Positions 1 to 64,000 of a DNA stretch of 64,000 bases are shown here, piece by piece. The translations under genes were made by a program, and so were the position numbers. Below the pieces are notes generated by a model, which saw only the letters and a list, made by a program, of their open reading frames with translations, had not been told where the DNA came from and did no database searches. Position 1 is the stretch's first letter; each line of letters begins with the position of its first letter. The DNA comes from Hyphomonadaceae bacterium (GTDB taxonomy: Bacteria > Pseudomonadota > Alphaproteobacteria > Caulobacterales > Aquidulcibacteraceae), in NCBI GenBank assembly GCA_019753175.1, contig JAIELK010000016.1, forward strand, positions 62,001 to 126,000, in the 5' to 3' direction.

Positions 1-3
1 TTT

Positions 4-11
4 GGAGGGGG
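4..11 (+). promoter_or_regulatory. Ribosome-binding site of the CHAT-like gene
   Basis: A GGAGGGGG run ends one base before the ATG at 13, so the spacing is tight but the match to the 16S anti-Shine-Dalgarno is strong. It supports 13 as the true start of the first gene. The promoter must lie to the left of the window. Confidence 0.6.
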
Positions 12-12
12 C

Positions 13-1476
13 ATGGCGAAGGGTAAGGCAAAGCGGGTTACAACGAAGCAGAAAGCCAAGGCGCCATCGCGTTCGAACCTGAAAAAGAACGTCACGAAGG
101 GCGTCAAGGCGCGTGCGGCGCAAGCCAGCAAGAACGCGGCCAAGAACAAGGCGGCGAAGACCGAGAAAGCAACGTCACGCGGGCAGCCGCGGGGTTCGCC
201 CGCTCGCGCAGAAAAACCCGCGGTGCGCGGCAAGCCAGAGCGTACGCTCCGGGTGGACCTCCGCCACGATAATGATTCCACGGAGGTGTTCTGGAGTTTG
301 CCGGGACGGGCGCCACGCGATCGTGAAGCCAAGGTCGGAGAAGAAGGCTGGGCGTGGGATGGCTATTACGTGTCCGCCAGCCTCATTGACCGCCTTGGCG
401 AGACAATCCGCGATCACCTGCATGAGCTTCAGGCGCTGGACTGGGTGGTGACGGACGAAGGCGTCAAGGGTGAGGTTACGCGCTGCAAAGCGATACTCGG
501 CCAGCTCATTGACACGGGGCGTGAACTGCACGCCGCCATCCTGAGGGGTCTGGATGGCGATGATTTGTCGATGAAGCGGGCGGAGCGTTTCAGAGAATGG
601 TTCAACAAGAACGTTCTTTCTGCGCCTGCCGGAACTTGGCGCATCGAAGTCATCCACGCCAAGTATTCGCGCACGATTGCACCATGGGCGCTGGCGTGCG
701 TGCCGATGCGACGCGAGGACATGGCGCAGCTCGATCCGCGCAAGCCGGATCAGTATTCGGATTTCTGGGGAGCGCGATTTAAGCTTGCCGTGAGAGGCAA
801 CACGCGCGACGCCCGCGACGGCTCGGACACACGCGACGGCGGCAACATGCGGCTGGCGTGTGTGCTCGAACTCGACGAGTATGCGGTGACTCAGATGGAG
901 AGCCGCCGCCCCGGAGAGGCCGAACGGATGCGCGATCATCTGGGCTGGGATAAGGACGGTTACGTCGAACTCGCGCAGAAACACATGCGCAAGGATTTAT
1001 TTTGGTACGTATCGCTGCAGGCGGACAAGGGCTCTTTCGTAATCGGAAAGGACGCGATCAGCTCGTCGGACTTGGCCGAAAACTCGACACTCAACGCCAA
1101 CACCGATCGCATTGTCTTGATGCTCCTCGATGGCGATGCAGTGATAAGAGGCGACCGCGGTCCAGATTGGCTGCGGCACGCGCTTGCGCTTGGCCGTTCC
1201 GGGCTGATTGCGGTCGAAACCGACATTAGAAACAATCGGATCAAGCATTTCGGTTGGTACATCTTGCGCGACATCCTGACTTCGGAGAAGCCGCTGCTTG
1301 ACGCCATGTCGGCGGCCCGGCGCAAGTTCTGGCCGCTGGGTTTGCTGTACGGCATCTATTGCAGTCCAGTGCACACCGCAGTGATGCCGCCGCCTGCGCA
1401 AACCATCCGTCAGGTCGACGACTGGATCAGCATCATCCGCTCCATCCCGCAAGAAGAAGCGCAGAGTTCATCATGA
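13..1476 (+). CDS. CHAT-like (caspase-fold) protein, catalytic dyad apparently lost; partner of nSTAND NTPase
   Basis: 487 residues. Residues 1-75 are a Lys/Ala/Arg-rich, low-complexity basic tail. From about 90 on, the protein follows the layout of CHAT domains: a helical stretch with a GRELHAAIL-type motif around 165-180, a strand then APWALAC at 223-229 (compare the IPWELLY motif of CHAT proteins), a strand FWYVSLQAD at 330-338 where active members carry the CHG histidine, a strand VLMLLDGDAV at 368-377 where they carry the NAC cysteine, and a C-terminal GLIAVETDI...ARRKFWPLGLLYGIY block like the GTLWPV...A...YGxP end of CHAT. Neither catalytic His nor Cys is present at the expected places, so it may be a pseudo-enzyme or my alignment may be off. 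The stop overlaps the next start (ATGA at 1473-1476), so translation is coupled with the NTPase. The CHAT call is by motif pattern only; the role in defence or regulated cell death is inference. Confidence 0.6.
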   Translation: MAKGKAKRVTTKQKAKAPSRSNLKKNVTKGVKARAAQASKNAAKNKAAKTEKATSRGQPRGSPARAEKPAVRGKPERTLRVDLRHDNDSTEVFWSLPGRAPRDREAKVGEEGWAWDGYYVSASLIDRLGETIRDHLHELQALDWVVTDEGVKGEVTRCKAILGQLIDTGRELHAAILRGLDGDDLSMKRAERFREWFNKNVLSAPAGTWRIEVIHAKYSRTIAPWALACVPMRREDMAQLDPRKPDQYSDFWGARFKLAVRGNTRDARDGSDTRDGGNMRLACVLELDEYAVTQMESRRPGEAERMRDHLGWDKDGYVELAQKHMRKDLFWYVSLQADKGSFVIGKDAISSSDLAENSTLNANTDRIVLMLLDGDAVIRGDRGPDWLRHALALGRSGLIAVETDIRNNRIKHFGWYILRDILTSEKPLLDAMSAARRKFWPLGLLYGIYCSPVHTAVMPPPAQTIRQVDDWISIIRSIPQEEAQSSS

Positions 1477-4400
1477 CTACGCCGAAGGCTAAAAACGCTA
1501 AGCAGCGACCAGCTGCAGAGCGGGCGCCCATAAGACCGGCTGCCCCCGTGACACGGCCTTATCCGGGTCTGCGTCACTATGACGAAGGCCGAGAATTGTA
1601 TTTCGCCGGTCGGGATCATGAGATCGAGGAGTGTGCGAGTTTGTTGCGAGATTCTCGCGTGCTGCTCCTTCATGGTCGAACCGGATGCGGCAAGTCGAGC
1701 TTCTTGCACGCCGGCGTCAAGCCGTTCTTGGCGCGAACCGGCTCGCCGATCAGCTTCGCGCAAGCGCGAGACGGTTTTTCGGTGGTGCGATCGACGGCTG
1801 ATCCCCTGCGAGCGGTGGGGTCCGCTTTGCTTGAGATTGCGGATTCCTTTATCGATCCAGAGAGCAACCCCAGTGGACGCGTGTTTGGACGGCTGGCGAG
1901 CGATGTCGATCCCGCGTCTATTGAAGCCGCCTTTCCCAAAGATGCGAAATTCAGAGAGAGTGTCCAAACGTCGGCGACAGCGGCGTTCTCTGCGCTGAAC
2001 ACCTTGGCGCGTGCGATGCGGACGCCGCCGATTATCGTCATAGACCAAGCGGAGGAGATCTTTACGCTCAAACCCCGCCGCGACCTCTCGCAATCGGGCA
2101 GTGAGGCGTCGCGTCAAGCGCTGGCGGAAGAACGCCGCGACCGTGAGTACTTCCGTTTCATCCAGATGGTCGCCTCGCGCGATGCGCGCACGCGGCTGGT
2201 CGTGTCCTTGCGTACTGAATACAAAGGACTGTTCGACGACCATATCGCCAAACATGGGCATGCCGGCGAGGACCTACGGGGCTTTCATTTACGCGACTTG
2301 GATGTCACGGCGTTACAGCAGGCGATCCTTCGACCGACACTGAGAAATGGGCCGGAGTGGCAACGCCTCAAGGCTAAACTGGACCTCGATGATGCGGCTC
2401 TGGCGCCCGGCGATGCGAGCGACGCATTGCGCATCTCCTCGGAGGCGGCGCTTGAACTCGCCAAAGGTCTGTTGAGTGAAAGGGTCCCGGTCGGTGGTGT
2501 GCTGCCGACATTGCAGGCGGCTTGCATTCGTCTTTGGGAGCAGTCAAAGCTCGCACGCGAACGGCGCGGAGGTCGCCACGAGATTGATGTCGCCGATCTG
2601 CGGCGCCTCGGTGAAATCGAAAACCAGGTTGAAGAGTATCTGCAAGAGCAAATAGAGCGCCAGTGTTCGCGCGTTGAAGCCTGGCGCGACAATCTTCCGG
2701 AGAAGGTTTCGATCTGGCTCGGCGCTTTGCGCGATCTTCTTGTCCGTGTCGAAGCCGACGGCCGCGCGGTGACCAACAGCATTGAGCTCAACGCCCTCAC
2801 AGAGGAGATCGCCAGCCGATTGCCAGGGGGGAAGAGCAATGTCGGCGCCGTAACGGAACGTCTGAAGGAGTTGCGGGATCCAATCTCAGGCATCCTGAAA
2901 CCCGACCAAGACAACATCACGCTGGGCCATGACAGCTTGGCGCTTGCACTGAACAAATGGTCGCTGGCGACCCCGCGCGACAGCAAGATGATGATGCGCA
3001 TGGGCATGGCCACCATGCACCGGTTGCGCGAGTTGCGTCGCGAGGACTTGTTTCTTGACGACGACCTCCCGCACGAAACCACGGTCATTTCCCCTGTGGA
3101 CTTCAATTGGGATCGCCAGTTGCCTCATTTCGCACAGGCGCGCGGCTTCGCGGAGCGATTGGGGATCAGGATTGCGTCTGACGCAAAGCTGGACGCGCGG
3201 CGCGATCTGCGACGCAAGTGGAACTGGGAAGCTCTGCGCGAAGCGCTGATCGAAAGGGAGCAGAGCTGGGGCGCGAAGCGGCGGTGGAACGGCGGTAATG
3301 AGCGGGTTATGGTCGCCGCGGAATTTGCCGCTTTTCCAGGCAAACCGGAAGCTGCCGAGAACTCGACGGCGGAGGCGGTGGGGCCAGCTATATATGCATG
3401 GCGCTGGTCTGATCTGCTCGTGTGCAATTTATTTGTCGGCAATGCCTTGGTCGGCCCCAACCCCAAATTCGCGGAGCGCATTGTCGACGCGATGAAGGTC
3501 TCGGAGGCGACCAATGCCGCAAAGGACGACGCTGTCCAGAACTTGGATGCGCCAGATCAGTTCGTGGAGGAACTGAAGGCGGTGGTGGTTAGTGCGCTGG
3601 AGGAAGTGCTTCGCTCTGGCGGCGAGATCAAATGTGCGAATGCAAGCGGGCGCCAGCTGCTTGTGCTTGCAGCAAAGATTTGTTGCAGACCAGATTTGGC
3701 GAAAGAGTTCGCGAAGCTGACCTCGCTCACGACGCTTGAGAATGCGGTTTACGATGTTGCAGATCCGCTGATCGAGCATCTTTTGGACGGCGACACGAGG
3801 TTCATTGTCGGGTCAGCCGCCTCCCGTGCGATGGCGCGTCAGTGCGGCTTCCATCCCTACTTCGGCGCCAAGGAAATCGCCATCCTTGCCCACAAGGAGA
3901 TGAAGAGGCGGCAGGGAGTGGATCGGCTGACCAACCGCCAGATTGACAAAAAAGAAAAAGATCGTCGGCGCGAACTACCCGACTTGGCCGCTGCGGTTCA
4001 AGAGACGATGGCGCACACGGTTTGGAACATCAGCGTGCCCGCGGCGACCTGGCGGCAGGGGCTCAATCGCGCGTTCATCCTGCGTTTGGCCTCGCTCGGT
4101 TACTTCACCAGCGAGTACGTGCGCACTTCGATGGACGATTTCATCGGCTACATCCACGAGTTCGTGAACCAGTCATTTCTTGCTGACACGCGAGGCGAGA
4201 ATGCCATGAGCGGTCAGCGGCAAATGCGATACGCCATCAAGGAGGCGATCGCAGATTGCTACACGTTCTTGCGCTTCGACGAGTTCGGACCTGCTATTTT
4301 CGATCTCGATTCGCTTTACGCCTACTGGTCCGAGCACGGGCAATTGCGAACGCGGTCGGTAGCGGGTGAGATCTACAATGAACTCGTCATGCTGCGGCAG

Positions 4401-4640
4401 AGGACGTTGGCGCACTATCAGATTTGCGCCGAGGCGATTGCCTGGATGCGTTACGGACGAACGTATGATCCCTCGCACGAGGACATCAGCAGAGCCTACA
4501 AGCTCAAGGAGCTGGCCTGGAATAACTTCAACATTTACAACTTTTATGATGCCGAACGCTACATGAGCCGGGCGGCGGATGAACTTAGGGGCTGCATGGA
4601 GCGGGACTTCCAGCGTAAGGACGCTGGCGTCGTTCAATAA
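1473..4640 (+). CDS. nSTAND1-type STAND NTPase with unrecognised C-terminal region
   Basis: 1055 residues from the ATG at 1473, which overlaps the previous stop; an in-frame upstream start at 1359 lies inside the neighbour and is not needed. A PYPGLRHYDE segment leads into a P-loop GRTGCGKSS (G68-S76, K74), Walker B IIVIDQAEEIF (D191, E194/E195), a sensor-type arginine in SLRTEY (R247), and a winged-helix end with ITLGHDSLALALNKW (H486, D487). This order is that of nSTAND1 NTPases, which act as switchable hubs in bacterial signalling and antiphage systems. Residues about 500-1055 are mostly helical with no WD40, TPR array or other repeat I can recognise, and would be the sensor or effector-binding part. 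Pairing with a CHAT-like protein matches known STAND-protease logic. Base composition and codon use (AAA, GAA, TTG, TTT more often) look less GC-biased than the core genes downstream. The target and trigger are unknown. Confidence 0.8.
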   Translation: MTTPKAKNAKQRPAAERAPIRPAAPVTRPYPGLRHYDEGRELYFAGRDHEIEECASLLRDSRVLLLHGRTGCGKSSFLHAGVKPFLARTGSPISFAQARDGFSVVRSTADPLRAVGSALLEIADSFIDPESNPSGRVFGRLASDVDPASIEAAFPKDAKFRESVQTSATAAFSALNTLARAMRTPPIIVIDQAEEIFTLKPRRDLSQSGSEASRQALAEERRDREYFRFIQMVASRDARTRLVVSLRTEYKGLFDDHIAKHGHAGEDLRGFHLRDLDVTALQQAILRPTLRNGPEWQRLKAKLDLDDAALAPGDASDALRISSEAALELAKGLLSERVPVGGVLPTLQAACIRLWEQSKLARERRGGRHEIDVADLRRLGEIENQVEEYLQEQIERQCSRVEAWRDNLPEKVSIWLGALRDLLVRVEADGRAVTNSIELNALTEEIASRLPGGKSNVGAVTERLKELRDPISGILKPDQDNITLGHDSLALALNKWSLATPRDSKMMMRMGMATMHRLRELRREDLFLDDDLPHETTVISPVDFNWDRQLPHFAQARGFAERLGIRIASDAKLDARRDLRRKWNWEALREALIEREQSWGAKRRWNGGNERVMVAAEFAAFPGKPEAAENSTAEAVGPAIYAWRWSDLLVCNLFVGNALVGPNPKFAERIVDAMKVSEATNAAKDDAVQNLDAPDQFVEELKAVVVSALEEVLRSGGEIKCANASGRQLLVLAAKICCRPDLAKEFAKLTSLTTLENAVYDVADPLIEHLLDGDTRFIVGSAASRAMARQCGFHPYFGAKEIAILAHKEMKRRQGVDRLTNRQIDKKEKDRRRELPDLAAAVQETMAHTVWNISVPAATWRQGLNRAFILRLASLGYFTSEYVRTSMDDFIGYIHEFVNQSFLADTRGENAMSGQRQMRYAIKEAIADCYTFLRFDEFGPAIFDLDSLYAYWSEHGQLRTRSVAGEIYNELVMLRQRTLAHYQICAEAIAWMRYGRTYDPSHEDISRAYKLKELAWNNFNIYNFYDAERYMSRAADELRGCMERDFQRKDAGVVQ

Positions 4641-4674
4641 GCGGCGCTGCGGCCAGCAGCGAGCACCTGGACGC

Positions 4675-4749
4675 TGGAGCGGGCAGGGGGAATCGAACCC
4701 CCGACATTCAGCTTGGGAAGCTGACGTTCTACCTCTGAACTATGCCCGC
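4675..4749 (-). tRNA. tRNA-Gly (anticodon CCC)
   Basis: On the minus strand the 75-nt sequence starts GCGGGCA and ends TGCCCGC-T-CCA, giving a perfect 7-bp acceptor stem and an encoded CCA. The anticodon arm is TCAGC-TTCCCAA-GCTGA with CCC at 34-36, and the T arm carries GGTTCGATTCC. It reads GGG codons. Its 3' end (4675) faces the CHAT/nSTAND cassette 34 bp away, the usual position of an integrated element relative to a tRNA. No direct repeat of its 3' end is seen in the window, but the far side of any island would be left of position 1. Confidence 0.95.
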
Positions 4750-4867
4750 GACAGCGTTAGCGCAACGATAGGCGATTTCCGCGGCTGGCGCCAGCGCTGG
4801 CGCGCTCGACAGCCCGGCGCGCGGCGCCTAGGTTCGCGCCGATGCCGCCGCCCCGGAGCCGCGTAAG

Positions 4868-6886
4868 ATGACACCGCTGCAGCTTGAAAACTTCGCCGAA
4901 GGCCGATGGGTACGGAGCGGCGGCGCGCGCGCCGAAGCGCGGTCGGCGATCGATGGCGCGGTGGTCGCGACCCTGGGCGCGGAAGGCGTCGACTTCGGCG
5001 CGATGCTTGCGTTTGCGCGCAGCAAAGGCGGTGCAGCGCTGCGGGCCATGACCTTCCATCAGCGCGCGCGCATGCTGAAGGCGTTGGCGGATGCTCTGAC
5101 CACGCGCAAGGAAGAGCTTTACGCGCTGTCCTTCGACACCGGCGCCACGCGCGCCGACAGTTGGATCGACGTCGACGGCGGCATCGGCACGTTCGCCGTG
5201 TATCAGTCCAAGGGGAGGCGCGAGCTGCCGAACGCGCGCGTCCTGGTCGACGGCGAGGTGGAGGCGCTTTCGCGCAACGGTACGTTCCAGGGGCTGCACG
5301 TGTACACGCCGCTGCAGGGCGCGGCGGTGCACATCAACGCCTTCAATTTCCCGGTCTGGGGCATGCTGGAGAAGCTGGCGCCGACCTTTCTCGCTGGCGT
5401 GCCGGCGATCGTGAAGCCGGCGAGCGCGACCGCGTATCTCACCGAACGCGCTGTGCGCATCATGCTCGACGCAGGCGTGCTGCCCGACGGCGCGCTGCAG
5501 CTGATCGTGGGCGGGGTGGGCGATCTGTTCGATCATTTGACTTGCCAGGACGTCGTGTCCTTCACCGGCTCGGCGACGACGGCGGAGAGATTGCAGCGCC
5601 ACCCGGTGATCGCGCTCGAGAGCGTGCGCTTTGTTGCCGAACGAGACTCGCTCAACGCCTCCGTGCTTGGACCGGACGCGACATCGGCGAGTGCAGAGTT
5701 CGACCTCTTCATCAAGGAAGTGGCGCGCGAGATGACGGTGAAGGCCGGACAGAAGTGTACGGCAATCCGTCGCGCGCTGGTCCCGGAGCCGCTCCTCGAA
5801 GAGGCGCAGGCGGCGCTTTCGGCACGGCTGGAGGCGCTGCAACCCGGCGATCCGCGCGCGGAGAGCACAAAGCTCGGCGCGCTGGTCAGCCGAGCACAGC
5901 GCGATGACGTTCGCGACAAGATCGGCGAACTGGCGCGCGAGGCCAAAATCGTGTTCGGGGATCCGGCGCGGTCGCCGGTGGACGAGCGCGGTGCGTTCCT
6001 GTCGCCCGTCTTGCTGCGCTGCGACGCACCTTGGCGCGCGGCTGCGGTGCACGATGTGGAAGCGTTCGGCCCAGTGGCGACCATGATGCCGTACAAGGAC
6101 GCAAGCGACGCGCTTGCGCTCGCCAATCGCGGCAAAGGTTCGCTGGTGATGAGCGTGTTCACGTATGACGACGCGTTTGCGTCGGAGGTCGTATCGAGCA
6201 GCGGCGCGTTTCATGGACGCATCGCCTTCATCGACCGCGACAGCGCCAAGGAGAGCACTGGCCACGGTTCGCCGCTGCCGCACATGATCCATGGCGGTCC
6301 CGGCCGCGCCGGCGGCGGCGAGGAGATGGGCGGGATGCGTGGGGTAAAGCACTATATGCAGCGCACTGCGTTGCAGGGGCATCCGCGCGTGCTGAGCGCG
6401 ATCGCGGGCAAGTACGTCACCGGTGCGCCGACGCGGGCGGCGAGCGAACATCCGTTCCGGCGTAAGTTCCACGATTTGCCGATCGGCTATCAGCTCAAAA
6501 CCAAGGCGCGGACGATCACGCTCGAAGACATTGAGCATTTTGCGCACTTTACCGGCGATACGTTCTACGCGCACATGGACGAGGAGGCGGCGAAGGCCAA
6601 TCCGCTGTTCGGCGGGCGCGTCGCGCACGGCTATCTCATTCTGGCGTTTGCGGCTGGGCTCTTCGTCGATCCGGACCCCGGCCCGGTGCTCGCCAATTAC
6701 GGGCTCGACAGCTTGCGCTTCGTCAAGCCGGTGAAGCCCGGCGACAGCATCCAAGTCGCGCTGACGGTGAAAGACAAGACGCTGCGCAAACCTGACCAGG
6801 GGGAAATGCGATGGGATGTCGTCGTCACCAACCAGAATGGCGAAACGGTCGCCGCCTATGATCTCCTCACCATGAACGCTGCCTGA
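4868..6886 (+). CDS. paaZ: Bifunctional aldehyde dehydrogenase / enoyl-CoA hydratase (PaaZ type)
   Basis: 672 residues, the family length. PaaZ opens the oxepin-CoA ring in aerobic phenylacetate breakdown through a MaoC-type hydratase domain and oxidises the resulting semialdehyde with NADP through an aldehyde dehydrogenase domain. The dehydrogenase part (about 1-515) has the catalytic cysteine in GQKCTA (C297) and glutamate E258. The C-terminal MaoC part has the hydratase pair in [10 protein letters not shown] (D564, H569), spaced as in the E. coli enzyme. No paaABCDE, paaK, paaG, paaH or paaJ lies nearby, so either the rest of the pathway is elsewhere or the enzyme serves another ring-opening or aldehyde route. 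The downstream M20 gene starts 9 bp after the stop, suggesting one transcript. Confidence 0.9.
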
Positions 6887-6895
6887 GAGGCGAAG

Positions 6896-8323
6896 ATGTC
6901 CGAATTCGTTCAATCGAAGCTGCGCCAGTTCGTCGATGAAATGTGGCGCGACGAGATCGTGCCCACGCTCGTCGACTACATCCGCATTCCCAACAAGTCG
7001 CCGTCGTTCGAGCCGGACTGGGCCACGCTCGGGCACATGGACAAGGCGGTCGACATGTTCGCGGCTTGGGCGCGGGCCAGACTCGTGCATTTGCCGGGCG
7101 CAACGCTTTCGGTCGAACGCTTGCCGGGGCGCACGCCGCTCATTTTCATCGACGTGCCCGGAACCGCGCGCGGCGGCGACACGGTGATGCTCTACGGCCA
7201 CCTCGACAAGCAGCCGGAAATGACCGGTTGGAGTGACGGGAAGGGGCCGTGGATTCCTGTACTCGAAGGCGACAAGCTCTACGGACGCGGCGGCGCCGAC
7301 GACGGCTACGCCATGTTCGGCGCGCTGGCGGCGCTGCTGGCGTTGAAAGAGCAGAACGTGGCGCACGCGCGCGCGGTGATCGTGATCGAAGCCTCGGAGG
7401 AGTCCGGCTCGCCCGATCTGCCATTCTACATGGATGCGCTGGCCGACCGCATCGGCACGGTCTCGCTGGTTGTCTGTCTCGACAGCGGTTGCGGCGACTA
7501 CGAGCGGCTGTGGCTGACGACGTCGCTCCGCGGCCTGGTCGGCGGCACACTGCGCGTCGATGTGCTAGAGGAGGGCGTCCACTCCGGCGACGCATCCGGA
7601 ATCGTGCCATCGAGCTTCCGCATCTTGCGTCAGTTGTTGGCGCGGCTTGAGAATGTGGACACGGGCGAGGTCATCGTCGGTGAACTAGGGGCGCCGATTC
7701 CCGCCGACCGCATCGCACAAGCCAGGGTCGCCGCGGGGGCGCTGGGCGAACAGGTGTACGCCAAGTTTCCGTTCGTGGCCGGCATGCGTCCGGCGACGAA
7801 CGATCCTGTCGAACTCGTGCTCAACCGGACGTGGCGTCCCGCGTTATCGGTGACCGGCTTGGCTGGCGCGCCGGCGCCGCGCGACGCAGGCAACGTGCTT
7901 CGGCCGTTTACCGAGGCGAAGCTCTCGATGCGCGTCCCGCCGACACTCGATGGCAAGATGGCGAGCGCGCGGCTGAAGCAAATCCTGGAGGCGGATCCGC
8001 CTTATGGCGCGCGGGTGACCTACGAGGGCGAGAAAGACGGTTCGGGTTGGAACGCGCCGGCGACGGCCCCGTGGCTCGAGGCGGCTCTTGAAGACGCGTC
8101 GCACGCGAGCTTCGGTAAGCCAATGGCGATGATGGGTGAGGGCGGCTCGATCCCATTCATGGGCATGCTGGGCGAGAAGTTCCCCGAAGCGCAGTTCGTC
8201 GTCACCGGCGTGCTCGGCCCGCACTCGAATGCGCATGGGCCAAACGAGTTCTTGCACATACCGACCGGCAAGAAGGTCACGGAAGTGGTTGCCCGTGTGC
8301 TGGCCGCGCACGCTGTGCGCTAA
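6896..8323 (+). CDS. M20 family metallopeptidase (dipeptidase-like)
   Basis: 475 residues. M20 enzymes are dizinc exopeptidases that cleave dipeptides or acylated amino acids in the cytoplasm. The first metal site is in MLYGHLDKQPEM, the bridging Asp in GRGGADDGYAMF, the catalytic and metal glutamates in EASEESGS, and the C-terminal metal His in GVLGPHSNAHGPNE. A dimerisation lid domain sits between. No signal peptide is present. An AGAGGCGAAG stretch before the ATG at 6896 serves as ribosome-binding site. The exact substrate cannot be told from sequence. It ends one base before the convergent hybrid kinase gene. Confidence 0.9.
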   Translation: MSEFVQSKLRQFVDEMWRDEIVPTLVDYIRIPNKSPSFEPDWATLGHMDKAVDMFAAWARARLVHLPGATLSVERLPGRTPLIFIDVPGTARGGDTVMLYGHLDKQPEMTGWSDGKGPWIPVLEGDKLYGRGGADDGYAMFGALAALLALKEQNVAHARAVIVIEASEESGSPDLPFYMDALADRIGTVSLVVCLDSGCGDYERLWLTTSLRGLVGGTLRVDVLEEGVHSGDASGIVPSSFRILRQLLARLENVDTGEVIVGELGAPIPADRIAQARVAAGALGEQVYAKFPFVAGMRPATNDPVELVLNRTWRPALSVTGLAGAPAPRDAGNVLRPFTEAKLSMRVPPTLDGKMASARLKQILEADPPYGARVTYEGEKDGSGWNAPATAPWLEAALEDASHASFGKPMAMMGEGGSIPFMGMLGEKFPEAQFVVTGVLGPHSNAHGPNEFLHIPTGKKVTEVVARVLAAHAVR

Positions 8324-8324
8324 G

Positions 8325-10658
8325 TCAGGCGCGTTTCTGTTCGGTCGCCGCGACGCGGGCGACTTTGCCCGCCGGCCGACTGCGGGCGAGACGCATCACG
8401 GTCGCAGCCAACACATCGCGATCGGCTGGTTTGACGAGATGCTCTGCGGCGCCGAGTGAAAGCGCGTGCAGACGGTCGTCGTGCACAGAGAGCACGACCA
8501 CGGGGATGTCGCGCGTGTTCGGATCGAGTTTGAGGCTCTGCAACACGCGCCAGCCGGAGCGATCCGGGAGGAAGATGTCAAGCACGATCAGGGCGGGCGA
8601 CTTCGCGCGCACGAGGCCAAGCCCGGCCTTGCCGCCGCCTACGCCTTGGACGGCAAAACCGGCGCGCGTGAGCGAACGCGCCACCAACTCGCGGGCCGCG
8701 GGCTCGTCGTCGATGACGACGACGAGCGGCGCTTCAGCGGCGCCTTGCACATCATCGATGGCCGCGTCGGCGCCTGAGGCTTGAGCCGCGTCGGTCAGGC
8801 TTGCCGGAACGCTCAGCCGGAACAGCGAGCCTTCGCCAAGAATGCTGGTCACGCTGATATCGCCACCGAGCAGTTGCGCCAACCGGCGCGAAATGGCGAG
8901 GCCAAGGCCAGTCCCGCCGAAGCGTTGGGTAATGGAAGGGTCGGCCTGCACGAACGGCTGGAACAGTCGCGATATGTGCTCGCTCGACATGCCGATGCCG
9001 GTGTCCCGCACGGATACGACGAGGTGCTCGATGCCGTCGATGGGTTCACGCTCGAACTCAACAACGATGCTGCCGCCCTCGGTGAATTTGCACGCGTTGG
9101 AGAGCAGGTTGTTAAGGCATTGGCGCAGCTTGGTCGCATCCGTTTCCACTCGGCCGTCAATGCCGCGGTCGCAGATGGCGATGCTATTGCCCTTCTGCTC
9201 GGCGAGTGGACGCATGGTGTCGACAAGATCTTGCAGCATCTCTCGCGCATCGAAGGCGGTCGCCGCCGCCTCCATGCGCCCGGCTTCGATCTTTGACAGG
9301 TCAAGCACTTCGTTCAGCAAGCTGAGCAAGTGTCGGCCGGCCGCCAGGATGCGGCCAAGGTCCTGCACGGTCTCTTGCTCGCCGGCGTCTTCGGCGTCTT
9401 CCCGGAGCATCTCCGCGTAGCCGATGATGGCATTGAGCGGCGTACGCAGCTCATGACTCATGTTGGCGAGGAATTGCGATTTGGCGATATTGGCCGCTTC
9501 GGCCTGGTGGCGAGAACGCACCATGCCGTTGAGGGCGGCGGCCATCAGCAATTGGCGCTGCTCCGCCACCGCCAGCAGGCCGGCGAGCTGCTCGGCGATC
9601 GCCGCCGCGGGCGCGTAAGGCGCGTCGGGCAACGAGCGCTCCTGCGTCCCGAGTTCGTTTTGCACGATGGCGAGCAGTTCAGCCTGCGAGGCTAGCGTCG
9701 CCGCAGCGTGCTTGCATGCCGCTTTCAGTGACGCGTCGCCAATGGCTTCATCCATAGCGCTATCGGCCTTGCGCGTGACACAAGTGAGCCAAGCTGGCTG
9801 ACCTTCCGGCGAGGTGTGCAGGAAGCCTTCGTGACGCACGCGCCGGCGCACTCCGCCCTGGCCGACAACATCATGCTCAAGCGCGATGCGGCGTGCACCG
9901 CCCGAGGGCGGTGAGAAGGCCTCTCGCACCAGCGTGGCCTCATGCCCGGGCGCGCCGCAGGCGTCGTTGACGATGTCGTCGTACGACATGGGCCGGCCAA
10001 GCAGCGTCGAAAGGCGCTCGCCGCCGGAGAGCGTTCGGCGCTCGTAATCGATCTCCCATGCGGCAGCGTGCCCGTCACTCATGTTGATCTGGCGAACCCA
10101 CTCGGCATCCTGCCGACGTGCATTCTGTGCTAGGCGCGTCTGATGCGCCGCGAAGCCGCCGGCGTATGCGGCGCACGCGAACGCGGCTAGACCGGCGACG
10201 GCGTAATCCGTCTCGACCCCGTCGGCGAAGAAGCGCGCGCCAAGCGCCAGGTAGGGTGCGCATATCAGGAGTGTGTGCAAACGGCTTGCTCTGCGTTCCG
10301 ACGCGGCGACAAACACAAGCAAACATAGCATCGCCACGCCGAGCGTTCCGCCGATGCGGGCGTCGGAGTACCAAGCAAGAGCAGGCGCCAGGGCCCAAAC
10401 TGCAGAGACGATCAGATCGAAGAGCGTGCGCGCGGCGTCCTCTTGCTCATGGGTGAGCGCGTTAAGGCGCGGCAGCGCAAGACGACGCGCTTCTTCCGCC
10501 AGCAATGCAAGCCCGATCCAGATCAATGCCGCGGCTACGCCCACCGCACCCCCAACGCCGAGCGCAAGCAGCAGCATCAGGTAGGTGCGTGCGCGCGGAC
10601 TGGCGAACGCTTCTGCGCTCACGCGGTCGACCGTCTCACGGTTGATGAAAGGTTGCAC
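8325..10658 (-). CDS. Membrane hybrid histidine kinase with C-terminal receiver
   Basis: 777 residues from a GTG at 10658; open reading frame continues upstream to 10868, but that overlaps the divergent aldolase, and the GTG directly before QPFINRETVDR has a GGGGCGG stretch upstream, so I prefer it (moderate confidence). The N-terminal third has about five transmembrane helices and no extracytoplasmic domain of size, then a PAS-like segment. The kinase core has the H box FLANMSHELRTPLNAIIGY (H402), an N box NNLLSNACKF, and G boxes DTGIGM and GGTGLGLAI. The receiver at the C-terminus carries VIDDE and the phospho-acceptor in VLDIFLPD (D694). No separate response regulator or Hpt gene is adjacent, so the phosphorelay partner is unlinked. 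Confidence 0.85.
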   Translation of the reverse strand: MQPFINRETVDRVSAEAFASPRARTYLMLLLALGVGGAVGVAAALIWIGLALLAEEARRLALPRLNALTHEQEDAARTLFDLIVSAVWALAPALAWYSDARIGGTLGVAMLCLLVFVAASERRASRLHTLLICAPYLALGARFFADGVETDYAVAGLAAFACAAYAGGFAAHQTRLAQNARRQDAEWVRQINMSDGHAAAWEIDYERRTLSGGERLSTLLGRPMSYDDIVNDACGAPGHEATLVREAFSPPSGGARRIALEHDVVGQGGVRRRVRHEGFLHTSPEGQPAWLTCVTRKADSAMDEAIGDASLKAACKHAAATLASQAELLAIVQNELGTQERSLPDAPYAPAAAIAEQLAGLLAVAEQRQLLMAAALNGMVRSRHQAEAANIAKSQFLANMSHELRTPLNAIIGYAEMLREDAEDAGEQETVQDLGRILAAGRHLLSLLNEVLDLSKIEAGRMEAAATAFDAREMLQDLVDTMRPLAEQKGNSIAICDRGIDGRVETDATKLRQCLNNLLSNACKFTEGGSIVVEFEREPIDGIEHLVVSVRDTGIGMSSEHISRLFQPFVQADPSITQRFGGTGLGLAISRRLAQLLGGDISVTSILGEGSLFRLSVPASLTDAAQASGADAAIDDVQGAAEAPLVVVIDDEPAARELVARSLTRAGFAVQGVGGGKAGLGLVRAKSPALIVLDIFLPDRSGWRVLQSLKLDPNTRDIPVVVLSVHDDRLHALSLGAAEHLVKPADRDVLAATVMRLARSRPAGKVARVAATEQKRA

Positions 10659-10800
10659 AGGCCGCCCCAATGGATAATTTCCCGATAAGCCTAAGACCGC
10701 ACTGTAAAGCAAGCGTTCGCGCAGCTTGCGATTGTGCGTATTTCTGGGACAAAACTGCGCTTTGTTGTGAACGAAGCGTTGATGCGAGCGGAGCCCGTGC

Positions 10801-11829
10801 ATGAACTTCCGGTCCGATAACACCGCGCCGGTCGCGCCAGAGTTCATGAGGGCGTTAATGGACGTCAACGAAGGCGCGGCCGATCCTTATGGAGAAGATG
10901 CGTGGTCAATTCGTCTTGACCACGTGTTCTCTGATGTTTTCGAACGTGAGGTCCGTGTGTTCACGGTTGGGAGCGGCACTGCAGCGAACGCGATTTCCAT
11001 CGCCTGCGCTACGCCTCCATGGGGCGCGGTGCTGTGCCACCGCGAAGCGCACATTGAGTGCGATGAAGGCGGCGCGCCGGAATTCTACAGCGGCGGCGCC
11101 AAGCTCGTGCTGCTCGATGGTGAAGCGGCGAGGGTCACGCCCGAGGCGCTGCGAGAGGGCGTCGGGCGCAGTGCGCGCAGCATCCACGCCGTCACACCCA
11201 GCGTGCTGTCGGTTTCTCAGGCAACCGAGCGAGGGGCGGTTTACACTCGCGAGCAGCTGGCTGCGCTCTGCGATCTTGCGCGCGCCGCCGGCTTAAGCGT
11301 GCATGTGGATGGCGCGCGCTTCGCCAACGCTGTCGCCGCTTTGGGTTGCTCGCCCGCTGAAATCAGTTGGCGAGCTGGCGTGGACCTGTTGTCTCTCGGC
11401 GCGACCAAGAATGGGGCGCTCGCTGCGGAGGCGATCGTGTGTTTCGATGCGCGATTCGCCGAAGAAATTGCCCGCCGTCGCAAGCGCGGTGGTCATTTGC
11501 TGTGCAAGGGCCGCTACGCGGCCGCTCAGCTGCTGGCCTATGTCGAAGACGGGTTATGGTTGCGGCTTGCGACGCGTGCGAACGCGCTGGCGGCGCGGCT
11601 CGGCGAAGCCGCCGGGCCGATGCTTTCGGTTCCGGTGGAGACAAATCAAGTGTTCATCAAGCCGGGCGTTGAGGGGCTTGCGCGTCTGCGTGCGGCTGGC
11701 GTGCGGTATTACGACTGGGGGCGCGAAGGGACAGGCGAGGTCCGCCTCGTCGTGTCTTGGAATCAGGACGAACGCGACGTTGACGCGATGTGCGCTTTGC
11801 TCGCTTCGCTAGGCGGAGCTGGGCGATAG
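10801..11829 (+). CDS. ltaE: Low-specificity L-threonine aldolase
   Basis: 342 residues, PLP-dependent fold type I. The enzyme splits L-threonine or allo-threonine into glycine and acetaldehyde. The start motif MNFRSDNTAP, the GSGTAANAIS cofactor-phosphate loop, the HVDGARFANA aspartate that binds the PLP nitrogen, and the Schiff-base lysine in SLGATKNGA (K203) are all present. It is divergent from the hybrid kinase with 142 bp between the starts, and overlaps the convergent glycosyltransferase by 21 bp at its 3' end. Confidence 0.9.
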   Translation: MNFRSDNTAPVAPEFMRALMDVNEGAADPYGEDAWSIRLDHVFSDVFEREVRVFTVGSGTAANAISIACATPPWGAVLCHREAHIECDEGGAPEFYSGGAKLVLLDGEAARVTPEALREGVGRSARSIHAVTPSVLSVSQATERGAVYTREQLAALCDLARAAGLSVHVDGARFANAVAALGCSPAEISWRAGVDLLSLGATKNGALAAEAIVCFDARFAEEIARRRKRGGHLLCKGRYAAAQLLAYVEDGLWLRLATRANALAARLGEAAGPMLSVPVETNQVFIKPGVEGLARLRAAGVRYYDWGREGTGEVRLVVSWNQDERDVDAMCALLASLGGAGR

Positions 11830-13263
11830 ATAGTCCCGCCGCGCTGAAACGCCGTGCGCGGTCTTCGACCAATGATGGGGCCGTGCGAGGAGTTCGAATA
11901 CGGCGCGCACCGCTGCGAGAGAGGACAGCGGCCAGTAGAACGGCATGGTCAGCGCCGCGCGCAGGTGGCTGAAGTTACCGCTAAGCGCGCTGGCCGTCAG
12001 CGCGGCCAGCGCGGCGACGCAAAAACCCGTGGACGCCAGCAGCAATCCCGCCGGACCGAGAAGATCGTAGGGCGAAAGCAGCGAGATCGCGACAACGCAT
12101 GCGAACGGCGCGTGCGCAAACGCAGCGAGCAGACCGCCGCCAAGGATGAGCTGCATGGCAAGGAAGTTGCGCAATCCCATCTCGTGCGCGGTCCGAAAGG
12201 GATTGCGCATCAGGACAAGCCAGGTTTGCAGATGCCCCTTGATCCAGCGCGTGCGCTGATTGAGCCAAGCGCCGAAACGCACTGGCGCTTCCTCGTAGGT
12301 TGGCGGTGCAATGACGCCGATCTGCATGCGCTCCCGCGCGAGCCTATAGCCGACATCGGCGTCTTCTGTGACATTGTAGGGGTCCCAGCCGCCGACGCTG
12401 CGCAACGTGTCGGTGCGAAAATGGTTGCTTGATCCGCCGAGCGGCAGCGCAACGCCCAGACGCGCCAGCAACGGCAGAATTTCCTGAAACTGGATCGCGT
12501 ATTCGGCGGCGAACTGGCGTGCGATCCATGAGGCGTCGGCATTGTCGATGGCAAGCGGCGCCTGGACACACGCCAGCGCCGGACTGCCGCTCTCGAACGC
12601 CGCAAGCGCGGCGCGCAATTGCTGCGGATGGGGACGATCCTCAGCGTCATACACGGTGATGAATTGGCCGCGCGCGCGTGTGAGCCCGATATTCAGCGCT
12701 TTCGGCTTGGTGCGTGGCTTGGCGGCGGGGATGACAATGACTTCCACCGGGTAGTGTTGCGCTGCCCTGTGCGCCGCTTCGACGGTGTCTGGGTCATCGC
12801 TCTCGACCAAGAATTTCATGTCGAGCGCTTCGCGCGGGTAGTCGAGCCTGGCCAGCGCTTGCGCAAGCGGTTCGACGAGCGTTGCTTCGCGGTAGAGCGG
12901 ACAAAGGACGGTGTAGGTCGGCCACGACGCTGGCGAGGCAAGCCGCATCGGGATCGGCGTGATCTGCGCTGCAGCCAGAAAGCGCGTGAAGATCATCGCC
13001 GAGAACAGGAATAGCCCGAGGAAGTGAATCGCTGTCTGAGTTGGCCGCGGGTAATGGACCGACGCCCAGATGAGCCCCGCAAGCAAGGCCAGGAGCCACA
13101 GCGCCTGGAGCACATGCAGGCGCTTGGCGGAGCGTTGCGGAAACGCTCGATGGAAACCAGACGCGCCGGCTTCGACAGCGTCCGCCGCGACCGCCGCCCC
13201 GACTGGCGCACCGTCTCGCCTCCGTTCTTCGCTTGCCCCGGCCATCCACGCCATGGGCGGCAA
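11809..13263 (-). CDS. Membrane glycosyltransferase family 2
   Basis: 484 residues. Two N-terminal transmembrane helices (about 55-100), a cytoplasmic GT-A domain and a C-terminal cluster of hydrophobic helices. The GT2 motifs are visible: VLCPLYRE at the start of the fold, the metal-binding DAED, the catalytic base in TEDADVG (D301), and QRTRWIKG (Q336-W340), the QxxRW motif of processive beta-glycosyltransferases. This is the architecture of enzymes that synthesise or extend beta-linked polysaccharides or glycolipids. No other polysaccharide genes are near, so the product is unknown. Start at the first of three close ATG codons; 13254 or 13245 are alternatives. Confidence 0.85.
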   Translation of the reverse strand: MPPMAWMAGASEERRRDGAPVGAAVAADAVEAGASGFHRAFPQRSAKRLHVLQALWLLALLAGLIWASVHYPRPTQTAIHFLGLFLFSAMIFTRFLAAAQITPIPMRLASPASWPTYTVLCPLYREATLVEPLAQALARLDYPREALDMKFLVESDDPDTVEAAHRAAQHYPVEVIVIPAAKPRTKPKALNIGLTRARGQFITVYDAEDRPHPQQLRAALAAFESGSPALACVQAPLAIDNADASWIARQFAAEYAIQFQEILPLLARLGVALPLGGSSNHFRTDTLRSVGGWDPYNVTEDADVGYRLARERMQIGVIAPPTYEEAPVRFGAWLNQRTRWIKGHLQTWLVLMRNPFRTAHEMGLRNFLAMQLILGGGLLAAFAHAPFACVVAISLLSPYDLLGPAGLLLASTGFCVAALAALTASALSGNFSHLRAALTMPFYWPLSSLAAVRAVFELLARPHHWSKTAHGVSARRDYLSPSSA

Positions 13264-13313
13264 TCATAGGCTGCAAAGACGCCGCTGCAACAACCAAGAA
13301 CGAGCGCTGGCGG

Positions 13314-14903
13314 CTAAGCCGCTTCGATGAGCTTGCCGGCCAGACCCCGACGCAACAGGTCCGCAGTCTCACGCACGCCATAGATCGCGGCGAACTGGCC
13401 GAACCTTGGGCCGCTTTCGACGCCGAACAGCACTTCGTAGAGCGCCTTGAACCAATCGCGCAGCGGTTCGAAGCCGTGTTCCTTGCCGACGGCGTAGACC
13501 TCGTTCTGAATCAGCTCGCCGTCTTTGGTCTCGGCGGGCAACGCGTCCAGGCGCGCGATCAGATCCTCAAACGCGGCGCGTTCCTTGTCGGAGGCGGCGC
13601 GGAAGCGCTTGGTCGGCCTGATGAAGTCCTCGAAATAGCGGATCGCGTAACCGCATAGCTTGTCGAGGAAGGGGTGCGTCGCCGGCGCAGCGCCGGGCGC
13701 ATATTTGCCGATAAACGCCCAGAGCAGATCCTTGGTCTCGGCGTTGGAGGCCGAGACGAGATTGGTCAGCAGTGCAAACGAGATCGGCGAGAGGTCCTTG
13801 GGCGGGGCGCCCGCATGGATGTGCCAGGCCGGGTTTTCCAATTGCTCGGCCAGATTCTGCTTCGCGTAAGCTTCGACGTGCGCGAGATATTCGTCGACCG
13901 CTTTCGGGATCACGTCGAAATAGAGCTTTTTGGCCGTGCGCGGCTTTTGGAAGTTGTACAACGACAAGCTCTCGGGCGCGGCGTATTTCAGCCAATCCTC
14001 GATCGAGATGCCGTTGCCCTTGGTTTTCGATATCTTTTGGCCGTCCTGGTCGAGAAACAGCTCGTAGACATAGTTGACAGGCGGTTCGGCGCCGAGCGCC
14101 TCACAAATGCGCGCATAGATCGGCTGGTTCGGCAGGTGGTCTTTGCCAAACATTTCGAAATCGACGCCAAGCGCGGCCCAGCGCATGCCGAAATCCGGCT
14201 TCCATTGCATCTTCACCCGCCCCCCCGTGACGGGCAGCGTCGTCTCTTCGCCGTCTTCGTCATCAAACGTGATCGTGCCGGCGGCGGCGTCGATCTGCTT
14301 CATCGGCACGTAAAGCACGCGGCCGGTCTTTGGCGAGATCGGCAGGAATGGCGAATAGGTCTGCCGCCGCTCTTCGCCGAGCGTCGGCAGCATTATCGCC
14401 ATGATCTTATCGTAGACCGCGAGCGCCTTCAGGAGGGTGGCGTCAAACGCCCCGGACTTGTACAGCTCGGTCGCCGACTTGAACTCGTAATCGAATCCGA
14501 AGCTATCGAGGAACGCGACGAGGCTCGCATTGTTGTGGTGTGCGAAACTTTCATGAGTGCCGAACGGGTCGGGCACGCTGGTAAGGGGCTTCTGCAGATG
14601 CTCGCGCAGCATGTCGTGATTGGGGACGTTCTCGGGCAGCTTGCGCATGCCGTCCATATCGTCGGACACGCAGAGGAGCTTGGTCGGGATCGTGTCGTCC
14701 GTCAGCACGCGAAAGGCGTGGCGCACCATCGACGTCCGCACCACTTCGCCATGCGTGCCGATGTGCGGCAGGCCGGAGGGGCCATAGCCGGTCTCGAAGA
14801 TCACCGTCCCGTCCGGCTGCTTCTTGTAGTGTTCCAGCACCAGGCGCGCCTGTTCGAAGGGCCAGGCTTTGGCGCCGGCAGCGAGGGTGGCGAGTTCGGA
14901 CAT
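13314..14903 (-). CDS. lysK: Lysyl-tRNA synthetase, class I
   Basis: 529 residues. This is the class I (archaeal-type) LysRS also found in alphaproteobacteria, not the class II LysS of most bacteria. The HIGH equivalent is PHIGTHG (H47-T50) and the KMSKS equivalent is KISKTKG, just before NGISIEDWL. The C-terminal half is the helical anticodon-binding cage. No class II lysS is seen in the window. It lies between the glycosyltransferase (same strand, 50 bp) and divergent sixA. Confidence 0.95.
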
Positions 14904-15011
14904 CCGCGAATCCTTGCGTGAGCGCCGGATTTAAGGCGTGCTTGCGTCGCGCGCCAAGCCTACTGGAGGCAGGCAGTTGCGCTTTCCCGCGCATCGCCAC
15001 ACTCTAGCCCG

Positions 15012-15518
15012 ATGCGAACGCTGATTTTGATGCGGCACGCGAAGGCAGTGCGCCCCCACGAAGCGCCGAGCGACCGCGCTCGCGGGCTCACCGGTCGTGG
15101 CCGGCGCGAGGCGTCCGCATCCGGCGCGGCGATGGAGGATGCGGGGCTGAAACCCCAGCTCGCGCTGATCTCGACCGCACAGCGTACCCGCGAGACAGCA
15201 GAGCATGGATTGGCGAACTTCGCTTTGGAGAGCCAGTTCGAGGACGCGCTCTATCACGCCACGTCCGAGGGCATCTGGGACGCTTTCTCAGCGAGCGACG
15301 CCGAGAGCGTGGTCATCGTCGGGCACAATCCGGGAATGCATGAACTCGCAGCCTTGCTCATCCGCCAAGCCCACGAAGGCTCGAAGATGGCGCGCCAGTT
15401 TGAGTCAGGTTTTCCGACCAGTGCTTTCGCCGCCTTCGAGATCAGGGGCGATCTGCTGCATGCCGCCGGGCCGCGGCTTGTCGCGGCGTGGAAACCCGAG
15501 CGACGCGGCGACGACTAG
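15012..15518 (+). CDS. sixA: SixA-like phosphohistidine phosphatase
   Basis: 168 residues of the histidine phosphatase superfamily. The RHG motif is LILMRHAKA (R8, H9), the phosphate pocket arginine is in STAQRTRET, and the second catalytic His is in VIVGHNPGM. SixA removes phosphate from His-containing phosphotransfer domains or PTS proteins; the precise partner here is unknown. The last four bases overlap the stop of the convergent LysR gene. Confidence 0.85.
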   Translation: MRTLILMRHAKAVRPHEAPSDRARGLTGRGRREASASGAAMEDAGLKPQLALISTAQRTRETAEHGLANFALESQFEDALYHATSEGIWDAFSASDAESVVIVGHNPGMHELAALLIRQAHEGSKMARQFESGFPTSAFAAFEIRGDLLHAAGPRLVAAWKPERRGDD

Positions 15519-16405
15519 TCCTTCCAGGCCGCCGCTTGGTCGATAAGGAACTGGCGGAACGCCGCGATGCGCTTCGAGCGCTTTAGATCGCTTGGGTAGA
15601 TGAAATAGACTTCGAAGCTTGGACCTGGGAGGTTGGGCAGGACCTTCACTAGGTTTGGCACCTCGCGCGCCATGTAGTCGGGCACGCTGGCGATGCCGAA
15701 GCCTGAGTCAACCGCGCGCAGCATGCCGTACACATTGTTGATCTCAAGCAGCGGCGGACGCGGCTTGGCGTCTTCGCGGCCCGCGCGCTGCGCCCAATCA
15801 AGTTCCCGCATCGGCGTGGGCACGCCCGCCTGGTAGGCGATAATGCGATGATGATCGAGATCCTCGACCTTCTTCGGCGTGCCGTGCTGCTTCAGATAGT
15901 CCGCTGACGCATAGAGGCTGACGCGCACTTCAAATAATTTGCGCTGGATGAGGTCGGCGTGCGTCGCCGCCCATAGCCTGATCGCGCACTCTGCCTCGAG
16001 TTTTAGGAGGTCGTACTCGCGATCGTCGAGCAGGATTTGCAGGCGTGTTTCAGGGTAGGTGTCGGCGAACGCTCCAAGCCGCGGTGCAAGCCAAGTCGAG
16101 CCGAAGGCCACGGGCGCCGTGACCTTGAGGTCGCCGATCACCTTCTCGCGCGCATCCTTCAAGGTCGACTCAGCGATCACAGCCGCGCCCGCCATCTCGC
16201 GCGTGAACTCGCGCAACGCCATGCCCGGCCCGGTCAGCAGCAATCCGCGCGCGTGACGCTGGAACAGGGGTACACCCATGTCACCCTCGAGCGCGGCGAT
16301 CTGCCGGCTGACCGACGATTGCGAGACGCCGAGCCGCTCGGCCGCCGCGGTGAGACTTCCAGTCTCCGCCGCGAAGTGGAAGGTCTTCAGCTTGTCCCAA
16401 TCCAT
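15515..16405 (-). CDS. LysR-family transcriptional regulator
   Basis: 296 residues. The winged helix-turn-helix at 1-60 reads LTAAAERLGVSQSSVSRQI in its recognition part, followed by a linker helix and a periplasmic-binding-protein-like effector domain. LysR proteins usually regulate a divergent gene, but the neighbour upstream (Mrp) is on the same strand, so the target is not evident. Confidence 0.9.
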   Translation of the reverse strand: MDWDKLKTFHFAAETGSLTAAAERLGVSQSSVSRQIAALEGDMGVPLFQRHARGLLLTGPGMALREFTREMAGAAVIAESTLKDAREKVIGDLKVTAPVAFGSTWLAPRLGAFADTYPETRLQILLDDREYDLLKLEAECAIRLWAATHADLIQRKLFEVRVSLYASADYLKQHGTPKKVEDLDHHRIIAYQAGVPTPMRELDWAQRAGREDAKPRPPLLEINNVYGMLRAVDSGFGIASVPDYMAREVPNLVKVLPNLPGPSFEVYFIYPSDLKRSKRIAAFRQFLIDQAAAWKD

Positions 16406-16493
16406 GGCCGCGCATCCCCGAGCGGCAGTTCACGCGCTCCGGGTTTGCAATATTGCATAGCTCGTGAGCGAGGTCGAGAGCCGGCGGATGAGA

Positions 16494-17570
16494 TCAGATG
16501 ACCTTGATCGAGGGCGCCGGCTTGGCGAGACGGGTGATGTTGGCCAGAGCAGCCTCAGCGATTTCGCGGAAACGCCGCGATATGGGATGATCTGGTTGCG
16601 TGGCTGACAGCGGCGCCCCCGCGTCGGCGCTTTCGCGGAGCGCAACGTCGATCGGGATTTCGCCCAGGAACGGAACGCCGGCTTGATCGGCGGTGCGGCG
16701 GGCACCGCCCTCGCCGAAAATGTGAACGCGATGGCCGTCGGGCGTTTCATAATAAGCCATGTTCTCAATCACGCCGAGGATCGGCGCGTGAGTCTTGTCG
16801 AACATGGAGATGCCGCGGCGCACATCCGCCAGCGCCATTTCCTGCGGCGTCGACACGATGATCGCGCCGGCCAGCGGCACACGCTGCACCAAGGTGAGCT
16901 GCACGTCGCCGGTGCCGGGCGGCAGGTCGAGCAACAAGACGTCGAGGTCGCCCCACATCACTTCGTCGATCATCTGGCGCACCGCGCTGGTCGCCATCGC
17001 GCCGCGCCAGATCATCGGCGAGCCGGGGTCGACAAGATAGCCGATCGACATGGTTTTGAGATTGTAGGCTTCGAGCGGGAGCAGCGACTTGCCTTGACCT
17101 TGCGACGGCTTCTTGCCCTGCAGGCCGAGCAGCGTTGGCGCCGAGGGACCGTAAACGTCCAGGTCAAGCAAGCCGGTCTTCATCCCCAAACTGGCGAATG
17201 CGCAGGCGAGATTGACGGCGACCGTCGACTTGCCGACACCGCCCTTGGCGCTCGCGACCGCGACAACATGTTTAACGCGTCCGATGCCGGCGGCGCTCGC
17301 GAGCTTGGCGTCGTGGGTCGTCAGCACGGCGAGCACGGCGCTGACGCCTTCAATCTCGTGCACTGCCGCTTCGCCTTTGTCGCGCGCGTGCGCGTACTCT
17401 GACGCAATGCCAGCCGGCGCTTCTATGGTGAACGAGACCTTGCCGTCATCGCCAATATTGAGACCCGCAATGCGTCCCGCGCTCATGAGTCCCTTGCCGG
17501 AAACGGGGTCTTTCACCGTGTCGAGGCGCTTTTCGATCTGTTCTTTGAGGCGCGCCAACTGGTTGTTCAT
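16494..17570 (-). CDS. apbC: Mrp/ApbC-family P-loop ATPase (Fe-S cluster carrier)
   Basis: 358 residues from the ATG at 17570; the open frame runs to 17684 but that would overlap the divergent hflK. Residues 1-95 are a MIP18/DUF59-type domain. The deviant Walker A is ASAKGGVGKSTVAVN, Walker B LLDLPPGTGD. Family members bind and transfer iron-sulfur clusters. The CxxC seen near the C-terminus of many homologues is replaced here: after IENMAYY come ETPDGHRVHIF with no cysteine, so cluster binding may use other residues or be lost. Confidence 0.9.
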   Translation of the reverse strand: MNNQLARLKEQIEKRLDTVKDPVSGKGLMSAGRIAGLNIGDDGKVSFTIEAPAGIASEYAHARDKGEAAVHEIEGVSAVLAVLTTHDAKLASAAGIGRVKHVVAVASAKGGVGKSTVAVNLACAFASLGMKTGLLDLDVYGPSAPTLLGLQGKKPSQGQGKSLLPLEAYNLKTMSIGYLVDPGSPMIWRGAMATSAVRQMIDEVMWGDLDVLLLDLPPGTGDVQLTLVQRVPLAGAIIVSTPQEMALADVRRGISMFDKTHAPILGVIENMAYYETPDGHRVHIFGEGGARRTADQAGVPFLGEIPIDVALRESADAGAPLSATQPDHPISRRFREIAEAALANITRLAKPAPSIKVI

Positions 17571-17682
17571 GCTTGATCCTTTAGCAAGTGGCCCACATAT
17601 CGGCGCGGGCGGCGGTGACACAAGCGCTGTCGGCTCGGGGCGCGCGAAGGCGCTTTCCACTGAAAGGGCGGCGAAGAACTCC

Positions 17683-18813
17683 ATGCCATGGAATGATCAA
17701 TCCGGCGGCAGCGGCGGCCAGGGGCCCTGGGGCTCAGGTCCGCGTCGGCCATGGGGCCAGCAACAGCAACGACCACCGCGTGCTCCAGAAGGCCCCGATC
17801 TCGACGAATGGCTGCGCCAGTTGCGTGAGCGTTTTGGCGGCCGCGGCGGCGGGGGCGATGGCGGCGCTGGGCGTCGCAACCCGATCTCATGGCCAGTGAT
17901 CGCCGCAGTGCTTGTTGGCGGTTGGCTTCTGACCGGCGTCTACACCGTTGATGAAGGCGAACAGGCTGTCATCACCACGCTTGGCGCTTACAGCCGCACG
18001 ACCGGGCCTGGCATCCATATGCATGCGCCGGCGCCGTTTGAAGCGCGCCGCGTAATCAACGTCACGGGCCAGCGCACCGATGAAATTGGCTTCGTCAACC
18101 GCAACAACCAGACCACCGACAATCCTGACGAAAGCCTGATGATCACCGGCGACCGCAACATCGTCGAAGTGCACTTCCGCATCGCCTACAACATCAAGGA
18201 CGTTGTCGATTTCGCCTTTAACGTGCGCAATCCGGTCACCGTAGGAAACGAGCCAGGCGCCGTGCGCCAAGTGGCGGAGAGCGCCATGCGCGAAGTGATC
18301 GGTCAGCGCCAGCTCGAGCCGATCATCACGACCGACCGCGCCGCGGTCGAATTGGCGGTCGAGCAATTGATGCAACAGACACTGGATGAGTACCAGGCTG
18401 GCGTGCAAGTGCTGCAGGTCGAACTGCTGCGCGCCGCGGCGCCATCGGCGGTGAGCGACGCCTTTCGTGACGTTCAGAACGCCGGATCGGATGCCGAGAC
18501 CGCCGTGAACAACGCCGAGCGCGAAGCGGCTCAGCTCATCAACCAGGCACAAGCTTATCGCGAGCAGGCGGTTCGGGAAGCGACGGGTGATGCGCAGCGC
18601 TTCGTCTCGGTGTACGAGCAGTATCGTCAGGCGCCGCAGGTGACGCGCGATCGGCTTTACATGGAGACCATGGAGCGCGTGTATCAGCGCGGAAACCTTA
18701 TCATCCTCGATCAGCGCGGCGGCGCCGTGCCGTATTTGCCGCTGGACACGATGACGCGCCGGCAGCCGCAACCCGGACAGCAGCAGCAACAACCGCAAGG
18801 GGGAGCGCGCTAA
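17683..18813 (+). CDS. hflK: HflK, SPFH-family membrane protease regulator
   Basis: 376 residues from MPWNDQSGG at 17683. A Gly/Gln/Pro-rich cytoplasmic tail (1-65) precedes one transmembrane helix (about 68-88) and an SPFH/band 7 domain with a long C-terminal coiled coil rich in Ala, Glu and Gln, ending in a Gln-rich tail. HflK and HflC form a large periplasmic cage around FtsH and modulate its proteolysis. The gene shares one base with hflC (stop TAA ending at 18813, ATG beginning there), indicating translational coupling. Confidence 0.95.
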   Translation: MPWNDQSGGSGGQGPWGSGPRRPWGQQQQRPPRAPEGPDLDEWLRQLRERFGGRGGGGDGGAGRRNPISWPVIAAVLVGGWLLTGVYTVDEGEQAVITTLGAYSRTTGPGIHMHAPAPFEARRVINVTGQRTDEIGFVNRNNQTTDNPDESLMITGDRNIVEVHFRIAYNIKDVVDFAFNVRNPVTVGNEPGAVRQVAESAMREVIGQRQLEPIITTDRAAVELAVEQLMQQTLDEYQAGVQVLQVELLRAAAPSAVSDAFRDVQNAGSDAETAVNNAEREAAQLINQAQAYREQAVREATGDAQRFVSVYEQYRQAPQVTRDRLYMETMERVYQRGNLIILDQRGGAVPYLPLDTMTRRQPQPGQQQQQPQGGAR

Positions 18814-19661
18814 TGTTCCGCAACCCTCTCATCTTGTTCTTCGCCGGCTTGGCGCTGCTTACTCTAGTGTTGAATTCGCTCTTCGTGGTGCGTCAGGATC
18901 AGCAGGCGATCCTGTTGCGCTTCGGACAGTTCACCAGCGCCATCAATGAACCAGGCGCGAGTGAACCGGGATTGTACTTCAAATTGCCGTTTGTTGAATC
19001 GGTGATTTTCTATGATCGCCGCAACATTGGCACGACGCTCGAAGGCGAGCAGTTCAATGCCTCCGATCAGGAAATCCTGATCGTGGACGCTATCGTCCGG
19101 TGGAAGATCACCGATCCACGCCGCTTCTATCAGAGCGCGCTCACCGAAGAGGCCGGGGCCGACAGGTTGGCCACGTTCACGGAAGCAGCGATGCGCCGGG
19201 TGCTTGCGTCAGCCACGTCGAATGACGTCATCTCAGGCCGCCGCGCCGAACTGATGCGGGCGATCGAGACCAACCTGAACGAGGCGGCTGCCAGTGAACT
19301 TGGCGTGCAGGTTATTGATGTGCGCATCCGACAGGCCGACCAGCCTGAGGAAACGAGGGAGCGTGTGTATGAGCGCATGCGATCCGAGCGTCAGCAGGTC
19401 GCCGGCCGTATCCGCGCCGAAGGCGATCGCCGCGCCACCGTCATCCGTGCAACGGCGCGGCAAGAGTCGGAGCGGCTTCGCGGTGAAGGCGACGGCGAAC
19501 GTGCTCGAATCTTCGCTCAGGCTTATGGCCGCGATCCGGAATTCGCCGCCTTCTACCGCTCGATGATCGCCTATGAATCGGCGTTGCAGGCCGGAACGCC
19601 GATCGTCGTGCCGCCTGACAGCGATTTCTTCCGCTACATGCAGCGTCGGCGCGGCCAGTAG
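18813..19661 (+). CDS. hflC: HflC, SPFH-family membrane protease regulator
   Basis: 282 residues. An N-terminal signal-anchor helix (about 5-25), then band 7 domain with the RRNIGTTLEGEQFNASDQE region, and the coiled-coil segment with AEGDRRATVIRATARQESE. It is the obligate partner of HflK. A GGGGGAGCG run inside the end of hflK is its ribosome-binding site. The degP-family gene follows after 39 bp in the usual alphaproteobacterial order. Confidence 0.95.
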   Translation: MFRNPLILFFAGLALLTLVLNSLFVVRQDQQAILLRFGQFTSAINEPGASEPGLYFKLPFVESVIFYDRRNIGTTLEGEQFNASDQEILIVDAIVRWKITDPRRFYQSALTEEAGADRLATFTEAAMRRVLASATSNDVISGRRAELMRAIETNLNEAAASELGVQVIDVRIRQADQPEETRERVYERMRSERQQVAGRIRAEGDRRATVIRATARQESERLRGEGDGERARIFAQAYGRDPEFAAFYRSMIAYESALQAGTPIVVPPDSDFFRYMQRRRGQ

Positions 19662-19700
19662 CAGTTGCCGGGCGAGGGCGGCGCGGTCCATAACGAGGCC

Positions 19701-21113
19701 ATGCGCCGCTTTCTCGCCGTGCTCGTCGTGCTCGCCCTGACCGCGCCCGCGCTGGCGCAGTCGCGCTTGCCTGCGCAGGGCTTCGCCGACCTTAACGAGC
19801 GGCTGTCGCCGGCGGTGGTGAACATCGCCACCAGCCAGCGCGTCGATGGCGTCGACGAACTGCCGCGCTTTCCGCCGGGCTCGCCGATGGAACGGCTGAA
19901 CGAGGGCCTTTCCGACAACGGGGCCCAGATCACCTCGCTGGGCTCCGGCTTCATCATCTCGCCGGATGGCGTGGTCGTCACCAACAATCACGTCATCGAG
20001 GCCGCCGACGCCATTGAGGTCATTCTGCAGAACAACGACCGCTACGAGGCGATCGTCGTCGGCCGCGATCCCGCCACCGACATCGCCGTGCTGCGCATTC
20101 AAGCGCGTGCCCCGCTGCCCTACGTCACCATGGGCGACAGCGATGCGGCGCGGGTAGGCGATATCGTGCTTGCTATCGGCAACCCGTTCGGGCTCGGCGG
20201 GTCGCTGAGCGTCGGCGTCGTCAGCGCGCGCAACCGCAACATCGATGCGGGCCGCTACGATGATTTCATCCAGACCGACGCCGCCATCAATCGCGGCAAT
20301 TCGGGCGGGCCGCTGTTCAACACCGATGGCGAAGTGATCGGGGTCAACACCGCCATTGTGTCGCCTACAGGCGCGTCGGTGGGGGTGGGCTTTGCCACGC
20401 CTACCTCCATCGTCGAACCGGTGATCAACCAATTGCTGCTCTACGGCGAGACCCGACGCGGCTGGCTCGGTGTCCGCCTCGCCAATCTGACCCGCGCCAT
20501 AGCGTCGCGCGCCGGCTACGACGGAGCGACCGGTGCGGTCGTCACCCGGATCACCCCGAACGGTCCTGCGGCGGCGGCGGGCTTGCGGCCTGGCGACATC
20601 GTCGTTCGCTTCAACGGGCGCGAGGTCGCCGACAGCCGCGCTTTGACGCGGATGGTCGGTGAAGCGGAAATCGGCGCCAATGTCGCGATCGAGATCGTGC
20701 GAGAAGGCGAGCGTCAAGCCCTATCGGTGCAGATCGCCCGCTTGCAGGAGACCGCTGACGGCCGGCGGATCGTGCGCGATTCCGAGTCTGCGCCGGCGCG
20801 GCGGGACGGCGGCCCGCGCGGCGGGCGCATTTTCGGCATCGCGCTCTCCGAGCTTGACGCCAGCCTGCGCGAGGAATTCCAGATCGACGCCGACGTCGAG
20901 GGGCTGGTGGTCTTGTCCGTTGACATCGGCGGAGAAAACGAAGGCGCTGTGCGGCCGGGCGACGTGATCGAGGAACTCGCGTTTCAAGACGTCGCTACAA
21001 TGACCGCCGCCCGCGCCGTCGCCGGCCGGGCCGCCATCGACGAGACGGCGGTCGTCGCGCGCATCAATCGCGGCGGCGACATCACCTATCGCCGCATCAA
21101 GGCGCGCAGCTGA
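19701..21113 (+). CDS. degP: Periplasmic DegP/DegQ-family serine protease
   Basis: 470 residues from MRRFLAVL at 19701. Residues 1-20 are a Sec signal peptide ending ALA-Q. The trypsin-like domain has the triad H97 (TNNHVIEA), D127 (TDIAVLRI) and S201 (GNSGGPLF). Two PDZ domains follow, the first at about 250-345 (RGWLGVRL to IARL), the second ending at the C-terminus. DegP-type proteins degrade or chaperone misfolded envelope proteins. Position directly after hflKC puts two membrane and envelope quality-control functions in one operon. Confidence 0.93.
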   Translation: MRRFLAVLVVLALTAPALAQSRLPAQGFADLNERLSPAVVNIATSQRVDGVDELPRFPPGSPMERLNEGLSDNGAQITSLGSGFIISPDGVVVTNNHVIEAADAIEVILQNNDRYEAIVVGRDPATDIAVLRIQARAPLPYVTMGDSDAARVGDIVLAIGNPFGLGGSLSVGVVSARNRNIDAGRYDDFIQTDAAINRGNSGGPLFNTDGEVIGVNTAIVSPTGASVGVGFATPTSIVEPVINQLLLYGETRRGWLGVRLANLTRAIASRAGYDGATGAVVTRITPNGPAAAAGLRPGDIVVRFNGREVADSRALTRMVGEAEIGANVAIEIVREGERQALSVQIARLQETADGRRIVRDSESAPARRDGGPRGGRIFGIALSELDASLREEFQIDADVEGLVVLSVDIGGENEGAVRPGDVIEELAFQDVATMTAARAVAGRAAIDETAVVARINRGGDITYRRIKARS

Positions 21114-21148
21114 TTGCGACAACGCGGGCGGCGCGTTAGGCACGGACA

Positions 21149-22582
21149 ATGACAGATCAGGCACAAAGACCAAAAGCGCGCCGGGCGCGCGGGCTCCAGG
21201 ATCGGCGCGGAGCGCCGCTGGCGCGCGAGCGCGATATCATCGCCAAGGTGTCGCGTGTGTATGAAGCGTGGGGCTTCGAGCAGTTGGACACGGCGGCGTT
21301 CGAGTACGCGGATGCCTTGGGCAAGTTTCTGCCGGATCAGGATCGGCCGAACGAAGGCGTGTTTGCATTTCAGGACGACGACGAGCAATGGCTCGCCATG
21401 CGCTACGATTTGACGGCGCCCTTAGCGCGCTTCGTGGCGGAGAATTTCGACGCCCTGCCGAAGCCGTATCGGCGCTGGGCGGCGGGACCCGTGTGGCGCA
21501 ACGAGAAACCGGGTCCGGGCCGCTTCCGCGAATTCTGGCAGTGCGACGCCGACACGGTCGGCGCTGCTTCGCCGGCGGCTGATGCTGAGATGATCGCCAT
21601 GGCGTGCGCGGCGCTGGAGGCGGCCGGGGTGCGGCGTGGCGGGTACCAGCTTAGGTTTTCGACACGCAAGTTGCTCGACGCCGTGCTGGCGAGCATCGGC
21701 GTCTCGCCGCAAGCCTATGCGGTGCGGCTGACTGTGCTGCGCGCGATCGACAAGTATGACCGGCTGGGCGTCGAAGGCGTCGAGGCTTTGCTCGGCGCTG
21801 GCCGCAAGGACGAGTCGGGCGACTTCACCAAAGGCGCCGGGCTCGATGGTGGGCAGCGCGCTACAATCATGAAATTGGTGACGTCCGGCGCCGATAACCG
21901 CGCGAGCGTGTTGGCCCGTCTCGCAAATGTTGGCGGCGATGCGGCTGACGAACTGCGCGCGATTGACGAAGCGCTTGTGGCGCTAGGTGTCGACGATACG
22001 CAAGCGGCGATCGACCCCACCATCGTTCGCGGCCTTGAGTACTACACCGGTGCCGTGTTCGAGGCGCAGCTGATCGAAGGCGAGGCGGCGCTCGGCTCGG
22101 TCGGCGGCGGCGGGCGCTACGACGATCTGGTCGCGCGCTTTCGCGGCGAGCGCATTCCCGCAACGGGCTTTTCCATCGGCGTTTCTCGCTTGGCCGCGGC
22201 GTTGCAGGCGCAAGAAGAAGCCGAGTCCGAGGGACCGGTGGTCGTTCTGGTCATGGATCAGACGCGCGTCAGCGATGCGCTGGCGATGGCGGCGCAGCTT
22301 CGCGAAGCAGGCATCCGCGCCGAAGCCTATCTCGGCGGCGGCGGCATGAAGGCGCAGCTCAAATACGCCGACAAACGCGCCGCGCCGATCGCGGTCATCC
22401 AGGGCGGCGACGAACTCGCCAAGGGCGTGGTGACGCTCAAGGATTTGAAGCTTGGCGCGCGTATCGCGGCAGGCCTTGGCGAAGATCGCGAGGCCTACGC
22501 CAAGGCCCGCGAGCAGGTGCAAGTCGAAGCGCCTCGCGCCGAGATTGTCGCTGCGGTGCAGCAAATTCTGCATCGGGTCTGA
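21149..22582 (+). CDS. hisS: Histidyl-tRNA synthetase, alphaproteobacterial type
   Basis: 477 residues. Class II motif 2 reads GPVWRNEKPGPGRFREFWQCDADT, and the histidine-A motif is RGLEYYTG, with GGGGRYDDL and the C-terminal anticodon-binding domain (about 370-470) present, so this is a full synthetase rather than HisZ. The motif 2 region differs from the usual bacterial form (R-x-G-x-x-FRxERPQ-GRxRQFxQ) and matches the divergent HisRS of many alphaproteobacteria that charge a tRNA-His lacking the extra G-1. It starts 35 bp after degP and is followed by a strong terminator. Confidence 0.92.
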   Translation: MTDQAQRPKARRARGLQDRRGAPLARERDIIAKVSRVYEAWGFEQLDTAAFEYADALGKFLPDQDRPNEGVFAFQDDDEQWLAMRYDLTAPLARFVAENFDALPKPYRRWAAGPVWRNEKPGPGRFREFWQCDADTVGAASPAADAEMIAMACAALEAAGVRRGGYQLRFSTRKLLDAVLASIGVSPQAYAVRLTVLRAIDKYDRLGVEGVEALLGAGRKDESGDFTKGAGLDGGQRATIMKLVTSGADNRASVLARLANVGGDAADELRAIDEALVALGVDDTQAAIDPTIVRGLEYYTGAVFEAQLIEGEAALGSVGGGGRYDDLVARFRGERIPATGFSIGVSRLAAALQAQEEAESEGPVVVLVMDQTRVSDALAMAAQLREAGIRAEAYLGGGGMKAQLKYADKRAAPIAVIQGGDELAKGVVTLKDLKLGARIAAGLGEDREAYAKAREQVQVEAPRAEIVAAVQQILHRV

Positions 22583-22682
22583 GTTGAATTGACGCGGCGA
22601 AAAGTTGGCGTAATTTCCGCGCGATCGCTTCGTCGCGGGCGGTCGCGTTTCGGGGAGGAGACGCTCCAAATAAGCGACATTA

Positions 22683-22718
22683 GACGGCCGCGCCGGGTAC
22701 GGTGCGGCCGTCTTTTCG
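22683..22718 (+). terminator. Intrinsic terminator of the hflKC-degP-hisS operon
   Basis: A 9-bp perfect stem (GACGGCCGC at 22683-22691 with GCGGCCGTC at 22704-22712) and a 12-nt loop are followed by TTTTCGTT. It lies 100 bp past hisS and touches the stop codon of the convergent nhaA gene. Confidence 0.85.
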
Positions 22719-23972
22719 TTAGCGCTTGTCGATGTCCTCGATGACGCCGCGGGCTTCGGCGACGTCTTCTTCAGGCCCGTAGTCCGCATGCGCGCGGGGC
22801 GCTGGCGCGCGGCACGCGAGCCACAGCACCGTCAATCCCAAGATGGCCGAAAGCAGCGAACCTCCAAGCACGCCAAAGCGCACCGATGCGGCGATGTCGC
22901 CGCCGCCGAACGCGAGCGTGCCGATGAACAAACTCATGGTGAAGCCGATACCGGCGATCATCGCCATGCCGAGCATTTGCGGCCACGTGCCCGGTGCGCG
23001 CTGCTTGAGCGCGATGCATGCGAGCCACGAGCACAACACGATGCCGATCGGCTTGCCGAGCACGAGCCCCGCGGCGATGCCGAGCGCGACCGGATGCAAC
23101 AGCGCTTCGAAGCCGGCCCCGTTCAAGCTGACGCCGGCATTGGCGAGCGCGAAGATCGGCATGATCGCGAATTGCACCCACGGCTTGAGCGTGTGTTCGG
23201 CTGACGTGAGGGGCGAGCTCCCGTCCGCGCCGCGCATCGGTATTGTCAGCGCCGTCAACACGCCGGCGATGGTGGCGTGCACGCCGGAGATCAGCATGAA
23301 GCCCCAGAGGACGAGGCCCAGCGCCCAGTAATAAAGCAGTGTCTTCACCCCGGCGCGGTTCATCATCAACATGACGAGGAACGTCGCCAGCGCGCCGCCG
23401 ATCGCCCAGCCGACGAGGTGCTTGGAGTAGAAGAGGGCGATGATGAGAATGGCGCCGAGGTCGTCGATGATGGCGAGTGCGAGCAGAAAGAGTCTGAGCC
23501 CGCTGGGCACGCGCGAACCCAGCAGCGACATGACGCCGAGCGCGAATGCGATGTCGGTCGCCGCGGGGATTGCCCAGCCGCGCACGTAGTCGGGGTTGTG
23601 CCCTGCAATAGCCAGGTAGATCAGCGCCGGCGCCGCCATGCCGCCGACCGCGCCCGCCATCGGCAGCGCCGCTTCGCGCGGGTTCTTGAATGGTCCCTCG
23701 ACGGTCTCGCGCTTCAGTTCGAGCCCCACATAGAGGAAGAAGATCACCATCAGCGCGTCGTTGATGATGAGGTGCAGGTTGACGGCGTGCGCGCCTTCGC
23801 CAACGCCGACCGAGAGCCCGGCGATCTGGTCTTCGAGCAAGTGGTAGAACGCTTCACCCGTCGGCCCGTTGAGCAACAGGAACGAGGCGATGGTGGCGGC
23901 GATCAGCACGTAGCCCGGGGCCGTGTCGCGCTGCCACCAGTGCTTGATTGCGCCCGATTGTGTGGCCATCAT
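22719..23972 (-). CDS. nhaA: Na+/H+ antiporter NhaA
   Basis: 417 residues, about 12 transmembrane helices. NhaA exchanges external protons for internal sodium and protects against salt and alkaline stress. The transport aspartates are in AATDIAFALGV and in AIIDDLGAI (the adjacent Asp pair of helix V). A charged C-terminal tail of about 25 residues ends in EDIDKR. The 243-bp region upstream is shared with the divergent TonB receptor gene. Confidence 0.95.
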   Translation of the reverse strand: MMATQSGAIKHWWQRDTAPGYVLIAATIASFLLLNGPTGEAFYHLLEDQIAGLSVGVGEGAHAVNLHLIINDALMVIFFLYVGLELKRETVEGPFKNPREAALPMAGAVGGMAAPALIYLAIAGHNPDYVRGWAIPAATDIAFALGVMSLLGSRVPSGLRLFLLALAIIDDLGAILIIALFYSKHLVGWAIGGALATFLVMLMMNRAGVKTLLYYWALGLVLWGFMLISGVHATIAGVLTALTIPMRGADGSSPLTSAEHTLKPWVQFAIMPIFALANAGVSLNGAGFEALLHPVALGIAAGLVLGKPIGIVLCSWLACIALKQRAPGTWPQMLGMAMIAGIGFTMSLFIGTLAFGGGDIAASVRFGVLGGSLLSAILGLTVLWLACRAPAPRAHADYGPEEDVAEARGVIEDIDKR

Positions 23973-24215
23973 CCAGCCCGATCTTCAAAGCGGCTTGTTT
24001 CCACGCCTCGCCCCAAATTTGCAATCGCCGAACTGCGCGTTTGCATGTGACTAATCGAGCACGTCCAACCTATTGATTCCGTTACGTCAACACGCCCGAG
24101 AGACGCGCGCGTCATAAATACGTTAACAAGCTTTTGTTGCGCTGTCGGAATCGCTGAGTATCCCACCGACTTATCGGTCACGCCGCGTGGAGTCGGCGTC
24201 GGTTGGGGGTGCAAG
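23973..24215. other. Divergent promoter region between nhaA and TonB receptor
   Basis: 243 bp without a gene and visibly richer in A and T than its surroundings (for example ATAAATACGTTAACAAGC around 24114). It must hold the promoters of both nhaA (minus) and the receptor (plus). AACAAGCTTTTGTT at 24124-24137 is an imperfect palindrome that could be an operator. No small gene is convincing. Confidence 0.4.
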
Positions 24216-27200
24216 ATGCTCAGGAAGATGTTCACCAGCGCCGCCGTGGCGGCTCTGACGGCGTCGGTCGCCACTGCGGCGTACGCGCAAGAAGTGTCCA
24301 GCGCCATGCGCGGTTATGTGGTGGACGACGCCGGTGCGGCGGTGACGAACGCGACGGTGCGCATCACTCACGTACCCACCGGGCGCGTCATCGAGGTGAC
24401 CTCTAACGAAGAAGGCGCCTTCTTCGTGGGCGGTCTGCGGGTTGGCGGTCCTTATCGTGTCGAAGCGTCGGCGCCGGGAATGGGCGCGGACATCCAAGAG
24501 TACCCCATCCTCGGCGTCGGTGATGTCGCCGAAATCCTGTTGGCGTTGTCTTCAGGCGGCGACGGCGGCGAAATCGTTGTCACCGCGCGTCGCGAGCTCG
24601 ACACCAACGGGCCAACGACCGGCCTCGGCGCCATCGACATCGCGCAGCTCCCCTCGTTCGGCCGCGATCCCAAGGACCTGGTTCGCCTCGATCCGTTCGT
24701 GACCATCGAGCCGTCGAACTCGAACGCTATCGTCGTCGCCGGCCAGAACAGCCGCTTCAACCTGATCACGGTTGATGGCGTTCGCCAAAACGACGATTTC
24801 GGTCTCAACAATAACGGCTACCCCACGCAGCGTTCGCCAGTATCGCTTGATGCGATCGAGGCGATCTCGGTGCGCGTGGCGCCGTACAGTGTCCGCTACA
24901 ACGGCTTCACCGGCGGCAACATCAATCTCGTGACCCGCAGCGGCACCAACGAGTTCAAAGGCTCGCTGTTCTACGAATACACCGATGAGACGCTGGGCGG
25001 CGATCGCATCCCCAACATCAACAACGACCTGCTCAATACACTCGATACGCCGTTCGAAACCCGCAATTGGGGCGTTTCGCTGGGCGGCCCGATCCTTAAG
25101 GATCGCCTGTTCTTCTTCGCAAGCTATGAGGATTACTCCAACGACGCGGCTGGCATCGCGGGCCCGGCCGGCACCGGCCGCCAAGTCAGCGTTCCCGGCG
25201 TCAGCATCGCGGAGGTGCAAGCAATCCAGACCGCGCTGGACACCGTCTACAACTTCAGCTTCGACGTCGAAAACAGCGTCCTCGACACGCCGATCTTCGC
25301 AGAGGTCGACGAGAAAACGCTGCTGCGGCTGGATTGGAACATCAACAATGATCATCGCGCGTCGCTGACCTATCAGCTGACCGACGGCACGCGGCCTGTG
25401 GAAGGGGTGCGGTCAAACGACTCGGGGGCGGGTCTGTTGGCGCTGAACTCGCACCAGTACATCCTGGGCGACAATCTTGAGAGTTATACCGCCCAGCTGC
25501 AATCGCAGTGGACCGACGCGTTCTCGACCGAAATCATCGCCTCGCGCAAGATCGTCGATCGCACGCAGCAGCCGACCGCGGGACGCGAACCGTCAGCGAT
25601 CGGACTCACGCAAGGCGATGATCCGCTGATGTTCGGTCATGTCGAGATCACCGCGAACACAACGGCTCCCAACGGCACTGTCCAGGCGGGGCCGGACCGC
25701 TCGCGGCACTCGAACACCTTGTTGACCGAGACGGACAACCTGATTGCGCGCGGCACCTATCTCTTCGGCAATCATAGGATCGTCGGCGGCTACGAGTACA
25801 CCAGCATCAACGCTGAGAACCTCTTCGCGCAGGATGTCGAGGGGCGGTTCAATTTCAACAGCATCGCGAACCTCGTAGGGAACGGTGCGGGCCAAGTGTT
25901 CATTGACCGGCTGCGCTTGCGCGTGCCGGTGCTGGACGTGAACGGAGACGGCGTCCGCAACAAACTCGATTTCCTGGTCGACTGGGGGTTTACGACGCAC
26001 TCGGTGTACCTGGAAGACTCCTGGGACATTACCGATGACCTGACGGTTTTGTTCGGCGCACGTTACGACTGGTATGAATCCGGCGATCGTCCGAACGAAA
26101 ATACGCTTATCCGGTTCGACAATCAGACTTTCGAGGGCCGTTACGGCTTCGACAATGCCGAAAACCTCGACGGCCTCAATCTCTTCATGCCGCGCTTCGG
26201 CTTTGAGTGGACGCCGATCGATCGCCACCGCATTTCCGGCGGTGTTGGACTGTTTTCTGGCGGATCGCCGAACGTTTGGATTTCGAACAATTTTTCGAAC
26301 GACGGCCAAACGTCGGTCCTGTTGGACTGCCGGCGCGGAGTCAACACTGCGGCATGCCCGACTGCAACGACGAACGCGATATTCACAAGCCCAGCCACGT
26401 TATTCAACATTCCGGTTGCCTTTGAGAACCTGGCGCTCGCGGCGCCTGCTTATAACGCCTCGCTGCCGTCAGGCGTTGCGGCCGCGGTGCCGGGTGCAGC
26501 GTCCGTAACGACGCCAGGCCCGCTCGCCACAGAAAGCGTCAATGCCCTCGACCCGGATTTCGAGCCGGTGTCGACGTGGCGCGCGAACATCGCCTGGAAC
26601 TACGATAGCGGCGGCGACAATCCGTGGCGCGCGAGCGCAAGCCTTCTGTACAGCTGGGCAGAAAACGCCTTGACCTATGTCGATGCTCGCGGCTGCGCTC
26701 TTACTGGCGGCGACGCCGACATTGACGATTGCGCGCCGGTTGGTGTGCTTCCTGACGGTCGTCCACGTTACAATAACAATCCTACCCGTGGGGTTGGCGC
26801 AGGCACGACGACGCCAACGGACCTTGTGCTCACCAACACAGACGAGGGGGAATCTCTCGCTGTCGCCTTCGAGGTGGGCCGCTCTATCACGGACGGCTTC
26901 TGGGAAGGCTCCGAGTTCAGCCTGAGCTACACCTACACTGACGCGCAGGAAGTGAGCCCGCTGACCAGCTCAGTGGCGTTCTCGAACTACGCCAACATTT
27001 CAGTGTCCGATGTGAACAATCCCGGGCTGGCGACCTCCAACACCGAGATCGAGCACTCGATCAAAGGTCGGGTCACGTTCCAGCGCGAGTTCTTCCAAGG
27101 TCTGCCAACGACGTTCTCGATCTTCGCCGAACGTCGCTCGGGTCTGCCGTACAGCTACACGTTCTGTTTGCAGACGCCGGACGCGTTTGGCGATCCGAAT

Positions 27201-27731
27201 TTCAACGCCGCCTGCAGCGGCAGCGACCGCCAGCTTCTTTACGTGCCGACGGGGGCAAGCGATCCGATCGTGGGCTACAGCAGTGTCGGCTTGCGCGACG
27301 CGTTCCTGAACTATGTGGATAACAGTGACCTGGCTGACGCGCGAGGCGGCATCACCGAGCGCAACGATTACCGGTCGCCTTGGGTCACCCGCATTGATCT
27401 GCGCTTCCAGCAGGATCTTCCCGGCATCGCTGGGCACGGACGCGGCCAAGTCTACTTCGACGTCCTCAACTTCATGAACATGCTCAACCCGCGCTGGGGT
27501 ATAGTCGAGCAGACCGAGTTCCCGTTCAACCGCCCCCTGGTGCGCGCGGCGCTGGTCTCTAATGGGACCGCATTCGGCGCAGGCGGAACGTGCACCAATG
27601 TTGACGGCTGCTGGGTGTACTCGCCGCTTTCGGGGTCGAACTTCGATGTGCCGAACTTCGGCAATTCGAATTCAGACGCACCGCGGCGCTCGCTGTGGCA
27701 GCTGAAGCTGGGCGTGCGCTACACGTTCTAG
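24216..27731 (+). CDS. Oar-like TonB-dependent receptor with carboxypeptidase-regulatory domain
   Basis: 1171 residues. A signal peptide (1-25, ending AYA-Q) leads to a beta-sandwich carboxypeptidase-regulatory-like domain (about 27-105, GYVVDDAGAAVTNATVRI), a TonB box region with IVVTAR, a plug domain with ITVDGVRQND, and a large outer-membrane barrel ending LGVRYTF with the C-terminal aromatic residue needed for barrel assembly. This layout is the Oar family, used for import or surface functions with large substrates. Cys pairs in loops (for example near 715-725) suggest disulfides. The substrate is unknown. A strong terminator follows, so it is probably monocistronic. Confidence 0.9.
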   Translation: MLRKMFTSAAVAALTASVATAAYAQEVSSAMRGYVVDDAGAAVTNATVRITHVPTGRVIEVTSNEEGAFFVGGLRVGGPYRVEASAPGMGADIQEYPILGVGDVAEILLALSSGGDGGEIVVTARRELDTNGPTTGLGAIDIAQLPSFGRDPKDLVRLDPFVTIEPSNSNAIVVAGQNSRFNLITVDGVRQNDDFGLNNNGYPTQRSPVSLDAIEAISVRVAPYSVRYNGFTGGNINLVTRSGTNEFKGSLFYEYTDETLGGDRIPNINNDLLNTLDTPFETRNWGVSLGGPILKDRLFFFASYEDYSNDAAGIAGPAGTGRQVSVPGVSIAEVQAIQTALDTVYNFSFDVENSVLDTPIFAEVDEKTLLRLDWNINNDHRASLTYQLTDGTRPVEGVRSNDSGAGLLALNSHQYILGDNLESYTAQLQSQWTDAFSTEIIASRKIVDRTQQPTAGREPSAIGLTQGDDPLMFGHVEITANTTAPNGTVQAGPDRSRHSNTLLTETDNLIARGTYLFGNHRIVGGYEYTSINAENLFAQDVEGRFNFNSIANLVGNGAGQVFIDRLRLRVPVLDVNGDGVRNKLDFLVDWGFTTHSVYLEDSWDITDDLTVLFGARYDWYESGDRPNENTLIRFDNQTFEGRYGFDNAENLDGLNLFMPRFGFEWTPIDRHRISGGVGLFSGGSPNVWISNNFSNDGQTSVLLDCRRGVNTAACPTATTNAIFTSPATLFNIPVAFENLALAAPAYNASLPSGVAAAVPGAASVTTPGPLATESVNALDPDFEPVSTWRANIAWNYDSGGDNPWRASASLLYSWAENALTYVDARGCALTGGDADIDDCAPVGVLPDGRPRYNNNPTRGVGAGTTTPTDLVLTNTDEGESLAVAFEVGRSITDGFWEGSEFSLSYTYTDAQEVSPLTSSVAFSNYANISVSDVNNPGLATSNTEIEHSIKGRVTFQREFFQGLPTTFSIFAERRSGLPYSYTFCLQTPDAFGDPNFNAACSGSDRQLLYVPTGASDPIVGYSSVGLRDAFLNYVDNSDLADARGGITERNDYRSPWVTRIDLRFQQDLPGIAGHGRGQVYFDVLNFMNMLNPRWGIVEQTEFPFNRPLVRAALVSNGTAFGAGGTCTNVDGCWVYSPLSGSNFDVPNFGNSNSDAPRRSLWQLKLGVRYTF

Positions 27732-27754
27732 AACCCGTCTGCATTCCCGCCTTC

Positions 27755-27793
27755 AAGAGCGGCTTGGGCCACCCAAGCCGCTCTTTTGTTTGG
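27755..27793 (+). terminator. Intrinsic terminator of the Oar-like receptor
   Basis: A 14-bp perfect stem (AAGAGCGGCTTGGG at 27755-27768 with its complement at 27772-27785), a 3-nt loop and a T-rich tail. It lies 24 bp past the stop codon. Confidence 0.9.
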
Positions 27794-27803
27794 TGCGTAG
27801 GGC

Positions 27804-28907
27804 TCAAGCCCGCTCGAGTTGGCTTTGGCGTGCGGAGAGCTGCAGCGGCATTGTGATCTCGACGCGGGCGCCGCCGTTTGCGCGTGGCGTCAGCACGCAG
27901 CGACCTTCGTCGCCGTAGATCGCCTGCAGGCGTTCTTCGGTGTTGCGCAAGCCGATCCCACGGTCGCGTCTCCACCGGTCGGGCAGAATGGGGCCGTCAT
28001 TTTCGACCGACAGGACGAGGCGCTGGTCGCGCCGCCGTGCGGCAATGCGTATCCAGCCGCCTTCCGGCATTTGAGCGATGCCGTGCTTGATGGCGTTTTC
28101 GATAATCGGCTGCAGCAGGAAAGTGGGCACCAGGCAGTCGTGCAAACTCTCTGGCACGTCGCATTCCACGCGCAGCTTTTCACCGAAACGAATGGCTTCG
28201 ACCTCCAGATACAGCCGCTGGATGGCCGCTTCGTCGCCGAGCCGCCCGAGCGGGCTCGGTCCCGGATCGGCCGCGCAGCGCAGGAAGCGCGACAGACTCA
28301 TGATCATCGCCTCGGCTTCCTTGTTGCGCTGCTCAAGAACCAGCGCCGAAATCGCGTTCAGAGAATTGAACAGAAAGTGCGGATTAAGTTGGTAGCGCAG
28401 CATCTTGAGCTGCGCCGCATGCGCTTGCGCTTGCGCTCTCGCCAAACTCTCAGCGTGACGGCGGGTGCGAAACAGCAAATCCTGCGCAAAGTAATAGCCA
28501 GCCCACATGAAGTAGACCCAGCCGAATTGGAGCACGTAATCGGTAAAGGAGACGTTGTCGACGTTGATGCCTGAATTGCGCGCGAGCGTGGTCTCCAGAG
28601 TGTTCATGGGGATGACGAGGGCCACACTGAGCGCCAGCCCAAGGCTCAGTCTCGCCGCCTGCGACCAATGCTCGACGCGCACGAGCACCAGGTGCAGCAG
28701 CGTCGTCGCCACAAAGCTGGCGGCGACGATGGTGATGCGGTTTGGCATGTAGGCGAGGGCGTACTCGGGGCGATGCTCAATCGCTGCGATCGTGCGAACC
28801 GCGAAATTGGCGCCCCAGAACACGACTTGAAAAATGAAGAAAGCGCGCAGGTGCGCGGCCCGCCGCTTCGCGTCCGTTTCGAGTTCGTATGCGGCGGAGC
28901 CGATCAT
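27804..28907 (-). CDS. LytS/YehU-type sensor histidine kinase
   Basis: 367 residues. Four or more transmembrane helices occupy 20-160, then a coiled linker and the His_kinase domain with QLNPHFLFNSLNA (phospho-acceptor His), followed by an ATPase domain with the N box PIIENAIKHG and G box RGIGLRNTEERL. Kinases of this class normally sit next to a LytTR-type response regulator. None is present on either side: the upstream neighbour is the groEL terminator region and the downstream neighbour is the convergent TonB receptor. Confidence 0.9.
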   Translation of the reverse strand: MIGSAAYELETDAKRRAAHLRAFFIFQVVFWGANFAVRTIAAIEHRPEYALAYMPNRITIVAASFVATTLLHLVLVRVEHWSQAARLSLGLALSVALVIPMNTLETTLARNSGINVDNVSFTDYVLQFGWVYFMWAGYYFAQDLLFRTRRHAESLARAQAQAHAAQLKMLRYQLNPHFLFNSLNAISALVLEQRNKEAEAMIMSLSRFLRCAADPGPSPLGRLGDEAAIQRLYLEVEAIRFGEKLRVECDVPESLHDCLVPTFLLQPIIENAIKHGIAQMPEGGWIRIAARRRDQRLVLSVENDGPILPDRWRRDRGIGLRNTEERLQAIYGDEGRCVLTPRANGGARVEITMPLQLSARQSQLERA

Positions 28908-29139
28908 GCCGAACGTATTCTACCTCCCGCGCGCCGACGGGACGCCTGAGGGCGACGCCCGTGCCGTTCAGATTGAGACGGTACCTTCGATCCGTTCCGG
29001 TGCATGACGGCTTGTCGCGTGCTGCCTGCGCTTCGTCGCAATTCCGCGTCCACTGGGCCGATTTCGGCGGGGTCGCCCTGCGACCAGAGGCGCGGCGCGC
29101 GCGACGAATGGGGTGGCGATTGCCGCCACCATACGAAAA
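28908..29139. other. Intergenic region upstream of the LytS-type kinase
   Basis: About 230 bp between the kinase start and the groEL terminator. It should carry the kinase promoter on the minus strand. I see no convincing gene, RNA or repeat in it. Confidence 0.4.
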
Positions 29140-29163
29140 AGGGCGGAGCCGAAGCTCCGCCCT
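29140..29163 (-). terminator. Intrinsic terminator of groESL
   Basis: On the minus strand a 10-bp perfect stem AGGGCGGAGC/GCTCCGCCCT closes a TTCG tetraloop and is followed by TTTTCG. It lies 27 bp after the groEL stop. Confidence 0.9.
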
Positions 29164-29190
29164 AATTACTCTTGGACGTTCCAGGCTGGA

Positions 29191-30932
<1,742 letters not shown>

Positions 30933-30939
30933 GCCGCCG

Positions 30940-31257
30940 TCAGGCGGCCTCTTTTTTCGCCTTCTTCTGTTCGATAACGCCCATGATGTCGGACTCCTTC
31001 ATGATCAGGAGGTCCTCGCCGTCGATCTTCACTTCCGTGCCCGACCATTTGCCGAACAGGACGCGGTCGCCGACCTTCACATCGGGCTTGATATACTCGC
31101 CGTCTTCGTCGCGGGCGCCAGGGCCGACGGCGATGACCTCGCCTTCCTGCGGCTTCTCCTGGGCGGTGTCCGGGATAATGATCCCGCCCTTGGTCTTCTC
31201 TTCTTCCTTAACGCGCTTCACGACCACACGGTCGTGCAGGGGACGAAAGCTCGCCAC
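30940..31257 (-). CDS. groES: Co-chaperonin GroES
   Basis: 105 residues from a GTG at 31257 with AGGGAG 8-12 bases upstream; the open frame extends to 31317 but that would run into the CIRCE operator. The sequence opens with [15 protein letters not shown] and has the mobile loop [18 protein letters not shown] that contacts GroEL, and [11 protein letters not shown]. It ends with a short Lys/Ala tail. First gene of groESL. Confidence 0.96.
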
Positions 31258-31306
31258 TGTGTTACTCCCTTGATTTAAAGGCCTTTTTAGCCACGAAAGG
31301 GGCGCG

Positions 31307-31333
31307 TTAGCACTCAACGCGCCATGTTGCTAA
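31307..31333. promoter_or_regulatory. CIRCE operator (HrcA binding site) upstream of groES
   Basis: TTAGCACTC (31307-31315), a 9-bp spacer, and TGTTGCTAA (31325-31333). The left arm is a perfect CIRCE half site; the right arm matches GAGTGCTAA in its last six bases only. It lies 50 bp before the groES start, the normal location for HrcA repression of groESL in alphaproteobacteria. Confidence 0.85.
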
Positions 31334-31483
31334 CGGCCGCGATGTAGGGGGCGGGTGGCGGCGCGTCAACGGGTGCGCCGCAAAATTGTCGTGCCAAAGA
31401 GCGTCGGCAGCATCCCAGCTTGCCGGTTCGCCTGTGCAGGCTGAAGCTGCCGCTGGCGGCCAGCCGGCCGGAAGGAGGAAGCC

Positions 31484-31978
31484 ATGAAGCGAGTATTGGC
31501 AAGTCTGTTGGCAGCGTCCGCGCTCGCCTTCATGTCCCCCGCCCAGGCGCAAAGCGCGGCCGCGACCGACGCCGAAATGGCGCTGGCCCGAGAGATCATC
31601 GAACTCTCCAACACCCAGCGCATCATGGACGAGATGATGAGCGCGATGGCCCCTCAGATGGCGGATCAGATCGTCGCCACAGGCGCGAGCCGCGAGGCGG
31701 CCAACCGATTTGTCGAGTTGTTCATGGAGGAGTTTGCCAGCGAAGGGCCCAGGATCGCCGAACTTGGCGGCATCGCCTATGCTGGCGCATTCACGGAAAG
31801 AGAGCTGCGGGACCTTCGCGACTTCTATGCGTCCCCAACCGGGCGGGTGTTTGCCGAGAAGGCGCCGGAGCTGTCCGCCGCCATGGCGCAGGCGGGGGCG
31901 ATCATCGGCGAGGACGCCGCGACGCGCGCGCTACGACGCTTCGAGGCCGAGCTCGCTTCGCCGCCGATGTCGCCCTGA
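31484..31978 (+). CDS. Secreted DUF2059-domain protein
   Basis: 164 residues. A signal peptide (1-22, ending AQA-Q) precedes a helical domain with IIELSNTQRIMDEMMSAM and FTERELRDLRDFYASPTGRVF, the signature of DUF2059. The family is periplasmic and of unknown function. AAGGAGGAAG before the ATG is a near-ideal ribosome-binding site. Divergent from groES. Confidence 0.85.
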   Translation: MKRVLASLLAASALAFMSPAQAQSAAATDAEMALAREIIELSNTQRIMDEMMSAMAPQMADQIVATGASREAANRFVELFMEEFASEGPRIAELGGIAYAGAFTERELRDLRDFYASPTGRVFAEKAPELSAAMAQAGAIIGEDAATRALRRFEAELASPPMSP

Positions 31979-31987
31979 GACGAAGCA

Positions 31988-32015
31988 GCCCGCCCCGCAT
32001 CGCTGCGAGGCGGGC
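31988..32015. other. Hairpin between convergent DUF2059 and RcnB-like genes
   Basis: GCCCGCC and GGCGGGC enclose a second stem CGCA-TCGC-TGCG, giving an 11-bp two-part hairpin. No T run follows on either strand, so it is at best a weak terminator or a Rho-stop helper. Confidence 0.4.
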
Positions 32016-32041
32016 CCTCCGTGACGTCCCTCTGGCGCGCG

Positions 32042-33154
32042 CTAGTAGTAGAGCAGCGCGTCGAGAATGATGCCCGTTGAGAGCGAAATCAGCAGGATAT
32101 CGCGGTCAACGACGATATAGCGGCAACCGTAGGGCGGGGGCGGCAAGCGCCAGTAGAGATCCCAGGGCACGGGTTCCCAATAAACCCAATCCGGGAGATA
32201 GCCGCCGACATACCAGGGCCGGTGAGGACGCCGCCAACCGTCATAGCTCCACCAATGGTACCGATAACCCCAGAAGGCGCTGACGATCTGGGCGTAGCCC
32301 CAATCGAAGTAATAGCCGTGCCGAACGTGTCGCCAGTCGCGATAGCGCGGCCGATCGAAGTCGCGGTGCGTGTGGCGCCAACGCGCATAGCGGTGGTCGT
32401 CGCGATCCCAACGCCACTCGCGCCAGTCGCGACCGTGGTCGTCACGCCGCCAGTCGCGATGACGGTTGTCGTCACGATCGCGCCCGTTCCAGTTGCCGCG
32501 ATCTCCGCGATCGTGGTCGTTGTCGCGATCGCGCCAGCGACCGTCGTCAGCGCCGCGGTTCCATTCGCCGCGGCCGCGCTGATCCTCTTGACCGCGGTTC
32601 CATTCGCCGCGGCCGCGCTGATCCTCCTGACCACGGTTCCACTCGCCGCGACCGCGCTGATCCTCCTGACCACGGTTCCACTCGCCGCGACCGTGCTGAT
32701 CCTCCTGACCACGGTTCCACTCGCCGCGGCCGCGCTGATCCTCTTCACCACGGTTCCACTCGCCGCGGCCGCGCTGATCCTCCTGACCACGGTTCCATTC
32801 GCCGCGGCCGCGCTGGTCTGCGTCGTCTCTGCGCTCAGCCTGCGGTGTCTGCGGCGGCGCCCATCCGCGCGCCCTGGGGCCGTCCTCTTCAGTGTTCTCA
32901 GGGCGTGAGCGTTCGACGCCCCGGCCGCCCGGAGACCATTCTCGCTGCGCCCCGCCGAGCAATTCCTGGTTGTGTCGTTGGCCGCGCGCCTCTTCGTCGA
33001 CGCGCCGTCGCTCGTGGCCATCGTCGCGCCCGCGGGGCTCTTCACGATCCTCCGTTACGTCGGCGTTGCCGCGAAATTCGCGCTGCGCGTAGGCCGGCGA
33101 CGCCAGTGCTAGCGCGCTCAATGCGGCGGCCGCCAGCAGGAGTGACTTCTTCAT
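32042..33154 (-). CDS. RcnB-like secreted protein with 13-residue tandem repeats
   Basis: 370 residues from MKKSLLLAAA at 33154. A signal peptide (1-23, ending AYA-Q) is followed by a highly charged, Arg/Asp/Glu/Gly-rich region with seven tandem copies of a 13-residue unit (consensus DQRGRGEWNRGQE), then an Asp/Arg/His/Trp-rich section and a C-terminal domain with PWDLYWRLPPPPYGCRYIVVDRDILLI, resembling the end of the RcnB family of small periplasmic proteins linked to nickel/cobalt homeostasis. The C-terminus resembles that family in the spacing of Tyr/Trp and the DILLISLSTGIILD ending. The His/Asp-rich middle could bind metal; this is inference. The repeat number is likely variable. Confidence 0.7.
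   Translation of the reverse strand: MKKSLLLAAAALSALALASPAYAQREFRGNADVTEDREEPRGRDDGHERRRVDEEARGQRHNQELLGGAQREWSPGGRGVERSRPENTEEDGPRARGWAPPQTPQAERRDDADQRGRGEWNRGQEDQRGRGEWNRGEEDQRGRGEWNRGQEDQHGRGEWNRGQEDQRGRGEWNRGQEDQRGRGEWNRGQEDQRGRGEWNRGADDGRWRDRDNDHDRGDRGNWNGRDRDDNRHRDWRRDDHGRDWREWRWDRDDHRYARWRHTHRDFDRPRYRDWRHVRHGYYFDWGYAQIVSAFWGYRYHWWSYDGWRRPHRPWYVGGYLPDWVYWEPVPWDLYWRLPPPPYGCRYIVVDRDILLISLSTGIILDALLYY
32555..32822. repeat. Seven tandem copies of a 39-bp repeat inside the RcnB-like gene
   Basis: Units begin (plus strand) with ACGGTTCCACTCGCCGCG or close variants and recur every 39 bp. Because 39 is a multiple of three, copy-number change keeps the frame. Copies differ by single substitutions, including one that turns Arg to His and one that turns Gln to Glu. 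Confidence 0.9.
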
Positions 33155-33238
33155 GCGTGAGGCTCCCTGTGCGCCGTTGGGCGCACCCTCGCCTTGCCAC
33201 ACTGTGATCGCGGAGCTGAACGGCGCCTGAACGCTTCG

Positions 33239-33844
33239 CTAAGCTGGGCGGGCGCACCGTGAAAAAAAGCCGACGACGCGCCCCACATGCTCAATCAACG
33301 CGCCGTCGGAGAGGACGTACCCGTCGTCCACGAGCGCGTGATAATGGTGGCGGCTGCGGAGCGCTTCGATGAAGAATGAGGCTGTCGCATCCGCGTCCAG
33401 TGCCGGTGCGTGCTTGGCTAGGTGATTTCTCACCACGCTCCTCACCCGCTCGCCGCCCGATGTCATGTACTTCAACGCGGAGTCGGGGAACTTGCGCCCC
33501 TCGGCGATGACAAGACGAAGGAAAGTAAGGTTGTCTCGGCTGAGCACCGCGCGGAGGAATTGCTCTCCGATTGCTTGCAGGCCGTCCTCTAGGTTCAAAT
33601 GGTCGATCCGAGCCGGTGTCATCGCGGCGAGCAGGAGCTCATGCTGTTCTTTCAGAGTGGCCAGAAACAGCCCCTCTTTGTTGCCGAACTGGGCGTAGAG
33701 TGTCGCCAGCGATCCCCCGGCCTTGCGCACGATGTCGTTGACGCTGGCTTGCTCATAGCCATTCGCAAGGAAGACCTGGCGCGCCGCGTCCAAGAAGGCC
33801 TGCTTGCGCGCCAAGCCCCGATCCACCAGCGGAACAGCGTCCAT
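33239..33844 (-). CDS. TetR-family transcriptional regulator
   Basis: 201 residues from MDAVPLVDRG at 33844; a longer open frame would overlap the peroxidase gene. The helix-turn-helix is FLDAARQVFLANGYEQASVNDIVRKAG...LYAQFGNKEGLF at 15-60. The C-terminal ligand domain resembles the AcrR/RutR branch. A palindrome just upstream is a plausible self-operator. The glutathione peroxidase gene lies 71 bp upstream on the same strand, so the two may be co-transcribed or separately controlled. Confidence 0.85.
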   Translation of the reverse strand: MDAVPLVDRGLARKQAFLDAARQVFLANGYEQASVNDIVRKAGGSLATLYAQFGNKEGLFLATLKEQHELLLAAMTPARIDHLNLEDGLQAIGEQFLRAVLSRDNLTFLRLVIAEGRKFPDSALKYMTSGGERVRSVVRNHLAKHAPALDADATASFFIEALRSRHHYHALVDDGYVLSDGALIEHVGRVVGFFSRCARPA

Positions 33845-33857
33845 TCGTGGCACCCCT

Positions 33858-33873
33858 CTTACCGTACGATAAG
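33858..33873. promoter_or_regulatory. Candidate TetR operator palindrome
   Basis: CTTACCGTACGATAAG is a 16-bp palindrome with a single symmetric mismatch pair around the CGTACG core, 14 bp upstream of the TetR-family start. Size and place fit an autoregulatory operator. No second copy was noticed in the window. Confidence 0.55.
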
Positions 33874-33915
33874 ACGAACGCAGCCGGGCGTGCAAGTGAG
33901 GGTTGTTATCGCACT

Positions 33916-34401
33916 CTAGGCAAGCGCGGAGTCGATGGCGTCCAACATGTCCGGGCCGAGTGGCGCCGCCTTGGACGGGAACGTCTCCACGATCCGCCCA
34001 TCCTTGCCGATCAAGTACTTGTGGAAGTTCCAGCGCGGCAACGCTGACTCGCCCAATTCCTCCGCCACCCATCTGTAGAACGGATGCCGTCTGTCCTTGG
34101 CGACGATCTCCACCTTGCCGGTCATCGGAAAGGTGACATGGTAGGAATTGTCGCAGAACTCTCGGATCTCGCGCTCGGCGGCAGGCTCCTGGTGGCCGAA
34201 GTCGTTGCAGGGGACGCCGACGATAACCAGGCCCTTCGCCGCGCGCGCTTCGTAGAGCGACTCCAACTCGCGATACTGCGGGGTGAGGCCGCAGGCGCTG
34301 GCGACGTTAACGACCAGCACGGCCTTGCCGGCATAGTCGCTCAGATTGATGTCGCCCGGCTGGCCGAGCTTGGCGAAAGAGAAGTCGTGGGCGGTGGTCA
34401 T
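33916..34401 (-). CDS. Glutathione peroxidase-family protein
   Basis: 161 residues. A thioredoxin-fold peroxidase that reduces hydroperoxides with glutathione or thioredoxin. The peroxidatic cysteine is in VASACGLTPQY, the second conserved motif is GVPCNDFGHQEP, and the catalytic tryptophan is in PRWNFHKYLIG. No signal peptide, so cytoplasmic. Divergent from ileS across 209 bp. Confidence 0.92.
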   Translation of the reverse strand: MTTAHDFSFAKLGQPGDINLSDYAGKAVLVVNVASACGLTPQYRELESLYEARAAKGLVIVGVPCNDFGHQEPAAEREIREFCDNSYHVTFPMTGKVEIVAKDRRHPFYRWVAEELGESALPRWNFHKYLIGKDGRIVETFPSKAAPLGPDMLDAIDSALA

Positions 34402-34610
34402 GCAAGCAGCTGTTCTGCGAGCGGCGGCATTTAGACCTGCCAGCCGCTCAGGGCAATGGAGGTGGCGTCGCAGGGGAGGCGATGCTACAGCCGCTCGCGT
34501 GTTCGTGATCGATTGCTCCGCGCCTCGAATTTGAGGCCCGGCCCGCTTGGTGCGCTTGGCGCCGCGGGACCGGGATCGCTACACCCTCTACGCTTTTCTG
34601 GAGAAGTCCC

Positions 34611-37600
34611 GTGGCCGAAGGTCGCGACTACCGCGAAACCGTGTTCCTGCCCGACCTGCCGGGCGATCCGTTCCCGCTCCGTGCGGGGTTGCCGAAGAAG
34701 GAACCCGAACAAGTCGCGCGCTGGCAGGCGATGGGGCTTTACGCGTTGCTGCGCCGGGACGCGGCGGCGCGGCCGAAATTCGTGCTGCACGACGGCCCCC
34801 CGTACGCCAACGGCGCCATCCATATCGGGCACGCGGAAAACAAGATCCTCAAGGATTTCGTCGTCCGCTCCAAGCAGATGACCGGCTTCGATTGCGACTA
34901 CGTGCCGGGCTGGGATTGCCACGGCCTGCCGATCGAATGGAAGGTCGAGGAAGATTTCCGCAAAGCTGGGCGTAAGAAGCAAGACGTGCCGGCAGTCGAG
35001 TTCCGCAAAGCCTGCCGCGCCTACGCCGACAAATGGATCCCGTTGCAGAAGGAAGAGTTCCAACGCCTCGGCATCGAAGGCGATTGGGAGAAGTACTACA
35101 CCACCATGAGCTTCGAAGCCGAAGCCGCGATCGCGGCAGAGTTTCTGCGCGTGGTGAAAACGGGGCTCGTGTATCGCGGCTCAAAGCCGGTGATGTGGTC
35201 TCCTGTTGAACGCACTTCTTTGGCGGAGGCCGAAGTTGAGTATCAGGAGAAAACGAGCCCGACGATCTGGGTGAAGTTTCCGATCATCGGAATAGGGCCG
35301 ACAGAAGAACAAGGAGGCTATCAGCTTTCGCCGCCTGTGCTCGCGGCTCAGCTTCGCAGTGCTTGGCCCAGCCTCACAACCGCAAGCGTCGTGATCTGGA
35401 CGACTACTCCCTGGACCATTCCCGGCAATCGAGCGATTTCGTACAGCGAGAGCGTCGACTACGGATTGTACGAAGTCATCTCCCTCGAAGCAGGCTTAGC
35501 GTTCGAACCCTGGGCGAAGCCCGGAGACAAGCTGGTCATCGCCGACAGGCTTGCATCGGACGTCTTTGGCGCGGCCAGGATCGCCGAGGTCAATCGCGTC
35601 ATGGATATCGATCCTAGCGGGCTCATCTGCGCGCATCCGCTCCGAGATTGGCGTCCCATTCTCCCTCGCGGAGAAGGCGTAGGGGATGAGGGGCGTTCCA
35701 ACGCCCAGGCGCCGGATCAATTGCACGCCCCTCACCCCCCGACCCCCTCCCCGCAAGGGGGAGGGGGGGCGTATAGCTTCGACGTTCCGGTTCTCCCCGG
35801 CGATCACGTCACCGATGACGCCGGGACAGGCTTCGTCCACACCGCGCCCGGCCACGGGCAGGACGACTTTGAAGTCTGGGTGAAGCACTACGGCCAAGCA
35901 GGCATCCCCTTCACCGTCGACGCCGATGGCCGCTTCACCAAAGAAGCCCCAGGTTTCGAAGGCCTCGAAATCATTCAGACCGAAGGCAAGAATCTCGGCA
36001 AGGACGGCCCCGCCAACAAGGCTGTCATCGATGCGCTGATCGAAGCCGGCGCGTTGCTCGCGCGCGGGCAATTGAAGCACCAATATCCCCATTCGTGGCG
36101 CTCGAAGGCGCCGTTGATTTATCGCAACACGCCGCAATGGTTCATCGCGCTCGATAAGCCGTACCAAGAAGCCGGCGGCAAGACTTTGCGCCAGGTGGCG
36201 CTCAGCGAAATCGAGCGCGTCGATTGGGGCCAGCACCGCATCGGCGACGAGCGCGACCAGAACCGTATCAAGGGCATGATCGAAGATCGCCCCGATTGGC
36301 TGATCTCGCGCCAGCGCGCCTGGGGCGTGCCGCTGCCGATTTTCGTGCGCAAAAGCGACGGCTCGATCCTGCAGGATGAAGATGTGAACGCGCGCATTGT
36401 CGCCGCCATGAAACAAGGCGGCGCCGATGTCTGGTGGGCGACGCCGGCGCGGGAGTTTCTCGGCGCGAAATACAAGGCCGAGGAGTTCGAGAAGGTCGAG
36501 GACATTCTCGACGTCTGGTTCGATTCAGGCTCCACCCACGCCTTCGTGCTGGGCGATCGCGACGCGCCGACACGGCCTTCCTTCAAAGACGCGCGCGTCC
36601 TCTATCTCGAAGGCTCGGACCAGCATCGCGGCTGGTTCCATTCTTCGTTGCTAGAAAGCTGCGCCACGCGCGGGCGCGCGCCTTATGATGAGGTGATCAC
36701 CTATGGTTTCGCGGTCGGCGAGGACGGCCGCAAAATGTCGAAATCGCTCGGCAACGGCATCGAGCCACAGGAACTCACCAAGCAATTCGGCATCGAACCC
36801 TTTCGCCTTTTGATCGCGGCCGCCGATTATCGCGACGAACTCCGCGTCGGCAAAACCATCATCGACCAGGCCAGCGAGATGTATCGCAAGCTGCGCAATA
36901 CGCTGCGCTTCTGCCTCGGCGCGCTGAAGGGATTTGAAGAAGTGGAGCGATTCCCCTTCTCCCTTGCGGAGAAGGGGCTAGGGGGTGAGGGGCGCTCAAA
37001 CACGCAAGCGCTTGAGCGTTTGCATGCCCCTCACCCCCCGACCGTCGACGCAGTGCATCGACCCCCGCAGGGGGGAGGGGGGGAAGAACCGCCGCTGCTC
37101 GAACGTTGGCTCTATCATCGTCTCTGGCAGCTCGACCGTGTCGTGCGCGAGGCGTACGCGACCTATCAGTTTCGCGATGCAGTGTCGGCGATCGTGGATT
37201 TCTGCAACGTCGATTTCTCCGCCTTCTATGTCGATGTGCGCAAGGACGCGCTTTATTGCGATCCGCCGCACGCGCTGCGTCGGCGCGCCTGCCGCACCGC
37301 GATTGATGAAACCTTCTCGCGCCTCACCGCCTGGCTCGCGCCGATCCTGCCGTTCACCACGGAAGAAGCATGGCTGGTGCGGTTTCCCGAGGGGCCGTCG
37401 GTGCACCTGCGCCAATTCCCCGAAACACCCGATGCCTGGGAAGACGAGTTCGCCGGAGAGGAGATTGCGCGCTTGCGCGCGGTTCGCAGTGTGGTCACGG
37501 GCGCACTGGAACTGGCCAGGCGCGACAAAGTCATCGGGGCGGCGCTTGAAGCTGCGCCGCGCGTGTTCGTCACCGACGATAACCTGCGCGCATCCATGCT

Positions 37601-37847
37601 CGCGGTCGATTTCGCCGAGCTTTGCATCACCTCCCAGGTGACAATCGAAGCCGGCGAAGGTCCGCCCGGCGCGTTTCGATTACCGGAAATCCCACACGTG
37701 GCGGTCATGATCGAGAAGGCGCGTGGCGCAAAGTGCGCGCGCTCGTGGAAGTACTTCGACCCCGCAACAGCGAACCCCCGCTACCCGGACATTACGCCCC
37801 GTGATGCCGAGGCCGTCGCGGTTTGGGACGCTGCGCACGGTCGCTAA
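34611..37847 (+). CDS. ileS: Isoleucyl-tRNA synthetase with two in-frame repeat-element insertions
   Basis: 1078 residues from a GTG at 34611. Class I synthetase: the HIGH motif is H71-H74 in GAIHIGHAENK, and KMSKS is K708-S712 in GRKMSKSLGNG. The editing domain has DHVTDDAGTGFVHTAPGHG. Family members are usually about 930-1000 residues; the excess is explained by two inserts encoded by a palindromic repeat element, at about 349-386 inside the editing domain just before YSFDVPVLPGD, and at about 781-826 between the catalytic core and the anticodon-binding domain. Both keep the frame. The C-terminal zinc motif is reduced: KCARSWKYF keeps one cysteine, as often seen in alphaproteobacteria. The gene must be functional because no second ileS is visible and its motifs are intact. 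Confidence 0.95.
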   Translation: MAEGRDYRETVFLPDLPGDPFPLRAGLPKKEPEQVARWQAMGLYALLRRDAAARPKFVLHDGPPYANGAIHIGHAENKILKDFVVRSKQMTGFDCDYVPGWDCHGLPIEWKVEEDFRKAGRKKQDVPAVEFRKACRAYADKWIPLQKEEFQRLGIEGDWEKYYTTMSFEAEAAIAAEFLRVVKTGLVYRGSKPVMWSPVERTSLAEAEVEYQEKTSPTIWVKFPIIGIGPTEEQGGYQLSPPVLAAQLRSAWPSLTTASVVIWTTTPWTIPGNRAISYSESVDYGLYEVISLEAGLAFEPWAKPGDKLVIADRLASDVFGAARIAEVNRVMDIDPSGLICAHPLRDWRPILPRGEGVGDEGRSNAQAPDQLHAPHPPTPSPQGGGGAYSFDVPVLPGDHVTDDAGTGFVHTAPGHGQDDFEVWVKHYGQAGIPFTVDADGRFTKEAPGFEGLEIIQTEGKNLGKDGPANKAVIDALIEAGALLARGQLKHQYPHSWRSKAPLIYRNTPQWFIALDKPYQEAGGKTLRQVALSEIERVDWGQHRIGDERDQNRIKGMIEDRPDWLISRQRAWGVPLPIFVRKSDGSILQDEDVNARIVAAMKQGGADVWWATPAREFLGAKYKAEEFEKVEDILDVWFDSGSTHAFVLGDRDAPTRPSFKDARVLYLEGSDQHRGWFHSSLLESCATRGRAPYDEVITYGFAVGEDGRKMSKSLGNGIEPQELTKQFGIEPFRLLIAAADYRDELRVGKTIIDQASEMYRKLRNTLRFCLGALKGFEEVERFPFSLAEKGLGGEGRSNTQALERLHAPHPPTVDAVHRPPQGGGGEEPPLLERWLYHRLWQLDRVVREAYATYQFRDAVSAIVDFCNVDFSAFYVDVRKDALYCDPPHALRRRACRTAIDETFSRLTAWLAPILPFTTEEAWLVRFPEGPSVHLRQFPETPDAWEDEFAGEEIARLRAVRSVVTGALELARRDKVIGAALEAAPRVFVTDDNLRASMLAVDFAELCITSQVTIEAGEGPPGAFRLPEIPHVAVMIEKARGAKCARSWKYFDPATANPRYPDITPRDAEAVAVWDAAHGR
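35658..35771. repeat. Palindromic repeat element copy 1 inside ileS
   Basis: About 114 bp inserted in frame. The arms GGGGATGAGGGGCGT and ACGCCCCTCACCCCCC pair, with flanking hairpins TCTCCCTCGCGGAGA on the left and CCCCCTCC-CCGCAA-GGGGGAGG on the right. It encodes a Pro/Gly/His-rich stretch ending PTPSPQGGGG. Confidence 0.85.
36951..37086. repeat. Palindromic repeat element copy 2 inside ileS, with nested inverted repeat
   Basis: About 136 bp inserted in frame. It shares with copy 1 the GCGGAGAAGG start, the TAGGGG(A/G)TGAGGGGCG arm, the GCCCCTCACCCCCCGACC arm and the final GGGGGAGG. It carries an extra inverted repeat GTCGA-CGCAGTGCA-TCGAC at 37043-37061 that interrupts the right-hand hairpin and is absent from copy 1. 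Confidence 0.85.
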
Positions 37848-37949
37848 CTTTGGCCGGTTCGTCGCAGCTTTGCCCCGCTGAAGCGCGCCCGCTTGCGCGC
37901 GTGCGGGGGAGGCCGCACATCCGTTGAAAAGGCATCGAGGGAGAATTCC

Positions 37950-39560
37950 ATGCAACGGTTGGGGCTACTGGCGTGCGTCGCGGTGATCGGGCTGATTGCG
38001 TATGCGCCGGACGCCGACGCCCAGCGGCGCGACCGCGGGACGGTCGTGTTCACGCAAGCCGCGCCGCAGCAGACGCGGGCCGTGGTTTTTGCGGCGACCG
38101 CGCCTGCAGCCGCGGGGACTCTGGTGCTGCCCCTGGGCGCGGCGGGCGATCTTGAAGCGCGGGCAGCGGCGCTCAGCGCCGATGAGCGCGCCGCGGTGAC
38201 GCGCGCGTTAGCGGCCGCCGAATTCAGTTACGGTGCGCGGCAGAGTCTATCTCTACGCGGCATTGGCGGCTGGAATCGCATCGTCATTGTGGGTCTCGGC
38301 GAAACAACGTCGATGGCGGTGCTTCAGAACATTGGCGCCGTGCTCGGCCGCATGCTGATGGAGGAGAACGGCGCGGTGGTCGTCGCAGCGACGGGCTTGT
38401 CGGCGGAGCAGGCGGCAGAACTCGCCACCGGCATGGGCATTGGCGAGTATCGCTCGGATTTTTATCGCACATCGGGACGCGAGGAGACCGAGCTCGGAGG
38501 CGCTACCATCGTCACCGAAACACCGGCGCAAGCGCAGGACCTCTATGCCTCGCGCGGCCGCGCGCTGGTCGGCGCCATGGCGTGGGTGCGGGATCTGTCC
38601 AACGAACCCGCCAACGTCGTCTATCCGGAGTCATTCGTGCAGCGCGCGCAGGCCGCGTTCCGCGGCGTTGAGGGCGTGCAAATCCAGGTGCTCAACGTTC
38701 CGGCAATGCAGCGCCTTGGCATGGGCGCGATTCTGGGCGTCGGCCGCGGCTCGGAGCGGCCGCCGCGCATGCTGATCGTGCGCTATCGCGGACAAGGCGC
38801 GCCCGAGGGAGGGCCGATCGTGCTCGCGGGCAAGGGCATCACCTTCGATTCCGGCGGCATCTCGATCAAGCCGGCGGAGAACATGGGCGACATGAAGATG
38901 GACATGTCCGGCGCGGCCAGTGTGGTGGGCGCCGTGCTGGCTTTGTCGCGGTCGCGCGCGCCGGTGAACGTGGTGGCGATCGCTGCGCTGGCGGAGAACA
39001 TGCCGGACGGCGCCGCCATCCGGCCTGGCGACGTGCTCACGGCGATGAACGGCAAGACCATCGAGGTGATCAACACAGACGCCGAAGGCCGCCTGGTGCT
39101 GGCCGACGCGCTGTCCTATGCCGAAGCACGCCTATCGCCGGAGGCAGTGGTCGATGTCGCGACACTAACGGGTGCGGTGCGCGGCGCGCTCGGCGACGAT
39201 TATGCGGGTTTGTTCTCGCGGCACGACGCGCTGGCCGATCAGCTCGAAGCTGCGGGCGAGGCGGTCGGCGAACCGTTGTGGCGTCTGCCGTTGCACGAGA
39301 GCTACGCAGAAGACATGCGCTCCACCATCGCCGATCTGCGCAACACGGGCGGCAGCGGCGCTGGCGCGGGAACGGGAGCACACTTCATCGGAGAGTTCGT
39401 CAGCCGCGAGACGCCGTGGGCGCACATCGATATAGCCAACATGGCCTACGGCGCCGCGAACGATTGGAAGCCGGCCGGGTCCGCTGGATTTGGAGTCAGA
39501 TTGCTCGAGCGCTTCGTGCGCGACTATCAGCCCGTTCCGCGTGGCGAGCCGGAAAACTAG
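37950..39560 (+). CDS. pepA: Periplasmic M17 leucyl aminopeptidase
   Basis: 536 residues from MQRLGLLAC at 37950. Residues 1-24 form a signal peptide (ending ADA-Q), so unlike the usual cytoplasmic PepA this copy is exported. The N-terminal macro-like domain is followed by the dizinc catalytic domain with K295 and D300 in GKGITFDSGG, and D377, E379, R381 in NTDAEGRLVL. It removes N-terminal amino acids from peptides. It may help use peptides taken up through the outer membrane. The stop overlaps the convergent Hsp70-like gene by 4 bp. Confidence 0.9.
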   Translation: MQRLGLLACVAVIGLIAYAPDADAQRRDRGTVVFTQAAPQQTRAVVFAATAPAAAGTLVLPLGAAGDLEARAAALSADERAAVTRALAAAEFSYGARQSLSLRGIGGWNRIVIVGLGETTSMAVLQNIGAVLGRMLMEENGAVVVAATGLSAEQAAELATGMGIGEYRSDFYRTSGREETELGGATIVTETPAQAQDLYASRGRALVGAMAWVRDLSNEPANVVYPESFVQRAQAAFRGVEGVQIQVLNVPAMQRLGMGAILGVGRGSERPPRMLIVRYRGQGAPEGGPIVLAGKGITFDSGGISIKPAENMGDMKMDMSGAASVVGAVLALSRSRAPVNVVAIAALAENMPDGAAIRPGDVLTAMNGKTIEVINTDAEGRLVLADALSYAEARLSPEAVVDVATLTGAVRGALGDDYAGLFSRHDALADQLEAAGEAVGEPLWRLPLHESYAEDMRSTIADLRNTGGSGAGAGTGAHFIGEFVSRETPWAHIDIANMAYGAANDWKPAGSAGFGVRLLERFVRDYQPVPRGEPEN

Positions 39561-40948
39561 ACCTGAACCGAGCGTGCGAACTCAGAGCTTGAAATGGCGG
39601 CGCCGAAGGCGGCGCTGAGCTGGGCGAAGAGCGCGTCGAAGTCGCTGCTCGAAGCAAGCCCGTGACCCCACGCTGGCGTGGTCGGCAGATGCACGATCTG
39701 GACGCCGAAGCCGGTCCACCGCGGGCGCATGATTGCCCTGCGCAGCGCCGGCAGGCGCGAGCCGCCGCCAGCCAGAACCACGCCGACGCGGCGTATGCCA
39801 TCGCGCCTGCAGCTGCGCACGACCTCGTCGAGGCTGAGTTCATAGAGTTTGGCGATGTCTCGAACCACGGCCTTAAAGGAGGGGTGTCCTTCGAACTCGC
39901 GCGCGGTGCATTTGACTTTGAAGCCCCCCGCGCTGAACGCGACCCGGCCCGTATCGAACATCTCTTCCTTGAGTTCGCGGACGTGGGAGGAGAGTCGCCG
40001 CCAAAACGCGGTGCCGTCGCGGCGCGAGCGCGCATTGGATTTGCGCACAAGATAATCGAGCAGCGCGGCGTCGAAGTCATCGCCAGCGACATCGATAGTG
40101 CGGCGCGCAGTGCGCACAACGCGGATGTTGTCCGTGTTGGGCGCGCGCACCAAGCCGGCCACGTCGGTAGTGCCGCCACCGACATCGACGACCAGGATGC
40201 ACTTCGGCGAGTTCGCATCGGCAAAGTGGCAAATGCCCACGGCGCTGGCTTCGTACACGCCGCCGTCAAGACTATTGAACACACTCGCGGACTCTCGTGC
40301 TGCATCGAGTGCGGCGCGCGCCTCCGCGTACGGAACGCCGTCAGCCGCCAGCAAACGGTCGCCAAGCGCCGTGCAAACAACGTGCGCCTCACTGAACAGC
40401 GTGATCATCGCTTCATGTGAGGCGGCGTAGCGGGAGGGGAGCCACCCCGGTCGACTGAAGCAGATGCGCGACGAGGCGGTGGCGGCGCTCACGCCCAGCG
40501 CCTGCGCCGCCGCGACATCGATCAGCGCCAACAGGTAAGCGAGGTAGAGCACGATGATGTCACGGAGCCGGAACAGCCGATCGGGATCGACGGACTGCCT
40601 GGGGAAGAATTCCAGCGCGCCTTCAAAGTCAGTCGAACCCAGCGCCGTCTTGAAGGAGCGGGCCAGTTCGCGGTCATTGCTGTCGGCTGCGGTCAGATGC
40701 GCCACGGCTTGCGCGCCGAAGTGCACGTGCGACCTGTCGAGGTAGATCGAGGAGGGGACCAAGAACGGACGATTGCATCCGGCGACCTGGCCCAGCCGCA
40801 GGGGTGTCATCTCCCGCAGCGCGCCACCATGCTCCTGGGTTACCCGGGTGGCCGCCGCCTTCGAAAAGGCGGTGCCGAAATCGATCCCGATCGACCAATC
40901 AGCGCCCTGATCGGAGCGCGCATGCGCGGCCTCGGTCGTGGAACTCAT
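39557..40948 (-). CDS. Stand-alone Hsp70/actin-fold ATPase
   Basis: 463 residues from MSSTTEAAH at 40948. The actin/Hsp70 nucleotide motifs are clear: phosphate-1 GIDFGTAFSKAA, phosphate-2 ILVVDVGGGTTDVAGL, and adenosine VVLAGGGSRLPALRRAI. There is no room for the substrate-binding domain of DnaK, and no DnaJ or GrpE gene nearby. A middle segment with YEASAVGICHFAD fits the subdomain between phosphate motifs. Related single-domain proteins are known beside secretion, defence or envelope genes but with diverse roles. The function is unknown; it is convergent with pepA. Confidence 0.75.
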   Translation of the reverse strand: MSSTTEAAHARSDQGADWSIGIDFGTAFSKAAATRVTQEHGGALREMTPLRLGQVAGCNRPFLVPSSIYLDRSHVHFGAQAVAHLTAADSNDRELARSFKTALGSTDFEGALEFFPRQSVDPDRLFRLRDIIVLYLAYLLALIDVAAAQALGVSAATASSRICFSRPGWLPSRYAASHEAMITLFSEAHVVCTALGDRLLAADGVPYAEARAALDAARESASVFNSLDGGVYEASAVGICHFADANSPKCILVVDVGGGTTDVAGLVRAPNTDNIRVVRTARRTIDVAGDDFDAALLDYLVRKSNARSRRDGTAFWRRLSSHVRELKEEMFDTGRVAFSAGGFKVKCTAREFEGHPSFKAVVRDIAKLYELSLDEVVRSCRRDGIRRVGVVLAGGGSRLPALRRAIMRPRWTGFGVQIVHLPTTPAWGHGLASSSDFDALFAQLSAAFGAAISSSEFARSVQV

Positions 40949-41064
40949 GTCGTTTACGTAACCTATTGCGCCGGGGTTGTGGACAATAATCGCTGTCATG
41001 TTGGCGAGGGGATGGCGACCACGGCGCCTTGCCGGCCTCGGCGCCGCCCGCCATAACGCGCGCC

Positions 41065-41616
41065 ATGCTGCGCTTCGGGCTCATTCTGTCGGCGATTGTT
41101 TTTGTGGTCGACCAAATCTCCAAGTGGTTGATTCTTGGGCCCGGCCGGTTCAGCCCTCCGGGATGCCTTGAGGCTGGGGTCAACTGCCGTTTCGTCGAAC
41201 TCAGCCCCATCTTCGACCTCCACATGGTCTGGAACAGAGGGGTGAGCTTCGGGCTGCTCCGCGCCGACAGCGACGTGGGCCGCTGGGCGCTCGTGGCGCT
41301 GATGCTCGTGATCGCGGGGATTTTCGCCAATTGGCTGCGCACGGCGGACCGGCGGCTCACGGCGGTGGCGCTGGGTTTGGTCATTGGGGGCGCGCTCGGC
41401 AATGTTATTGACCGGATCAGATTTGGCGCGGTGGCGGACTTCTTCGACTTCAGCGGGCTTTGGTTCCCGTGGGTGTTCAATGTCGCTGACGCGGCCATCA
41501 CGGTGGGGGCGGTCTTGCTTGCCATCGACATGATTTTCTTCACGGAAGAACCCGGCAAGGGCACAATCTGGCGCCAGCTCACCAGCCGGGTCCGAGGCAA
41601 CGCTGGCGGCTCCTAG
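41065..41616 (+). CDS. lspA: Lipoprotein signal peptidase (LspA)
   Basis: 183 residues from the ATG at 41065 (a TTG at 41029 would add 12 residues). Four transmembrane helices. The aspartyl protease pair is D116 in GNVIDRI and D142 in NVADAAI. LspA cleaves the signal peptide of prolipoproteins in the inner membrane after lipid attachment. The next gene encodes a lipoprotein. Confidence 0.93.
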   Translation: MLRFGLILSAIVFVVDQISKWLILGPGRFSPPGCLEAGVNCRFVELSPIFDLHMVWNRGVSFGLLRADSDVGRWALVALMLVIAGIFANWLRTADRRLTAVALGLVIGGALGNVIDRIRFGAVADFFDFSGLWFPWVFNVADAAITVGAVLLAIDMIFFTEEPGKGTIWRQLTSRVRGNAGGS

Positions 41617-41720
41617 TCGCCCGGCCCCACAAACGGCGCTTTGCGGGCTGCTGTTGAGCTTGGCGAAGCGCGCAAGGCTCGGCTAGAAGCGGGCGCACAG
41701 AGTCAAGGAGAAGCCGTCTG

Positions 41721-42263
41721 ATGACGTCCAAACCAATAGCACTGGTGGCGGTTCTCGCTGCAGCTGCCGCAGCCAGCGGATGCACCGGCTTCTCCCGAGC
41801 GATCGGCGCTGAGCGATCCGCTCCCGACGAATTCCGCGTGGTGACGCAAGCGCCGCTGACCTTGCCGCCCGACTACAATCTGCGTCCGCCGCGCCCAGGC
41901 GAAGCGCGTCCGCAGGAACTCGCCCCGGATGAGAACGCGCGCGCCGCGCTCTTCGGGCAAGATGTTGGTCAAAGCGCCAGCCAGGGCGAACGCACGTTTG
42001 TGGCCGCTGCTGGCGCCGAAGCGGCTGATCCCAATATCCGCGATACCATCGACTACGAGTCGCAGGGTGTCGTGCGCCGTAGCGAGGGGTTTGTGAACCG
42101 GGTGCTCTCCTTCGGCGGTGCCGGAACCGCGGGGCCCGCTCCGATCGACGCCGCTGATGAAGCGCGGCGCCTCGAAGACGACGAAGCCATTCGCCGCGTC
42201 ACCGGCGGCGGCCAAGTCGTCATCCAGCGCGATCGCGGCGGCTTCAAGCTCCCCGGCACGTAA
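41721..42263 (+). CDS. DUF3035 lipoprotein
   Basis: 180 residues. The lipobox is AASGC with the lipidated Cys at position 21, so the protein is a direct class of substrate for the LspA encoded upstream. The mature part is Pro/Ala/Arg-rich with LPPDYNLRPPRPG, the DUF3035 signature. Function unknown; the lspA-DUF3035-M16 order is common in alphaproteobacteria. Confidence 0.85.
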   Translation: MTSKPIALVAVLAAAAAASGCTGFSRAIGAERSAPDEFRVVTQAPLTLPPDYNLRPPRPGEARPQELAPDENARAALFGQDVGQSASQGERTFVAAAGAEAADPNIRDTIDYESQGVVRRSEGFVNRVLSFGGAGTAGPAPIDAADEARRLEDDEAIRRVTGGGQVVIQRDRGGFKLPGT

Positions 42264-42274
42264 GCCGCGGTAGG

Positions 42275-43633
42275 GTGCGGGCGTTCATTCTCAGGCTCGT
42301 TTCGGCGACGCTTGGCGCATTGTGGGCGTTCGCGCAGGCCGGTGCTGCGACCGCTGGCGGCTTGCCTGATCCCGAGACGTTCACGCTTCGCAACGGCTTG
42401 CAAGTCGTGGTGGTCACCGACCGGCGCGCGCCGGTGGTGACGCACATGGTCTGGTATCGCGTCGGCGCCGCGGACGAACCCCGCGGCGCCTCAGGCATCG
42501 CCCACTTCTTCGAACACCTGATGTTCAAGGGAACGCGCACCATTCCAGCGGGCGAGTTCTCGCGCATCATCGCCCGCAATGGCGGCGCCGACAACGCGTT
42601 CACGTCCTGGGATTACACTGGCTACTACCAGCGGATTGCGCGCGACCGGCTCGAACTCGTCATGCGCCTGGAAGCCGATCGCATGCGCAATCTGCGTTTC
42701 TCCGACGAGACGTTCGCTTCGGAACGCGACGTGATTGTCGAAGAGCGCCGGCAGCGCGTCGACAACAATCCAGGCGCGGTTCTGAGCGAACGCATGCGGT
42801 CAATGCTTTGGCCGCATCACCCCTATGGCACGCCTGTGATCGGTTGGCTTCACGAGATAGAGGCGCTGGATCGCGACGCGGCGCTTGGCTTTTACCGCAC
42901 GTGGTATGCGCCCAATAACGCGATCCTTGTTGTCACCGGCGATGTCAATGCCGCGGAGATACGGCCGCTCGTGGAACGTCACTATGGACGGCTGCGGCCG
43001 ACGCGTGATCTACCCGCGCGCAACTGGGTGCGCGATCCGCCCCATGTAGGACCGATGCGCGTCACGCACCGCGATGAGAAAGTGCGGCAGCCGTCGCTGT
43101 CTCGCTTCTATCGCGCCACCAGCTACGCCATCGACGAAGGCCGCCAATCGCACGCGCTGGATGTCGCGATTGAAATTCTCGGGGGATCGGAAACGAGCCG
43201 TCTCTATCGCGCTCTGGTGGAGGAGCAGCGTATCGCGGTCGCGGCAGGCGCGGGTTCTTATCTCTCCGGCCTTGGCGGCGGCAGCGTCTCGATCTGGGCG
43301 ACTCCGGCAGAGGGCGTGTCGCTTGAGCGGCTGGAAGCCGCGGTCGATGAAGTGATCGTCGCATATCTGCGCGACGGGCCAACCGACCAAGAGCTCGCCC
43401 GCGCGAAATCGACGCTCGCGGCAAACGCGATCTACGCGCGTGATAGCCAGGAAAGCTTGGCGCGCATCTTCGGCGCGTCCTTGGCGCAAGGAGAGAGCAT
43501 CGAAGACATTGTGGCCTGGGATGATAACATTCGCGCGGTCACCCGTGAGGAAGCGCTGACGATGGCCCGCGACACGCTCGCCATCGATGCTTCGGTGACA
43601 GGTTGGCTCTTGCCCGCCGAGGACACCCAATGA
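42275..43633 (+). CDS. M16 family zinc peptidase, catalytically complete
   Basis: 452 residues from a GTG at 42275. The first 25 residues look like a signal peptide (FILRLVSATLGALWAFAQAGAATA). The inverted zinc motif HFFEH (H77, E80, H81) is present, with the third ligand glutamate expected about 70-80 residues later in the FASERDVIVEERRQR stretch. M16 peptidases work as pairs of similar halves enclosing a chamber. The stop overlaps the next gene (ATGA), which encodes the matching inactive half. Confidence 0.92.
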   Translation: MRAFILRLVSATLGALWAFAQAGAATAGGLPDPETFTLRNGLQVVVVTDRRAPVVTHMVWYRVGAADEPRGASGIAHFFEHLMFKGTRTIPAGEFSRIIARNGGADNAFTSWDYTGYYQRIARDRLELVMRLEADRMRNLRFSDETFASERDVIVEERRQRVDNNPGAVLSERMRSMLWPHHPYGTPVIGWLHEIEALDRDAALGFYRTWYAPNNAILVVTGDVNAAEIRPLVERHYGRLRPTRDLPARNWVRDPPHVGPMRVTHRDEKVRQPSLSRFYRATSYAIDEGRQSHALDVAIEILGGSETSRLYRALVEEQRIAVAAGAGSYLSGLGGGSVSIWATPAEGVSLERLEAAVDEVIVAYLRDGPTDQELARAKSTLAANAIYARDSQESLARIFGASLAQGESIEDIVAWDDNIRAVTREEALTMARDTLAIDASVTGWLLPAEDTQ

Positions 43634-44997
43634 AGGGCGCCGTCGTTGCGGTCGCTCTTGCGCTTGCGCTGTGCGTTACGCCAGGGCCCGGCGCGCTGGC
43701 TCAGTCGAGGGCAGGCGGCGATCCGAGCGCCGCACAACATCGTGTGCCCGTCGAGCGTATCGTGTCGCCGCGCGGTCTCGAGGCGTGGCTGGTTTCTGAC
43801 TCCACGGTGCCGATGATCGTGCTGCGTGCGTATTGGCGCGGCGGTTCAGCGAGCGAGCCGGCGGCATTGACAGGCGTCACCGCGATCATGGCCGACATGA
43901 TGACGGAGGGCTCAGGCGAGCTTGACGCCAATGCGTTCAAAGAGCGCCTGCAGGATCTCAACATGGCGCTCTCGTTCGGCGCGAGTTGGGATGGGGTCGG
44001 CATGAGCCTGACCACGCTTAGCGAAAATCGTGGCGCCGCGTTTGAGCTGGCGCGCTTGGCGCTTCAGCGGCCGCGCTTCGACGCTGCGCCGTTGGAGCGC
44101 ATCAAGCGCCAGCAGCTGGTTGGCATCCGCACTCGCGAGACCAATCCGAGCTTCATCGCCAATCTGGCGCTCGACCAGGCGCTCTATCCCGACCACCCCT
44201 ATGCACGCCGCACCTCTCGCGACCACATCGCCGCCATCGATCGTGCGGCGCTCAGCGCACGCCGCGCGGCGCTGTTCAACCGCGCGACGCTGCAGATCAC
44301 CATCGTGGGGGACATCGACGCCGAGGCCGCCGGCCATGCGATTGACGCCATCTTCGCCGATTTGCCGCAGGGTACAGCGCCGCCCGCGCCGGTCACGACA
44401 TCGTTCCGATCGCCGACGCCGCTGATCGTACGCCCGCTGCCGCAACCGCAAAGCCTGGTGCTTTTCGCCGGCCCCGGCATCCAGGATGAGGATCCGGATT
44501 GGATTGCCTTGACCGTCGCGAACTACATTTTCGGCGGGGGCGGCTTCTCTTCTCGCCTGATGCAGGAAGTGCGCGAGCAACGCGGGCTTGTGTACGGCAT
44601 CGGTACGTCGCCTTCGGTGCGCGACCAGATCGCGATGATACGCGGCTCGGCGCAGAGCGAGAACGGCGACGTGGGCGAGGCGGTCGCGCTGACGCGCGCA
44701 GAAATGGACCGGCTCTTTCGCGAGGGCGCGACCCAGGCGGAAGTGAACGACGCCATCACCTACTTAACGGGCTCCTTCGCGCTCGATATCGACTCCAACA
44801 CCAAGATCGCGGCGGTTCTGCATAGCCATCAGATCGCGGGGCGCGACATCGACTATGTCAACCGGCGTAACGACCTCATCCGAGCGGTGACGCTGGCGGA
44901 CGTGAACCGGGTGATCCGGCGACTGTTTGATCCAGAGGCGTTTACGTTTGTGGTGGTTGGTCAGCCGGAGGGGCTTGGGGCGGCCGCTACGCCATAG
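43630..44997 (+). CDS. M16 family peptidase-like protein, zinc motif missing
   Basis: 455 residues from MKGAVVAVAL at 43630, signal peptide to about ALA-Q (1-24). It has the M16 fold throughout, but where HxxEH should be there is TAIMADMMTEG. The YPDHPYARRTSRDHI and RGLVYGIGTSP regions match the substrate-binding side of the inactive half of M16 heterodimers. It most likely pairs with the product of the preceding gene. Confidence 0.9.
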   Translation: MKGAVVAVALALALCVTPGPGALAQSRAGGDPSAAQHRVPVERIVSPRGLEAWLVSDSTVPMIVLRAYWRGGSASEPAALTGVTAIMADMMTEGSGELDANAFKERLQDLNMALSFGASWDGVGMSLTTLSENRGAAFELARLALQRPRFDAAPLERIKRQQLVGIRTRETNPSFIANLALDQALYPDHPYARRTSRDHIAAIDRAALSARRAALFNRATLQITIVGDIDAEAAGHAIDAIFADLPQGTAPPAPVTTSFRSPTPLIVRPLPQPQSLVLFAGPGIQDEDPDWIALTVANYIFGGGGFSSRLMQEVREQRGLVYGIGTSPSVRDQIAMIRGSAQSENGDVGEAVALTRAEMDRLFREGATQAEVNDAITYLTGSFALDIDSNTKIAAVLHSHQIAGRDIDYVNRRNDLIRAVTLADVNRVIRRLFDPEAFTFVVVGQPEGLGAAATP

Positions 44998-45076
44998 GTT
45001 TGGCCAGCTTACGTCGCGTTGCGTCTGGCGCAGACGCCGTGCGTTGTGCTTCAAGGGCCGCAGAGGACCCCGGGCG

Positions 45077-46267
45077 ATGACCGAAGCACTCGATACCTTC
45101 CGCGCCGAGACGCGCGCTTGGCTGGAAGCAAACTGCCCCCCGAGCATGCGCTCGCCGCTGGCCTCGGAAGAGGACTATGTCTGGGGCGGGCGGAACTTCG
45201 TCTTCAAGCAGCCCGACGCGAAACTCTGGCTGGAGCGCATGGGCGCGAAGGGCTGGACCGCGCCGACCTGGCCGGCGGCTTTTGGCGGCGGCGGCTTGAG
45301 CAATGCCGAGAACGCGGTGCTGCAAAGCGAGCTGAAGCGCATCAACGCGCGCCCGGCGCTGTTCTCGTTCGGCATCTGGATGCTGGGCCCGGTGCTGATC
45401 GAATACGCCAACGAGGAGCAGAAGAAAGAGCATCTGCCCAAAATCGTGCGCGGTGAAATCCGTTGGTGCCAGGGCTATTCCGAGCCGGGCGCGGGCAGCG
45501 ATCTCGCCGGGCTCGCCACCAAATGCGAGGACAGGGGCGATCATTGGCTGATCAACGGCCAGAAGGTCTGGACCTCCTACGCAGATCAGGCCGATTGGTG
45601 CTTCTGCCTGGTGCGCACCGATACCAGCGTAAAGCACGAAGGCATCAGCTTCATCCTGATCGATATGGCGAGCGAAGGGGTTCAGACCCGCCCGATCAAG
45701 CTCATCTCCGGCGCCTCGCCGTTCTGCGAAACGTTTTTCACTGACGTGCGCGTGCCGAAAGGCAACATGGTGGGGCGCTTGAACGGCGGCTGGGAGATCG
45801 CCAAGCGCCTGCTGCAATATGAACGCACCAATATTTCCGGCTTCGGCTCAGGCGGCGGGCTCGACGTTGTTGATATCGCCAAGCACAATGTCGGCCTCGA
45901 CGACAGCGGCGCGTTGGCCGATCGCGATCTGCGCGCCCGCATCGCCCAGCACAAGATGTTCGAGCGCGCCTATGCGCTGACCACGCAGCGCGCCCAGGAA
46001 GAAGCCAAGGCCGGCGGCAATGTTTCGCACATGGCGTCGATGTTCAAGGTCGCGGGCGCAACGCTTAACCAGGAACGCTGCGAGCTGATGGTGGAAGCCG
46101 CCGGCAATCGCGCCTTCGGCTGGGCGGGCGAAGCATACACATCGGAGGAGCTTGGCGTCACCCGCGGCTGGCTGCGCTCGAAAGGCAATTCGATCGAAGG
46201 CGGCACCACCGAAGTCAATCTCAACGTCGTCGCCAAGCGCGTGCTTGGACTGCGAGACACGCAATGA
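45077..46267 (+). CDS. Acyl-CoA dehydrogenase (large partner)
   Basis: 396 residues from MTEALDTFRA at 45077. Acyl-CoA dehydrogenases use FAD to make the alpha-beta double bond in beta-oxidation. The flavin-binding motif GYSEPGAGSDLAGL, the KVWTSYADQADWCFCL strand and the C-terminal SKGNSIEGGTTEVNLNVVAKRVLGL are present. The stop overlaps the start of a second, smaller dehydrogenase, the organisation typical of heteromeric (alpha2beta2) enzymes acting on bulky acyl-CoAs. The substrate is unknown. Confidence 0.92.
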   Translation: MTEALDTFRAETRAWLEANCPPSMRSPLASEEDYVWGGRNFVFKQPDAKLWLERMGAKGWTAPTWPAAFGGGGLSNAENAVLQSELKRINARPALFSFGIWMLGPVLIEYANEEQKKEHLPKIVRGEIRWCQGYSEPGAGSDLAGLATKCEDRGDHWLINGQKVWTSYADQADWCFCLVRTDTSVKHEGISFILIDMASEGVQTRPIKLISGASPFCETFFTDVRVPKGNMVGRLNGGWEIAKRLLQYERTNISGFGSGGGLDVVDIAKHNVGLDDSGALADRDLRARIAQHKMFERAYALTTQRAQEEAKAGGNVSHMASMFKVAGATLNQERCELMVEAAGNRAFGWAGEAYTSEELGVTRGWLRSKGNSIEGGTTEVNLNVVAKRVLGLRDTQ

Positions 46268-47340
46268 CCTTCACGCTCAGCGAAGAACAAAGCCTGCTGA
46301 AAGATGCCGCGCGCGATTTCGTGCGCGAGCAGGCGCCGGTCACGCGCTTGCGCACAATGCGCGATGCGAAGAAGAACGGCCGCGATCCTCAACTCTGGCG
46401 CGAAATGGCGCAGATGGGCTGGGCCGGCATCCTCGTGCCGGAAGAGCATGGCGGGGCAGGGCTCGGCTATGTCGGCCTCGGGCTTGTGCTGGAAGAGACC
46501 GGGCGCACGCTGGCGGCATCGCCGCTGCTCTCAACCGCGATGATCGGCGCCAGCGCGCTGATCCTCGGCGGCAGCGCAGCGCAGCAGGGCGAATGGCTGC
46601 CGAAAATCGCAGCTGGCGAGACGATCGCCGCGCTCGCGGTCGATGAAGGCGCCCACCACGCGCCGGAGAAAAGCGCGCTCAAGGTAAGCGGCGGCAAGAT
46701 CAGCGGCGGGAAGGCTTACGTCGCCGACGGCCACATCGCCGATCTGTTGGTTGTAGCGGGCGGCGAAGCGATGTTTCTGGTGCGCGGCGACGCCAAGGGG
46801 CTTTCGCGCCGCGAACTCGTCACCGTCGACAGCCGCGGCGCAGCCGATCTCAGTTTCGAAAACGTCGAAGCCGAACCACTCAAGGGTGGCGCTGCGCTGC
46901 GCGATGCCGTGCTTGACCGCGCCCGCATCGGCCTGGCCGCGGAAATGCTCGGCCAGGCGCAGGCGGCGTTTGAACTTACCGGCGAATATCTCAAGACCCG
47001 CAAACAATTCGGCCAGGTGATCGGCGGGTTCCAGGCGCTGCAGCACCGCGCCGCCAAGATGTTCACCGAACTCGAACTCACGCGCTCGTGCGTCTACGCC
47101 GCGCTCGCGGCCTTGGACCGTGGCGGCGACGATATCGCCCCATGGGCGAGCCTCGCCAAAGCCCGCGCGGGCGAGACGCTGCATCTCGTCTCCAACGAAT
47201 GCGTGCAGATGCATGGCGGCATCGGCATGACGGACGCTCACGATGCCGGCCTCTACCTCAAGCGCGCCCGCGTCGCCGAGGGGCTCTATGGTGGCGCCGC
47301 CTACCACCGGGATCGATACGCCCGCACACTGGGATTCTAA
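46264..47340 (+). CDS. Acyl-CoA dehydrogenase (small partner)
   Basis: 358 residues. The protein starts MTFTLSEEQSLLKDAARDF and ends with the QMHGGIGMTDAHDAGLYLKRA segment typical of the family. The ALAVDEG segment replaces the usual FAD-contact TEPxAGSD motif, so flavin binding may be weaker or shared with the neighbour. ATGA overlap with the upstream gene supports a shared complex. Confidence 0.9.
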   Translation: MTFTLSEEQSLLKDAARDFVREQAPVTRLRTMRDAKKNGRDPQLWREMAQMGWAGILVPEEHGGAGLGYVGLGLVLEETGRTLAASPLLSTAMIGASALILGGSAAQQGEWLPKIAAGETIAALAVDEGAHHAPEKSALKVSGGKISGGKAYVADGHIADLLVVAGGEAMFLVRGDAKGLSRRELVTVDSRGAADLSFENVEAEPLKGGAALRDAVLDRARIGLAAEMLGQAQAAFELTGEYLKTRKQFGQVIGGFQALQHRAAKMFTELELTRSCVYAALAALDRGGDDIAPWASLAKARAGETLHLVSNECVQMHGGIGMTDAHDAGLYLKRARVAEGLYGGAAYHRDRYARTLGF

Positions 47341-47343
47341 GTC

Positions 47344-47418
47344 TGGCGCTCGCGGCAGGAATCGAACCCACATCTCAGCGTTCGAAGCGCTGCATCCTAT
47401 CCGTTGAACGACGCGAGC
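47344..47418 (-). tRNA. tRNA-Arg (anticodon TCG)
   Basis: On the minus strand 75 nt begin GCTCGCG and end CGCGAGC-G-CCA, a perfect 7-bp acceptor with encoded CCA. The anticodon arm is GCAGCG-loop with CTTCGAA, anticodon TCG, and the T arm has GGTTCGATTCC. It decodes CGA. It lies 3 bp past the convergent acyl-CoA dehydrogenase gene. Confidence 0.95.
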
Positions 47419-47556
47419 CGTTGGTCATCGTTTAGCACAAGCCCGGATGCCCGCCCACGGGTCGAAGTGGAAATCCGGCGCCAGATTTCGGCGTCCTGCA
47501 TGAGACGAGCGGGCAGCGACGGCAACGGGCGCACGGGTTTCTCCGCGCGCCCGCCG

Positions 47557-48774
47557 TCAGCCCTTCACGCAGACGATCTGCTTCAGCGTGTGCACGACCT
47601 CGATCAGGTCCGCCTGCGCGGCGATGACTGCATCGATGTCTTTGTAGGCCATCGGCGTTTCGTCGATCACGCCTTCGTCCTTGCGGCATTCCACGCCTTC
47701 GGTTGCCTTGGCATGATCTTCCACGGTGAAGCGGCGCTTGGCTTCGTTGCGACTCATCGCGCGCCCTGCACCATGCGAGCAGGTGCAGAACGAGTCGCGA
47801 TTGCCGCGGCCGCGCACGATGAACGACTTCGCACCCATCGATCCCGGAATGATGCCAAGCTCGCCAACGCCTGCACGCACCGCGCCCTTGCGGGTCACGA
47901 ACACGTCCTTGCCGAAGTGCTTTTCCTTGGCTACGTAATTGTGGTGGCAATTCACCGCCAATTCCGTCGTGAACAGGTCCGGCCATTCGGCGCGCAGCAA
48001 GTCGAGCACCTGCTCCATCATTGTTTCGCGGTTGGCGAGCGCGTATTTCTGCGCCCATGATACCGCGCGCACATAGTCGATGAAGCCCTCGCTGCCTTCC
48101 GGGAAGTAGGCGAGGTCTTCGTCCGGCAGGTTAATGAACCAGCGCTTCATCTCGTGCTTGGCGCGTTCGATGAAATACGTGCCGAACTTGTTGCCGACGC
48201 CGCGCGAACCGGAATGCAGCATGACCCAAAGCGCGCCCGTCTCGTCGAGGCAGAGCTCGACGAAGTGGTTGCCAGTGCCGAGCGTGCCCAAGTGGCCCAG
48301 CCCGCGCGCGTGCGCGGCCTTCGGGTGCTTGTCGACGATGGCCTTGTAGCCGTCTTCAAGCACCGCCCAGCGCGCTTTAGCGGTCTCCGGCGGTTCAGTC
48401 TGCCATGCGCCGACGTCGTTGCGTCCGCCATTGTCGGTGCGCCCATGCGGCACCGCCGCTTCGATGCGCGAACGCAAGCCGCCGAGCGAGTCCGGCAAGT
48501 GTTCGGCGCGCACCGAGGTGCGCACCGCCATCATGCCACAGCCGATGTCGACGCCCACGGCGGCGGGAATGATCGCACCGACCGTGGGGATCACCGAGCC
48601 GACGGTCGCGCCCATGCCCCAGTGCACGTCGGGCATCACCGCAACGTGACTGTGAATGAACGGCAGAGACGCCACGTTCTTCAATTGCTTGAGTGCGGCG
48701 TCCTCGATCGGCACGCCCTTGGTCCACGCCTTGATCGGCGCGCGGTCGCTTTCAATCACTTCAAAACCGGACAT
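47557..48774 (-). CDS. rtcB: RNA-splicing ligase RtcB
   Basis: 405 residues from MSGFEVIESD at 48774. RtcB joins 2',3'-cyclic phosphate or 3'-phosphate and 5'-OH RNA ends with GTP and Mn2+. Metal and nucleotide sites are visible in MPDVHWGMGATVGSVIP, AAVGVDIGCGM, and GTGNHFVEL; the guanylylated His is H334 in CTCSHGAGRAMSR. No rtcA, rtcR or archease gene is adjacent. An AAGGAGAACC site precedes the start. The leader carries a long hairpin. Confidence 0.95.
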   Translation of the reverse strand: MSGFEVIESDRAPIKAWTKGVPIEDAALKQLKNVASLPFIHSHVAVMPDVHWGMGATVGSVIPTVGAIIPAAVGVDIGCGMMAVRTSVRAEHLPDSLGGLRSRIEAAVPHGRTDNGGRNDVGAWQTEPPETAKARWAVLEDGYKAIVDKHPKAAHARGLGHLGTLGTGNHFVELCLDETGALWVMLHSGSRGVGNKFGTYFIERAKHEMKRWFINLPDEDLAYFPEGSEGFIDYVRAVSWAQKYALANRETMMEQVLDLLRAEWPDLFTTELAVNCHHNYVAKEKHFGKDVFVTRKGAVRAGVGELGIIPGSMGAKSFIVRGRGNRDSFCTCSHGAGRAMSRNEAKRRFTVEDHAKATEGVECRKDEGVIDETPMAYKDIDAVIAAQADLIEVVHTLKQIVCVKG

Positions 48775-48824
48775 GGCCGGTTCTCCTTTGTTTTTAGCCG
48801 TTTGCCGACCCCGGAGCGCGAAAC

Positions 48825-48864
48825 GAAGAACCCCTCCGAGGCCTGCGCCGCGGAGGGGTTCTTC
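48825..48864. other. Long hairpin in the rtcB leader
   Basis: GAAGAACCCCTCCG (48825-48838) and CGGAGGGGTTCTTC (48851-48864) form a 14-bp perfect stem with a 12-nt loop, about 50 bases upstream of the rtcB start. On the minus strand it is followed by GTTTCG, a poor T run. It could be a terminator or attenuator between the upstream LOG gene (or small frame) and rtcB. Confidence 0.6.
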
Positions 48865-48887
48865 ATGCTCCGATTGTCCGAAGACGA

Positions 48888-48986
48888 TCAGCCGCTCGAA
48901 ACCTCCCGCGCGCGCGCGCATTGGCGCTCATCGCCGTAAGCGATGAACGTTGGGAAACGGCACATGACTAGTTTCAAGGTTGACAT
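48888..48986 (-). CDS. Possible 32-residue small ORF upstream of rtcB
   Basis: ATG at 48986 with CCGAGGAAGAA immediately upstream, a good ribosome-binding site, reading MSTLKLVMCRFPTF and ending EVSSG. It sits between the LOG-family gene and the 14-bp hairpin on the same strand as rtcB. Two cysteines and a run of Arg are present. No homologue is known to me. It may be a leader peptide or chance. Confidence 0.25.
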   Translation of the reverse strand: MSTLKLVMCRFPTFIAYGDERQCARAREVSSG

Positions 48987-49072
48987 TTCTTCCTCGGGGA
49001 CGGCGCGCATAGCACAACGCGCGGCGACATGCACGCGAAAGTTCTCCCTTGTCCCGTTATGTGGCGCGCCGA

Positions 49073-49861
49073 TCACATATCCCGCGCCAGATCGTCCTCG
49101 CTCATCAGCGTGATGTCGCCGATGCCTTGCGCCACCAGCGCGTTCCAGACTTCCTCACCGCTGTTGGCAAAGCGGAAGAGCTTCAGGTCGGCGGTGTCGA
49201 CCATGCCATGTTGGACCAGTGCGTCGAAGTTCACCACTGAACGCCAGTAGCTTTCATCGAACAGAACGATCGGAATGAGTCGCGCCTTGCCGGTCTGCCG
49301 CAAGGTGAGAATTTCGAACAATTCGTCGAGCGTGCCGAAGCCGCCCGGAAACACCACAAGCGCATTGGCGCGCATCGCCAGATGCATCTTGCGCATCGCA
49401 AAATAGTGAAACTGAAAGGTCAGCTCGGGCGTGCTGTAAGGATTGGGATATTGCTCTTCCGGCAGGCGGATGTTGAAGCCGATCGTAGGCGCTCCCGAGT
49501 CGCGGGCGCCGCGATTGGCGGCCTCCATTGCGCCTGGACCGCCGCCAGTGGCGATGACGTTGTACCGAGGCTGGCCTTCCGGCACGACTGCGCCGCCGCG
49601 TAGCGATGCAATGCGCCCGAAGGTTCGCGCTTCCGCGTACCAACGGGCTTGAGAACCCGGGCCGTCCTCGCGGATGCGCGCCGACCCGAACACGACGATG
49701 GTGGAGCGGATCAGATAGCGCTGCAGCGCGCGGTCGGCTTTTTCATATTCGAGCAGGAAGCGCACGCCCCGCATGTCGCGGCTCAAAAGGAAGTCCTGGT
49801 CGAGGGCGGCGAGCCGATAGGAGGGCGAGGCGACCTGAGCGCCGTTAGAGTCGTCAGTCAT
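49073..49861 (-). CDS. LOG-family protein (TIGR00730-type, putative nucleotide phosphoribohydrolase)
   Basis: 262 residues. Rossmann-like fold with [13 protein letters not shown] and the signature [15 protein letters not shown] enzymes release free cytokinin-type bases from nucleoside 5'-monophosphates; in bacteria the same fold also covers AMP nucleosidase-like and PpnN-like activities. This is the longer bacterial form with a 70-residue N-terminal extension. Often annotated lysine decarboxylase in error. Divergent from mutL with 28 bp between starts. Confidence 0.88.
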
Positions 49862-49889
49862 TGCGCCATGCTACACTCGGCCGAATCTC

Positions 49890-51725
49890 ATGCCCATCCG
49901 CCGTTTGCCCCCGGAAGCCGTGAACCGAATCGCCGCCGGCGAGGTGATCGAGCGCCCTGCCGCGGCGGTGAAAGAGCTGGTGGAAAACGCGCTTGACGCC
50001 GGGGCGACCCGGATCGCCGTGCGGATTGAACGCGGCGGCTTGGGGCTTGTTTCGGTTGCGGACAATGGCGGCGGCATTGCCCGCGAAGAACTGCCCCTGG
50101 CGGTCGAGCGGCATGCCACTTCAAAACTTGCTGCTGGCGCGGGCGGGGATGTCGACCTGCTGAATATCCACACCATGGGCTTTCGCGGCGAAGCGCTGCC
50201 ATCGATCGGCGCTGTGGCGCGGCTATCGATTCGCTCAAAGGCGCGCGACGCGGCGGACGCGTGGAGCATTTCAGTCGAAGGCGGCGCGATGGAAAGCGTG
50301 AAGCCGGCGCCTTGGGCCTCGCTTGACCAGAGCGGCACGCTCGTTGAAGTGCGCGATCTCTTCTTCGCAACGCCGGCGCGCCTCAAGTTCATGAAGTCCG
50401 AGCGCGCCGAGGCCATGGCGATCTCGGATGTGATCAAACGCCTCGCCATGGCGCGCGCCGACGTCGCGTTTACCATCGAGCACGATGGGCGCTCATCCCT
50501 GCGTGTCAGCGCCGAACAGGAGGCGAAGAACGAAGGCCGGCGCGCCCGTCTGGCGGCGATCCTGGGATCTGAATTCGCCCCGAACTGCATTGCACTCGAC
50601 CAAGTGCGTGGTGATGTGCGGCTCTCTGGCTTTGCTGGTTTGCCCACGTTTCATCGCGGCACGCGCGAGCATCAGCATCTCTTCGTCAATGGCAGACCGG
50701 TCAAAGACAAGCTGATCGTAGGCGCGGTTCGGGCCGCTTATCAGGATTTGCTGGCCCGCGATCGCCATCCCGTCGTGGCGCTGTTTCTCGATCTGCCGCC
50801 AACGGAGGTGGACGTAAATGTGCATCCGGCAAAGACGGAAGTGCGTTTCCGGGACGCGGCGCTGGTGCGCGGCCTCATCGTCGGCGCGCTCACGCACGCG
50901 CTCGCCGGCGCTGGCCATCGCGCGTCGACAACAACGGCGCTGAGCGCTCTCTCCGGCTTTCGGACGGGTCATGAGCCGACGCAGCCGGCGTTGCGCGCAT
51001 GGGGCGTTGCGGAGGAGAGAGTCGCTGTCGACTTTTCTTCTCCGAGCGGGAGGGTGGAGACGTCTTGGATCGCAGGCGGCTCGCCAGCGATCGATACGGG
51101 AACGACATCGCCGGCGGTCCGAGTCAGCGATGAAGACGCGCAGTACTTCCCGCTCGGCGCCGCCCGTGCGCAGCTGCATGAGACCTATATCGTCGCGCAG
51201 ACCGAAGATGGCATTGTCATCGTCGACCAGCACGCTGCCCATGAGCGGTTGGTCTACGAGCGGATGAAGCAAATGCTCGCGAGCGGGGGCGTGCCGCGGC
51301 AGAGCCTGCTAATCCCGGAAGTGGTAGAGCTCGATGCGAGCGAGGCCGACGCGCTGTTGGCGCGCGCCGCCGAATTCGCGCAGCTTGGCTTGGTGATCGA
51401 GCCATTCGGCAGCGGCGCCGTGCTGGTGCGCGAGACGCCAGTATTGCTGGGACAGGTCGACGCCGCGTCGTTGCTCAAGGACTTGGCTGACGACGTGCTC
51501 GAATTGGGTGAAGCGCACGCGTTGAAAGAGCGGCTGGAGGAGGTGTGCTCCTCCATGGCCTGCCACGGCTCCGTCCGGGCAGGAAGGCGGCTCACCGCGG
51601 AAGAGATGAACGCGCTCTTGCGGCAGATGGAGTCGACACCGTTTGCCGGCCAGTGCAACCATGGGCGCCCGACCTACGTCGAACTCAAGCTCGCCGATAT
51701 CGAAAGACTATTTGGCAGGCGTTGA
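49890..51725 (+). CDS. mutL: DNA mismatch repair protein MutL, endonuclease type
   Basis: 611 residues. The GHKL ATPase domain has [19 protein letters not shown] and the DNGGGI and [10 protein letters not shown] motifs. A Ser/Thr/Pro-rich linker lies at about 340-410. The C-terminal domain carries the endonuclease metal motif [12 protein letters not shown] (from D446), CNHGRP (C589), and a terminal FGRR. MutL proteins with these motifs nick DNA themselves, as expected where mutH is lacking. Confidence 0.95.
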
Positions 51726-51806
51726 CGCTGCGGTGCGGCTTGTATTCGCCATGATTGGGGCGAAGATTACGAACGCGAGAGAATCCTTATGGAGGGGAGA
51801 TCCACG

Positions 51807-52718
51807 ATGCATAAACTGGGTTTGGCTGCGGCGACCGTGCTGGCGCTCGGGCTAATGGCTGCGCCTGCGCACGCGCAGCGGTTGAACACCGGCGCAACCG
51901 GCACGTTCGGACAGGTTCGTCTGAACTCGGGTTTCACACCGGATCCGCACAACGTCACTTTGAATGCTGGCGGCGGCTATGACGCATCGGGCATCAGCGC
52001 CGAATGCGGCGGGTACATCAACACCCGTCCAAGTTTCTCGCTGCGCTATACCGCCGGTGAACTGCCCCTGTATATCGGTGCGGTCTCGGACAGTGACACG
52101 ACGCTTGTCGTTCGCGCGCCCGACGGCTCTTGGCATTGCGACGATGACAGCGCTGGCAATCTCAATCCATTGGTGAGCTGGGAAGCGCCGCGCAGCGGGC
52201 GGTATCAGATTTGGGTCGGCCGCTTCGGCATGCTGAATGAAACTGCGGCGGCTGTGCTTCACATTTCCGAAATTGGCGGGCCGGCGACACAGGTGTCAGG
52301 TGAGACGCCCGACTTCTCGCTCGATCCTGCTTATGGCTCGGCAGACCTCGCCGCTGGCTTCCAACCCGATCCCCATACGCGCGAGATTTCCGCAGGCGGT
52401 TCGATCGATGCTTCCGTGCTTGGCGGCAATTGTGTCGGTTGGGTCGCTCGGGCCCCCGACTATCGGGTGAACTGGACCGCCGGCTCAGGCTCGCTGCCGC
52501 TGGTGTTTTCGGTGCAGTCCGATTCCGACACAACGCTCGTCATCAATGATGCACAGGGCAATTGGGTGTGCGACGACGACGGCGGCAACGTCGGTCTGAA
52601 TCCATCGCTGAGTTTCGCCAGCCCGGCATCAGGCCAGTACGATGTCTGGGTTGGCACTTTCACGCAGGGCCAGCTGCAGCCTTCGGTGCTGCATGTGTCG
52701 GAGATATCGTCGCAATAA
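51807..52718 (+). CDS. Secreted protein with two tandem copies of a beta-rich domain
   Basis: 303 residues from MHKLGLAAAT at 51807, with GGAGGGGAG as ribosome-binding site. Signal peptide 1-23 (ending AHA-Q). The mature protein is an internal duplication: copy 1 (about 30-155) and copy 2 (about 175-300) share the pattern GF-PDPH, an ordered Cys-Gly-x-W/Y region, SDSDTTLVV/I, W-CDDD, NP, a Y-I/V-W-V-G-F strand and VLHISEI/VLHVSEI. Each copy has two Cys that may form a disulfide. The form recalls peptidase C-terminal prepeptidase beta-sandwiches. Function unknown. An intrinsic terminator follows. Confidence 0.8.
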   Translation: MHKLGLAAATVLALGLMAAPAHAQRLNTGATGTFGQVRLNSGFTPDPHNVTLNAGGGYDASGISAECGGYINTRPSFSLRYTAGELPLYIGAVSDSDTTLVVRAPDGSWHCDDDSAGNLNPLVSWEAPRSGRYQIWVGRFGMLNETAAAVLHISEIGGPATQVSGETPDFSLDPAYGSADLAAGFQPDPHTREISAGGSIDASVLGGNCVGWVARAPDYRVNWTAGSGSLPLVFSVQSDSDTTLVINDAQGNWVCDDDGGNVGLNPSLSFASPASGQYDVWVGTFTQGQLQPSVLHVSEISSQ

Positions 52719-52741
52719 CGCAAAGACTAAGCATGTTTCGG

Positions 52742-52777
52742 GGGCCGCGCCGAAAGAGGGCGCGGCCCTTTCTTTTC
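52742..52777 (+). terminator. Intrinsic terminator of the duplicated-domain secreted protein gene
   Basis: GGGCCGCGCC (52742-52751) pairs with GGCGCGGCCC (52759-52768) around a 7-nt loop, followed by TTTCTTTT. Confidence 0.9.
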
Positions 52778-53216
52778 ACCAGGAACCGGTGTTGGGCATC
52801 GAGACCCATGGTTCCTTCGGCGACAGACGCTCTCCTTCCTGCAGCAGCTCGATTGAGATGCCGTCTGGTGAGCGCACAAACGCCATGTGGCCATCGCGCG
52901 GCGGGCGGTTGATGGTGACGCCGCTGTCCATCAAGCGTTGGCACAGCGCATAGATGTCCTTCACGCGATAGGCGAGGTGACCGAAATTGCGCCCGCCAGC
53001 ATATTCCTGCTCGTCCCAGTTGTAGGTGAGTTCGACCATCGGCGCTTTGCGCTCCTTCGCAAGCTCGATGTCGTCGGGGGCGGCGAGAAAGACGAGCGTG
53101 AAGCGTCCTGCCTGGTTTTCCATGCGATGCATTTCCACCAGACCAAGCTTGGCGCAGAAGAAGTCGAGTGCGGCGTCGAGGTCGCCGACCCGGATCATTG
53201 TGTGCAAGTAGTGCAT
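52776..53216 (-). CDS. gloA: Lactoylglutathione lyase (glyoxalase I)
   Basis: 146 residues from [10 protein letters not shown] at 53216. Glyoxalase I turns the hemithioacetal of methylglyoxal and glutathione into S-lactoylglutathione. The metal ligands lie in the start motif (H2/H5 region), in [25 protein letters not shown], and in the [11 protein letters not shown] strand. Its stop overlaps the T tail of the neighbouring terminator. The Nudix gene 28 bp upstream is on the same strand. Confidence 0.9.
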
Positions 53217-53244
53217 CAGGAGCTCCGGTGGCTGACTTAGCGTT

Positions 53245-53724
53245 TCACCAATGGGTGCTGATCGGCGTGCCGCCAAACGCTTCGGCCAGCCTGCGGCGCG
53301 TACCTCTTGTGGTTTCGATCGGCAAGGCGTCGAGCGCAAAGAAGCCGCGCTCTGCGATTTCGTGGCCGCTCTCGGCGTTGACCGGTCGCCACTCGATAAC
53401 GCGGTAAGCGAGGATGTGGTCGTTAGGGAAACTGTGGTTGGCGTAGCAACCCAGCAGCAGTGGCGCGCCTAAGGGCGAAACGCCGCCTTCTTCTTCGAGT
53501 TCCCGTTTCAATGCGGCGACCGCGCTCTCGCCTCGTTCGACCCCGCCGCCGGGCAAGTGCCAGCCCTTGGTGTAAGTGTGGCGCACCAACAGTACTGCGC
53601 CCTCGCGGTCGGTCACAATGCCGCGCACGCCAAGTGTCATCGCGCGTCGCAAGCGCCACCAGGTCCGGAACGCGGGCGTGATGACCGGCTCAAGCCGTGT
53701 GCGCCATTGGGTCATGCGCTGCAC
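53245..53724 (-). CDS. Nudix hydrolase
   Basis: 159 residues. The Nudix box reads [24 protein letters not shown], matching GX5EX7REUXEEXGU. The family cleaves nucleoside diphosphates linked to another moiety; the specific substrate is not evident. The upstream segment begins [13 protein letters not shown], so ATG at 53715 is an alternative start. Divergent from folP. Confidence 0.88.
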
Positions 53725-53834
53725 TATGGAGAATGCGCTGGCGTTTGGGCAAGCGGCGCATGCGCCTCTTCAGTGCTCCAGCGGATGCAATAAACGCTTG
53801 CGCTTGTGCTAGCCCTTTGTCATCGCGCAGCACA

Positions 53835-54662
53835 ATGTCAACACCAACATTCCCGCCGCCGAAGCTCGCGGATGGCCCCTACATCATGGGCGTTCTGAAT
53901 CTGACGCCGGATTCCTTCTCTGACGGGGGCGAATACCAGGATGCGGCGCCGCCGCGTGCGCTGGCCATGATCGAAGCCGGCGCTGACATTATCGATGTTG
54001 GCGGCGAGTCCACACGGCCAGGCGCTGACCCGGTCGGTGTGGAAGAGGAGATTGCTCGGGTGACGCCGGTGATTGCGGCGTTGCGCACGGCGACGGACGT
54101 CCCGATCTCGATCGATACCATGAAGCCCAAGGTAGCGATGGCGGCGATGGACGCCGGAGCGCGTATCTGGAACGACGTAGCGGCGTTGCAGTCGCCCGGC
54201 GCGCTCGAAACGGCGGCTGCGCTGGGGCGGCCGGTCGTTCTGATGCACATGCAGGGCGAGCCGCGCACCATGCAGCATGCGCCGGAGTACGACGATGTCG
54301 TCGCGGAGGTCATCGACTTTCTTGTTCGCCGCGTGGCCGCTGTCGAGGCGAGAGGGCTGAGCGCCATTTGGGTCGATCCGGGCGTCGGCTTCGGCAAGAC
54401 GCTGGAACACAATCTGGCGCTGCTGCGCAGCATCGCGCGTATTCGCGACGAGGTCGGAAAGCCAGTGCTGATTGGCGCTTCGCGCAAGAGCTTCATCGCG
54501 AAGATCGATGCAAAGGCGCTGGACCCACGAACACAGCGGCTGGGCGGCTCGATCGCCGCCGCGCTTATCGCCGCCCAAAGTGGCGCGAGCGTGGTTCGCG
54601 TGCATGATGTCGCCGAAACCGTTCAAGCGATCAAGATCTGGCGAGCGGTCGATGCGCGGTAG
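53835..54662 (+). CDS. folP: Dihydropteroate synthase
   Basis: 275 residues from MSTPTFPPPK at 53835. It condenses 6-hydroxymethyl-dihydropterin pyrophosphate with p-aminobenzoate in folate synthesis and is the sulfonamide target. The pterin-binding motifs are IMGVLNLTPDSFSDGG and GADIIDVGGESTRPGA. The open frame upstream begins at 53697 but overlaps the Nudix gene. thiD follows after 39 bp. Confidence 0.95.
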   Translation: MSTPTFPPPKLADGPYIMGVLNLTPDSFSDGGEYQDAAPPRALAMIEAGADIIDVGGESTRPGADPVGVEEEIARVTPVIAALRTATDVPISIDTMKPKVAMAAMDAGARIWNDVAALQSPGALETAAALGRPVVLMHMQGEPRTMQHAPEYDDVVAEVIDFLVRRVAAVEARGLSAIWVDPGVGFGKTLEHNLALLRSIARIRDEVGKPVLIGASRKSFIAKIDAKALDPRTQRLGGSIAAALIAAQSGASVVRVHDVAETVQAIKIWRAVDAR

Positions 54663-54701
54663 CGGCTTGGCAAGGCCGATAAGGTCGGCCATCTGAAAGC
54701 C

Positions 54702-55523
54702 ATGGCAAATAGCGACCCAGAGCCCCAAGGGCGTGTCCTCATTATCGCCGGCTCGGACTCTGGCGGCGGCGCGGGCATCCAGGCCGACATAAAGACCGTG
54801 TCCGCGCTCGGCGGCTATGCGATGACGGCGGTGACCGCCGTGACGGTGCAAAACACACTCGGCGTCACCGGTGTGCACGTCGTCCCGCCCGCGGTCGTGT
54901 CAGCGCAAATCGAAGCGGTAATGGGCGATCTCGGCGCCGATGTGTGGAAGCTTGGCATGCTTGGCTCGGCCGATCACGTGCGCGCGGTGATGGATGCTTG
55001 GTACGCGCACGGCCAAGGGCTGCCGGTGGTGCTCGATCCCGTAATGGTGGCGAAGGGTGGTGCATCGCTTTTGGCGGAAGACGCGATCGCCGTCATCCGC
55101 GACGAACTCATGCCGGTCGCGGCGATCGTGACGCCGAATGCGCCTGAAGCGGAAGCGCTCACCGGCGTTGCGGTTCGGGACCTCGACGGCCAGCGCCGCG
55201 CCGCTGAAATCCTCGTAGGCAAGCTTGGCGCTTTGACTGCGCTGGTTAAGGGCGGCCACCTCGATGGCGATGTGGTCAGAGACGTTCTGCTCAGCAAAGA
55301 TGGCATGCGCGTCTTTGAAAGTCCGCGCATCGCGACCAGGGCCACGCACGGCACCGGGTGCACCCTCGCGTCGGCAGTCGCCGCTCTCATGGCGCAAGGC
55401 GCCGGCATCGAGGCGGCGGTAGAGCAGGGACGTGAGTACTTGATGGCGGCTATTCGGAATGCGCCTGGCTTTGGCCGCGGCCATCAGCCGCTTGGGCACA
55501 ACTGGCCGTGCAAGCTCGCCTGA
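54702..55523 (+). CDS. thiD: Hydroxymethylpyrimidine/phosphomethylpyrimidine kinase
   Basis: 273 residues. A ribokinase-fold enzyme that phosphorylates HMP and HMP-P in thiamine synthesis. The start IIAGSDSGGGAGIQADIKT, the VLDPVMVAKGG segment and the anion-hole motif ATHGTGCTLASAV are present. It joins folP in a cofactor gene pair. Confidence 0.95.
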   Translation: MANSDPEPQGRVLIIAGSDSGGGAGIQADIKTVSALGGYAMTAVTAVTVQNTLGVTGVHVVPPAVVSAQIEAVMGDLGADVWKLGMLGSADHVRAVMDAWYAHGQGLPVVLDPVMVAKGGASLLAEDAIAVIRDELMPVAAIVTPNAPEAEALTGVAVRDLDGQRRAAEILVGKLGALTALVKGGHLDGDVVRDVLLSKDGMRVFESPRIATRATHGTGCTLASAVAALMAQGAGIEAAVEQGREYLMAAIRNAPGFGRGHQPLGHNWPCKLA

Positions 55524-55593
55524 GAGGCGAAGCGCTGCACGCGCCGCGGTGTCGATGCTAGCGCGCGCGCCGGGCCCGGCGCATACAGGCGCG

Positions 55594-56631
55594 ATGAAGA
55601 TCTGGATCGTGCACGCCTTCACCGATCGCGTCTTCGCCGGCAATCCAGCGGCGGTGGTTCCGCTTGAGCGGTGGTTGCCGGACGCGACGCTGCAGGCAAT
55701 CGCAACAGAAAACAAGCTCAGCGAAACAGCTTTCGTGGCGCCAACCGGTCTGCGCGGCAATTACCAGCTGCGCTGGTTCACGCCCACCACCGAGGTGCCG
55801 ATCTGCGGCCACGCGACCTTAGCGGCTGGGGCGGTGCTGCTCTCGGAGTTGGCGCTTGGCTTGGAAGTGGTGGTGTTCGACACCCACGCTGGCGCGCTGA
55901 TCGTACGGCAGACGCCCGAGGGCTACACGCTCGACTTGCCGCGGAAGCAGCGTAGCCCTTGGACGCCGCCCGACGAGTTGGCGCGCGCACTGGGCGTTGA
56001 CGATTTTGCCGACGCATTTGTCGGCGAATACGCGAATGTGGTGCTCGACAGCGAGGCGCAGTTGCAGGCGCTAAAGCCCGACTTCGCCGCCATCGCCGCT
56101 ATCGTCACCGGCCCCCGACAAGGCTGTTTGGTGGTGACTGCGCCCGCCGATGAAGGCAAGCCGTACGATTTCGTATCGCGTTTCTTCGCGCCGGGCGCCG
56201 GCGTCGACGAAGATCCGGTCACTGGCTCTGCGTTCGCCGATCTTGCGCCATACTGGTGCGATCGCTTCGACATGGAGAGCGTGGTCGGCTTCCAAGCTTC
56301 GAAGCGCGGTGGCTATATGCGCGCGATTCAAACGCTCGCGAGCGTGCGCCTGCTCGGGCAGGTCGCGGTCTACCTTCGCGGCGAACTGGATCCAGCGATA
56401 GCGCGGCTGCACAATCGCGCCACTGAGGGACCCGAACCGGTTCGACGCAAGCGCCGCCGCGCGCGTGCGGCGCAGGCTTTGCCGCCGATCTTCGACGATC
56501 CCATGCTGCCCGGGCTGGAGCCTGCGGCAAGTGGTGCGGCTGGCGGCGAGGCTCATCGCTCGCCCACCTCGCACCCAGCGCCGCCCGAAGGCGGTGAGCT
56601 GCAACCGCCGCGCATCGTCGTGACTAAATGA
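55594..56631 (+). CDS. PhzF-family isomerase with C-terminal tail
   Basis: 345 residues from MKIWIVHAF at 55594. PhzF proteins are diaminopimelate-epimerase-fold isomerases. The catalytic Glu is in ENKLSETAFV, and the second domain has PGAGVDEDPVTGSAFADLAPYW. The usual length is about 260-300; residues from about 275 form a tail with Arg-rich RRKRRRARAA and a Pro/Gly/Glu-rich end (HPAPPEGGEL). The tail is not part of the fold and may come from readthrough into repeat-like sequence. Confidence 0.85.
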   Translation: MKIWIVHAFTDRVFAGNPAAVVPLERWLPDATLQAIATENKLSETAFVAPTGLRGNYQLRWFTPTTEVPICGHATLAAGAVLLSELALGLEVVVFDTHAGALIVRQTPEGYTLDLPRKQRSPWTPPDELARALGVDDFADAFVGEYANVVLDSEAQLQALKPDFAAIAAIVTGPRQGCLVVTAPADEGKPYDFVSRFFAPGAGVDEDPVTGSAFADLAPYWCDRFDMESVVGFQASKRGGYMRAIQTLASVRLLGQVAVYLRGELDPAIARLHNRATEGPEPVRRKRRRARAAQALPPIFDDPMLPGLEPAASGAAGGEAHRSPTSHPAPPEGGELQPPRIVVTK

Positions 56632-56660
56632 GAAGGGCGCGCCTGCCGGTCGCGCCCTTC
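56632..56660. other. Hairpin between convergent phzF-type and TonB receptor genes
   Basis: GAAGGGCGCG (56632-56641) pairs with CGCGCCCTTC (56651-56660) over a 9-nt loop. No T run on the plus side; minus-strand reading ends CTCATTTAG. Possible weak bidirectional terminator. Confidence 0.45.
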
Positions 56661-56680
56661 CCGCCTTGCGATCGCGCTGC

Positions 56681-59206
56681 TTAGAAGTCCACGCCGAGCC
56701 GCGCGTACCAGAACCCGCCGTTGAAGCCGAATGGCGAGGAGATTGGTCGCGTGGCGCCCAGAAAACTCAATACGCTGTTGGTTTCGTCGTCGGGGTAGGT
56801 GTTGAACAGGTTCTCGGCTCCGACACTGATGCGATAATGGTCGCCAATATTGGCGCTCACCTCGGCGTCGACGAGCCACTTGCCCTCGAACGTTCCCAAC
56901 TCGCCGAACGTGAGATCTTCCCATTCTCCGTAGCGATTGAATCGCACCAAGCCTTCCCAGGTGTCGTCGTAGTAGTACGTGCCGGTGATGACGGTGCGGT
57001 GCGCTGGCAGCTGGTTCTCGAAATCGTACAACAGCTCGCCGTTCACGGTCGGAAACAGCACACGCTGAATTTCCTGTTGGTTCCAGCTGTGCCGGGCATC
57101 GATGCTGAGCTGGCCGGCGCTGCCCAGATCGAAGTCTTTTGTGACGGCGATCTCGACGCCTTCGACTTGGGTATCGAAGGCGTTGGCGAAGAACGCCGCC
57201 GTGCCTATGCCCGGAAATCCGGCATTCGTCAGCGCGATGTCCTCAGGGGAGCCGGGCGTGATCGTCTGTGTGAGCAGGGCGACGCGGCTGTCGACTTCGA
57301 TGCGGTAGAAATCGAGCGTAACGCTGAGATCGGGGGATGGATTGTAAATGAAACCGACTGTGTAGTTGATCGATTCCTCCGGATCGAGCAGTTCCGCGCC
57401 CAGGATTTGCGCGACCGGGCTGTTCACGGGGAACGTGCCTTGCGGCACCAGGTTGCCTGAAGCGTCGGCGGTGGTGGTTACGTCCAGCGTGTTGATTTGG
57501 CCCGGCGTCGGCGCGCGGAACCCGGTGCTTACCGTGCCGCGCACGGCAAATCCGTCGACTGGTTCGTAGCGGCCGGAGAGCTTCCAGTCGAAAGTCGAAC
57601 CGAACGCCGAATAGTCCTCGTAGCGGCCGGCGACGCCGACCGTCAGTCGATCCGTCAACGTCGCCTCGGCGTCTACGTACGCTGCGGCAGAGTCGCTGCT
57701 GAATTCGCCCGCCGCCGCGGGCGAGTCGCCCTGAAAGCCGTCGGAACCGACACCGAAGATGCTCGCAGTGGGGCCTGACGCGTAGGATGCCGGATCGCCA
57801 GCGCTGATCGTGTAGGCTTCGTCGCGCCACTCAAGTCCGAAGGCGACGTTGACCGGCTCGAACAGCCCGACCTCCCACGGATAAACGAAGTCCAGATTGA
57901 CGCCCGTTTCACGTTGCTCCAGCGTTCCCGGATTGAAGCTCGTCGGCGAGAGGCGGCCAAGACTCGGGTTGATCGAATTCTCAAGGAAATACGCGATCTC
58001 GTTTTGGCCAAGACGCCCGCTCAAATCCCATGTCATGCCGTATGACGTCGTGCCGCGGGCGCCGAGCACCAGCGCGAAGTCTTGTACGTCAGCGCCGAAG
58101 GTTGGGTTGTAGCCGCCTGGGAATTGAGTCCAGATCGGATTGAGCGAGACGTAGCCGCTCGGGCTGCCGGCGTCAGCCGTCAGATAGTCGGCCGGATTGA
58201 GGCCGGCATTGATGATGTCGGTGACGATCTGTTGCGGCGTATTGTTGGGCACGCCCGCGGTGCAGTTGCAAAGCGTGCTGCGTGGATTGACGCCCGGTAC
58301 GCCGAATGGCGTGCGATAGAAAAAGCCGGAGAACGTCTCTTGGTCGGCATAGCTGGCGTGGCCATAGGCCTCGACGCCGCCGAGATCGGTTTGGCCATTG
58401 GCGAAGAAGCGCCAACCTTCGACATCAGGATCGCCCCAGCGTTGGCCAAGGCCGTTGAACGGCACGTTTTCAGCGCCAATTGCAGCGGCGACAGCCGCCG
58501 CGTCCGGTCGTGCGCTGCCGCGCGACGTGATCCCGGATGAGACATATTCGCCGGAGATGTTGAGGAAGCCGTCCGGCCCAAGCGGCAGGCCGAAATTGGC
58601 GGCGACCTGGTAGTTCTCGCCGTCGCCTGAGTAGAACTTGCCGTATTGCGTGTTGACGTCGAAGCCGACCGACTCCTCGCGCAGGATCACGTTGATCACG
58701 CCGGCGATGGCGTCAGAGCCGTACTGCGCCGAGGCGCCGTCACGCAGCACTTCCAGCCGCTGAATGGCGATCGAGGGGATCAACTGGAAGTCAACCGCCT
58801 GCGCGCCTTGGTTCACCGTTCCGAATGGCTCGGCTTGCAGGTTCACCAGCGCGGAGCGATGGCGGCGCGCGCCGTTGATCAACACCAACGTCGAATCAGG
58901 CGGTAAATTGCGGAGGCTTACCGGGCGAACGACAGCGGTGCCGTCCGAAATCGGGAAGCGCTGGGTGTTGATCGATGGTGCGATGTTGGTGAGCTGGTCA
59001 GTCAGGTCGGTCGATCCCTGCGCGCTCAGTTCGCCCGCAGGAAGCACGTCAACCGGGGAAAGGGACTCTGTGGCCAGAGTTCCGGAAGTCCGCGTCCCGG
59101 TGACGACGATCTCTTCTTCCTCGTCTTGCGCGAGCGCCGGCGCGGCCGTGACCAGAGAAAGCGCCGTAACGCCAAGCGCCAATGCTCCGAACCGGTTCGT
59201 TCTCAT
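56681..59206 (-). CDS. TonB-dependent outer-membrane receptor
   Basis: 841 residues from MRTNRFGALA at 59206, with GGAGGG as ribosome-binding site. Signal peptide 1-27 (ending ALA-Q), a DEEEEIVVTGTRT TonB-box-like segment, a plug domain with LVLINGARRHRSALVN and GSDAIAGVINVIL, and a barrel ending YARLGVDF. This subgroup is abundant in Caulobacterales. A Cys-Asn-Cys loop (LCNCTAG) is exposed in the barrel. Substrate unknown. Confidence 0.92.
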   Translation of the reverse strand: MRTNRFGALALGVTALSLVTAAPALAQDEEEEIVVTGTRTSGTLATESLSPVDVLPAGELSAQGSTDLTDQLTNIAPSINTQRFPISDGTAVVRPVSLRNLPPDSTLVLINGARRHRSALVNLQAEPFGTVNQGAQAVDFQLIPSIAIQRLEVLRDGASAQYGSDAIAGVINVILREESVGFDVNTQYGKFYSGDGENYQVAANFGLPLGPDGFLNISGEYVSSGITSRGSARPDAAAVAAAIGAENVPFNGLGQRWGDPDVEGWRFFANGQTDLGGVEAYGHASYADQETFSGFFYRTPFGVPGVNPRSTLCNCTAGVPNNTPQQIVTDIINAGLNPADYLTADAGSPSGYVSLNPIWTQFPGGYNPTFGADVQDFALVLGARGTTSYGMTWDLSGRLGQNEIAYFLENSINPSLGRLSPTSFNPGTLEQRETGVNLDFVYPWEVGLFEPVNVAFGLEWRDEAYTISAGDPASYASGPTASIFGVGSDGFQGDSPAAAGEFSSDSAAAYVDAEATLTDRLTVGVAGRYEDYSAFGSTFDWKLSGRYEPVDGFAVRGTVSTGFRAPTPGQINTLDVTTTADASGNLVPQGTFPVNSPVAQILGAELLDPEESINYTVGFIYNPSPDLSVTLDFYRIEVDSRVALLTQTITPGSPEDIALTNAGFPGIGTAAFFANAFDTQVEGVEIAVTKDFDLGSAGQLSIDARHSWNQQEIQRVLFPTVNGELLYDFENQLPAHRTVITGTYYYDDTWEGLVRFNRYGEWEDLTFGELGTFEGKWLVDAEVSANIGDHYRISVGAENLFNTYPDDETNSVLSFLGATRPISSPFGFNGGFWYARLGVDF

Positions 59207-59455
59207 GGGTGCCCTCCGCCATGCGGCGCCGGGCAAGGCCCGGACGCCCGCTCGTGTTGCAAGAATGCCGTACGTTCGCCGCGTTGCCACTTAAACTTTA
59301 CCAATTCCTGACCGGCGATCGCCACCCGCGCGCAAGGTAAGAAGGGCTTGCAGGCGCAACACAGTTTCGCGAACCGAAAGGAATCTGAGTCTCAAAGCGC
59401 GCACTCACACCCGACTCCGGCGCAATCCGCGCCAAGATGATCAACGGTGCGAAGC
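59207..59455. other. Intergenic region upstream of the second TonB receptor
   Basis: 249 bp that should hold the receptor promoter (minus strand) and the 3' end of the Yip1-gene transcript. No clear gene or hairpin is seen. Confidence 0.35.
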
Positions 59456-60640
59456 TTACGCTCCGAAGTCCCGCTCGAGTTGCTGAATGTTCAGGCTCTC
59501 CGCGGCGGCGCGCGCCTGCTCGATCGTAACGCCGCCCGAGCCATTGACTGCCACGGCGACGCCACGCCCTATCACCGTGTAGTTCGCCGAACCGTCGCTG
59601 GTGCTGACCTCCTCGGTGATCAGGCGGCCATCGACGGTCTGCGTGCGCGAATAGCCGTTGGCGTCCTGCTGGGATCCTTGCACGTTCGCGGCGCCCGCCA
59701 TCGCCGCCATTGCGCCCATCGCGCCCATGTCGGTAATGGTCACGCTAAGCTGGGCACTACCATTGCTGTACACCGCTTCCGCCGTGGACACGCCCATGGC
59801 CGACCCGTTCGAGGAGGACGACAGCGTAAAACCGCCCGGGAGCGACTGCGGCAGGCGCGCCGCAAGCTGGTTGGGGTCGGAAGCGGCGCCTGCCGCGCCA
59901 CCTTCCGACATCGCCTGTCCCATCTGCGAGAGATCAAGCGTACCGCCGCCCGGCAGCGTGACTTCTCCCTGGGCCGAAGGCGAACCAGCCACGCTTGGCG
60001 CTGATTGGCTGGAATTGACGCCCGGCATGCCGACCGCGCCGCCAATTGCCGTGCGGACAGAGCCGACGACCACACCGATCACGAGCCATACCACGATCGC
60101 CACGATGATGATGGTCGCGAAATAACCGACGCGCTTGTCCTCCGGCGTCTTCATCAGGCGCGGCAGCCCCAGAAACAGCAGCACGAGTGAGTAAAGTCCA
60201 AGAAGGCTGAGGATCGCGAGCGGGGGGAAAATCGCAAACACGCCGGCAATGAAGCTGGCCGTGGCCCCATAGGCGGCGAGCTTGTGGGCCTGTCCCATAT
60301 TCTGTTGCGAACCGAAAGTCGGCGCCAGCGCATTGGCGATCATGGCCAGCACGTAAACTCCGACAAGTCCCATCACCACTTGCAGAATGCCGGTCACCGC
60401 GCCGGCGACGATGGGAACCCTGTAACTGACCCCGAACGCCGAGACGCCGAAGATCGACAATCCGATGAACGCGCAGATTGCGGACAGCGCCGCCAGCGGC
60501 AGCACGTACCCCATGTAGATTTTCGAAACGTCAGCGGCCTCGCCGTCAATGCGCTCCCACTCGGTCTGGGGCTTGAGCAGGATGCCTTGAACCCGTTCGA
60601 TCAGGCCCGGCGCGCCCGCGCCTGTTGGACTTGGGGTCAT
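59456..60640 (-). CDS. Yip1-domain membrane protein with secreted Gly/Ser-rich part
   Basis: 394 residues from MTPSPTGAG at 60640 with GGGAGG upstream. Residues 1-190 are a Yip1 domain with about five transmembrane helices (first pair near 45-90). Residues 210-394 are Gly/Ala/Ser-rich, with GGTLDLSQMGQAMSEGG and a strand-rich end reading VSVTIEQARAAAESLN-like helices. Function unknown. Confidence 0.75.
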   Translation of the reverse strand: MTPSPTGAGAPGLIERVQGILLKPQTEWERIDGEAADVSKIYMGYVLPLAALSAICAFIGLSIFGVSAFGVSYRVPIVAGAVTGILQVVMGLVGVYVLAMIANALAPTFGSQQNMGQAHKLAAYGATASFIAGVFAIFPPLAILSLLGLYSLVLLFLGLPRLMKTPEDKRVGYFATIIIVAIVVWLVIGVVVGSVRTAIGGAVGMPGVNSSQSAPSVAGSPSAQGEVTLPGGGTLDLSQMGQAMSEGGAAGAASDPNQLAARLPQSLPGGFTLSSSSNGSAMGVSTAEAVYSNGSAQLSVTITDMGAMGAMAAMAGAANVQGSQQDANGYSRTQTVDGRLITEEVSTSDGSANYTVIGRGVAVAVNGSGGVTIEQARAAAESLNIQQLERDFGA

Positions 60641-60864
60641 TGGCAGCCTCCCGTACAACGATTCACCGCGCTGGGTTCTACGCGGTCAAGCCACGCCGAG
60701 CCACCCCAATCAGGTGACAGAGGCGCGACATAGCCGATTCAGCGCGCTTCAACCTGGCAGCCGTGCCGGCGCCACGACTTCACTCCGTGCGTGCACGCGC
60801 GACGCCAAACGCATCAGCCGGATTGCAATTTCAATCAAATCCAGGCAGCAGCATAAGTGGGCCA
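60641..60864. other. Divergent region upstream of the serC leader
   Basis: 224 bp between the Yip1 start and the structured leader. It carries the promoters of both genes. No small gene is convincing. Confidence 0.35.
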
Positions 60865-60904
60865 TCCGCTCCCAACGGCGGACGCCCATCTGTGAGGATG
60901 GGAG
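60865..60904 (+). promoter_or_regulatory. Structured serC leader, possible serC-motif RNA regulator
   Basis: Hairpin A pairs TCCGC (60865-60869) with GCGGA (60878-60882) around an 8-nt loop. Hairpin B pairs CCCATC (60885-60890) with GATGGG (60897-60902). The loop-side CTCCCA (60869-60874) is complementary to TGGGAG (60899-60904), the ribosome-binding site of serC, so a pseudoknot and hairpin B both can bury the site. Alphaproteobacterial serC-serA operons are known to carry a conserved structured leader (serC motif). I did not compare with its consensus, so the match is inference. Confidence 0.5.
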
Positions 60905-60912
60905 ACAAGTTG

Positions 60913-62085
60913 ATGACAATCCCCGCTAAGCCGGCGCTGCGTCCGGCTGACCCCCGGTTTTCTTCCGGACCCACCAAGAAACGCCCTGGCTGGACGATGG
61001 ATGCGCTCAACGGCGCTGCTCTGGGCCGCTCGCATCGCGCCAAGCCGGGCAAGGGCAAGCTCAAGGAAGCGATCGATCGCACACGTGCGCTGTTGGGTGT
61101 GCCTGCGGATTACAAGATCGGCATCGTGCCGGCGTCGGACACCGGCGCGGTCGAAATGGCGATGTGGACGATGCTCGGTGCGCGGCCGGTGGACGTGTTC
61201 GCGTGGGAGAGCTTCGGCGAGGAATGGGTCACTGACGCGGTCAAGCAACTCAAACTCGACGCCAAAGTTCATACAGCGCCGTACGGCGCGCTGCCCGATT
61301 TCACAGAAGCGCGCAAAGACGCAGATATCATCTTTACGCAGAACGGCACGACCTCTGGTGTGAAGATCGCGACCTTTGACTGGATCGCGGCGGACCGCGA
61401 CGGCGTCACCATCAACGACGCCACCAGCGCCGCGTTCGCGCAGTCGATCGATTGGCCCAAGTGCGACGTGACGACGTTCTCCTGGCAGAAGGTGCTGGGC
61501 GGGGAGGCCGCGCACGGCATGATCGTGCTCTCGCCCCGCGCCATTGCACGGCTGGAAAGCTATGCGCCGCCCTGGCCGCTGCCGAAGATTTTCAGGCTTG
61601 CCAAGAAGGGCAAGGTCGATCTCGAAATCTTCGAGGGCTCGACCATCAACACGCCCTCGATGCTGGCGGTGGAAGACTATCTCGATGCGCTGAAATGGGC
61701 GGAGTCGATCGGAGGCTTGCCTGCTCTGCATGCGCGCGCCGACGAAAACGCCAGGGTTTTGTTCGACTGGATCGAGCGCTCGTCTTGGGTCGCCAACCTC
61801 GCCATCCATCCCGCCACGCGCTCGAACACGAGTGTTTGCCTGAAGGTCGTTGATCCGCGGGTCACCGCGCTCGACGATGCTGGCCAGGCGGAGTTTGCGA
61901 AGAAGCTGGCCGCTTTGCTCGAGAAGGAAGGCGTTGCCTTCGACGCCGCCTCCTATCGCGCCGCGCCGCCGGGCCTGCGCATCTGGTGCGGCGCCACGAT
62001 CGAGGCATCCGATCTGGAGGCGCTTACGCCCTGGCTCGACTGGTCGTTCGAAGCCTGCCTCGCTGAGTTGAATCAGGCGGCGTGA
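60913..62085 (+). CDS. serC: Phosphoserine aminotransferase
   Basis: 390 residues from MTIPAKPALR at 60913 (in-frame ATG at 60898 is an alternative, but GGGAG at 60900-60904 fits 60913). PLP-dependent conversion of 3-phosphohydroxypyruvate and glutamate to phosphoserine, second step of serine synthesis. The start RPADPRFSSGPTKKRPG and PLP lysine in FSWQKVLGGEAAHG (K193) fit the alphaproteobacterial class V form. The serA gene follows 103 bp downstream. Confidence 0.95.
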   Translation: MTIPAKPALRPADPRFSSGPTKKRPGWTMDALNGAALGRSHRAKPGKGKLKEAIDRTRALLGVPADYKIGIVPASDTGAVEMAMWTMLGARPVDVFAWESFGEEWVTDAVKQLKLDAKVHTAPYGALPDFTEARKDADIIFTQNGTTSGVKIATFDWIAADRDGVTINDATSAAFAQSIDWPKCDVTTFSWQKVLGGEAAHGMIVLSPRAIARLESYAPPWPLPKIFRLAKKGKVDLEIFEGSTINTPSMLAVEDYLDALKWAESIGGLPALHARADENARVLFDWIERSSWVANLAIHPATRSNTSVCLKVVDPRVTALDDAGQAEFAKKLAALLEKEGVAFDAASYRAAPPGLRIWCGATIEASDLEALTPWLDWSFEACLAELNQAA

Positions 62086-62188
62086 GGCACGACGGCGCCC
62101 GTGGTGGCGCGCGGACAGGGTCCCCTTCGATTCCGGATCGCGACGTCGGCGTGTCCTGAGTCATGTTCTTGATGGATAGGTGATAGAA

Positions 62189-63769
62189 ATGCCCAGAGTG
62201 CTGATCAGCGACGAACTCTCGCCCGCGGCGATCGAAATCTTCACGCAGCGTGGCGTTGAAGTCGACTTTCAACCCAAGCTTGGCCCCGACGCGGCGAAGC
62301 TGAAAGAGATCATTGGCCAATATGATGGCCTGGCGATCCGTTCGGCCACCAAGGTGAAGGCGGACATCATCGCCGCGGCGAAGAACCTCAAAGTGATCGG
62401 CCGCGCCGGCATCGGCGTCGACAACGTCGACATTCCCGCCGCCACTGCGAAAGGCATCGTCGTGATGAACACGCCGTTCGGCAATTCGATTACCACCGCC
62501 GAGCACGCGATCGCGCTGATGTTCGCGGCGGCGCGTCAGATCGCTGCGGCTGACGTTTCGACGCAAGCGGGGAAGTGGGAAAAGAATCGCTTCATGGGTG
62601 TGGAACTCTACGCCAAGACGCTGGGGCTCATCGGTTGCGGCAATATCGGCTCGATCGTCGCCGACCGCGCGCTCGGGCTCAAGATGAAGGTAATCGCCTA
62701 CGATCCGTTCCTCTCGCCAGAGCGCGCGGTTCAAATCGGCGTGGAGAAAGTCGAACTCGATGAGCTGCTAGCCCGAGCGGACGTGATTTCCCTGCACGTG
62801 CCGATGACCGAGAAGACCAAAGACATCCTGAGCCGCGAGAACTTGGCGAAGACCAAGAACGGCGTGATGATTGTCAACGCCGCGCGAGGCGGGCTCGTCG
62901 ACGAAGCAGCCTTGCGCGAAGGGCTCGACAGCGGCCACGTTTCGGCAGCGGCGTTCGACGTGTTCACATTGGAGCCTGCCAAGGAGAATGTGCTGTTCGG
63001 AGCGCCCAACTTCATCGCGACGCCGCACCTTGGCGCGTCCACCAACGAGGCCCAGGAGAACGTAGCGCTGCAAGTTGCTGAGCAGATGAGCGACTATCTG
63101 ATGACCGGCGCGGTCACCAACGCGCTCAATATGCCGTCGATTACGGCCGAGGAAGCGCCGCGTCTGAGGCCGTTCGCAGCGCTGGCGGAAAAACTCGGGG
63201 CTTTTGCCGGCCAGATTACCGATGATGGCCTCGAGGAAGTGGCGATCGAGTACGAGGGCGACGTCGCCAAACTCAACATGAAACCGCTGACTGCGACCGC
63301 GCTTGCCGGCCTGCTTCGGCCCTTGCTACAGGACGTCAATGTGGTCTCGGCGCCGGCGCTGCTCAAGGAACGCGGCGTTCCGCTCACCGAGTCGACGCGC
63401 GACGATTCTCCGATCTATGACAGCCTCATTCGGATCAAGGTGAAGACCGGCGGCAAGTGGCGCACGCTGGCCGGCACGGTGATCGCCGGCGCGCCGAAGA
63501 TTACGGAAGTGAAGATGATGCAGCTCGAAGCGCCGTTCCACCCGGTGATGCTGTTCATCAACAATTCCGACAAGCCGGGCTTCATAGGCGCGCTGGGGAC
63601 ATTGCTGGGCGACGCACAAATCAACATCGCGACTTTCCATCTTGGCCGCGAAGCTGAAGGCCAGGACGCGATTGCTCTCCTTGGCGTCGATCAGATCGTG
63701 TCCGACGACGTGCTCGCACGCATCAGGACGCTGCCGCATGTGCGATACGCCAAGGTCCTGCGCTTCTAG
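62189..63769 (+). CDS. serA: D-3-phosphoglycerate dehydrogenase
   Basis: 526 residues from MPRVLISDEL at 62189 (GTG at 62180 is an alternative). It oxidises 3-phosphoglycerate to phosphohydroxypyruvate, first step of serine synthesis. The nucleotide-binding domain has IGRAGIGVDNVDIPAAT, GLIGCGNIGSIVADRA and NAARGGLVDEAAL; TPHLGASTNEAQ carries the catalytic His. An intervening domain and a C-terminal ACT domain (about 450-526, MLFINNSDKPGFIGALG) indicate the long regulated form. It is convergent with a gene at the window edge. Confidence 0.96.
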   Translation: MPRVLISDELSPAAIEIFTQRGVEVDFQPKLGPDAAKLKEIIGQYDGLAIRSATKVKADIIAAAKNLKVIGRAGIGVDNVDIPAATAKGIVVMNTPFGNSITTAEHAIALMFAAARQIAAADVSTQAGKWEKNRFMGVELYAKTLGLIGCGNIGSIVADRALGLKMKVIAYDPFLSPERAVQIGVEKVELDELLARADVISLHVPMTEKTKDILSRENLAKTKNGVMIVNAARGGLVDEAALREGLDSGHVSAAAFDVFTLEPAKENVLFGAPNFIATPHLGASTNEAQENVALQVAEQMSDYLMTGAVTNALNMPSITAEEAPRLRPFAALAEKLGAFAGQITDDGLEEVAIEYEGDVAKLNMKPLTATALAGLLRPLLQDVNVVSAPALLKERGVPLTESTRDDSPIYDSLIRIKVKTGGKWRTLAGTVIAGAPKITEVKMMQLEAPFHPVMLFINNSDKPGFIGALGTLLGDAQINIATFHLGREAEGQDAIALLGVDQIVSDDVLARIRTLPHVRYAKVLRF

Positions 63770-64000
63770 CGAGCGGCGGGCATGCGGTGGGCATGCATCT
63801 CTGCGGGCCGGTCGAGGCGAATCCAGTTGCGGAACAGGGTCTCCACCTGCGTGCGCGAGGTGAGTTCGCACGTGCCGGCGCCGCTGCCTTCCTCACCGGC
63901 CTCGTTTGGCGGGGAGGACGGTGTCTGGGTTGGCGGTTTCGCCGAAACTTGCTTGCTGTCGCCGGGCGGCGCCTGCGGTTGCTGCATCATGGACTCGAAC
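63766..64000 (-). CDS. C-terminal part of an unidentified protein (runs off the window)
   Basis: The frame is open from the right edge to the stop at 63766-63768. Visible sequence is Pro/Ser-rich (APPGDSKQ, PPTQTPSSPPNE), then GAGTCELTSRTQVETLF and an Arg-rich end. An ATG pair at 63985-63990 could be an internal start. It overlaps the serA stop by 3 bp on the opposite strand. Nothing identifies the family. Confidence 0.35.
   Translation of the reverse strand, partial: FESMMQQPQAPPGDSKQVSAKPPTQTPSSPPNEAGEEGSGAGTCELTSRTQVETLFRNWIRLDRPAEMHAHRMPAAR

Follow-up and report, generated by a model that had tools for sequence, protein, structure and literature searches.

A rare three-gene operon, probably an NLR-like conflict system with two STAND NTPases, in a Hyphomonadaceae bacterium

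The two overlapping genes at the start of the DNA analysed here, which we call genes B and C, are, judged by sequence comparison, the back part of a rare three-gene operon, A-B-C, that is cut by the edge of this stretch. The gene order and its conservation, the NTPase motifs, an FGE domain in A and purifying selection on the genes are seen directly in the sequences. We consider it probable that A-B-C is an NLR-like conflict operon, most likely with an anti-phage or abortive function. The window, that is the whole stretch of 64,000 nucleotides (G000:C3:62001-126000), has its left edge inside a gene cluster, and gene A is located just outside of it, on the same strand as B and ending 16 bp 5' of the ATG of B (Table 1). 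A GGAGG motif at window positions 4-8 stands directly 5' of the gene B ORF, and B and C overlap as ATGA (1473-1476), which holds the start of C and the stop of B. The original prediction had described a pair of genes that overlap as ATGA. This pair, of 487 and 1055 residues, is real, but the unit was incomplete, as the first gene of the operon, A, lay just beyond the window. Upstream of A, a divergent gene encodes a DUF4231/SLATT protein; the listed start codons of the two are separated by 39 bp.

Table 1. Features of the A-B-C locus. Positions are those of the window unless contig coordinates (G000:C3) are given.
Feature	Position	Strand	Description
Divergent gene (outside window)	G000:C3:56867-58804 (L003 4867-6804)	-	645 aa, DUF4231/SLATT protein
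Gene A (outside window)	G000:C3:58844-61996 (L003 6844-9996)	+	1050 aa; possible TIR, NACHT-type NTPase, C-terminal FGE-fold
A-B gap, in-window part	1..12	+	part of 16-bp spacer; gene A ends 4 bp before window
Gene B	13..1476	+	487 aa, unclassified; family matches all below cut-off; conserved in two other genomes
Basic N-terminal tail of gene B	13..237	+	24 K/R, 2 D/E and 16 A in 75 residues
Gene C	1473..4640	+	1055 aa STAND NTPase
nSTAND1 NTPase domain	1557..2660	+	Pfam; gene C residues 29-396
GHDSLA	2925..2942	+	gene C residues 485-490; invariant in three of three aligned sequences
Gene C C-terminal region	2934..4637	+	residues 488-1055, 568 residues, unclassified
tRNA-Gly (CCC)	4675..4749	-	just 3' of gene C

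Relatives of A, B and C were found in two MAGs, G222 (IP29b_bin.162, JANQPL010000009.1) and G325 (PL25b_bin.64, JANQMY010000610.1), which are Alphaproteobacteria from a different family, with identities of 29% (A), 41% (B) and 44% (C) to the genes described here. In G222 (L020 6665-14399), the genes follow each other unbroken as A-B-C (A 6665-9871, B 9917-11161, C 11211-14399). G325 has all three genes as well, split over contigs, of which one (L027) holds A together with the start of B, while on another (L021) gene C is cut by the contig end and begins inside its Walker A motif. B and C hence form a conserved neighbourhood: in G222 they are next to each other, and G325 has both, with a contig end between them. 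Comparison of G222 with G325 gave dN/dS values of 0.072 for A (1066 codons), 0.042 for B (237 codons) and 0.036 for C (968 codons), ratios that are rough because dS is 1.1-1.3. Values of 0.04-0.07 indicate that A, B and C are all maintained. Moreover, the ORFs B and C are not chance ORFs, because they are conserved in a second genus. The same data bear on the idea that two unrelated genes came to lie beside a tRNA by chance. A modest difference in codon use and a tRNA junction unseen in 12 sister stretches (see below) might be read in this way, but the recurrence of the same order in another family at 29-44% identity, with all three genes under purifying selection, makes it hardly credible; a chance pairing of B and C is already refuted by this conservation.

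The operon was found in only three genomes, by a pattern-based scan that can miss distant members. In a search of 385 genomes of the class with gene C, full-length or near-full-length relatives occurred only in G222 and G325 (44% identity), and 11 other matching genomes have only the N-terminal NTPase region. We inspected 11 nSTAND1 loci from ten of these 11 NTPase-only genomes (all but G107), and nothing convincingly related to B lay among their neighbours (best E 0.23). Gene B itself was matched solely in its own genome, both among 101 relatives and among 349 genomes of the phylum, and no relatives were present in the viral contigs, plasmids and phages searched. A scan of genome contigs with the alignment of B (two peptide patterns) led to the two MAGs; the gene B protein (P0001) alone led to none.

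The tRNA that had been predicted beside the cassette is a tRNA-Gly(CCC) gene on the minus strand. A less GC-biased codon use than that of the neighbours had also been noted. GC3 is 0.725 for B, 0.694 for C and 0.683-0.725 over A-B-C. The 42 other ORFs used for comparison, picked mechanically from the window and 20 kb upstream and including at least one antisense ORF (4757-7366), average 0.770 (sd 0.045, minimum 0.678). The difference has the predicted direction, but it is weak in size, with B 1.0 and C 1.7 sd low. For the right flank (gene at 4868-6886), we used 12 sister genomes drawn from 18 with a near-full-length ortholog (the ortholog is clipped in L068, L070, L075 and L076). The tRNA-Gly was absent from the stretches beside this ortholog in all 12, and none of the upstream ORFs of the window's organism (at least 150 aa) was matched over half its length there. 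The right-flank gene has other neighbours in sister genomes, and the flank orthologs lie elsewhere in the genus. In the genome G008, three left-flank genes are present without the A-B-C block. A clean empty site did not emerge from these comparisons. Patchy presence, flanks and GC3 would fit an accessory, horizontally moving block.

This setting also helps to judge whether the operon might be a signalling or developmental regulator and not a defence system. Its patchy presence (only the own genome of 101 searched), its vocabulary of SLATT, FGE and possible TIR domains, and its position between a right-flank gene with other neighbours in sister genomes and left-flank genes that G008 has without the block argue against a regulator. 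On the other side, transcription is among the processes that STAND NTPases control, and the defence models gave nothing better than E 0.006, the sole PADLOC row for proteins B and C being mad8 at this value. Weighing these points, we regard a regulatory operon as unlikely and continue with the conflict operon as the preferred reading.

Gene C carries the domain that had been recognised in it. The nSTAND1 model (PF20703) matched with E 7.9e-32 and 111.7 bits (cut-off 27.1), and its ortholog gave E 1e-35 and 124.5 bits. Walker A K74, Walker B D191 and E194-E195 are, like GHDSLA, invariant in three of three aligned sequences (the own one and two relatives), so that the original description of an nSTAND1 NTPase of 1055 residues was well founded. 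The region that follows gave nothing convincing in Pfam, NCBIfam or PDB (best PDB match E 0.041, judged to be chance). It occurs in three of the 385 sampled class genomes, the own one included, with a further marginal match (E 0.005) in G178, and was not found in viral contigs.

Like the STAND-FGS proteins, gene A has a C-terminal FGE-sulfatase domain, which Pfam places at residues 810-1045 (E 1.5e-22; a second value is E 8e-19). Its P-loop was matched by AAA_16 (E 6e-5) and NACHT (E 1.3e-3 and 2.6e-4), all below the curated Pfam cut-offs, and both the P-loop and a DGLDE block are kept between two aligned copies. In FGE enzymes, the active Cys pair sits in the GGSW-GFR block. Since Cys is absent between GGSW and GFR in all three copies of gene A, the sequence suggests that this FGE domain serves in binding and is not an enzyme. 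An origin of FGE variability from a DGR was considered and rejected, as no reverse transcriptase was found in the window's genome. RVT_1 had no match in this genome (99.94% complete), none in G325 and one in G222, on another contig; with no RVT_1 match, DGR diversification is not expected in the window's genome.

By eye, the N-terminus of gene A is TIR-like, with the motif DGF[VI]S.R and a conserved Cys and Glu. Using hhalign, the three gene A N-termini together scored 28.6 (41% probability) against 25 TIR_2 domains, which came from 30 loci after exclusion of L111, L112, L113, L116 and L119 as short or weak. Shuffled controls (n=50) had a mean of 12.6, an sd of 2.7 and a maximum of 20.8, and all 25 true TIR domains scored at least 54 in leave-one-out runs, above the value of the gene A family. 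Taken as single copies, the G222 sequence reached 21.8 and that of the window's organism 14.9, which is within noise. The best Pfam TIR match among the three N-termini was E 0.19, in one of the three, and a TIR_2 search covering the entire genome of the window's organism listed 16 places, none of them gene A. Of these 16 matches 14 were over the cut-off, and the next of 75 other sampled genomes has seven, so that this genome is rich in TIR domains. The AlphaFold model of the TIR candidate had a pLDDT of 32.5. Hence, the N-terminus is possibly a divergent TIR domain, with moderate profile support at the family level only. Within gene A, dN between G222 and G325 was highest in the linker (0.199), followed by the TIR-like (0.103) and FGE (0.091) segments, and more amino-acid change in the latter two would fit effector and sensor parts.

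Gene B, for which a CHAT-like layout and a role as caspase-type partner had been predicted, did not live up to this description: Pfam was silent, profile scores lay at shuffle noise and the CHAT-type His/Cys pair is absent. No match above cut-off was obtained in Pfam, NCBIfam or PADLOC (Pfam DUF2914, E 0.005, is below cut-off). Pfam CHAT did not match the ortholog P0006 at E up to 5 or P0001 at E up to 1, and the CHAT model (PF12770) had no match in the window's whole genome. A PDB sequence search with gene B likewise gave no support for CHAT/caspase homology. In hhalign, the B family scored 13.6 against 28 CHAT domains from class genomes (30 loci, of which L049 and L056 were dropped for a partial domain), and 50 shuffles had a mean of 14.1 and a maximum of 19.2. 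Unfiltered hmmsearch against CHAT reported neither P0001 nor P0006, and their shuffles were reported in 210 of 500 and 175 of 500 cases, respectively. Four C-terminal sub-regions of gene B scored 10.5-10.9, values that 50-57 of 60 shuffles equalled or beat. As a positive control, leave-one-out hhalign recovered 28 of 28 true CHATs, the lowest with a score of 46.3 and 87.6% probability. A very divergent CHAT could escape this test, because the B family consists of three sequences, one of them partial. FATHG and LSACNT blocks are present in most, not all, of the 28 reference domains; THG (His) and SAC (Cys) blocks are absent from both P0001 and P0006, which have only H85, H215, C450 and H454 as common His and Cys residues. 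CHAT/caspase homology of B is therefore unsupported by Pfam, PADLOC, NCBIfam, PDB, and hhalign and hmmsearch with controls.

Some features of gene B became apparent from inspection. Its basic N-terminal tail is missing from P0006, and the alignment with this ortholog contains the conserved stretches MLxDGDAVIRxDRG and GLIAVETDI. The segment IAPWALA resembles, by eye, the lPf/lPw block of CHAT domains. The last 130 residues read as strand-helix-strand-helix-helix-strand and end in LLYGIYCSP, which recalls CHAT domains by eye. The AlphaFold model of gene B had a pLDDT of 34.7 and a pTM of 0.25.

Two alternatives for B build on this resemblance. In the first, B would be an active CHAT/caspase-like protease under the control of the nSTAND1 protein C, as known from other protease-STAND abortive systems. 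However, His-Gly and SAC-type Cys blocks are absent from B, and its only conserved Cys is C450 near the C-terminus. Together with the lack of Pfam matches, also in the own genome, and with hhalign and hmmsearch scores at noise while all 28 true CHATs were recovered, this makes the protease very improbable, even though the C-terminal layout, the LLYGIYCSP end and IAPWALA look favourable by eye (helped only by the model with pLDDT 34.7) and a true CHAT gene adjoins a SLATT relative in Novosphingobium. Alternatively, B may be a degenerate CHAT, that is a pseudo-protease acting as scaffold or decoy within the complex. The same layout would suit it, and MLxDGDAVIRxDRG and GLIAVETDI occupy the places expected for the Cys loop and the strand after it. 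In vWA ternary systems, about 70% of the caspase domains that stand in effector position are, as stated by Kaur et al. (2020, PMC7159879), catalytically inactive. This alternative faces the same profile negatives and the same pLDDT of 34.7, and we hold it as a tentative one. In the conflict operon that we prefer, B would be a non-catalytic link joining A and C, for which it is a natural candidate as its stop overlaps the start of C.

The divergent gene belongs to the SLATT/DUF4231 proteins by its DUF4231 match of 28.2 bits (Pfam cut-off 24.7); SLATT_1 of NCBIfam reached E 4e-10 and 39.6 bits, slightly under the cut-off of 41. We did not see a SLATT gene in the neighbourhood of the G222 operon. 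Its plasmid context was examined in two of three plasmid records with relatives. In Novosphingobium sp. RL4 (L125), the relative (38% identity over 98%, without a Pfam match) adjoins a TIR gene and a true CHAT gene, and in Caballeronia sp. SBC2 (L126) the relative adjoins TIR and nSTAND1 genes. With such neighbours in two plasmid records, the SLATT gene keeps company of the same vocabulary.

Because the pair belongs to a STAND-type operon, we still infer a candidate defence or cell-death module, as in the original prediction. In such a module, sensing would start with an invader product that is recognised by the FGE domain of A, which has a C-type-lectin fold, and/or by the C-terminal region of C. 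The two STAND NTPases, A and C, would then bind ATP, which would bring about switching and the assembly of a complex held together by B. The TIR-like domain of A, the identity of which we infer in part, would be the effector and could deplete or convert NAD+ or make a signal, with cell death as a possible outcome. In the window's genome, the divergent SLATT membrane protein may be a second effector that answers a nucleotide signal by forming a pore. SLATT proteins are described as nucleotide-responsive pore effectors of GTPase-centred systems by Kaur et al. (2020, PMC7159879). Such roles of FGS, TIR and SLATT in related systems are proposed in that paper and in PMC8195603, where they are predictions, too.

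A more speculative version of this scheme, to which we give a limited chance, is a double-STAND, two-tier NLR relay, in which A would signal through B, as a new adaptor family outside the proteases and the known effector-associated domains, to C, as a structurally distinct STAND NTPase with a new C-terminal recognition domain. In plants, sensor-helper pairs consist of cooperating NLRs, and the relay, if true, would be comparable to them. Most of the NLR-like defences known from bacteria consist of a single STAND protein or of a MoxR-vWA ternary set. In an operon with two different STAND NTPases and the unclassified B, all under purifying selection, it would be practicable to study how NTPase switches cooperate. 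A-B-C also provides a small set of sequences on which two unclassified regions can be tested, namely B and the C-terminus of C with its 568 residues.

Among the open-access papers that our searches listed, supplements aside, we came across neither the A-B-C operon nor the B family. Avs and bacterial NACHT systems mostly work with one STAND protein by itself. The predicted layout of gene A, with effector, STAND module and sensor, is like theirs, whereas the operon described here encodes a third protein besides two STAND NTPases. To the CHAT proteases (PF12770), B is linked by its secondary structure and C-terminal end as seen by eye only, a sequence relationship being undetectable. With the MoxR-vWA ternary systems (VMAP/iSTAND; PMC7159879), A-B-C has in common several coupled genes and an NTPase core, and the effector domains of those systems comprise FGS, TIR and caspase domains, the last often inactive, but the MoxR ATPase, the vWA protein and VMAP were all unmatched in the proteins scanned here.

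The DGR-linked antigen sensors of Dore et al. (2024, PMC10907252) combine NACHT or nSTAND1 modules with FGE or C-lectin C-termini and have TIR or peptidase partners nearby. Our operon has similar NTPase and FGE/C-lectin parts; however, it comes without a DGR, its FGE domain is on A and not on the nSTAND1 protein, and C bears an unclassified C-terminal region instead of an FGE or C-lectin domain. Finally, Kaur et al. (2021, PMC8195603) describe STAND NTPase-FGS proteins as a conflict class in which TIR effectors occur, TIR being among the N-terminal domains listed there. In gene A, a NACHT-type P-loop region likewise precedes the C-terminal FGE domain, and the N-terminus is a putative TIR effector. 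It differs in that no match to an effector-associated domain was obtained and in that A shares its operon here with B and C, the latter being a second STAND NTPase.

Two of the nSTAND1 orthologs have an intact start, and each has an N-terminal tail rich in lysine, proline and alanine: that of the window (1473-1556) and that of an alphaproteobacterial MAG of another family (G222; L020 11211-11360). The product of the preceding gene B carries a longer basic N-terminal tail than the nSTAND1 protein, in the window's genome only.

The divergent DUF4231/SLATT gene has three plasmid relatives, of which two were inspected: one adjoins TIR and CHAT genes in Novosphingobium sp. RL4, the other TIR and nSTAND1 genes in Caballeronia sp. 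SBC2. The SLATT and CHAT genes of the Novosphingobium plasmid are also adjoined by a Tle1-like phospholipase gene.

Using the TIR_2 model, we found 16 matches, 14 of them above the cut-off, in the 3.13-Mb genome G000 that holds the window, the highest count among the 76 genomes of the class searched (runner-up, 7). Three matches lie inside about 5 kb of its contig C16 (12117-17221).

In another nSTAND1 gene run, inspection by eye revealed similar stretches at the starts of the first and second genes, which may represent a homotypic adaptor domain.

Coordinates of the neighbouring and related genes
Feature	Location	Strand	Remark
DUF4231/SLATT gene, divergent	G000:C3:56867-58804 (= L003, upstream stretch, 4867-6804)	minus	
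Tle1-like phospholipase gene	L125 (Novosphingobium sp. RL4 plasmid) 13513-16266	minus	Pfam E 1e-63
Three-gene run	L081 (genome G380) 2596-8817		closes with nSTAND1 protein (1082 aa)
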